IMG/VR virus record: IMGVR_UViG_3300032289_000029
Location: 1 to 31,128 of that record
Reading direction: 5' to 3' (one strand)
Length of the DNA stretch: 31,128 nucleotides
DNA from: a virus
Part shown: positions 1 through 31,128 of the stretch, piece by piece
Numbering within the stretch: position 1 is the first letter of the stretch
How the letters are laid out: every line of letters begins with the position of its first letter
Translations under genes and position numbers: made by a program
Notes under the pieces: generated by a model
The model's input: the letters and a program-made list of their open reading frames with translations, nothing else
Database searches by the model: none
Told to the model about the DNA's origin: nothing

Positions 1-272
1 CATACCCTCCAAGGCTGTCCGTTCCTCCGATACATCAACACTGGTACTTCCCCCGCCTTGCTGCACGACTCCACCTGTTCCGACCATTTATCCACCTGTA
101 ATCTTTCTTGTCGTTTAACTTCAATACGGAACTTCTGAATAGTTATATCGTCAGCTCCATCCCTCGCCTGTCCTAGATTTCTTTTAACTTCAAACCCTAG
201 GTGGTCTTTTAAGATCCCTGCCAGCTCTCGTTCACCAGCTGCTCCCTTGTTGCGCTTACCTCGCCCATTCAT
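1..272 (-). CDS. Holliday-junction-resolvase-like PDDEXK nuclease (partial, runs off left edge)
   Basis: Reverse-strand reading from the ATG at 272 gives an open frame of about 90 codons with no stop before the window edge. The N-terminus is basic and glycine-rich (NGRGKRNKGAAGERE). It carries the layout of a PDDEXK nuclease: an early Glu in GERE (residue ~14), Asp in ARDGADDI (D38, D41, D42) and E51-V-K53 in IEVKRQ. That arrangement matches small Hjc-type resolvases and related phage nucleases, which cut branched DNA in recombination or before packaging. The start overlaps the stop of the RHH gene (ATGA), so the two are probably translated together. The missing C-terminus cannot be assessed. 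Family-level assignment is fairly sure; the exact substrate is inferred. Confidence 0.72.
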   Translation of the reverse strand, partial: MNGRGKRNKGAAGERELAGILKDHLGFEVKRNLGQARDGADDITIQKFRIEVKRQERLQVDKWSEQVESCSKAGEVPVLMYRRNGQPWRV

Positions 273-454
273 ACGGACCCCAGCATCTTGTTTAGCCTGT
301 CCTGAGTGCTGTTATAGCGCTGCTTGAGACTGTCCAGCAACAACTCGTCAATGATTGACGCACGAGATCTGCGCTGCTCACCAGCTGCTCGATCAAGTAA
401 TGCTCTGGTTTCAGGACGTAGCCTAATTAGCAACGTATTGTACTTATTTTCCAT
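269..454 (-). CDS. Small ribbon-helix-helix (Arc/CopG-like) DNA-binding protein
   Basis: The 61-aa protein has a short beta-strand-like segment (YNTLLIRLRPETRAL) followed by two predicted helices around SRASIIDELLLDSLK, the shape of RHH repressors, which bind palindromic operators as dimers of dimers. The start at 454 is well supported by a near-consensus Shine-Dalgarno on the minus strand (AAGGAGGTG, 7-8 nt upstream). It is the first gene of a minus-strand operon with the junction nuclease and faces the serine recombinase across a 154-bp gap that contains a perfect palindrome. Autoregulation through that palindrome is a reasonable inference. RHH proteins can also act as antitoxins, but no toxin is seen beside it. 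Confidence 0.7.
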   Translation of the reverse strand: MENKYNTLLIRLRPETRALLDRAAGEQRRSRASIIDELLLDSLKQRYNSTQDRLNKMLGSV

Positions 455-518
455 CTACACCTCCTTTGTATTGCGCCAAGATATCACAACTGACGTGCGG
501 AGCCACATAATTAGTTAA

Positions 519-548
519 ATTATTTGTTGCATATCGCTGCGATATCAA
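519..548 (-). promoter_or_regulatory. Sigma70-like promoter for the RHH/nuclease operon
   Basis: On the minus strand a TTGATA box (plus positions 543-548, one mismatch to TTGACA) is followed after 18 nt by AATAAT (519-524, one mismatch to TATAAT). Transcription would begin near 511 and leave a leader of roughly 55-60 nt before the ATG at 454. The 15-bp palindrome at 531-545 fills the spacer and touches the -35 box, the classic position for an operator that blocks RNA polymerase. The boxes are seen; promoter activity is inferred. Confidence 0.5.
531..545. promoter_or_regulatory. Perfect palindrome (ATATCG-CTG-CGATAT), candidate operator or recombinase site
   Basis: Six-base arms are separated by 3 nt. 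Weaker symmetry continues outward about the same centre (matching pairs at 528/548, 527/549, 525/551, 523/553, 522/554 and 520/556), so the dyad spans roughly 37 bp. It lies between divergent genes for an RHH protein and a serine recombinase. Either could bind it: RHH dimers use palindromic operators, and resolvases use imperfect inverted repeats as crossover sites. The sequence alone does not decide which. Confidence 0.55.
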
Positions 549-561
549 ATACATTAACGGA

Positions 562-580
562 ACTGGCACTAAAAACCAGT
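562..580 (+). promoter_or_regulatory. Small inverted repeat in the leader of the recombinase operon
   Basis: ACTGG (562-566) and CCAGT (576-580) form a 5-bp stem with a 9-nt A-rich loop, ending 28 nt before the recombinase ATG. The SD (AGGAG, about 597-601) is left outside the stem. It could be a leader hairpin or a second half of a protein-binding site. No clear plus-strand sigma70 promoter was found; TTGTTG at 524-529 has no well-spaced -10. Apart from these elements and the palindrome, the 455-608 gap holds nothing else I can name. Confidence 0.3.
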
Positions 581-608
581 CAATCTACCGAGAAACAGGA
601 GATCTAAA

Positions 609-1256
609 ATGACTAAATATGTAGCTTATTTCCGTGTATCAACTGCCAAGCAAGGACGTTCAGGCTTGGGTCTAGAAGCGCAGCAGGAAGCAGTCAAGCA
701 CTACGCTGATGACATCATTGCTTCATTCACAGAAGTAGAATCCGGCAAGAAAAATAACCGTATTGAATTAGAAGCAGCCATTGATCTTTGCAAAAAGACT
801 GGCGCTACTATATTGATCGCTAAGTTGGATCGTCTTAGTCGTGATGCTGGCTTTCTAATTACTCTCCGCAAATCAGGTATCGGCATTCTTGCTGCTGATA
901 TGCCACACACATCCACCTTGGAATTCAATATCAAAGCAATCTTTGCTGATGAAGAGCGTGAACAGATCAGTAAGCGCACTAAGGCAGCATTAGACGCAGC
1001 CAAGGCTCGTGGTGTAAAGCTTGGTACTAAGTCACCAGCAATCAGCTCTGCGGCTGGTGTAGCAGCTCTGCAAGCTAATGCAGATCAGTTCGCACAGAAA
1101 GTATTGCCAATCATTCGTGACTTAAAAGCAGCTGGTTATACAAGCTTGCGTCAGATCGCAGCAGCACTGACCGAGCGCCAAGTTCAGACAGTTCGTGGCA
1201 GCATTAATTGGTCAGCATCACAAGTATCTAACATCATCGCAAGGGAGGCAGTATGA
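609..1256 (+). CDS. Small serine recombinase (resolvase/invertase family)
   Basis: The 215-aa protein opens with the resolvase signature YFRVS (R9, catalytic S11) followed by TAKQGRSGLG, and has the LDRLSRD segment (residues ~73-79) with conserved arginines. Residues ~90-150 contain the long helix typical of the catalytic domain (FADEEREQISKRTKAAL). The C-terminal ~45 residues (SLRQIAAALTE, then SASQVSNII) form a DNA-binding helix-turn-helix. Family members make serine-linked double-strand breaks and resolve, invert or integrate DNA. At 215 aa it is the small type, not a large phage integrase. An AGGAG Shine-Dalgarno precedes the ATG. It heads the plus-strand recombination operon. Possible roles are dimer/multimer resolution, inversion or integration; none is proven here. 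Confidence 0.85.
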   Translation: MTKYVAYFRVSTAKQGRSGLGLEAQQEAVKHYADDIIASFTEVESGKKNNRIELEAAIDLCKKTGATILIAKLDRLSRDAGFLITLRKSGIGILAADMPHTSTLEFNIKAIFADEEREQISKRTKAALDAAKARGVKLGTKSPAISSAAGVAALQANADQFAQKVLPIIRDLKAAGYTSLRQIAAALTERQVQTVRGSINWSASQVSNIIAREAV

Positions 1257-1540
1257 GCCAGCAACCAGAGTGGAGCGATCCATTAGAAAGCTTTGTCGGA
1301 ACCGCAATCAAGGATTCAAAAGGTAGGGAAGTAGGCTGGATAGTAGGACTGCGTAATGACGGCATCAACTATTACGCATGGGTACAAAACGCAAGAAAGT
1401 TTAATAATAAATTTTCAGACTTCGGTGTAAAGCAGAGATCAGTTTGTTTTACCACGCAAGAGCAAGCCACACTGTGGGCATACACCACAGCCAAACAAAG
1501 AGTAGCTAACTTTAGAAAGGAGAATGGTCATGGATCATAA
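1253..1540 (+). CDS. Hypothetical 95-aa protein
   Basis: The start overlaps the recombinase stop by 4 nt (ATGA), so translation is likely coupled. The first half looks like short beta strands (GTAIKDSKGREVGWIVGL, then NYYAWVQNARKF), the rest is an aromatic and basic helix (ATLWAYTTAKQRVANF). There is no signal peptide, membrane segment or recognisable catalytic motif. Its C-terminal codons contain the Shine-Dalgarno and start codon of the next tiny gene in another frame. Position in the recombination operon suggests an early role. I do not recognise its function. Confidence 0.65.
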   Translation: MSQQPEWSDPLESFVGTAIKDSKGREVGWIVGLRNDGINYYAWVQNARKFNNKFSDFGVKQRSVCFTTQEQATLWAYTTAKQRVANFRKENGHGS

Positions 1541-1613
1541 CGACATCATGGATAACGTCATCATCGCAATCGGCATCGCAGTTCTAGTCGCAGCTGTAGG
1601 GGGGTGGCTATGA
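1530..1613 (+). CDS. 27-aa single-span membrane peptide
   Basis: An ATG at 1530 is preceded at 7 nt by a good Shine-Dalgarno (AAGGAG, 1517-1522) and reads 27 codons to a TGA at 1611-1613. After a polar, acidic N-terminus (MDHNDIMDN), residues 10-27 are almost wholly hydrophobic (VIIAIGIAVLVAAVGGWL), enough to cross a membrane once. Its stop overlaps the ATG of the next gene (ATGA at 1610-1613), and its start lies inside the previous gene. This dense coupling fills what would otherwise be a gap, which supports real translation. Function is unknown. A membrane peptide inside a recombination operon is unexpected. Confidence 0.6.
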   Translation: MDHNDIMDNVIIAIGIAVLVAAVGGWL

Positions 1614-1924
1614 GATCAGCATGGGAGATACCGACAGGTACACAATTAAAGCTTGATATCATGCGCCACCATGAGGCAACTAAAGCAGAGTATCTAGCGA
1701 AAGCAAGAAACTTTGCCAAGGTATTTTGCAAAGTAAATGGTAGCGTCAGCATCAATGAAGTAAGAGAGGCAGTGCCTGTTCCTGATGATGTACATCCCAG
1801 CGTCCTTGGCGCTGTGTTTCGTGGGCATCAGTGGCAACCAAATGGTTACACCGTAGCAAAGCACCCTAGCGCACACGCTAGAACAATTAGAACCTATAAA
1901 TTTTTGGGGGAAATAACATGGTAG
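1610..1924 (+). CDS. Winged-helix-like small phage protein
   Basis: I chose the ATG at 1610 over a GTG at 1604 because it overlaps the preceding stop (ATGA) and sits just after a G-rich SD-like run (GGGGGG). The 104-aa product has an N-terminal helical part (KAEYLAKARNFAKVFCK). The second half follows a pattern I associate with small winged-helix phage proteins: VSINEVREAVPVP, then HPSVLGAVFRGHQW, then a beta hairpin ending HARTIRTYKF. DNA binding or a recombination accessory role is plausible but inferred. It overlaps the exonuclease gene by 7 nt. Confidence 0.6.
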   Translation: MRSAWEIPTGTQLKLDIMRHHEATKAEYLAKARNFAKVFCKVNGSVSINEVREAVPVPDDVHPSVLGAVFRGHQWQPNGYTVAKHPSAHARTIRTYKFLGEITW

Positions 1925-2877
1925 GTAAAGTCACACCAAATACAATCCTGTCAGCCAGCCGTTTGCCAGCTGTCATGGGTATGAGTAAGTACCGCAGCCC
2001 GAATGACGAGTTGCAGGTATCCATCGGAGCTATTGTAGGTAAGTCACCACCTAACATAAGCAATGAAGCAATGGATTGGGGCAACCAGCTGGAGCCAGTG
2101 ATCCTTGCTGAAACTGCAAAGCGCCTAGAGTTATCCGATCTCCAGATAATTCATGAGAAACCATATTTCCACGAGACGCTGCCGTTATGCTGCTCATTAG
2201 ATGGTTTAGCTGATGGACGTAGTCAGCTGATCAAGCATGATCCTGACAATGGCATATTTGTAATGGGAGCGCCAAGCATTGTGCTGGACGGACTCGGAGT
2301 GTTGGAGGCAAAGTTAACAGGCAACGCACCAGAGACTGAGCTACCACTGTGGAGAGGAGCAATCCAACTGCAAGCGCAAATGGATATCATGCAAGCTAAG
2401 TGGGGCGCTGTAGCTACACTGTACCAAGGTACTAAGCTACACATATTCTTATTCACTCCACACCAAGCTACGCTAGATCGGATTAAGGATGTAGCACTAG
2501 ACTTCCAGAATCGGCTGGAGATCTATAAGAATGAGCATAGAGTTGAGGCATACCCTGCTCAAAATAGTAAGGATGCTGATCGTATGTATGCAAATGCAAG
2601 CTCAGATTCTGAGCCTGTAGAGCTGGATGATGCAGCAGCTGAATATGCAAAGCTTATTCTTGAATGCAAGGCTGAGATCGAGGCACGTACTGAATTAATA
2701 AACCAGTGCGAGACACAGCTCAAGGAATTACTACAGGATAAACCTGTTGGTATTGCTGGCAAGTACAAGATCAATTGGGGAATGCGTAACTACAAAGCCC
2801 AGCCTGAGAAAATTACACCAGCGAAAGAGGCATACTCGGTGCGTCAATCTACATTAACCATTAAGGAATTGTCGTGA
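1918..2877 (+). CDS. YqaJ-type recombination exonuclease (PDDEXK)
   Basis: The 319-aa protein matches phage YqaJ/lambda-exonuclease-like enzymes, which chew one strand from a DNA end so the partner annealing protein can load. The active site is visible: E59 in GNQLEP, D95 in CCSLDG, E130-A-K132 in VLEAKLT, and the following QLQAQM motif (Q150, Q152) typical of this family. The C-terminal third (about residues 235-275, rich in Glu, Ala and Lys) looks coiled-coil-like and may mediate oligomerisation or partner contact. The ATG at 1918 is preceded by a GGGGGAAAT sequence acting as SD. An annealing protein lies downstream, separated only by a 58-aa gene, giving a Red-like pair. Confidence 0.87.
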   Translation: MVGKVTPNTILSASRLPAVMGMSKYRSPNDELQVSIGAIVGKSPPNISNEAMDWGNQLEPVILAETAKRLELSDLQIIHEKPYFHETLPLCCSLDGLADGRSQLIKHDPDNGIFVMGAPSIVLDGLGVLEAKLTGNAPETELPLWRGAIQLQAQMDIMQAKWGAVATLYQGTKLHIFLFTPHQATLDRIKDVALDFQNRLEIYKNEHRVEAYPAQNSKDADRMYANASSDSEPVELDDAAAEYAKLILECKAEIEARTELINQCETQLKELLQDKPVGIAGKYKINWGMRNYKAQPEKITPAKEAYSVRQSTLTIKELS

Positions 2878-3050
2878 ATATAAATGATGGCACTTTAATT
2901 AAAGCAAGATTAGAAGCAGCTAAAGCAGTGCAAGCTGCCATTGATTACCCGCTGGAAGACAGATCCCAGCTGGCAGTCGATGCAATCATTGCAGCAACTC
3001 TCGCAACCATTCAAGCATACATGGGAGGACATGATGTCAGAGATCAGTAA
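2874..3050 (+). CDS. 58-aa hypothetical protein, GTG start, between exonuclease and annealing protein
   Basis: A GTG at 2874 overlaps the exonuclease stop (GTGA) and has an SD-like AAGGA 6-7 nt upstream. It reads 58 codons to TAA at 3048-3050. The product is small and mostly helical, rich in Ala and Ile (KARLEAAKAVQAAID, then AVDAIIAATLATIQAY), with a polar tail. Its end overlaps the likely start of the annealing protein by about 20 nt, so three genes are translationally chained. A bridging or adaptor role between the two recombination proteins is possible only by position. No family recognised. Confidence 0.55.
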   Translation: MNINDGTLIKARLEAAKAVQAAIDYPLEDRSQLAVDAIIAATLATIQAYMGGHDVRDQ

Positions 3051-3783
3051 GTTTTCAGAGCTACGTAAAATCGATGTATCTGGAATTGTAGAAAAAAAAA
3101 TGGGGCTGTCGTATCTCTCATGGGCATGGGCAGTAGATACATTATTGCTCAATGATCCGGCTGCTACGTGGGAATACAAAGAGCCAGTACGCTGGAATGA
3201 TACTGTAATGGTTTTCTGTACAGTCAAAGCTTTTGGTGTGGAGCGTACAGCACAGCTGCCAGTGATGGATCACAGAAATAAAGCAGTCGTAAACCCTGAT
3301 GCCTTCCAAGTCAACACAGCAATGCAGCGCTGCCTAGCTAAAGCAATTGCACTGCATGGTATTGGCCTGTACATCTACGCTGGTGAGGATGTACCAAAGG
3401 ATCAAGAGTCAGCCAATCCTTTGGATGCTATTAAGCCTGTAGTACCAGCTGAGACTGCGCCTGTAGTTACACCAGCAAATAAACCTGAGTGGACATGGCA
3501 TTTAATGTATCCAAACAAAGCAGAGCCAGCTGCAAGCTATGTGACTTCTGATGAGTGGGAGGATATGTATAATCAGACAGCCATGAAGACAGCTAAGTCT
3601 GGTAGCTATACACACAGGGAACGCATGACTAAGTTGCGTGAACTCAAAGAGGCTAACCAAGCTACGCTAGACCAGCTAGATCCAGTCCGAAAGCTTTGGC
3701 ATAGTAAACAGTATGCCGATAGATTGAAGAGCCTTGGCGCTGCTATGCCAGCGTCACAGGAAACACAACCAGAGCAGGAATAA
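3031..3783 (+). CDS. DUF1071-type single-strand annealing protein
   Basis: The reading frame is open further upstream, but the start is best placed at the tandem ATGs at 3031/3034, which follow a strong GGAGG (3024-3028). The 250-aa product shows the conserved core of phage annealing proteins of the DUF1071 (Sak-like) group: LSYLSWAWA at residues 26-34 and the segment NTAMQRCLAKAIALHGIGL at about 95-113, ending YIYAGED. Residues after ~125 are Pro/Ala-rich, then helical and charged, and are likely a variable tail or partner-binding region. Such proteins coat single strands made by the exonuclease and anneal them to homologous DNA. It is the last gene of the plus-strand operon and is followed directly by a terminator. 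Confidence 0.82.
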   Translation: MMSEISKFSELRKIDVSGIVEKKMGLSYLSWAWAVDTLLLNDPAATWEYKEPVRWNDTVMVFCTVKAFGVERTAQLPVMDHRNKAVVNPDAFQVNTAMQRCLAKAIALHGIGLYIYAGEDVPKDQESANPLDAIKPVVPAETAPVVTPANKPEWTWHLMYPNKAEPAASYVTSDEWEDMYNQTAMKTAKSGSYTHRERMTKLRELKEANQATLDQLDPVRKLWHSKQYADRLKSLGAAMPASQETQPEQE

Positions 3784-3785
3784 AT

Positions 3786-3812
3786 TAGGGGGCGAAAGCC
3801 CCCTAGTTTTTT
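3786..3812 (+). terminator. Rho-independent terminator closing the plus-strand operon
   Basis: TAGGGGGC (3786-3793) pairs perfectly with GCCCCCTA (3798-3805) across a GAAA tetraloop and is followed by six T (3807-3812). It starts 3 nt after the annealing-protein stop. The same hairpin lies just past the stop of the converging minus-strand gene (3811), so it may also stop late transcription, though the T-run on that side is weaker (AATTTATT). Confidence 0.9.
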
Positions 3813-4029
3813 ATACTTCGTCTTCAGTAAAAGAGTAATACTCTTCGTCTTCGTCTTCGCCTTCGTCTGCACCGTAGACTAATTCGATCAGTGCGTCAGC
3901 TAAAGTTTTTGCCTCGTCCCAAGTTAAAACAACAAGCGCCTCATCCTGAGAAACAGACACACACTCTTCATCAGCGTGTAACTCAAAACCCAAACCAGAT
4001 TCAACAGCAACAACTAATGTATCGTCCAT
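3811..4029 (-). CDS. Small acidic hypothetical protein
   Basis: I place the start at the ATG at 4029, which has a good SD (GGAG, 6 nt upstream on the minus strand), rather than the in-frame GTG at 4053, which has none and lies inside a hairpin. The 72-aa product is strongly acidic, with a terminal Glu/Asp run (GADEGEDEDEEYYSFTEDEV). The middle (ALVVLTWDEAKTLADALIELV) looks like one strand and one helix. Such DNA-like charge is sometimes seen in phage inhibitors of host DNA-binding proteins, but no specific family is recognised. It is the last gene of the late strand and converges on the recombination operon. Confidence 0.6.
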   Translation of the reverse strand: MDDTLVVAVESGLGFELHADEECVSVSQDEALVVLTWDEAKTLADALIELVYGADEGEDEDEEYYSFTEDEV

Positions 4030-4046
4030 TTTATTCTCCAGAAAGT

Positions 4047-4062
4047 CGGTCACCCCTGACCG
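4047..4062 (-). promoter_or_regulatory. Leader hairpin upstream of the acidic gene
   Basis: CGGTCA (4047-4052) and TGACCG (4057-4062) form a perfect 6-bp stem with a 4-nt loop (CCCC on plus, GGGG on minus). It lies 17 nt upstream of the chosen start, just 5' of the SD, downstream of an AT-rich stretch with a -10-like TAAAAT on the minus strand. It has no T-run after it, so it is not a typical terminator; an mRNA-stabilising hairpin or operator is more likely. Confidence 0.4.
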
Positions 4063-4106
4063 TGCCTATATTTTAATCTCGATATGTGACTGTTTTTCTA
4101 CAGAAA

Positions 4107-5069
4107 TTAAACTTTGATAATCTTTCCACGGAAAAATGCAAGACCCTCTTCTTCGTTAATAACTTCGCAAAGCTCTGGAGGAAGTAGGTTTCCTTTATGA
4201 TAAGTAAGGATAGCAAAAGCAGACCTATGGTTGCGTGTGCCGTCTTCCGTGTAGGCAAATTGGTCACCCCATACATTAGCCAGCGATCCGCAATCGACCC
4301 CATATCTCGTGCCAGTTAGACAACTATACGGCACTACCTTTGGGGAGTGAAGATGGCCATTGACGGTTGACATCCCCGATTTTAGTACCGCATTGTATGT
4401 TGCGTGTACACCGTTATAATTCCTGTGTTTAATTTGAGTGTTGCCGTTGACAACTATTGAGGTACTAAATTTCCAACGTGGGAAGTGATCTGGTAAATTA
4501 AAACCCACCACATCTTTGTATGCGTCACCTACTTGATTCGAGATCCTAGCCGAGAATCTTAAATCGTGATTTCCCCATGCCCAAAGAAGCTTAGCGTTAC
4601 CAGCTACTGCCTCAATCTCCGCTAATCTATCTTGGCAAGCATCAAGCTCTTGCTTGACGTTTGGACGCACCTCGTAGCCATTTGTTGGGTGTCTGCTGAT
4701 ACTAGCACCATCAAATACGTCACCAGCCATGCAAACTATATTAGGCTTTAAGGCATTTACTACATGGACAAATGCTCTGTGACCAGTTGATATATCGTCC
4801 GGCCAATAATGACAATCACTACCAACAACAATACAGCCATCAGGCATATCGACTAAAGCTCTAACTCCATTTGCTGGCATTGTTATATTAAAGTCTGGAC
4901 TACGCTTATCCGTAGCTTTTAATATTACTCCTAGCCTATTTTCTATACTTCTTCTTCTTAAATTAACTGATCTTATGTGGCAACCTAAAATCTTTGCCAC
5001 TTCTGCTACTGACGGATTGTTATTCCATATAGATATAAACTCTTCATCGCTACATAATTTGGCTGGCAT
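4107..5069 (-). CDS. HTH-metallophosphoesterase
   Basis: The ATG at 5069 overlaps the preceding stop (TAATG) and has AAGGA 7 nt upstream. It is preferred to the longer in-frame start at 5099, which lacks support. The 320-aa protein contains all calcineurin-like metal motifs in order: D85-C-H87 (GSDCHYWPD), G116-D-x-x-D120 (AGDVFDG), G166-N-H-D169, an isolated His-rich segment near 215-222 and G238-H-x-H (NGHLHSP). The first ~50 residues resemble a helix-turn-helix (SVAEVAKILGCHIRSVNLRRR), so the phosphoesterase is probably aimed at nucleic acid. Substrate is not predictable: nuclease, phosphatase or RNA-ligation partner are possible. Its place after the lysis genes is unusual for a nucleotide enzyme. 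Confidence 0.8.
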   Translation of the reverse strand: MPAKLCSDEEFISIWNNNPSVAEVAKILGCHIRSVNLRRRSIENRLGVILKATDKRSPDFNITMPANGVRALVDMPDGCIVVGSDCHYWPDDISTGHRAFVHVVNALKPNIVCMAGDVFDGASISRHPTNGYEVRPNVKQELDACQDRLAEIEAVAGNAKLLWAWGNHDLRFSARISNQVGDAYKDVVGFNLPDHFPRWKFSTSIVVNGNTQIKHRNYNGVHATYNAVLKSGMSTVNGHLHSPKVVPYSCLTGTRYGVDCGSLANVWGDQFAYTEDGTRNHRSAFAILTYHKGNLLPPELCEVINEEEGLAFFRGKIIKV

Positions 5070-5272
5070 TAGTTTGTCCTTCGTTGATATTCTCCGCACC
5101 AGTCAGAGTCAATGCATACAGAAAAAGAAAAGGTACAAGCGTCATTCTCTACGATTGGAATTGGTGGATACCTACGACATTCCCCACCGTCACTTTCTTT
5201 TACTGGAGCATAGAAGCAGCAAGTGACACACATAGGCATACAATCAGCAGGTAGTTTCGTTTTCTTTACCAC
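5069..5272 (-). CDS. Cysteine-rich small protein (CxxC, CRRYPP type)
   Basis: The 67-aa product has eight cysteines (C11, C15, C18, C19, C32, C46, C53, C59). The arrangement CVTCCFY, then GECRRYPP, then DWCGEY recurs in small phage and bacterial proteins of unknown role and suggests a zinc or iron-sulfur knuckle. The GTG start at 5272 has no clear SD; an internal ATG at 5239 is an alternative but would drop C11. It overlaps the phosphoesterase start (TAATG). The 36 bp before it contain TATACA-like AT-rich sequence but no convincing promoter. Metal binding is inferred from cysteine spacing only. Confidence 0.6.
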   Translation of the reverse strand: MVKKTKLPADCMPMCVTCCFYAPVKESDGGECRRYPPIPIVENDACTFSFSVCIDSDWCGEYQRRTN

Positions 5273-5308
5273 AGTTTTGTATACTATGTCAGCAATGTTT
5301 CAACTCTG

Positions 5309-5647
5309 TTAAATGTTTCTTTCAAAGTGTGGGCAATCAACTAAAGATTTAAAGTTACCGCCCCATCTATTCTTTGGATACAAGCTTTCCCAGTATGCAC
5401 CCAGTGGTGCAAGCACATCCTTATTCCAAATGATCTGATTATCTTTGAAAAAATTCAGATCAATTGCACAGCGCTTTAAGTGGATAGAGTTCATAGTCTT
5501 GCTGCGACCAGTCTTAAAGTAGATTGCTTGCTGCTCTGGTGTACGAGCCAGCTCACCACCAGTCACCATGAATCCCTGCTCGGTTGCGTACTGGATCAGC
5601 TTGCATACATCCAATAAGAATGCAGCCTGTTCTTTAGCTAAACTCAT
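5309..5647 (-). CDS. Endolysin, M15-family (VanY-like) peptidase
   Basis: The ATG at 5647 overlaps the holin stop (ATGA) and follows a GGAG/CGGA Shine-Dalgarno region. The longer frame reaching 5716 lies inside the holin gene and is rejected. The 112-aa product has the LAS/M15 zinc-site pattern: H56-x6-D63 in SIHLKRCAIDL and D104-x-x-H107 in DCPHFE, with the GELARTPEQQ segment typical of phage L-alanyl-D-glutamate peptidases. It should cut peptide cross-links of the cell wall after the holin opens the inner membrane. There is no signal peptide, so export depends on the holin. Confidence 0.85.
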   Translation of the reverse strand: MSLAKEQAAFLLDVCKLIQYATEQGFMVTGGELARTPEQQAIYFKTGRSKTMNSIHLKRCAIDLNFFKDNQIIWNKDVLAPLGAYWESLYPKNRWGGNFKSLVDCPHFERNI

Positions 5648-6150
5648 TTCCGCATCTCCATAATCTTTTCTACTGTGCGTCCACCAAAGTAAGCAGTCAT
5701 AACTAGCATACCCCATTGACCAAGCAGTGCTACATAAGACTCTTGCACGTTGATACCAGCTGCACTCAAGGCAGCAAACAAAAGGTAAGCGCTGAGTATG
5801 TAGATCAGTGTGGCTGGACGAATGTTTTTAGACAGCCAACTATCTGATGCCATGTCTGCTTTCCAGCGATCAGATACATTGTTCTCTTGGTTAGCCTGTG
5901 CAGCCAGCAATGCAGTCAGCTCTGCTTGCTCAAGCTTTGCCTTCTCGATGCCCAGCTCCAGCAGTCTTTCCTCGTGATCGTATTGCAGCTGGCGCAACTT
6001 CTCTACGTCAGCAGGAGTTGGATTGTCAGGGATCTTAACTCCAAGAGTATTCTCTACTACCTCTTTGCCCTTTGCTTGGATGGCGCTCGATAGCAAACCC
6101 AATCCGCTTTCAGCTAGTGTGCCTAGCAATGCGCCTAGTATTGGAATCAT
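5644..6150 (-). CDS. Holin, GTA/3TM-like
   Basis: The 168-aa protein has an N-terminal amphipathic or hydrophobic segment (MIPILGALLGTLAESGLGLL), a central charged coiled-coil region (about 45-85), then two clear membrane spans at about 111-131 (PATLIYILSAYLLFAALSAA) and 138-156, with a basic C-terminus. The SWLSKNIRP motif before the first late span is typical of the 3TM holins linked to gene-transfer agents and many podoviruses. It lies directly before the endolysin with a 4-nt overlap. A pore or pinholin role fits both topology and context. Confidence 0.75.
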   Translation of the reverse strand: MIPILGALLGTLAESGLGLLSSAIQAKGKEVVENTLGVKIPDNPTPADVEKLRQLQYDHEERLLELGIEKAKLEQAELTALLAAQANQENNVSDRWKADMASDSWLSKNIRPATLIYILSAYLLFAALSAAGINVQESYVALLGQWGMLVMTAYFGGRTVEKIMEMRK

Positions 6151-6305
6151 TGTTTATCCCTTATCTTATTCATCAAATCAAATAGCGTCTTAACTTTTTC
6201 TTCTAATACTGCGACACGCAAATCAAGTTTAGACAGTACGATAATCAAAGTAATCAGCGCAAGCAGGATAGGCCAACCCTTAACGAGTAAGTCAAAAGTA
6301 TCCAT
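6147..6305 (-). CDS. 52-aa membrane protein in the lysis cassette
   Basis: The ATG at 6305 reads 52 codons and ends in a TGA overlapping the holin start by 4 nt. Residues ~11-27 form one membrane span (WPILLALITLIIVLSKL), followed by a coiled-coil-like charged tail (RVAVLEEKVKTLFDLMNKIRD). The gene follows the XhlA-like gene by 1 nt. It could be an antiholin, second holin or spanin-like part; no lipobox or periplasmic domain is visible, so a spanin is less likely. Confidence 0.65.
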   Translation of the reverse strand: MDTFDLLVKGWPILLALITLIIVLSKLDLRVAVLEEKVKTLFDLMNKIRDKQ

Positions 6306-6306
6306 G

Positions 6307-6486
6307 TCATATACCTTTCAATAGTATTGATATGATCACACCAGCCATGCCCATAATCAGCACACCAGCAGCTTTGATTAGCAGCTTCTCTAATCTATCT
6401 ACTCGTGTAATGAAAGTGTTATAGCGCTCTGCACAGACAGCCTCGTGCGTGATTAGTTTGGTTTCGATTTCGTTTACTGTTCCCAT
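6307..6486 (-). CDS. XhlA-like membrane-associated lysis protein
   Basis: The 59-aa product (ATG at 6486) has a polar helical N-terminus (EIETKLITHEAVCAERYNTF) and a C-terminal membrane span at about 38-57 (KAAGVLIMGMAGVIISILLKG). This one-helix, C-anchored layout is that of XhlA/hemolysin-like phage proteins, which assist holins. Its stop lies one base before the next ATG. The Shine-Dalgarno is weak (GCGAG). Topology is seen; the lysis role follows from family and position. Confidence 0.62.
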   Translation of the reverse strand: MGTVNEIETKLITHEAVCAERYNTFITRVDRLEKLLIKAAGVLIMGMAGVIISILLKGI

Positions 6487-6515
6487 AATTTACTCGCACA
6501 AGACGTTAATAAAAT

Positions 6516-6803
6516 TTATTCAATTACTTTAATTGTTGAATGCTGTAACAATACTCTTGAGTTTATTTCGTTAGACTTGACCATTTCATTTCTAAACGAT
6601 TCAACTGCTGCACCTGTTTGCCTTTGTTGCTGGCTGTTCTCAATCATCAGCATTGGCATCCAAGCTATAGCGCAGCCCCACTCATCTACCTCTTTGCCTG
6701 TGTTTGGATTAGTCCCACGCAGTTGACTAAACCAAGCGCAGTCTAATTGTCTGCATGGCTCAAATGAATTTACAGGACATCCGTTTTTAGGTTTGATTTC
6801 CAT
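6516..6803 (-). CDS. Conserved-looking Cys-containing small phage protein
   Basis: The 95-aa product starts at an ATG overlapping the tail-tip gene stop (TAATG). Its first half has four spaced cysteines (C9, C17, C22, C44) in CPVNSFEPCRQLDCAWF and DEWGCAIAWMP, a pattern I associate with small phage proteins of unknown function and one able to hold a metal or cluster. The second half is a polar helix (QQQRQTGAAVESFRNEMV). It lies between tail-tip and lysis genes. Only 29 bp separate it from the XhlA-like gene. Function unknown. Confidence 0.62.
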   Translation of the reverse strand: MEIKPKNGCPVNSFEPCRQLDCAWFSQLRGTNPNTGKEVDEWGCAIAWMPMLMIENSQQQRQTGAAVESFRNEMVKSNEINSRVLLQHSTIKVIE

Positions 6804-7285
6804 TAGTCTTTTGTCGCAATGATTACATCAACATAAGAAACAGCAAAGCTAGGTAGTGTATGGTTATGTGACAAGCCACCACCAGTTGCGCTACCAGCGC
6901 CACCTTCTACAGCCGCAGTTTGAAAATCTCCCATTCCAGCGCCATAAATATTAGTATTAGATGCTGCGCCACCGTGTGTATGGCTAGGTATTTGATCCAC
7001 TGTTAGTGTAGTGTTACCAGCATTTAATCCTGACGCAAACGCTGTAGTAAACGCTACCGATCCACCTGTACCAGCAGTGCCATTAACAACACGTAACGCT
7101 TTATTGTCATGAGTGGTTGACTTTGTCCATCCAGTGGGAGCAGCAGTTTGTACAAATAACATGGCAGTACCAGCTGCAAATGCACCACCAGCTGCAAACC
7201 AAGCTCCATCACCACGTAAAAATGTAGCTGCACTAGGAGTGCCAGTTGCCTCAATCATTGCTACCTGTGTCTTTGTTAGTGCCAT
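6803..7285 (-). CDS. Tail fibre tip/collar-like protein with HxH motifs
   Basis: The ATG at 7285 follows a GAGGAG Shine-Dalgarno embedded in the upstream gene end; an earlier start at 7300 is less likely. The 160-aa product has the phage fibre motif PTGWTKSTTHDNKALRV (about 50-66) and two His pairs, H102-T-H104 in IPSHTH and H140-N-H142 in LSHNHTLP. In T4-type fibre tips HxH motifs bind iron along the trimer axis, so a metal-bound trimeric tip is a fair inference. Glycine-rich loops around 105-138 would form the variable receptor-facing part. It ends in strands SYVDVIIATKD. Confidence 0.72.
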   Translation of the reverse strand: MALTKTQVAMIEATGTPSAATFLRGDGAWFAAGGAFAAGTAMLFVQTAAPTGWTKSTTHDNKALRVVNGTAGTGGSVAFTTAFASGLNAGNTTLTVDQIPSHTHGGAASNTNIYGAGMGDFQTAAVEGGAGSATGGGLSHNHTLPSFAVSYVDVIIATKD

Positions 7286-7289
7286 GTTA

Positions 7290-7712
7290 TTACTCCTCAA
7301 CCCAAGTTAATTGGAGTGCAGCCAGCTCATCTACTGTGTCGCACTCATCTATTGCAGCCTCGTTAGCGTTAGATGCAGCACGAACAGCTGCACGGTACTC
7401 GCTAGTCTCAGTGTCTACAGCTGTGCCTGTCTCAGCAAAGCGTACTATTTTCCAGTCAGTAGGAATAAGCAATGCAGCTGCTGTCTGTTTTACCTGCGCT
7501 ATCAGCATAGCCTTGCACTGGGCTAGATCCTTTGGATTACCTACACCCCAGTAAAAGCGATCATCAAATGTCTCTGGATCTGCTACCTCTCCTATACCTA
7601 TGGCAGCTTTCTCTTCAGCTGTAGATAGTTGCAGCCAGTTGTTTGGGTACTGGATATCATTGTGCGTAAATGCCACACCTACTGGCAATGGTTTGTTGTC
7701 TAGTATAAACAT
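7290..7712 (-). CDS. Tail-tip-associated protein, possibly fibre assembly
   Basis: The 140-aa product begins with a short beta region (MFILDNKPLPVGVAFTHNDIQYP) and contains PTDWKIVRFAETG (about 84-96) followed by a helical acidic end. This WxxxR..E module and its position between fibre genes resemble small fibre-assembly or tail-tip proteins of many phages. It starts 3 nt after the LamG/SPRY gene and ends 5 nt before the next start. Its exact role (chaperone or virion part) cannot be told. Confidence 0.5.
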   Translation of the reverse strand: MFILDNKPLPVGVAFTHNDIQYPNNWLQLSTAEEKAAIGIGEVADPETFDDRFYWGVGNPKDLAQCKAMLIAQVKQTAAALLIPTDWKIVRFAETGTAVDTETSEYRAAVRAASNANEAAIDECDTVDELAALQLTWVEE

Positions 7713-7714
7713 TG

Positions 7715-10240
7715 TTACCTCGCTAAAGAATGCTTGAATGGGTTTTCTGCAAATGCTGCATAAATTATTGTTGCTGTACTTCCATTATTTTGTGCATTAA
7801 TTGTTCTTAATTTAAATCCATTAGAAAGAATATCTAAATTGTTTTCTGATATAGATGATATTGCTACGGCATTTTCATTATTGGGCGCATTTGCTGCAAC
7901 TTTGTTATCAGTTAAATTGTAAGTATTTCTTGTAGTATCAAACATCAACCAGTTATTTCCGGCTACTAAACTTTTAAACATAATAAATCTAGGTCTAAAT
8001 CCTAAATAGATAAACATACCATCAGCAGCACCAGTGCCAGTGTATGATCCGAATTTAGAATAACCATCTATTTCTGCAAAGCAGTAAGCTACCATAGTGA
8101 CAGAAGATGCTGAACCATAAGTTCCAACAGAAAATACTGATTGCGTTGGAGCTGCGTTATTCCAAAGAGAGCTATCTGAATTCCATGCGTTTGTCAGATT
8201 TAAATAAATGCCACCGTTTTGCGAGTTGGAAATGCTTGAGTGATATACAACCCAATTATCTGCTCCAGAACTTCTGCGTTTGTAAATTATCATTTTAGGC
8301 GCAATACCTAACCCATGCCCTATGGTTCCACTAGCATTTGTACCTGTCCAAGTAACAATACTAAACCCTGCACTAGGATTAGTATTTACTGTACTAGCAA
8401 TTGATGGAACTCCTGATGAAACAGAACCAATTGATATATTTGTTGTTGTATTACTTGCCTTCCATTGCCAACCAACATAAGTAGCAGTATTTGTATTAAC
8501 TTTAGCTAATGAACCTACCGTAAACCCACTTAACCCAAATGCAGTTAATCCATTAATTTGAGTAGTTTCAAGAGCAGTAGAGTTACTTGCTAAGTCTAAT
8601 GTTGCTCCACGCACTGAGTCATATAATGCGTGATCTGTAGATCCAGAGCGACCTTTAATCCATACAAAATTAGGCTGAAATGAATTACCGTTAACAGTAT
8701 TAGATACAGATAATGCTGACCCTGTACCAGTATAAGTAGTAGCAGCAAACTGTGTAGCACCATTATCAATGGTAGGAGCAGGTAAGTTAAATGAATTAAC
8801 TGCAACGAATCCTGTAGGTGGAGTGTATGAGAATGGACGCTGACCAAAGTTGACTGCAAGCTTATCTACACCAGATCCATACACTGAAACTGATGGAGCG
8901 ATAGCGCCAGTTAAGTTTGTATATGATGCACCAGTACCAGCAGACGGCACACCTTCTAACCATACGTTATTCTTACCAAACCATATGCGACCATTGGTTA
9001 CGTCCACAGCGCATTGCAATACGTCATTAACTACCCAACTTGCAAATGAAGCATTGCTGACATTTACAGTTCCATTGTTGTTGTACTTTGTACCACCAGT
9101 GCCACCATTACATTGGACACCCCAGCCGTTTGCAACTTGACCAGTAAGGTTTGCGTACAATGTTGATGTTGTCTGAATGCCGCAAGCACCAATCATAAAA
9201 AAGTTATTACCACTTAATGCCTGAATTGTTGCTTCAAAATAGAACTTACCGCTAGGCATAAACATACTTGCATGAGCGCCCCGCCACTGACCTGTGACAC
9301 CACTCTTAAATCCTAGATTTGCTTCAGTGTAAGCGCCATTACCAAGACTCGCATTGACTTGAAGAGTAGGGTAGTTACCACGATTGTTGCCGCCATCGGA
9401 GTAAGGTGTTGGTGTATCAATCATCGAATCGTACAGTACGTTATTCGATGGTGTGCCAGTGTAGGCAGATACGTTGATACCGTTTGAAGTCCAGAACTTA
9501 CCGCCACCTGAACTATCCTTACCGATACCCACATTGCTTGATGTAGTAACGGCAGAGTTGTCTTCAAAGTTTAAGTAAAATCCATTAGTGCCGAATGTTC
9601 CTATATATCGTTTTGGCTGCCACACACCAGTGGTAGAGCTAAAGAATCCAAATGATGTAGGAGTTAATGCTTGACCGTCAATGAAGTTTACTTCTGCTAG
9701 GTAGCCGTCAAAATAATTAGATGGCCCAAGGTGAACATCAGCTCCCATATAGGTAGCTGTTGCTGCGTTCATGCCGCCTGTAGAATTCTGAGTAGGGTTG
9801 TTAGTAGTGCTAAATGCTGTTACTTGCAAACCGTTAACATATATTCTGACACGATCTAAAGCCGTTGCATTGGTTGTATCCCAAACAACAACAATGTGAT
9901 ACCACGCAGAAGGGTCACGAAATAATTGTGTTGTTTGCCGCCAAGATGTATTGAATCCAGTAATTCGTAACCCATCCTGAAAAAAATACATAAAGGTTGA
10001 GCCAGTATCATTGCTTGCGGAATTATTAGACAGTAAAAAATACTGAGTTGTACCTGAATCAATCTTTCCTCTTTTTACCCAAGCACTCCAAGTCCATGTT
10101 GTTCTATTTCCAGCACTAGCAGGAGTACGATTAAAATAAGCAGAGTTACTTGAACGTAGTCGCACACTACGCTGGATAGGTAATACCTGATCACCATCAG
10201 CACCACCAAGCAGCAGAGGATTAGCTCCAAGTACGCTCAT
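7715..10240 (-). CDS. LamG/SPRY multidomain tail adhesin
   Basis: The 841-aa protein is built of modules. Residues ~25-200 form a LamG-like concanavalin fold (TWTWSAWVKRG, WYHIVVVWD, VRIYVNG, FDGYLAEVNFIDG). Residues ~320-470 form a SPRY-like domain (GKFYFEATI, NGRIWFGKNN). Residues ~521-838 contain three diverged repeats, each beginning with PNFVWIKG-like, PKMIIYKR-like or PRFIMFKS-like strands and ending in a GWQWK / AYCFAEI / YAAFAENP strand. All three domain types bind glycans or proteins, so it is probably the receptor-binding tail tip. It follows the T7-like fibre gene with a 4-nt overlap. The ligand is unknown. Confidence 0.8.
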   Translation of the reverse strand: MSVLGANPLLLGGADGDQVLPIQRSVRLRSSNSAYFNRTPASAGNRTTWTWSAWVKRGKIDSGTTQYFLLSNNSASNDTGSTFMYFFQDGLRITGFNTSWRQTTQLFRDPSAWYHIVVVWDTTNATALDRVRIYVNGLQVTAFSTTNNPTQNSTGGMNAATATYMGADVHLGPSNYFDGYLAEVNFIDGQALTPTSFGFFSSTTGVWQPKRYIGTFGTNGFYLNFEDNSAVTTSSNVGIGKDSSGGGKFWTSNGINVSAYTGTPSNNVLYDSMIDTPTPYSDGGNNRGNYPTLQVNASLGNGAYTEANLGFKSGVTGQWRGAHASMFMPSGKFYFEATIQALSGNNFFMIGACGIQTTSTLYANLTGQVANGWGVQCNGGTGGTKYNNNGTVNVSNASFASWVVNDVLQCAVDVTNGRIWFGKNNVWLEGVPSAGTGASYTNLTGAIAPSVSVYGSGVDKLAVNFGQRPFSYTPPTGFVAVNSFNLPAPTIDNGATQFAATTYTGTGSALSVSNTVNGNSFQPNFVWIKGRSGSTDHALYDSVRGATLDLASNSTALETTQINGLTAFGLSGFTVGSLAKVNTNTATYVGWQWKASNTTTNISIGSVSSGVPSIASTVNTNPSAGFSIVTWTGTNASGTIGHGLGIAPKMIIYKRRSSGADNWVVYHSSISNSQNGGIYLNLTNAWNSDSSLWNNAAPTQSVFSVGTYGSASSVTMVAYCFAEIDGYSKFGSYTGTGAADGMFIYLGFRPRFIMFKSLVAGNNWLMFDTTRNTYNLTDNKVAANAPNNENAVAISSISENNLDILSNGFKLRTINAQNNGSTATIIYAAFAENPFKHSLAR
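7718..8680 (-). repeat. Three diverged C-terminal modules in the tail adhesin
   Basis: Module starts lie near residues 521, 647 and 749, about 100-125 aa apart. Each has an F/I-x-P-x-F/M-I/V-x-x-K strand, then a W-containing line (DHALYDSVRG, DNWVVYHSSI, NNWLMFDTTRN), then a strand ending near an aromatic run (YVGWQW, MVAYCFAEI, IIYAAFAEN). Sequence identity is low but the pattern is ordered, which suggests old tandem duplication. Confidence 0.6.
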
Positions 10241-12381
10241 CGTCTGTCTCCAATGAAACGAGTAGTAATGTTAGTTGAGCTATCAACATAGTAAGCAAGT
10301 ATGTCTACCCCATTAGCTGTGGTGGTAAGAGTCGGAGCAGTACCGCCAGCAAAGTCCCAGTAGGAACCGTATGCCAGTGTGCGTGATCCAGTGGCATCTT
10401 GAGTAATCTTGATTACACCAGATTGACCAGCTACCAAATTAGTAGGATTATCTAATGTTCTATTACCTGCTAATGTCACACTAAAATTATTTCCCAATGC
10501 TAAATCTGTAGCTATGTTTGCGCCATCAGTTAAAGGAACCACAGCGCCACGCTTTGCACCAGTTGCTGTCTCTGCTCCAGCTAAATGCATAACCAAAGAG
10601 TCATTAGCTGGTGTGTAACCAATGTTGGATACAGCCGCACCAGAAGCAAGCTTGACAGCAGTTACGTTTGCATCAGCAATCTTAGCTGTGGTTACGTTTT
10701 GATCAACTATCTTTGCTGTAGTAACAGTGCCGTCACTCGGTGTGCCAATCGCTAATGGTGTAGACCACACTACCTCAATATTGCCAGTGCCTGTAGGTGG
10801 AGCAGTGCTAAATGTCAGCGTAGTACCAGACAGTGAGTAGGTATCTTTTTCTTGGTAGATACCAGATACAAACACTTGAGTATTATTCTCAGTGCCAGCA
10901 TCACTAGACATGGTAAATGCTACCGTAGTTCCGTCACCACTAAATGCTTGTACGTTTACGTTTGTAGCGCCAATACCTGTGGATGATGCAAACCATTGAC
11001 CAGACTCCAAGTCAGCAACAAATGTTGTGCTTGAGTATTGTGTGCTAATGGATACTGATGTTGCACCGTTAATGGTATCTGATCCAGCTCTGCTAATAGT
11101 TACAGCATTAGAATCACCAGTCCACTTAACTACCGCAACTTTAAATCCATCAGGCACAGTGCTGATTGCTGGTAGTGTGATTGCTATTGCACCGCTAGTT
11201 GTAGTCACACGAATCAACGCACCAGCGTCACCGATTACTACCGTATAGTTTGCGCTCTTGTCTATGACTGATGAGTAGAGTCCAGAGGCTGCATATGCTG
11301 CCGCTAGAGCTGCTGAGTTGGCAGCATTGGTGGCTGATGTTGATGATGATGTAGCGCTATTGCTTGAATTTGTTGCGCTTGTCGCTGATGCTGTCGCACT
11401 GTTTGAAGCATTAGTTGCTGATGTGCTTGCAGCGCTTGCGCTATTGCTTGCGTTAGTAGCAGATGTGCTTGCAGCTGATGCGCTGTTAGATGAGTTAGTT
11501 GCAAACGTACTAGCTGTCTGAGAATAATACTTTGCTGAGTATTCAGTGCCATCTACCGTACCTCCAGTTTTGGTAGCCCACTCTTTAGCCGCACCACGAC
11601 CAGCCGTATCAGTTACACCAGTGCCACCAATTGCATAAGCCTTAGAAGAGTAATCAGTAGACTCTACTATGCCATTTGTTTTCTTTGCCCAGTCAGCAGA
11701 TATCTGTGCATTTGTACCTACTATTGCTACGTCAAGAATAAGATCCCACTTAGCAACATCAACATTGCTAGATATTGGAGTTGATCCTGTAGAAATATGA
11801 GCAGTTTTGCATCGATAAACATTGTAGTTACTGGCATCACGAACCATGTCACGCACACCGTATGTCGTAGCTGTAGCCCAGTCACCTCGCCAGTTACCTA
11901 CGTCATCACCAATGGTAGGATTACCACTAGCATCAAACGCTAAGATCTTACCAGCTCGTGAAGTCTGAGACGGTAGCGTCATGTTGATGTTGGTAGGATC
12001 CGTTACTGGAGCCTTGATAGAGCGCTCTGCTGTCTCTGCTACCTGCTGCACAAAAATAGTCTGAGAGTCGATCTCTTCATTTAGCGTATTAGCAAACAAG
12101 TCACCACCAGTTACAAAGTCTGTGGTGCGCTCAATTGCTCTGGCTCCGACAATGGTAATGCGATCACTACCAGTAGCAGCCACCACCAGAGTTACAGATC
12201 CAGTGCCATTGCTATTGATCGTTACTGTGTAGTTTGTGGTTAGCGTCAGTAGCGTGTCATTCTTATAGACATCTACGTCACCTGAGTTAATGATCTCGAA
12301 TGTAAATGCGTATGGGCCAACACCAGCGCTACCTGTGTAGACCACTCTTCGTGATACGTTTGATATTGGATAGTTTGCCAT
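10237..12381 (-). CDS. Tail fibre protein with T7 gp17-like N-terminus
   Basis: The 714-aa protein begins with the podoviral fibre attachment domain (about 1-130: NVSRRVVYTGSAGVGPYAFTF, DRITIVGARAIERTTDF, NEEIDSQTIFVQQVAETAERS), which binds the tail in T7-like phages. Next is a carbohydrate-binding-like module (W164 to about 197, TTYGVRDMV...VYRCKTAH), two short repeats (DWAKKTNGIVESTDYSSKAYA and EWATKTGGTVDGTEYSAKYYS), an Ala/Ser/Asn/Thr heptad stalk (about 289-365) and beta-rich C-terminal modules ending at RFIGDRR. The C-terminus lacks a clear receptor or chaperone domain, so this may be an adaptor fibre carrying the LamG/SPRY protein encoded next. Confidence 0.85.
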   Translation of the reverse strand: MANYPISNVSRRVVYTGSAGVGPYAFTFEIINSGDVDVYKNDTLLTLTTNYTVTINSNGTGSVTLVVAATGSDRITIVGARAIERTTDFVTGGDLFANTLNEEIDSQTIFVQQVAETAERSIKAPVTDPTNINMTLPSQTSRAGKILAFDASGNPTIGDDVGNWRGDWATATTYGVRDMVRDASNYNVYRCKTAHISTGSTPISSNVDVAKWDLILDVAIVGTNAQISADWAKKTNGIVESTDYSSKAYAIGGTGVTDTAGRGAAKEWATKTGGTVDGTEYSAKYYSQTASTFATNSSNSASAASTSATNASNSASAASTSATNASNSATASATSATNSSNSATSSSTSATNAANSAALAAAYAASGLYSSVIDKSANYTVVIGDAGALIRVTTTSGAIAITLPAISTVPDGFKVAVVKWTGDSNAVTISRAGSDTINGATSVSISTQYSSTTFVADLESGQWFASSTGIGATNVNVQAFSGDGTTVAFTMSSDAGTENNTQVFVSGIYQEKDTYSLSGTTLTFSTAPPTGTGNIEVVWSTPLAIGTPSDGTVTTAKIVDQNVTTAKIADANVTAVKLASGAAVSNIGYTPANDSLVMHLAGAETATGAKRGAVVPLTDGANIATDLALGNNFSVTLAGNRTLDNPTNLVAGQSGVIKITQDATGSRTLAYGSYWDFAGGTAPTLTTTANGVDILAYYVDSSTNITTRFIGDRR
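11288..11520 (-). repeat. Low-complexity heptad-repeat stalk in the fibre gene
   Basis: Residues ~289-365 of the fibre repeat STSATNASNSASA-like units with a 7/14-residue period, visible in the DNA as imperfect ~42-bp repeats (for example two copies around GCAGATGTGCTTGCAG-like sequence at 11415-11475). Small residues at fixed heptad spacing fit a thin trimeric coiled coil. Such DNA can expand or shrink by slippage, changing fibre length. Confidence 0.65.
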
Positions 12382-12389
12382 GTTAGTCC

Positions 12390-15323
12390 TTACCGTTTAT
12401 ATTTACCTTCTTCACGCTGCATTTCTTTTACACCTTGAATTGCATCGTACAAGTCTCGATTCTCTGGATCAGCCAATAATAAATACTTAGCACCCATGTT
12501 TTCTGGTGTACCAGTGTATGCGTCAGATATTACTTTACCAAGTAAAGTTTGAGCAGCCGCCAGATCTCTTGATGCTAATCTCTTAAAGCCATCGCTACTA
12601 GCCATCTTGATAAGATTATCCTCAAGTTTAAACTTAGTCGTAGCAATTTCAATCCATTGATTATATTGTTTATCTGTTAATTCAACACCATCAATTTTCT
12701 TGGGTATCTTAGGCATTGGTACACCGTATTCCACCAGTACCGCATGAGCTGGAGAATACTTGCCATCGCTTGATTTAAACGGATCCCAAGCCTCTGACCA
12801 GTTACCCTTGCCAATACGCTTTTCCTCGCCTGTGATTGCATCTAGCTGCACTGGGAGCGTATCTGATGTCAGTGGATTCCTAGCTTTTGCCTGTGCGAAA
12901 GCCTCCCAAAATCCCTTCTGAGCGCCAGAGATAATGCCTACATCATCAGGAGATACAGCCTCCATGACCAAGCTTTTCTCTGGCTTTACAATACGCTCAA
13001 TGCTGGCAATGAATGACGAGTAAGCGCCAGCTGGAGATCCACCAATCACATAGGAAGTAGTCTGTTTGGATACCTGTGCCATCACGTTATAAAGCATTGA
13101 TGGTGCATCCTTTGCCTTGGACGAAAACATTTTCATCAGCTCACCGTAGCCTTGCAGCATAGGCTGTTCGGATGTGTACTGGTATAAACCTAAAGCGCCA
13201 CCCATCATAAGTTTTTCCATGTCCATCTCACTACCGTCTACCATCGCATATTCACCAGCTGTGGCAGCAATAGACATCATGGATGAGAATGGCTCAATAC
13301 CAGCGTAGCTGATATACACCTTGTCTGGTGTCTCTTTTACCTGAGTGATTTCTTTGTACTGAGCAAGTAACTCTGGACTCACATCAGATCTATTAAACAC
13401 AAATGAGAATTGCTGCCAGCCTGTACCCTCCAGTGCAGCCTTGTCTTCTCCTCGCATCGGGCCATACCCAGTTACTCTGCCATCGAGAGCATAGGATCCA
13501 GCTCCATAAATAATGCCAGCACCTAAAGTAACTCTAGCCATCGCCATATCTCTACGGATACCACCAGCATTAAAGTCACCCCAAAATCTAGGTGAGGCTA
13601 AATTTAAAACTGGTGTGCGGCTCATTGCCTCCATCGCAATATTGGTAGGAGTCTTAACGAATGGAAAGAAAATCTTTAGGACTGGAGTGTCCTTCAAGAA
13701 TCTTTGAGCGCCCTGTAAACCTTCCTCAAGTTCTCTGGTAAATGTAGTCGTAGCAGCCATTGATTTAGCTGCCTCATCTATTTCAGCGGTAGGCTCAACC
13801 AAAAGCTTTTCATGTAGCGCTGCTGCTTGCTTTGCAGCTGTAGTCTCATCAACACCGTTTTTAATTAAGTTGCCGTATTCCTTGTTAGCCTCTCTAGTTA
13901 CCAGTGCATTCAATTCCATGCGGTAGCCGACAGCCTTAAAGAATTCATCCTCTGCCATCAGCGCACGACTAGGTGTGGTTACAAGACCACCCCAAAACTT
14001 CATCGCTCCATTAAGCGCCTGTGCTGTAGTAGAGTCACCGAATGAAACATCAAACGTATCACGACCATTTCTAAAGTTCTCAATCTTAGCCAGCGCATCA
14101 GTAGGCTCATTCTTTTTAAATGCAGTAACAGCTATGCTGCCACCTTCACGCATACCTTGCAGCATACCCATAGCTTGTGCATGAATCTCATTTAACTGGA
14201 TTGCTTCCTCGCCACCCTTAAAAAGAAAATTCCTAGCCTTGCCAATGCCTGATGCCACTAGTCTCTCTGGAATCATATACGCACCAAACGCAGAATTACC
14301 TACTATGTTCTTTGCGTGCGTAACTGGCGAAGACAGTAGTCCGTTAATCCATGTTGAGTACCATACGTCACGCAATGTGCCTGAGATTGTCTTCTCAGAT
14401 AATGCAGCACGATCAGCACGACTATCCAAGGCAGTGTAGCTATTAGCCAACTCGAATGAATTTCTAATACCACCAGCCTCATTAAGGATTGTATCTAGCT
14501 GTGCGCCTCTAGCAGCGCTTGATGTACGAGCCTGTGAGAATATACCTAAAGTTCGAGCTATGTCAGCCTGTCTGCCTTTAGCAGCTTTTAGAAGTACACC
14601 CTCAAGAGCCACAGCTTGATGAAACTGAGTAGCTAGATCAGCATTCAATGATCCATTATTAGCTGCAAGCTTTACCTGTTCACCAAGGTCAAACGCACGT
14701 TTACCAGCATCAGTAATAGCCAGCATCATCTTGTATGCTTCTTCTGGACTGGCAGTTGTCTGTACTTTAGGATCTAGTATCCTAGCGATAAAGCGCTCGT
14801 CATAGCCGTCTTCAGCAGCCTTCTCGGCTACCTCTTTATAAGACATCTTAGGTAGCTTATTGGCGCCATACTGTAATGCGGTAGCCTCAATGAATTGACG
14901 AACACCGTCTACGTCCTTAATCTGATCCAGATTAAATACAGTCTTCTCTACACCAGCGTCTAACTGAGTTTGGGTAGGAGACGGTCTGCCTGATGCTGTG
15001 GTAGTCGGAGCCTTGTTTAGGATCTCATTGACTGGTGCATTCTCTTTGATTACAGAGTACGAGCCAACTTTGCCAGACTGGATATCCTTTTGCAGGATCT
15101 TGCGCTCTGCACTTAGTGGAGCTTTCTTGATCTGCTTTTTGACTAGCTGCGTAAATAGTCCAACCTCTGGCTCAAACTCGTCTACTGGCTGCTCTTCAGC
15201 TGGCAGAATAGCATCAGCCTCCATGTCAATTGGAGGTGGCTCAATGTTAGGTAGCGTCTGCTGTAGCTGTAGATTCTCAGGAGTTAGCTGGTCTAGGCGC
15301 TGGTTCAATGACTCTATTGCCAT
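12390..15323 (-). CDS. Large internal virion/ejection-type protein
   Basis: The 977-aa product is the largest in the window and sits where T7-like phages encode gp15/gp16-type ejection proteins. The first ~150 residues are acidic, proline-rich and low complexity (LQQTLPNIEPPPIDMEADA). The rest is mostly helical. Residues ~330-375 (WINGLLSSPVTHAKNIVGNS) match a motif common in very large phage proteins. A hydrophobic stretch around 600-615 (MARVTLGAGIIYGAGSYAL) could cross or touch a membrane. No lytic transglycosylase motif was found. It overlaps the next upstream gene by one base. DNA ejection is inferred from position and size. Confidence 0.65.
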   Translation of the reverse strand: MAIESLNQRLDQLTPENLQLQQTLPNIEPPPIDMEADAILPAEEQPVDEFEPEVGLFTQLVKKQIKKAPLSAERKILQKDIQSGKVGSYSVIKENAPVNEILNKAPTTTASGRPSPTQTQLDAGVEKTVFNLDQIKDVDGVRQFIEATALQYGANKLPKMSYKEVAEKAAEDGYDERFIARILDPKVQTTASPEEAYKMMLAITDAGKRAFDLGEQVKLAANNGSLNADLATQFHQAVALEGVLLKAAKGRQADIARTLGIFSQARTSSAARGAQLDTILNEAGGIRNSFELANSYTALDSRADRAALSEKTISGTLRDVWYSTWINGLLSSPVTHAKNIVGNSAFGAYMIPERLVASGIGKARNFLFKGGEEAIQLNEIHAQAMGMLQGMREGGSIAVTAFKKNEPTDALAKIENFRNGRDTFDVSFGDSTTAQALNGAMKFWGGLVTTPSRALMAEDEFFKAVGYRMELNALVTREANKEYGNLIKNGVDETTAAKQAAALHEKLLVEPTAEIDEAAKSMAATTTFTRELEEGLQGAQRFLKDTPVLKIFFPFVKTPTNIAMEAMSRTPVLNLASPRFWGDFNAGGIRRDMAMARVTLGAGIIYGAGSYALDGRVTGYGPMRGEDKAALEGTGWQQFSFVFNRSDVSPELLAQYKEITQVKETPDKVYISYAGIEPFSSMMSIAATAGEYAMVDGSEMDMEKLMMGGALGLYQYTSEQPMLQGYGELMKMFSSKAKDAPSMLYNVMAQVSKQTTSYVIGGSPAGAYSSFIASIERIVKPEKSLVMEAVSPDDVGIISGAQKGFWEAFAQAKARNPLTSDTLPVQLDAITGEEKRIGKGNWSEAWDPFKSSDGKYSPAHAVLVEYGVPMPKIPKKIDGVELTDKQYNQWIEIATTKFKLEDNLIKMASSDGFKRLASRDLAAAQTLLGKVISDAYTGTPENMGAKYLLLADPENRDLYDAIQGVKEMQREEGKYKR

Positions 15324-17650
15324 TATTTCTTCCTCTCATCCTGCATTGTCGCTGCACCAGTGGCAGCGCCTATCGGAGCAGCTGCAAACAATGGCTGACC
15401 TTTTTTAACTCCAGCTTTCATTTCTGGAGTTATGTCTATATATCGCACTGTCTCTTTGTCAGGATACATTGATGGAACACCATTAACATTTGCTCTACCT
15501 GTAGTTATGCCAGTCTCACCCATTTTAGCATTCCACTTTTTGCCGTACTTCTCTAGGAATTTAGGATATATCTCATCATAATATTTCTTCATTCCTTCGC
15601 CACCAATATTAAGACCTTCACCAGCTAAATTGCCAGTATCCTCAGACATTATTTTGTTTGATAAATCTTTTCCTATTACAGAGCTAAGTGATTTACCTTC
15701 AAAATTTCCACCCATTACTTTCCCAGTATTATCAACAGACAAAGTAATATTTTCCCCATTTACCATATCAAGGCTAACTGCTCTTTTAACACCACCACCA
15801 GCATCACGCCAAGCCAATGTATTTACTTCATTGCTCAAACTAAATCTAGCTGCTTGCTGTTTACCAGTGGTTAAACCAACACGCTCATAGCCATTCTCAG
15901 CTGCATATTGCAATGCTCTCTTTAAAGCAAGTTGATACCATGTATCTTTAAATGGAGCGTCTGGCACTCCATAACTTTGCTTATCAAGCAAAGCATTTCC
16001 TTTGTCATTTAAAATTGTTTGCTGTTCAATTAATGCTAAACGATCATTATTTAACTTTTTAAATTCTTCCGAGTTTTTAGATAAGCCCATCATTTCAGAC
16101 ATAATGCTTCTAATTTTCTCTCCATTAGAAGTCATTTCATCTTCTAATAATTTTATTTCTTTATTTTCATTTGCTGATTTATATCCCTTATCTCTGCCAG
16201 CCTGATGCCAATCACTTTGCACTTCCTCAATCAGCAGCATCTTTTTACCGTCAGCATCTACCCTATCGTTTACTCGTAAGTGAGCTAAGATATTTGGTTG
16301 ATCAAAATGTGATGATTTAAACTTTACAGCTTTATCTTTTCCGTAGTCTATAGCGCCAATTGCTTTAGCTTCACTCCATGCGCCATCCATATCTTTTGAT
16401 GTTGATACAAGTCTTCCTTCATCTAACAGCTGCACCCTACCATCAGGCAAAGTATTAAATGAATATTGCTCGTTTAATACATCCGGCATTGTTTTTTTAT
16501 CTGGCATAGTCAACAGAATCTCTCTGTAGTTCTCACCACCAGCTAATGTGTATTGACCGAATTTAGTTGTAGATAAACCAAGATCTTTTGTGGCAGTTTT
16601 AATTGCTTCATTTCTGTTTAATCCCTCACCAGCAATTTTTCCATTTTTATCAAACACAGTAAAAATACCCATATTTGGATCTTGCTTTACCGTCCATCCA
16701 TTTGGTAATCCCTCACCAAGCTTAACTTCTTGCACATCTACTTTGTTATTGGCAATGTATTCTTGTACTTCCTGCTTAGTTACATTCTTTTTGCCCTTCA
16801 GGAAATCATCCAGCCCCATCCATTTAATCTCTTCAGCTTTAACATTTTCGCCTTTCATAATGTCATTTAAGAAAGACTGACCTGCACCAGACTTTCTTTG
16901 TACATTAATCGCTGCATTCTCAACTGCTGAATAAAAACCTATGTCAGACTTTGCTGCTTGCTGTGCTACCGATTTACCATCAGGTACGATATCCATGATC
17001 ATGCCTGACTTACGCAAACCCTCTTCCATCATATTGGCAGCAGCTGGAGCCAACTTCTTTGCACCATACTTAATAACTTTACCAGCGGCTTGAAATGCAG
17101 GTATAGCATTCAGCAGATCTAGCGCCTCTGGTGTCGGACGTAGTGTCTGACCTTCGCCAGTAGTAGGAGCAAAGCCATAACTCATAGCCTCCATTACTTT
17201 ACCAAGATCTCCTACAGTAAGATCCTTTAATGAAAGAGTGCCAACATCAGGCAAACCAATTACAGCAAAGTCCAAATACTCAGCGCCAGTTTGAATTGCA
17301 GATCCAATGTTACCCATCATTTCCTGTAGCTGTGTGCGAGGTATGCTTTGAATTGATGATGTGTCTTCTGGAAATACACGACCAGTAACTGGCATAGCAC
17401 CAGTAGTTGCATCAGCAGCAGGTTTATTAACAGGAGATTGTTGACCAATAACAGTAGCCTCAACAGCTCTACCAGAAGAAATTAAATTAGCAGGTAAAGG
17501 CTTTTCTGGTATTAAAGGAATCTCACCCATTGGAGCTTCTAACTGTGCAGCTGGTGGAACTGGGCCACGAAAGTTAGGACTGCCTTCATCTAGATCGCCA
17601 GTAGGCAATGCAGCCGCAGCAGAGTTTAAAAACTTTTCTTCCAAGTTCAT
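15323..17650 (-). CDS. Large virion-associated protein with polyvalent-type C-terminus
   Basis: The 775-aa product starts with a Pro/Ala-rich acidic region (about 1-110). The middle and C-terminal parts (about 440-760) carry segments such as LLIEEVQSDWHQAGRDKGYK, LALKRALQYAAENGYERVGL and YIDITPEMKAGVKKGQPLF, which recur in large multi-domain phage proteins and in phage-like polyproteins of bacteria, where function is unknown. It lies between two other virion proteins and shares single-base or 4-nt overlaps with both. An ejected internal protein is most likely. An enzymatic role for the C-terminal module is open. Confidence 0.6.
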   Translation of the reverse strand: MNLEEKFLNSAAAALPTGDLDEGSPNFRGPVPPAAQLEAPMGEIPLIPEKPLPANLISSGRAVEATVIGQQSPVNKPAADATTGAMPVTGRVFPEDTSSIQSIPRTQLQEMMGNIGSAIQTGAEYLDFAVIGLPDVGTLSLKDLTVGDLGKVMEAMSYGFAPTTGEGQTLRPTPEALDLLNAIPAFQAAGKVIKYGAKKLAPAAANMMEEGLRKSGMIMDIVPDGKSVAQQAAKSDIGFYSAVENAAINVQRKSGAGQSFLNDIMKGENVKAEEIKWMGLDDFLKGKKNVTKQEVQEYIANNKVDVQEVKLGEGLPNGWTVKQDPNMGIFTVFDKNGKIAGEGLNRNEAIKTATKDLGLSTTKFGQYTLAGGENYREILLTMPDKKTMPDVLNEQYSFNTLPDGRVQLLDEGRLVSTSKDMDGAWSEAKAIGAIDYGKDKAVKFKSSHFDQPNILAHLRVNDRVDADGKKMLLIEEVQSDWHQAGRDKGYKSANENKEIKLLEDEMTSNGEKIRSIMSEMMGLSKNSEEFKKLNNDRLALIEQQTILNDKGNALLDKQSYGVPDAPFKDTWYQLALKRALQYAAENGYERVGLTTGKQQAARFSLSNEVNTLAWRDAGGGVKRAVSLDMVNGENITLSVDNTGKVMGGNFEGKSLSSVIGKDLSNKIMSEDTGNLAGEGLNIGGEGMKKYYDEIYPKFLEKYGKKWNAKMGETGITTGRANVNGVPSMYPDKETVRYIDITPEMKAGVKKGQPLFAAAPIGAATGAATMQDERKK

Positions 17651-19335
17651 TTCATAGCCTCTTTCATTCTTTCTTGGGCTTTCATTAACTTATTCATATC
17701 ATCTTTTGAGAATTCATATTGTTTATTCATTCTTTTTATTTCTTCTTCTGAAAAGAATTTTCCTTTTTCTGGAGGAGCAACTCCATCTTTCATTTTTCCA
17801 AATACAGTTGTTAAAGCTTTATATTCAGCGTCAATATTTTTTAATTTTTGATCAGATTGACCAGCGCTAACCAATTGTTGCGCTCGTGTAGTAACATCAA
17901 ATGGCTCACCTTTTTTACGAGCCTCTAAATACTCAAATGTAATTTGATTCTTTAATGCAGCAGACTTTCTCTTGGCATCATCCATGCCAGCTTGGAATGG
18001 ATCAGATATACCAAGACCATTGTCAATAATATTTTTAGCCATAGACAAATCTTTGTCTTGTGACCGTATTTGTTGACCAAGAACATGAGCCTCTTTCCAG
18101 CTAATCTTTCCTTCCTTTGCGTATTGCTTTAATTTATTTTCACCAATTTTATTTAATGCAATTTGCTGTTCTAAACTAAACATAAATTCAAAATTAGCAG
18201 GAGCTTTGTCCTCACCATTTCTAATTGCTTTTATCTCAGCACCACTAGCTTGACCAGTGCTAAGTAATGTATTTACAAGATCATCACCAGTTATTTTGCC
18301 AGTGTAATAATCATCTCTTGCAAGCATTGCCTCTTCTTTATTTAACTTTTCTTTGCGAGAAAAATCATCTTGTCTAAACTTTTCTTTTTTACTTTCTGAA
18401 TTGTAGAATTGGTCTATAACTTTATCTCGTGTTTCTGTGGGAAGTGTTTTCCATAAATCTTGATACTTACCTGTATTACCTTCTTGAATAGCTTGCATTC
18501 TTGATGCCAAGTTATTTTCAGGAGTAGAGTATCCAAACTCATCAGAAGAAAAGTAATTTGAAAGCCTATCAACATAAGCTTTTTCAGTTCTTGTGTCTAA
18601 ATTCTTTTGAGTATTAGCAAACGCAACAGGATCATATGTCTGTGCAATAAGATCTAATCTTTTGTTACGCTCAATAAATATAAGATCATTTAGTTTTTTA
18701 GGATCTGTCTCTTTATCAATACTCGCTCTAACTTGAGAGTCAAAATCACTTAAAGATCTATTGACGTTTTCTTCAATAACCTTTGCATTAAATTCACCAA
18801 TTCTCTTAGCAGCCGCCTGATACACTACGTTTGATGCAGTAGCTACTGATGCTCTAAAAGCATTAGCTTGCTCTGGATCTATCCTTGCAATTACATCACC
18901 GTTACCTTTTGCAATGCCATAAAACTGATCATCTAGTTGTCTAATATTTGTAATCTGACCAGCCTCAACCTGCTTGTATATACTAGCAATCTCACTTCTA
19001 GCTTGTAGCTCCAGCGTAGATCTAAGTTGACCAGCCTGTATCTTTCTTGCTGAGTCACCAAAGAATGTGCCAGCTTTAGGAGCCTGTATTGCAATATCTA
19101 ATGATCCCTGTTTTGCAGCAGCAATCTGCTCGTTAGAAATAGGGTTGTTATATGCCCATTGCTCACCTTCACGAGCAGCAGTTTTTGCAGCAGCCTTAAA
19201 TGCAAACTCGCTTAAACGATCAAGAGATTGCGATATTATTTGTGATGATCTTTCGCTTTCACGCAAGTCAGCAAAGTCTAATCTTTGCGTAGGCTGAGAT
19301 AGCAATCCAGATTGTTGGTATGTTGGTAATGGCAT
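17647..19335 (-). CDS. Helical internal virion protein
   Basis: The 562-aa product is almost wholly helical and charged, with Gln- and Ala-rich segments (SQIISQSLDRLSEFAFKAAAK) and long coiled-coil-like parts in the second half (KKEKFRQDDFSRKEKLNKEE). It lacks membrane spans and catalytic motifs. Its place, after a gp14-like protein and before two very large proteins, matches the middle member of podoviral ejection protein sets. It ends with a 4-nt overlap on the 775-aa gene. Confidence 0.6.
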   Translation of the reverse strand: MPLPTYQQSGLLSQPTQRLDFADLRESERSSQIISQSLDRLSEFAFKAAAKTAAREGEQWAYNNPISNEQIAAAKQGSLDIAIQAPKAGTFFGDSARKIQAGQLRSTLELQARSEIASIYKQVEAGQITNIRQLDDQFYGIAKGNGDVIARIDPEQANAFRASVATASNVVYQAAAKRIGEFNAKVIEENVNRSLSDFDSQVRASIDKETDPKKLNDLIFIERNKRLDLIAQTYDPVAFANTQKNLDTRTEKAYVDRLSNYFSSDEFGYSTPENNLASRMQAIQEGNTGKYQDLWKTLPTETRDKVIDQFYNSESKKEKFRQDDFSRKEKLNKEEAMLARDDYYTGKITGDDLVNTLLSTGQASGAEIKAIRNGEDKAPANFEFMFSLEQQIALNKIGENKLKQYAKEGKISWKEAHVLGQQIRSQDKDLSMAKNIIDNGLGISDPFQAGMDDAKRKSAALKNQITFEYLEARKKGEPFDVTTRAQQLVSAGQSDQKLKNIDAEYKALTTVFGKMKDGVAPPEKGKFFSEEEIKRMNKQYEFSKDDMNKLMKAQERMKEAMK

Positions 19336-19340
19336 ATTAT

Positions 19341-19832
19341 TTAGCTTCTAGCAAAAGTACTTCTGTCTTCAATAGGAGCAGGTGCTGGAGCAGACCCTAA
19401 CTGACTAAATTGATATGCACCAGACGCAATTGTCATAGCAGCTTGGAAGTACCCTTGCTTTTCAGCTTGACTAGCAGCTGATGCATACATACCCATTTGC
19501 GCTTGTCCTATTCTTTCAGCGCCAGCAGCGTTTGCCAATGAAACTTCAAATTCTTTACCAGCTCTACGAGCATTTACATCCTGAATTAAAGCAGCTGATC
19601 CCTCAAAAGCTTGTACACCACCAGCTGATCCCCTAGCTCTAGCAGCTGCATTTGTTTCATTTAATTTTTGCAAAACCATATTTGCTTTTTGCTCTTCAGC
19701 TAATGCACGTTGCTTACCCTCAAGACTAGTTTGCTCTCCTTGTAACCGTAATTGTGCTGCACGAGCTTGACCAGCTTGAATGCTATTAACAGCTGATAAT
19801 GCAGTAAATGCAACAAGTGCAATTTGTGCCAT
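19341..19832 (-). CDS. Internal virion protein, T7 gp14-like
   Basis: The 163-aa product begins with a hydrophobic helix (MAQIALVAFTALSAVNSIQAG) followed by a long Ala/Gln/Glu coiled-coil region, a Gly-rich break (ARARGSAGGVQAFEGS) and more helix. Size, small-residue content and position directly after tail tubular protein B match podoviral gp14-type internal proteins, thought to form the outer-membrane part of the ejection channel. Sequence identity to T7 gp14 cannot be judged here. Confidence 0.68.
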   Translation of the reverse strand: MAQIALVAFTALSAVNSIQAGQARAAQLRLQGEQTSLEGKQRALAEEQKANMVLQKLNETNAAARARGSAGGVQAFEGSAALIQDVNARRAGKEFEVSLANAAGAERIGQAQMGMYASAASQAEKQGYFQAAMTIASGAYQFSQLGSAPAPAPIEDRSTFARS

Positions 19833-19833
19833 G

Positions 19834-21831
19834 TTAAGTCCCCTGATGTGTTGCTACTTTGTACTCAATACCGAGTAGCGTCATTTTCAATGGGAGATTC
19901 TGAGATACGGTAATCTTTGCGTCCTGAGAATATCCCAAGATCCCATGCAATACCTTGATGCCAGTGAAGTCTGGAATGTCAGCATCCAATATGCTGGCAG
20001 TATCAAAACTTCTAATAGGCACTTCGATATTATTAATCTTTATATGCTGCGTATCTTTTAATACAGCATTAACTTCCACAATACGTTTTTTAAATCCAAT
20101 GCGAGTACCTGATGCCAGTTTTAATTCTACTGGCTGAGTTGCTACAGTTACTGTGTATGGCAATCCAACTTCATATGATGATGTCGCTGCTCTAGCAAAT
20201 GTGATAGTGCCACCAGCAGGTACTACTTGATCAGGCTGGATAGTGCCATCAAGCTTTATATTAACTGTCTTACCAATCAAATGAGACACAGATACACTCG
20301 CAGCCGCACCACCTTTTACAGCAGAATCCATGTAAGTATCATCATCAAAATACTCAACATAGTATTGAGTAGCGCTATTAACAGTGCGCTTAACGATTGC
20401 GTAAATTGTAGTGATGTCTACACCAACATCAATAAACTCACCGTCAGTATCAAACTCTGATGGCGCAATAACATTCTGCTGACGGAGTAATGAGAATACA
20501 GCTATTGATCCACCAGTAGCATTGACAATTAATAGCAAGTCATTTTCGTCTGTAGCTACAGTTCTACGCAAACCTAGTCGAGTAGGATTCTTTAGTAAAT
20601 GACCAGCCAGCAAAGAGATCTTGTTTGTTAAATACGTCAACTGTGTATCAGAGAAAGCCATCTCATTTAATGACTTGCCTTGACGCTGAATAAATAGAGT
20701 GCCAGATTCCAGCTGCTGTACTCGAATACCTTCCTTGCTGCCGTTACGACTAATCGTCTTTAAGAAAAAGTTAGTCGGTGTAATTGGATCTAGACCATTC
20801 TGTGGCACATAGAACTCACCACCAGTTGTAAACACTTGCAGATCTCGACCTGAGATTATGTCTGTAATGGAGTTGTAAGTATTAGTGTCTAGTGTTGCCT
20901 CTACCGCATCGTCATCCAATCCTTCGGTAGCCTCAAAGTCAAAGAATATACCTACCTTAGATCCCCACATGGTAGACGGTCTAGATTCACTACCGCCAAA
21001 GTAAAGCCTACCCTCATGGAATGTAACCGTAGCAGGATAGCCTTTTGTAGCTGACCACACAGCCTCATAACCTGACTCATAATCCCAACTACCTGATGCA
21101 ATAGCTGATGAATTAAAGAATGGGAACTCTGTAATAGCGCTCACCACAGTGCCTGATGTGTAGGCAACAATCTTAGCTCTACCCTGTGGACTAGCATTCA
21201 CATACTGACCAACACTACCAGATGTAAATACTGATGCACTAGCAGTTAGCGTTATCTTTCCAGATACAGCTGATGGTGTCAGCGTAGCAGCTGGATTAGT
21301 TACACTAAGAGTAAATGCATACTTAGGTACAGAGTCAAACGTAATCGCTGATCCAGTCCAGTCAGCATTGGTAGCTCCACGCACGATCTTGATTGGCGGT
21401 ATAGATGGGTGAACCACAACCAAAGTGTCAGCTGATTGAGTCCAGCAAATTTTACCTAGTCTTGCTCCAGTTAAACCTAAAGAAGACGTATTTAAATACG
21501 GTAATCCAGATCCATTGATGTTTGTAATTAATACCTTGTTTCTGTACACATACATTCTGTTATGTGTGAAAACAAGCATATAACTATCTGAAGTTGAAAA
21601 CTCAAACGCAACGCATCTCACACCATTAGCGGCAGACTCTGCACCAGTGTTTGGTAATGCAGACAAGTACCTTAAACCTGCTCTACGTCTCAATCCACCC
21701 TGCGGCTGGATCACTACATTAGTGGCCTCAGACAAAGCATTCTGATAGGCAGCAAGATCCACACGAGCCAGCAATAGTGGATCCATTTCTCCTGAAGAGA
21801 AGTTTGTCTGAAGTGATACAAAACGAGTCAT
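19834..21831 (-). CDS. Tail tubular protein B (T7 gp12-like nozzle)
   Basis: The 665-aa product starts with the family signature FSSGEMDPLLLARVDLAAYQ and TNVVIQPQGGLRRRAGLRYL, seen in podoviral tail nozzle proteins. The body is beta-rich, with a FHEGRLYFGGSESRPSTMWGS segment (about 270-290) typical of this propeller-like fold. It attaches to tail tubular protein A at the tail end. Its ATG overlaps the upstream stop by one base. Confidence 0.85.
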   Translation of the reverse strand: MTRFVSLQTNFSSGEMDPLLLARVDLAAYQNALSEATNVVIQPQGGLRRRAGLRYLSALPNTGAESAANGVRCVAFEFSTSDSYMLVFTHNRMYVYRNKVLITNINGSGLPYLNTSSLGLTGARLGKICWTQSADTLVVVHPSIPPIKIVRGATNADWTGSAITFDSVPKYAFTLSVTNPAATLTPSAVSGKITLTASASVFTSGSVGQYVNASPQGRAKIVAYTSGTVVSAITEFPFFNSSAIASGSWDYESGYEAVWSATKGYPATVTFHEGRLYFGGSESRPSTMWGSKVGIFFDFEATEGLDDDAVEATLDTNTYNSITDIISGRDLQVFTTGGEFYVPQNGLDPITPTNFFLKTISRNGSKEGIRVQQLESGTLFIQRQGKSLNEMAFSDTQLTYLTNKISLLAGHLLKNPTRLGLRRTVATDENDLLLIVNATGGSIAVFSLLRQQNVIAPSEFDTDGEFIDVGVDITTIYAIVKRTVNSATQYYVEYFDDDTYMDSAVKGGAAASVSVSHLIGKTVNIKLDGTIQPDQVVPAGGTITFARAATSSYEVGLPYTVTVATQPVELKLASGTRIGFKKRIVEVNAVLKDTQHIKINNIEVPIRSFDTASILDADIPDFTGIKVLHGILGYSQDAKITVSQNLPLKMTLLGIEYKVATHQGT

Positions 21832-22445
21832 TAGTATCTAACCGCTATCAGTGAGTAGTCTTCAATAGACTGTACAGGATTATTCTGTCCATCAATATTA
21901 ATGGATGTACGCATATATCCACCACGACCATTCTCAGCTGGAGATCCCACAGCTACGCTCTGCCAGTATTGAGCCTTATCTACTTGATCTGTGATTGGTA
22001 AAGCAAAGTGCCAAGCCATTACATATTTGAGCAGTTGCACAAAATATGATGGCATAGCAAATTCTGGAGTTGAATACTGATATTCAGCGTAAATAGTTTG
22101 CTCATTCGTCAGCACCTTATCACCCATGATTTTATAAGATTGGATAGGGTAAGCGCCAATATTTCCTGTGTTAAATATCTTGCGAGGAGATCCTAAACGA
22201 TCACCAGTTAAAGCATATTCATAACGATATTCATTAGTTGGAGTAGTTATTAGCTGTGCTAGTTTTTCTTTTTTAAAACTAAACGACCAAGGATACGTCA
22301 TCAAAATTTGATTTTTGATGTCATGATAAAGTCGATCAGCAATATTAGCCTCATCCGTACCATCGTTGAATGACGATATAGGACGAGCGCCAAGCATTAT
22401 TAATGCGTCTGAGCAGATTGATAAACTGGTATCGCCAGCAGCCAT
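21831..22445 (-). CDS. Tail tubular protein A / head-tail adaptor (T7 gp11-like)
   Basis: The 204-aa product has the signature of gp11-type adaptors: SICSDALIMLGARPISSFNDG, then EANIADRLYHDIKNQIL and YPWSFSFKKEKLA in the first 65 residues. These form a helical ring between portal and nozzle. The gene follows a terminator-like hairpin at 22467-22497 and precedes nozzle with a one-base overlap. Confidence 0.87.
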   Translation of the reverse strand: MAAGDTSLSICSDALIMLGARPISSFNDGTDEANIADRLYHDIKNQILMTYPWSFSFKKEKLAQLITTPTNEYRYEYALTGDRLGSPRKIFNTGNIGAYPIQSYKIMGDKVLTNEQTIYAEYQYSTPEFAMPSYFVQLLKYVMAWHFALPITDQVDKAQYWQSVAVGSPAENGRGGYMRTSINIDGQNNPVQSIEDYSLIAVRY

Positions 22446-22466
22446 GTCAGATCCTTAATGTGATAA

Positions 22467-22497
22467 AGGGCTACCCTTGTTTTGCAAGAGCAGCCCT
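22467..22497 (-). terminator. Attenuator-like hairpin between capsid unit and tail genes
   Basis: A 13-bp stem with two G-U pairs on the minus-strand transcript (arms 22485-22497 and 22467-22479, loop CAAAA) is followed only by TTTATC, a weak U-tract. It lies between the 91-aa gene stop (22517) and the tail adaptor start (22445). Partial termination here would lower tail transcripts relative to capsid. Strength is inferred. Confidence 0.6.
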
Positions 22498-22516
22498 GTG
22501 CTTGATTCAGACCAGA

Positions 22517-22792
22517 TTAGTCTGTATCAGTTGCGCTTACGGTTGTGCCGTCTGCAATATCAACTACACCAGCAGCAGAGACTGCATTGACGTAAGTCAA
22601 TACTAAGCTAGGAGTAGTGCTATCGTAAACAAAGATAATATCGCCAACTTTTAACAGCGATGCAATGCTGTCAAAATAGCTAACGGTATTAACAGTTGCT
22701 TGTGTATCAGCTGTTTTGTACGAGTAAATTGATGGCGCATTGCCAGCTTTACTCGCTGCGATTGTTGCAAAGCCATCTGCAGAAAATGCCAT
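22517..22792 (-). CDS. Small structural-type protein downstream of capsid
   Basis: The 91-aa product is beta-rich and small-residue rich (KAGNAPSIYSYKTADTQATV, VGDIIFVYDSTTPSL, DGTTVSATDTD). It lies 12 nt after the capsid gene and before an attenuator-like hairpin, so it should be made at levels close to capsid. Decoration or head-completion protein is the natural guess from position, but no family motif is recognised. Confidence 0.58.
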   Translation of the reverse strand: MAFSADGFATIAASKAGNAPSIYSYKTADTQATVNTVSYFDSIASLLKVGDIIFVYDSTTPSLVLTYVNAVSAAGVVDIADGTTVSATDTD

Positions 22793-22804
22793 GTCAGCCC
22801 CCTA

Positions 22805-23650
22805 TTAAGCAGTTTCACGGCAGGTAATTTTAACAATACCTTCCGCATCGATTGTTACAGCGCCAGCGCTGAATACTTCGTTGACTAACCAGCTAGTCTT
22901 CTCAGGGATATAGTTGATCTCGGAGCGCATACCGATACCTTCAGCGTAGCCGATTGCATCTTTGTGGAATGCGAAACAAGTACGATCCAAAGAAGCATCG
23001 ATAGCTAAACCACCTTCAGAGCGATCACCTAATACATGGAAAGTGAAACCCAAGTATGTGTTGATCTCGCCTTGTACAAGAGCCTTGATGCTATTGAAGT
23101 CAGAAGAGGTTACAGCTGTCTCAGACAACAAATTAGATAAACCGTTTGCATGGATGATAATGTTACGACCTTCAGCAGGTACGTTATTCTTATCGAGCAA
23201 GCGCTTTGCCTCACGCAGTTTAGCCAAGTTCATGTTGGAATCAGCAGCGCCAATATCATTAGATACTGTCAATGAAGTACCAGAAGAACCTAATGCGTCC
23301 AGAATTAACTGGTCTTGTCTGCGACCCATTGCAGAAGCTACAACTTGTACGAGTTCTTGACGCTCGTCAAAGTTTACTTTTTGCTGGGAGAAAATGTCTG
23401 AATACTCAGCTGCATTCCAGTCTTGCAGTGTGCAAGTTACTGAGCTGAAGCCTACGTTCATTGGGGTTACATCAGTTTGGGTAATGCGAGCAGTCGCAAC
23501 ACCTTTACCGACTTTTGGGAATTTTACGGTTGAGCCTTCGACACCTCTACGCTGACGCACAGCACCGACAAGCATTGCTTTCGCTTGATATGCTTGTTTA
23601 ACTTCTGCGTCAAACAGGGTAACGAAAGCGTTGGATAATGATACGCTCAT
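22805..23650 (-). CDS. Major capsid protein
   Basis: The 281-aa product follows scaffold and has the shape of short HK97-fold podoviral capsid proteins: a helical start (FVTLFDAEVKQAYQAKAML), a GSTVKFPKVGKG strand, then QDWNAAEYSDIFSQQKVNFDE, ASAMGRRQDQLILDALG, and a late A-domain-like run (DRTCFAFHKDAIGYAEG). The ATG has a strong SD (AAGGAG, 7 nt away). Unlike its neighbours it has a 229-bp upstream gap with a terminator, so it is probably transcribed from its own promoter. Confidence 0.82.
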   Translation of the reverse strand: MSVSLSNAFVTLFDAEVKQAYQAKAMLVGAVRQRRGVEGSTVKFPKVGKGVATARITQTDVTPMNVGFSSVTCTLQDWNAAEYSDIFSQQKVNFDERQELVQVVASAMGRRQDQLILDALGSSGTSLTVSNDIGAADSNMNLAKLREAKRLLDKNNVPAEGRNIIIHANGLSNLLSETAVTSSDFNSIKALVQGEINTYLGFTFHVLGDRSEGGLAIDASLDRTCFAFHKDAIGYAEGIGMRSEINYIPEKTSWLVNEVFSAGAVTIDAEGIVKITCRETA

Positions 23651-23830
23651 GTTATACTCCTTAATAGTTTGATAAGATAGTTTGTCGCTGCTGATATGCC
23701 TATTGCTAGGGTCTGCTGCTTGCTTTTTACGTTAGCCTAAACGTCTACGTCCGTAGCGGTAAGGGTCAGACGATATGAGCCTGATATGCCTTGATAGCGT
23801 TTTACACCATTTTTAGAAAAACGCAAAACG
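23651..23830 (-). promoter_or_regulatory. Noncoding control region upstream of capsid
   Basis: This gap holds no gene. On the minus strand AGGCATATCAG occurs twice in direct orientation (23781-23791 and 23691-23701, 90 bp apart); a further CATATC lies 11 bp after the first copy. A small palindrome CTACG-TC-CGTAG sits at 23745-23756. No convincing sigma70 -35/-10 pair was found near the capsid start. The layout suggests a promoter read by a phage- or phage-modified polymerase, but this is inference. Confidence 0.5.
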
Positions 23831-23856
23831 AAAAAAAGCCCAGCACTTGGCTGGGC
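23831..23856 (-). terminator. Rho-independent terminator after scaffold
   Basis: On the minus strand GCCCAGC and GCTGGGC (23850-23856 and 23838-23844) form a perfect 7-bp stem with a 5-nt loop, followed by seven T (plus-strand A run 23831-23837). It begins 23 nt after the scaffold stop and separates the packaging/portal/scaffold transcript from capsid. Confidence 0.9.
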
Positions 23857-23879
23857 AACTCCGTGAAGGAGGGGAGACT

Positions 23880-24653
23880 TTAACCGAATGTCTGAGCAAA
23901 CATCTTTTCCACCTTTTGGCGGTAAGCTACGTCAGTTTTATACTTCGGATCATTAACCATTTGGTACAGCTCTTCTTTACTTGGTGCGCCATCAATTGGC
24001 ATTGAGTTTGTAGGAATTTTAGTTCCTTCATAAGTCTCACGCAACTTAGCCAAAGCTTTAATGCCTTTAGCTGTCCCGCCCATAATCTTAAACTCCTCGA
24101 AATCGTCAGCGCCCCATATGCCTTTATTGACCAATCCTCTACCCCAATCGGTCATAGACTTGATCATAGCATTTGCATTTGGGCCAAGTGCCTTGAGTTC
24201 AGCATCACGATTAAATTCCACTTGCTGCTGTTGAGCGCCACCCATCTCAACTACCTGCCCTACCAGCTTATCCAAAGCCAGCTGGCTGATACCGAATTCC
24301 TGCGCCCAGCCCATCACCGTATTTCTTACAGGATCATCCTCTGGTATTGAACCGAATGCGCTGGTATCGTATTTACCATCAGCTGGTGGTTTGTGTTTGC
24401 CTTGGCTGATCTGCTTGCGGAGATCGCCCCAGCTTTTTGCTATTGCCTCCAAGTCTGGCTCAGACTCGTCTTTTTTCCAGAAGTTTTCAGGCCACCAGTC
24501 TGGACGTTCTAGAGGACTGTCATCCTCTTCTGGTGTAGCTGCTCGATGTTCTACTGCTGTGGCTACTGGATTAGCTTGGCTTTGAGTATCTTCAGTTGCG
24601 GTTGCACCATCCAATAAGCCAGCATCACTGCTGGGTTGGTTGTTGTCTTCCAT
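23880..24653 (-). CDS. Scaffolding protein
   Basis: The 257-aa acidic, helical product lies directly before capsid, with a disordered Asn/Gln/Thr-rich N-terminus (about 1-45), RPDWWPENFWKKDE (about 50-63, a motif common in podoviral scaffolds), a GAQQQQVEFNRDAELKALG helix and a basic C-terminus (YRQKVEKMFAQTFG) expected to contact the capsid protein. SD AAAGGA precedes the ATG at 24653. The start lies 29 nt inside the preceding gene. Confidence 0.8.
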   Translation of the reverse strand: MEDNNQPSSDAGLLDGATATEDTQSQANPVATAVEHRAATPEEDDSPLERPDWWPENFWKKDESEPDLEAIAKSWGDLRKQISQGKHKPPADGKYDTSAFGSIPEDDPVRNTVMGWAQEFGISQLALDKLVGQVVEMGGAQQQQVEFNRDAELKALGPNANAMIKSMTDWGRGLVNKGIWGADDFEEFKIMGGTAKGIKALAKLRETYEGTKIPTNSMPIDGAPSKEELYQMVNDPKYKTDVAYRQKVEKMFAQTFG

Positions 24654-24921
24654 TGTTTTCCTTTGGTTTTAGAGAGCGTTTTATTCTCGCCTCTATATCA
24701 CGCACCACACTATTTTGTCCTTCCCGATAATACGCATAGGAAGAGTCGCAGTCTGGTGTGGCTACAGGCTGCTCCAACAAGGTAGAACGTAGCCACCTCA
24801 TTAATTTTTGTCCGTCCTCGGTAGTCATCACCTTGGCACATAACATATCCAGATCATCCGACATTTGTGTCGCAACACGAATGTCAGTAGGTAGTTCATC
24901 AAAATCATCCCATCCAGCCAT
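24625..24921 (-). CDS. Bbp19-like small phage protein
   Basis: The 98-aa product carries VMTTEDGQKLMRWLRSTLLE (about 31-50), then SYAYYREGQNSVVRDIEARI (about 61-80). This TxxGxxxLxxL...REGQxxVxxxI order matches the small Bbp19-type proteins encoded near portal and scaffold in many podoviruses, role unknown. Its start overlaps the portal stop by one base and its end overlaps scaffold by 29 nt. Confidence 0.68.
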   Translation of the reverse strand: MAGWDDFDELPTDIRVATQMSDDLDMLCAKVMTTEDGQKLMRWLRSTLLEQPVATPDCDSSYAYYREGQNSVVRDIEARIKRSLKPKENNGRQQPTQQ

Positions 24922-26510
24922 TAAGCCATACCTCCCTGTACAGCTTTACCTACTGCTTGAGCAGCAGCCTCTGGATTAGCAGCTGCAAACTGCTGTGCCA
25001 TTTGTGCTGCCTTCTGCATCTCCATTGCTCGTTCTTCTGGTGAGTAGCGCAAGCTTGCAGGTACACCAAGCTTCTCAGCAATCATGTCCATTGCTTCACC
25101 TTTCTTCAAACCAAATTGTGCCTCTTGTCCAAAGCCAGAAATGATCTGTGCGTACTGCATAATATTCTGCACTTCTTCCATATTCTGCGACATAGCCAGT
25201 GGTGAAGTAGGCATCACACGAACTTCTAAACCATTAACTCGCAGTGGCATATCAATCAATCCACGATCATCCATTACCTGTAGAATTTTCTCTACTAACG
25301 GAATCATCGTCTCATTAATCAAACGACCAAAAGCAGAGCCAAGGTTTTGTGATAACTCTTTCATTCGCTCTACTACCTCAGTAGCAGATCGTGCGCTCAT
25401 GTTATCTGGTGGCAGTGACTCATCAAGCAATATGCGTTTGATGTTTTGTTGCAAGTCATTGATCACCAACTGCGACACATTAAAGTCACCAGATCTTGGT
25501 AATGCTTTTAATGATTCGCCCTGTGGGCCACCGTTACGAGCTACTGGAATAATCGCCCCAGCAACAATACGAATAGTCGCAGGATTAATAACACCATCAT
25601 CAGCCGCAGTGTAAACACCAGAGATTGCGAGAGCAGCATTTTTTAAAAGTAACTCTTTTGTTTTGTTTAAAGTTTTAATATCTGGCAGTGCTGTGATTAC
25701 CGGCCCCCGACCATAGATCTCACCAGCTACTTTCATGTAACGTGATACAACCCAAGGTGAAACCTTAATTGTGCGATTTACAATTTTAGTTTTAGATTCT
25801 TTATGAATGACACAGTAAGAATAGTCACCACGCTTTTGATCAAATATAGTTGCCTCAACTAACTCTACTTCTTCTGTAGGTTTTTCTTCTACTAGTCTAG
25901 CTAATTGACCAGTAATCTCTGCGTCAGACCATTGGCGCTGGATTGCTTCAGCTTTAATACGCATACGTCTGTACACGTTATCTACCGCACCATTCGCACC
26001 TTCTTCAATTGCTACTAGATACTGTGGCACTGGTACAAAGTTAATAGGATTAACATCATCACCTGATTGCACCATCATCACAGCAGTGCCGACTGATAGA
26101 TCAAGCAAGAACTCACCAATAGCTATATCAAAGTTTGATTGCTTGATTACAGAAAACATCTTGTCTAGGTAAACATCTAGAGCAAGTTGCGCCTCCATCT
26201 TGCGATCCACTGGAATATCTGTACCAGCTTCAAGCTTGCACCACTTGCGCTGCGGTGGGAATATGCCAGACTGCATACGGTTAGCAAAGCGCTGCACAGA
26301 GTTAATAGCGGTAGAGTCAAATACTCGCACCATCTTTTTCTGTCCACCTACTTTACCTTCCCAATATCCGTCATATAAATTTCTTTGTGGAAGAGCAAAC
26401 TCGTATGCGTCTTCGTACAATGCACGAAAGTCATCTTTGCGTCTTAGTGCTATTTCGTGTCGTTTAAGAATGTCTTCCGCAGATAATTTTGATGTGTATT
26501 TAGTAGCCAT
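24921..26510 (-). CDS. Portal protein (podoviral head-tail connector family)
   Basis: The ATG at 26510 has AAGGAT upstream and begins MATKYTSKLSAEDILKRHE; the frame extends further to 26564 but that part lies inside the preceding gene. The 529-aa product shows family landmarks: DAYEFALPQRN, VRVFDSTAINSVQRFANRMQ, MQSGIFPPQRKWCKL in the first 115 residues, YGRGPVITALPDIKTLNKTK (about 270-290), and a Gln/Ala/Met-rich C-terminus (EMQKAAQMAQQFAAANPEA). It forms the dodecameric ring through which terminase pumps DNA. Confidence 0.9.
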   Translation of the reverse strand: MATKYTSKLSAEDILKRHEIALRRKDDFRALYEDAYEFALPQRNLYDGYWEGKVGGQKKMVRVFDSTAINSVQRFANRMQSGIFPPQRKWCKLEAGTDIPVDRKMEAQLALDVYLDKMFSVIKQSNFDIAIGEFLLDLSVGTAVMMVQSGDDVNPINFVPVPQYLVAIEEGANGAVDNVYRRMRIKAEAIQRQWSDAEITGQLARLVEEKPTEEVELVEATIFDQKRGDYSYCVIHKESKTKIVNRTIKVSPWVVSRYMKVAGEIYGRGPVITALPDIKTLNKTKELLLKNAALAISGVYTAADDGVINPATIRIVAGAIIPVARNGGPQGESLKALPRSGDFNVSQLVINDLQQNIKRILLDESLPPDNMSARSATEVVERMKELSQNLGSAFGRLINETMIPLVEKILQVMDDRGLIDMPLRVNGLEVRVMPTSPLAMSQNMEEVQNIMQYAQIISGFGQEAQFGLKKGEAMDMIAEKLGVPASLRYSPEERAMEMQKAAQMAQQFAAANPEAAAQAVGKAVQGGMA

Positions 26511-26511
26511 A

Positions 26512-26781
26512 TCAATCCTTTTTATGCTTATTCGCAAAGTTGCGAGCTGCCTCTTTGCTTCCAAATCCCCACGCTTTTAATGCTAGTTTTAATCTTGTAG
26601 GCTTACCATTCTCATCCACAAGTGGGCCAGCCATACCACCAAATCTAGCAGCAAAAGATACTCTTCTAGGGTTAGTGCCTTCTTTAACTGGAGCCTTTAA
26701 ATTACTTCCTTCTGTACGTTTAAAATATTTACGTCCAGCTTCAGTTAATCCACCTTTTGGATTTTTATGTTCTTTCTTCAT
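26512..26781 (-). CDS. DUF6321-like small basic protein
   Basis: I place the start at the ATG at 26781, which overlaps the preceding stop (ATGA); an upstream TTG at 26790 is less likely. The 89-aa product has the run KNPKGGLTEAGRKYFKRTEG, then PRRVSFAARFGGMAGPL, which I recognise as a conserved small phage/bacterial domain of unknown function. It is basic and Gly/Lys-rich, as expected for DNA or RNA contact. It lies right before portal. Virion or packaging role is inferred from position only. Confidence 0.7.
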   Translation of the reverse strand: MKKEHKNPKGGLTEAGRKYFKRTEGSNLKAPVKEGTNPRRVSFAARFGGMAGPLVDENGKPTRLKLALKAWGFGSKEAARNFANKHKKD

Positions 26782-27374
26782 TCGTACCAATCTACCCGTA
26801 ACTCAGCCATTTGAGAGCTACCGTTTACGTTTGTCAATCTAAATAGATAAGTTGTCAGTGGTTTTAAAATAAATTCAAAACTTGTACCACGACCACCAGC
26901 GCCACTTCTATTTCCCTGTCCTTCTGCGCTTGTAATCAGTTCAGAATAAAACTCAGTGCCTACTGCGGTTACCGTAGGATTTAATACTGCAACACCTTGA
27001 CTAGCTGTGTTAATTACCCTATTGCGTCTATGTAAAGACATTGATGTACCACCACTTGTAGTGGGAGATTCATATACATAAACCTCAGTCTCTCCACCAC
27101 ATTGGTAATCAACAAATGCATGAGCCTCAACACCAGCCGGAAAAGCTATTGCAATATCAATACTTGCTCCTACTGCTAATCTAGCTGTGTCTTTATGAGT
27201 CTTATAAACGTAATAAGCTCTACCTTCATGCAGCCTTACATGATTAACGTCAGCAGTAATTAATGGATAATCAGATCCAGCAATAGCATAAGTGCCAGCA
27301 TTGTTTTTTTGAACAAGCGTAACAAATCTAGACTTGGTAGTTAGCGACTCAAGTTCTACTGGAGTAATAGCCAT
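26778..27374 (-). CDS. Beta-rich hypothetical structural-type protein
   Basis: The 198-aa product is beta-rich (YYVYKTHKDTARLAVGASID, TEVYVYESPTTSGGTSMSL, TYLFRLTNVNGSSQMAELRV). It has no membrane span or catalytic motif. Such proteins near portal in podoviruses can be decoration or head-fibre-like components. It shares a TAATG junction with the upstream gene and ATGA with the downstream one. I do not recognise the family. Confidence 0.58.
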   Translation of the reverse strand: MAITPVELESLTTKSRFVTLVQKNNAGTYAIAGSDYPLITADVNHVRLHEGRAYYVYKTHKDTARLAVGASIDIAIAFPAGVEAHAFVDYQCGGETEVYVYESPTTSGGTSMSLHRRNRVINTASQGVAVLNPTVTAVGTEFYSELITSAEGQGNRSGAGGRGTSFEFILKPLTTYLFRLTNVNGSSQMAELRVDWYE

Positions 27375-27529
27375 TATTTCTTCTTAGGCTTCATTGCGGT
27401 TTTAGCTGCTTTCTTAAATGCAGCATCAGTAGGAGCGCCTTCGGATCCAGCTTTACGCATCTTTTCGCCAGATCCCTTTTCTATCCGCTCTCTCTTTTTA
27501 TGAATGTTGGCATAAAGTCCAGCTTTCAT
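27374..27529 (-). CDS. 51-aa basic small phage protein
   Basis: The ATG at 27529 overlaps the preceding stop (ATGA) and has AAAGG upstream. The 51-aa product (KAGLYANIHKKRERIEKGSG, then MRKAGSEGAPTDAAF) is Lys-rich and matches a recurrent tiny phage protein type. It ends in a Lys run (MKPKKK). Function unknown; nucleic-acid contact is likely from charge. Confidence 0.68.
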   Translation of the reverse strand: MKAGLYANIHKKRERIEKGSGEKMRKAGSEGAPTDAAFKKAAKTAMKPKKK

Positions 27530-27678
27530 TTGCTACCTTTCTGCTTAATACCAGCCTCTGACATAGCAATAGCAATAGCTTGATCCTTGGATGTGACCTT
27601 ATCGCCACTCGATGATTTCAATTTGCCAGATTTATACTCACGCATAACCTTGGCAACTTTCTTTTTCATCTTATCCAT
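27526..27678 (-). CDS. 50-aa DUF6496-like protein
   Basis: The ATG at 27678 is 2 nt after the upstream stop (TGATATG). The 50-aa product follows the pattern KVMREYKSGKLKS...KVTSKDQAIAIAMSEAG, typical of a small domain found in bacteria and phages. It is basic, with a C-terminal helix. Function unknown. It belongs to a run of three tiny genes between the GNAT gene and the 198-aa gene. Confidence 0.7.
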   Translation of the reverse strand: MDKMKKKVAKVMREYKSGKLKSSSGDKVTSKDQAIAIAMSEAGIKQKGSK

Positions 27679-27679
27679 A

Positions 27680-27907
27680 TCAGCCGCCTAGCGTATCTTT
27701 CAAACCTTCTTCGCCATCCATACGAGCGGTAGACAATAACGCACGAGCGCCACCACGCTGACGAGCTTTCATACCAGACTGCTGCTTCTCCAGCATATCT
27801 CGCTTTTCTGCTTCAGTCTGCGCTCTCATTCGTGCTGTTTCTTTTTGTTGCTCTGCCATTGCAGCTGCTGCACCACCGTCACCACCACCACCGAACATTC
27901 CACCCAT
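27680..27907 (-). CDS. 75-aa Gly/Gln-rich small protein
   Basis: The 75-aa product has a Gly-rich start (MGGMFGGGGDGGAAAAM) and a charged helix (EQQKETARMRAQTEAEKRDML), then ARQRGGARALLSTAR. It starts 2 nt after the GNAT stop. Similar small proteins sit near terminase and portal in other phages; a head-completion or packaging accessory role is only a guess. Confidence 0.62.
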   Translation of the reverse strand: MGGMFGGGGDGGAAAAMAEQQKETARMRAQTEAEKRDMLEKQQSGMKARQRGGARALLSTARMDGEEGLKDTLGG

Positions 27908-27909
27908 GA

Positions 27910-28392
27910 TTAAACCCTCGCTAAAATGTAAGTATCTGCACCGTCAGGACTATATTTCTTCATTAGTCCTTCGATCTCAAAACCAAGGTACTCTGCCCAG
28001 CGTAATGCCCTCGGCTCATCGGATCTTACCGTAAGTTGTAGCCTATGCAATGAGAGCGATTGCGCCACGATATCGCTAAATGATTTAGCGACTATGGTTA
28101 ACTGCTTTGGATAACGTCTAGCGTCATCAGATATGATTGACCACATCTCAGCCACACCAGTCCACAGTATGATGCAGCCAAACATTGCTACAGGTTTGCC
28201 ATAAACTAGTGCAGTAACTGCGAGTCCGAGCCTAGCTTGCATTTCTAGCATGGTATCCATAGAGACAGCTTTCGCAAATGGCAGCTGATCCTCTGTAATT
28301 CTCATGTGATGTAGGTGGCTGGGAACCATTGGTATGTAACACACACCAGCCTTATGAGGTAATCGCTCGTTTAACTCGATTATGTTGATCAT
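27910..28392 (-). CDS. GNAT-like acetyltransferase (T7 gp13-type position)
   Basis: The 160-aa product has features of the GNAT fold: VTALVYGKPVAMFGCIILW (strands 2-4), AEMWSIISDDARRYPKQL, and a C-terminal RWAEYLGFEIEGLMKKYSPDG where acetyl-CoA-fold proteins often carry the AEYLGF sequence. The usual P-loop R/Q-x-x-G-x-G/A is not clear, so catalytic activity is uncertain. In podoviruses such proteins are internal virion or assembly factors. Its ATG overlaps the terminase stop. Confidence 0.65.
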   Translation of the reverse strand: MINIIELNERLPHKAGVCYIPMVPSHLHHMRITEDQLPFAKAVSMDTMLEMQARLGLAVTALVYGKPVAMFGCIILWTGVAEMWSIISDDARRYPKQLTIVAKSFSDIVAQSLSLHRLQLTVRSDEPRALRWAEYLGFEIEGLMKKYSPDGADTYILARV

Positions 28393-29939
28393 TCAAACGG
28401 ATCAAAGTCTGAATTAGCAATAGTCTGTACCACTATCGTATTTTGTAAGTGCTGTGGCTTGGTTAATCGCTTATGTTCACCACCACCCAGCAGTAAGTAG
28501 CCAAATGCATCACCCACATGGCTATGCTCATTTTTGTTTGGCGCATCTCGGAACCTCTCATGACCTGCACCAACAGCAATACGCTTAAAGTGGTAGCCAC
28601 CAGCCAGCGCTTTACGCAATAACTTGCACCGAGTGTTGACCATCAGCCCAGCTTTACCTTGAATCAGCCGCTGCATCGGCATAGCAGCTGCTTCTCTACG
28701 CACTTTAAAGTCATTTGATGGGGCTGGCTGCGCTCGTAAACCCAAGGTACGCAGGTAGTCAAAGCTTGTTACCTCATAAATCGCATCTCGTGCCATACCA
28801 GCTGGGTCACCCCACAGCAATACTTGATAGTTTGGGTACTTTGCGTTTAACTCTGCCAGCAGTTGCTGACCAAAACGCTCCAAACCCATGTCTTCAGTGA
28901 CGATTTCATCAAGAATATTCCATCTACCATTGGCTAATCGCTGACCAATGACAGCAGCTGGTGTCAAACCAAAATCCAAACCTACTTGTATGGCCTGAGT
29001 TGGATCTACATCGACCTCACCAGACATCATTGAGTCATCATATTCCTGCCAGACTGGTCTACCTTCCTGCACATAGGTGTATTGACCACCAGCGTAGCAG
29101 CGGATCCAGTCTAAATTTTTACCTAGTAGCATTTGCTGGTAGTAGCCAGCAGGTAAGTTCTTAATGTTTTCTGCTTTAGGATTTAACTTCCACCACTTTC
29201 CAGCAGAGAATATATGATCATTAGCTTCTGGATTGTCTGGTAGCTTAGATGGGTCAGCCTCGATTACTCCACCTTCCTGCTTAAAGAATTTCCAAGCATA
29301 CTTGCCAGTCATTTTTTCTTTTTCAGCTAGTTTATGAAACCAGTGATCATCATCCATCGGATTTGTGTCCATCCATATACCGTGCCAACTAGCGCCACCG
29401 TCACGCTTAGTAGGATACCTGCCAACCCGATGAGTGAGGCCGTCAACCACAGCTTTAGGTAGCTCTCTTGCTTCATTAACCCACGCTCCTGTAAGTTCTA
29501 AGGACAGTAGTTTTCTTACGTCCTTTGGTTGATCAAGTGCCAAAAATATGACTTCGCAATCCACACCAGCTGCACCGTCTCTAGCTGGCAGCCTGATGTG
29601 ATGTGTAATCGGTGGAGTCCAAAGCAGTGATCCAAATGTATTCTCAGGGAATAGATCTAACCACGTTTTAATCGTAGTGGTCTTTAGCATTGGGTACGAG
29701 TTACGGACAATCGCCCAGCGAGAGTAGCGGATATTGTCTATAGGGCTGGGTTTTTGCTGGATAGCTTTGATAAATATCTTGGCTGCACAGGCATAAGACT
29801 TACCGCTACCAACTGGCCCCATTAAGCCTTGGACGAAATTGTCACACTGCATAAACTCCCATACCTTTGGCGAGTCCGAAAAGTCTAAGTTGATACCAAT
29901 ATCTGGCACTGACTTTCCGCTAGTTTCCTTAGTCTTCAT
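28389..29939 (-). CDS. terL: Terminase large subunit
   Basis: The 516-aa packaging motor has a Walker A P-loop GPVGSGKS (41-48), Walker B LTGAWVNEA (about 149-157, catalytic E156), and a C-terminal RNase-H-like nuclease with D322 in LDFGLTP, D378 in WGDPAG and D477 in HVGDAFGY. The ATPase moves DNA into the prohead through the portal and the nuclease cuts concatemers. It starts 11 nt inside the small terminase gene and overlaps GNAT by 4 nt. Length is normal for the family and no key residue is missing. Confidence 0.95.
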   Translation of the reverse strand: MKTKETSGKSVPDIGINLDFSDSPKVWEFMQCDNFVQGLMGPVGSGKSYACAAKIFIKAIQQKPSPIDNIRYSRWAIVRNSYPMLKTTTIKTWLDLFPENTFGSLLWTPPITHHIRLPARDGAAGVDCEVIFLALDQPKDVRKLLSLELTGAWVNEARELPKAVVDGLTHRVGRYPTKRDGGASWHGIWMDTNPMDDDHWFHKLAEKEKMTGKYAWKFFKQEGGVIEADPSKLPDNPEANDHIFSAGKWWKLNPKAENIKNLPAGYYQQMLLGKNLDWIRCYAGGQYTYVQEGRPVWQEYDDSMMSGEVDVDPTQAIQVGLDFGLTPAAVIGQRLANGRWNILDEIVTEDMGLERFGQQLLAELNAKYPNYQVLLWGDPAGMARDAIYEVTSFDYLRTLGLRAQPAPSNDFKVRREAAAMPMQRLIQGKAGLMVNTRCKLLRKALAGGYHFKRIAVGAGHERFRDAPNKNEHSHVGDAFGYLLLGGGEHKRLTKPQHLQNTIVVQTIANSDFDPFE

Positions 29940-30372
29940 CGTTTACATCAATCACTGTAGGCGCTTTGATATTAATACCAATAACGCTAGGTTTATCGCC
30001 ATTATCGCCACCGTCCAAGAGTCCAGAGGCTTTAGCCAGCAGTCGCAATACCTGCACCTTATCGTGCAACTCGATCTCAATATAGGAATTACCTTCCCGA
30101 TCTGTGCGACTAGTTAGCTTTTTGATGGCATGGAGAGCGTGTTCTGGTATGTCTTTACTGGCTTTGACCATGACGTTACCAGAGGAGTCCCATTCCATAA
30201 TATCCGATAACTTGGTATTAGCCATTGATAGTAGTGCATATGCGACAGCCTCCCGATTAGCTTCCAGAGTGCCGGATCTCTCCAGTCTTTTCTGGATGAG
30301 ACGCACACCACCATAGTTCTTCAATGGTGGAATCTGGTTTGGAAACTTCTCTTTTTCTTTTTTAGTAGCCAT
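29929..30372 (-). CDS. terS: Terminase small subunit
   Basis: The 147-aa helical product lies directly before the large subunit. It has a basic start (MATKKEKEKFP), ANREAVAYALLSMANTKLSD, then SKDIPEHALHAIKKLTSR and the segment EIELHDKVQVLRLLAKASGL, a motif shared by many podoviral small subunits. It should recognise the packaging start site. The first gene after the tRNA-Tyr, 10 nt from it. Confidence 0.8.
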   Translation of the reverse strand: MATKKEKEKFPNQIPPLKNYGGVRLIQKRLERSGTLEANREAVAYALLSMANTKLSDIMEWDSSGNVMVKASKDIPEHALHAIKKLTSRTDREGNSYIEIELHDKVQVLRLLAKASGLLDGGDNGDKPSVIGINIKAPTVIDVNDED

Positions 30373-30382
30373 AATTTTTATC

Positions 30383-30469
30383 TGGTGGAGAGAGTGGGAG
30401 TCGAACCCACACGGAACTAGCCGACTTCGGAGTTACAGTCCGATGCACTTCCTATTATGCGTCCTCTCC
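30383..30469 (-). tRNA. tRNA-Tyr (anticodon GTA)
   Basis: The 87-nt minus-strand gene folds as a class II tRNA: acceptor GGAGAGG with TCTCTCC, 5-bp anticodon stem TCGGA/TCCGA around loop CTGTAAC (anticodon GTA), long variable arm with CGG/CCG, T-arm GTGGG-TTCGACT-CCCAC, and encoded CCA. The D-arm (GCAT/GTGC, one G-U) has the GG of the D-loop. Position 8 reads A rather than the usual T, which is odd. It lies 10 bp before terS and could ease Tyr codon use in late genes. Confidence 0.85.
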
Positions 30470-30608
30470 ATTGTTGGTACTGGCAGTCGCAACCCTAGCC
30501 AGCGTAGGTTTAAGGAAAACTGTGCGACTCAGCCTTAAAAGGTAGGTACTCGCTGCACTATTCTGGATATGCCCTTTAGACAGCACCTATCTCTAGCATC
30601 CGCTTTCC
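30470..30608 (-). promoter_or_regulatory. Structured noncoding leader upstream of tRNA and terminase genes
   Basis: No gene is seen. GGC-AGTCGCA (30482-30491) pairs with TGCGACT-CA-GCC (30523-30534, CA bulge); inside it CCTA/TAGG (30494-30497/30505-30508) can pair. A second stem, TTTAAGG (30509-30515) with CCTTAAA (30533-30539), overlaps the first, so they are alternatives or a pseudoknot. Minus-strand GGGCATATCCAG at 30563-30574 matches the motif repeated upstream of capsid. A small hairpin AGATA/TGTCT lies at about 30579-30593. It could be a promoter plus leader, a packaging site or a small RNA. Confidence 0.45.
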
Positions 30609-30857
30609 CTAAAACTGTGACCTTTTCCACAATGCCAGCTCTACAGGTTTAGCACCCAAAGCTTTTAACTCGATAGCCAAGTAGGTATCAAAGTTAGATA
30701 CCCCATAGGCTGGACTAACGTAGACTCGTTCTCGATAATGAGGAATAAAAGTTATACCTCGCAAGATATAGCAGGTATACGTCTCATGCTCCATCATTGC
30801 GCCATGAGGCATCCCAGCATCAGGATCTGGAGTGCGTACTCTTTTCTTGGTAGTCAT
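30609..30857 (-). CDS. 82-aa hypothetical protein
   Basis: The ATG at 30857 overlaps the preceding stop (TGATG). The product has a basic start (MTTKKRVRTPDPDAGMPHG) and a beta-like middle (TYTCYILRGITFIPHYRERV, then SNFDTYLAIELKALGAKPV). No family recognised. It follows an SSB-like gene and is the last protein gene before the structured gap and terminase unit, so a DNA-related early or middle role is possible. Confidence 0.55.
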   Translation of the reverse strand: MTTKKRVRTPDPDAGMPHGAMMEHETYTCYILRGITFIPHYRERVYVSPAYGVSNFDTYLAIELKALGAKPVELALWKRSQF

Positions 30858-31128
30858 CAGAATGGGATATCGTCATCTACATGAGAAGCATTGCCATCAG
30901 TCCTACCTTCAGATCTAGGACGAGCATTACTCTTACTTTCGTACTGACCATCCTTTTCGGACACTGCCAGACTAAAGTATTTTGTACCTGCTTTAGATTC
31001 CTTCAGCCAAGCAGATAAGCGCATTTCAGTACCATTAATATTAATGCTACCAGTGTAATCAGGACTACGCTCGCCCTTCTTCTCTTTCGCCTTAAATAGC
31101 GTGCCACGATTGGTGTTGTCATATTCCA
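30857..31128 (-). CDS. SSB-like / OB-type small protein (partial, runs off right edge)
   Basis: The last 89 residues are present; the N-terminus is beyond the window. The visible part reads YDNTNRGTLFKAKEKKGERS, then DYTGSINING and MRLSAWLKESKAGTKYFSL, a pattern of small phage proteins likely to have an OB-like beta barrel. It ends in a disordered, Ser/Arg-rich linker and the acidic tip DDDIPF, the C-terminal signature by which SSB proteins dock their partners. A ssDNA-binding role is therefore likely and would match the exonuclease/annealing pair at the other end of the window. Confidence 0.7.
   Translation of the reverse strand, partial: EYDNTNRGTLFKAKEKKGERSPDYTGSININGTEMRLSAWLKESKAGTKYFSLAVSEKDGQYESKSNARPRSEGRTDGNASHVDDDIPF

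Follow-up and report, generated by a model that had tools for sequence, protein, structure and literature searches.

The Arc repressor of phage P22 is a small ribbon-helix-helix (RHH) protein, and its operator in Pant is a 21-bp, odd-axis site made of two subsites about one helical turn apart and placed between the -35 and -10 elements. The control region analysed here, which belongs to a viral DNA of 31,128 bases representing an entire IMG/VR record (hereafter the window), looks similar. A dyad of about 21 bp with an odd axis and two subsites lies between predicted -35 and -10 elements, next to the gene of a likewise small protein of 61 aa, for which Arc is the first entry of the Foldseek list; Arc is absent from the PDB sequence search matches of this protein. 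Unlike the Arc system, the putative repressor of the window is linked to a serine recombinase operon, and two predicted operators are arranged around a divergent promoter pair. Switches in which an Arc-type repressor controls its own gene from operators on two divergent promoters are of an already known kind; among the papers listed, none described an RHH protein paired with a small serine recombinase in the phage group of the window, as judged by titles and abstract openings.

Further comparisons come from serine recombinases, toxin-antitoxin systems and anti-defence regulons. Tn3-type resolvases repress their own promoter at res. The window resembles the res regions of Tn3 and gamma-delta (PMC9943657) in that a resolvase-family gene adjoins a divergent control region with possible autorepression, but it has a separate repressor gene and an odd-axis dyad. 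For RelB-type RHH proteins, neighbouring dimers are reported on adjacent symmetric subsites, bound to the same helix face over their own promoter (PMC2812701). The paired RHH dimers proposed here would likewise occupy adjacent subsites over their own promoter; in contrast to RelB, no toxin partner was noticed in the window and its subsite sequence is different (GATATC-like). The acr-aca and archaeal early anti-defence regulons share with our regions a repressor-type promoter site in front of small, variable and unnamed ORFs, which we see in 20 of 66 distinct control regions. However, their regulator Aca8 is a predicted winged HTH protein (PMC11065993), and the window itself has no ORF in this slot. 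The closest named phage by terminase (76% identity) and capsid (78%) is the Methylophilales phage MEP301, in which the gene order is similar and a serine recombinase is followed by a YqaJ exonuclease. The MEP301 recombinase differs from that of the window, with 36% identity across 180 alignment columns. MEP301 gave no RHH match, and it holds no strong odd palindrome from position 33,147 to the end of its record. Its gp55 is an HTH protein that looks related by eye to an HTH-like protein of our relative L011. The MEP301 paper describes a resolvase-domain protein, and the available part of its text contains no word beginning with "repressor" (PMC8024684).

The sequence-only reading had placed the dyad between genes for an RHH protein and a serine recombinase, and both assignments held. 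The recombinase gene (609-1256, plus strand) encodes 215 aa, which is the size of resolvases and invertases, and is the first gene of a plus-strand operon that continues with the YqaJ exonuclease and a Sak annealing protein. It matches the resolvase domain PF00239 with an E value of 2.3e-25 and a PHROG named "DNA invertase". Its FRVST and LDRLSRD motifs, which we take to hold the catalytic residues, align with gamma-delta resolvase, and hence the catalytic domain with the active-site serine is recognisable from both the PF00239 match and the motif alignment. The gene on the other side (269-454, minus strand) is predicted by family comparison and fold matches to encode an Arc-like RHH repressor of 61 aa. 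Its Arc-like PHROG match is weak (E 0.0016), and in Pfam it matches TacA1 alone, at an E value of 0.034 and below the curated cut-off. When 15 members of the RHH family were scanned at E<=1, TacA1 was found in 11, RHH_1 in nine and Arc in five; the best E values among them were 0.0008-0.0028, and all matches are weak. The AlphaFold monomer (mean pLDDT 80) shows helices at residues 14-27 and 31-59, and the strand was not called. The top Foldseek rows were Arc, TacA1, PutA and AmrZ, with a probability of 0.97 for both Arc and TacA1 at E values of 0.1 and 0.24, and no match reached E<=0.001. Structure comparison gave Z values of up to 6.6 to RHH proteins and 5.4 for the best Arc chain, all of them below 8, a range in which the tool itself cautions that a match may mean a common arrangement only. 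The model and the family comparison point to a ribbon-helix-helix fold of the 61-aa protein.

The palindrome ATATCGCTGCGATAT, i.e. ATATCG-CTG-CGATAT, occupies positions 531-545 exactly as claimed before, and its axis falls on T538, so that it can also be written as the perfect odd-axis palindrome ATATCGC-T-GCGATAT. We refer to it as O1 and consider it likely, from sequence comparison, that it is the core of the main operator of the adjacent Arc-type RHH repressor. An extended imperfect dyad, given previously as about 520-556, does exist as well; its measured extent is 522-554, with arms of 16 nt that are 75% complementary. Taken as a 21-mer (528-548), O1 comprises two 10-bp subsites and one central base pair. 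A perfect odd palindrome of 15 bp occurred in 29 of 3000 shuffles of the region 455-608, and a perfect palindrome of either axis type with 7-bp arms in 58 of 3000. Moreover, the whole window has five perfect odd 15-bp palindromes where 2.4 are expected, and under a looser test for nine symmetric pairs the control region of the window gave p 0.14 and that of L123 p 0.33. Across 31 representative lineages, the same test reached p<=0.05 in eight for odd axes and in none for even axes. The symmetry of O1 is thus mildly unusual and by itself modest evidence; the site is significant because it is conserved among relatives.

The 15 bases of O1 are intact in all 14 distinct control regions of the close family, the window counted. 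We aligned the segments of 17 close loci by anchoring on the dyad, and the identity to the window varies there between 57 and 100% at 501-530 and between 59 and 98% at 546-608. A search for the 19-mer TGCATATCGCTGCGATATC gave 19 IMG/VR contigs, each holding it a single time; all 19 have the recombinase gene or its first codons and 18 have the RHH gene, the remaining one (L010) being a contig that starts inside the control region. The view that the dyad is a chance palindrome of an AT-rich promoter, which the 29 shuffles with such a palindrome and the p value of 0.14 in the looser test would allow, is hardly credible, given that O1 is intact in all close-family regions while its flanks have diverged and that in distant relatives its arms change on both sides. 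The recombinase gene of the close family is a mosaic. In 14 of the 17 loci, positions 701-1000 are 67-78% identical to the window and both ends of the gene (609-700 and 1001-1256) are 80-99% identical, which looks like an exchange of the catalytic part. The 13-mer TATCRCNGYGATA was also considered as a third operator, O3, after an extra copy located 2.7-3.5 kb to the left of O1 in six close-family contigs (L002, L011, L015, L017, L018 and L033) had initially been read as a second promoter site. We did not count it because it lies inside a 46-aa minus-strand ORF (1638-1778 in L002 and 2200-2340 in L011), is degenerate in L008 and is missing from L031 and L005; the operator-like 13-mer in this ORF is probably a coincidence. 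In a scan of 30 records allowing at most one mismatch to TATCRCNGYGATA, 20 matched, and a second site outside the family was seen in G010, G013 and G030.

RHH relatives comprised 67 loci from a single-protein search and the best 80 of 149 from an alignment search. The recombinase lies upstream of the RHH gene in 49 of 53 distinct upstream stretches, the other four (L156, L176, L180 and L181) holding only 19-391 bases at this place. L085 has 776 bases there and no recombinase match, and in relatives of L085 the recombinase gene starts 725 bases away. A full separation of the RHH gene from the recombinase gene was not seen among the relatives examined. The total of 159 loci, many of them overlapping, was reduced to 66 distinct control regions, which were scanned for odd-axis dyads. 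Thirteen of them scored below 5 and four were removed by hand as ill-fitting, which left 49 accepted regions, or 46 once repeats are removed; since regions and dyads are related to each other, the counts given for them are not independent. The sequence-only reading had asked whether relatives with the same two genes also conserve the dyad. This holds for the close family, but in the wider sample about a quarter of the distinct regions lack a clear dyad; L059, L063, L075, L077, L144, L175 and L177 have none. When odd and even axes were scored alike, the odd dyad ranked first among the palindromes of 26 out of 37 regions.

In the distant relatives, odd-axis dyads are found at a similar place and still on the recombinase promoter. 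Their arms read, for example, ATATCGC, GTATCAC, TGTTGCAC, CTATCGC, ACTGCAC, TGTCGC or TAGCGC, the changes usually being two-sided, and the 49 accepted regions hold 25 distinct 21-mers. In L027, whose recombinase is 60% identical and whose RHH protein is only remotely related (27%), the dyad reads GATATCG-TAA-CGATATC. Outside these loci, no RHH match was found in 50,697 phage records, and a scan of the genome collection with one peptide pattern (nine stretches) confirmed no RHH relative; one distant recombinase of 45% identity was detected there in Hymenobacter (50 stretches).

The internal structure of the dyads argues for paired binding subunits. For 25 related dyads, the self-pairing within half-sites is 2.52 of 5 compared to 1.33 +/- 0.17 after permutation, a value that none of 2000 permutations reached. 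Each half-site is a pseudo-palindrome centred 5.5 bp from the axis (0.50), a centre at 6.5 bp being nearly equal (0.47). All 34 distinct half-sites carry a C at position 3 counted from the axis, and 28 of them have a C at position 1. With half-sites that are themselves symmetric, the operator resembles a pair of dimer sites spaced by about 11 bp. Such symmetric subsites, about one turn apart, would suit two RHH dimers side by side.

Both flanking genes have candidate promoters that overlap with the dyad. The sigma70-like minus-strand promoter described around it earlier (519-548) leads to the RHH gene and consists of TTGATA (548-543), an 18-nt spacer and AATAAT (524-519). It agrees with 10 of 12 consensus bases, and a scan of 300-900 found four promoter-like sites compared to 1.0 +/- 0.8 in shuffles. 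The idea that this promoter is not conserved, with TTGATA lost in relatives, was overturned by an explicit pattern scan. The arrangement of [G/T][C/T]GATA within the dyad, 17-18 nt and AATAAT or AATATT was found in 22 of 27 regions of the window's class and in 14 of 2700 shuffles, the pattern being framed post hoc and 14 of the 22 regions being closely related to each other. TTGATA itself occupies the -35 place in the window alone among these 27; the others have GCGATA or GTGATA provided by a dyad arm, and in the window and L033 the spacer is about one helical turn shorter and the other dyad arm is used. A recombinase promoter, not named in the sequence-only reading, is predicted on the plus strand (527-555), its spacer taken up by the dyad; with TTGCAT (527-532), 17 nt and TACATT (550-555) it is weak (7 of 12 consensus bases), and TTGACA versions occur at about the same place in relatives of the L019, L055 and L166 types. 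A better match (9 of 12), ATCACA-17-CATAAT at 483-511, lies farther from the recombinase, has similar counterparts in some relatives and could compete with it. Counted without a shuffle background, 25 of 45 listed regions have the dyad inside the spacer of a plus-strand promoter; another 18 have a -10-like hexamer whose end lies 17-20 bp ahead of the axis and would place the dyad near +12, and two of 45 show neither arrangement. In the window's class the dyad overlaps both promoters, therefore one bound repressor would cover both.

A second, weaker copy of the operator, O2, which the sequence-only reading did not mention, is predicted at 468-486 just upstream of the RHH start codon and reads GTATTGCGC-C-AAGATATCA. 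It corresponds to the direct repeat D1, in which 466-486 and 527-547 are 71% identical, and none of 300 shuffles gave an equally good profile match. O2-like matches were obtained in 37 of 44 distinct RHH-upstream regions at p<=0.05 and in 31 of 44 at p<=0.01. An alternative minus-strand -10-like hexamer, TGTGAT (483-488), is located at the edge of O2 and reads TATGAT in several relatives; generally, 52 of 56 distinct regions have a -10-like hexamer at 18-40 nt before the RHH start, with 23.2 +/- 3.5 and a maximum of 33 in shuffles. The weaker copy near the RHH start would fit autorepression. In some control regions of a second class (L069, L091 and others), an additional inverted repeat with TAGGGTTTATCCCTA or a similar sequence is found in the stretch from O2 to the recombinase promoter.

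With two potential DNA-binding proteins at its sides, the dyad could also be bound by the serine recombinase, which would repress its own promoter without cutting. We regard this explanation as unlikely, even though it accounts for a part of the data. Almost all relatives seen have the site ahead of the recombinase gene, the catalytic motifs FRVST and LDRLSRD are present, and dyad distances correlate with the distances of both proteins (0.677 for RHH and 0.641 for the recombinase). The partial correlation is 0.441 for RHH given the recombinase and 0.354 for the recombinase given RHH, neither of which was reached in 2000 permutations; when only the C-terminal part of the recombinase is taken, its link given RHH is lower at 0.236 (reached in one of 2000 permutations), which speaks against recombinase binding. 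The same is true for discordant pairs at high identity. In 57 pairs with at least 75% identical recombinases and at most 62% identical RHH proteins, the dyads agree at a mean of 11.8 of 19 positions (range 5-16), i.e. the dyad changes when the recombinase is conserved and the RHH protein has diverged. For the opposite case, at least 85% RHH and at most 62% recombinase identity, four pairs with dyads alike at 17 of 19 positions exist, which are L153, L154, L155 and L157 each compared with L160 (RHH 100%, recombinase 51-52%) and represent one event. Linkage could explain this RHH-dyad match because these best four pairs are one event and an ORF intervenes between dyad and recombinase in L160. 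Pairs in the middle range do not discriminate the two proteins, as the mean is 12.7 of 19 at 63-70% RHH and 45-56% recombinase identity (39 pairs) and 13.3 of 19 at 63-70% recombinase and 40-56% RHH identity (108 pairs). Compared to the window, L123 shares 18 of 19 dyad positions at 67% RHH and 51% recombinase identity, and L019 shares 14 of 19 at 61% RHH and 67% recombinase identity. Some dyads are similar despite diverged RHH proteins, as 16 of 19 positions agree between L089 and L002 at 46% RHH identity, and 17 of 19 between L152 and L026 at 45% RHH and 44% recombinase identity. Furthermore, the dyads of the 49 accepted regions keep a distance of 46-163 bp from the RHH start compared to 28-571 bp from the recombinase start, and symmetric half-sites are not expected where one recombinase monomer binds per half-site. 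On this basis the operator appears to co-vary with the RHH protein.

Binding of O1 by a different protein, from either host or phage (for instance by an HTH-like protein whose gene lies further to the left in L011), is still less probable. This reading gains from the fact that the dyad is tied to the RHH protein by co-variation only. However, symmetrical changes of the site between phages are not what one would expect for a host factor, and MEP301, with its HTH protein gp55 and no detectable RHH protein, lacks a strong odd palindrome in the stretch scanned.

The sequence-only reading had offered the crossover site of the recombinase as one of two readings of the dyad, with the consequence that recombination would cut and rearrange the control region itself. 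This reading is disfavoured to the point of being very improbable. The site adjoins the recombinase gene, the control regions are mosaic, and in L009 and L014 the divergence from L007 begins immediately 3' of the dyad; but identity breaks at many other places too (268/269, about 700, about 1000 and 1256). The axis of the dyad falls on a base pair and not between two bases, whereas serine recombinases exchange strands around a central 2-bp overlap, as stated in PMC11607074, and even-axis palindromes are not enriched in any of the 31 lineages. The perfect copy occurs once per record in 10 records, namely the window and nine relatives, several of them fragments, an attachment site in a host being possible. 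A second copy within two mismatches is absent from the window, and two pattern-based genome scans found no prophage form.

The other reading offered, an RHH operator, is well supported by conservation, by the discordant pairs at high identity and by the symmetry of the half-sites. Symmetry, conservation, co-variation, overlap with predicted promoters and a second, weaker site can all be read from the sequence as signs of such an operator. Binding by the RHH protein, its stoichiometry, repression and timing are what we infer for it. If O1 is the main RHH operator, two RHH dimers would sit about 11 bp from each other on the same helix face, one on each 10-bp subsite. The bound tetramer would then cover the recombinase promoter between its -35 and -10 elements and the RHH promoter, which faces the other way, in its -35 region. 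One tetramer on O1 would switch both promoters off, and O2 at the RHH start would add autorepression. This switch would probably restrict the early plus-strand operon of recombinase, exonuclease and Sak annealing protein or set its timing, and in this sense the earlier proposal that the dyad sets the early transcription choice is plausible.

The locus would provide a regulatory handle, consisting of a predicted repressor, its operator and two promoters, for a phage group that is known here almost only from metagenomes. Furthermore, the 49 regions with their 25 distinct 21-mers represent a natural set of predicted RHH-operator pairs for studying the evolution of DNA recognition by beta-sheets. 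A more far-reaching idea is that the RHH protein acts as master early repressor of an uncultured phage group, guarding a promoter ahead of a hypervariable gene slot and the recombination operon, with operator arms that diversified together with the protein; we hold this to be speculative and rather doubtful. If true, the slot genes possibly serve counter-defence or host takeover, and the 25 distinct 21-mers would stand for many specificities that could be separate immunity groups.

The slot is a variable place between the dyad, or its supposed position, and the recombinase, and it is worth screening for counter-defence genes. It contains one to four small ORFs in 20 of the 66 regions (L009, L024, L026, L060, L061, L066, L069, L070, L072, L077, L079, L081, L089, L090, L091, L136, L144, L152, L160 and L163), in total 30 ORFs in 18 clusters according to mechanical ORF calling. 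Representatives of 10 of the 18 clusters gave no Pfam match, and two of them match PHROGs of unknown function. One family of slot ORFs recurs across lineages, for example in L009 and L061. The gene after the recombinase (1253-1540 in the window) is variable as well, with 64 ORFs in 14 clusters, and the ORFs of the window and of L011 at this place belong to different clusters.

Some minor observations concern other parts of these genomes. A scan for Rfam families at gathering score detected none in L002, L011 and L015. The ends of the window (1-272 and 30857-31128) cut a PDDEXK and an SSB gene, which lie about 2.5 kb apart in the relative L011, and this stretch is absent from the window. Upstream of SSB in L011, the positions from about 1970 to 2200 are strongly conserved, show no obvious gene and no Rfam match, and may represent an RNA or an origin. 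Finally, among the 25 listed of 36 inverted repeat pairs in the window, one of 33 nt and 73% match (9073-9105 and 9864-9896) lies within a virion gene of 841 aa.
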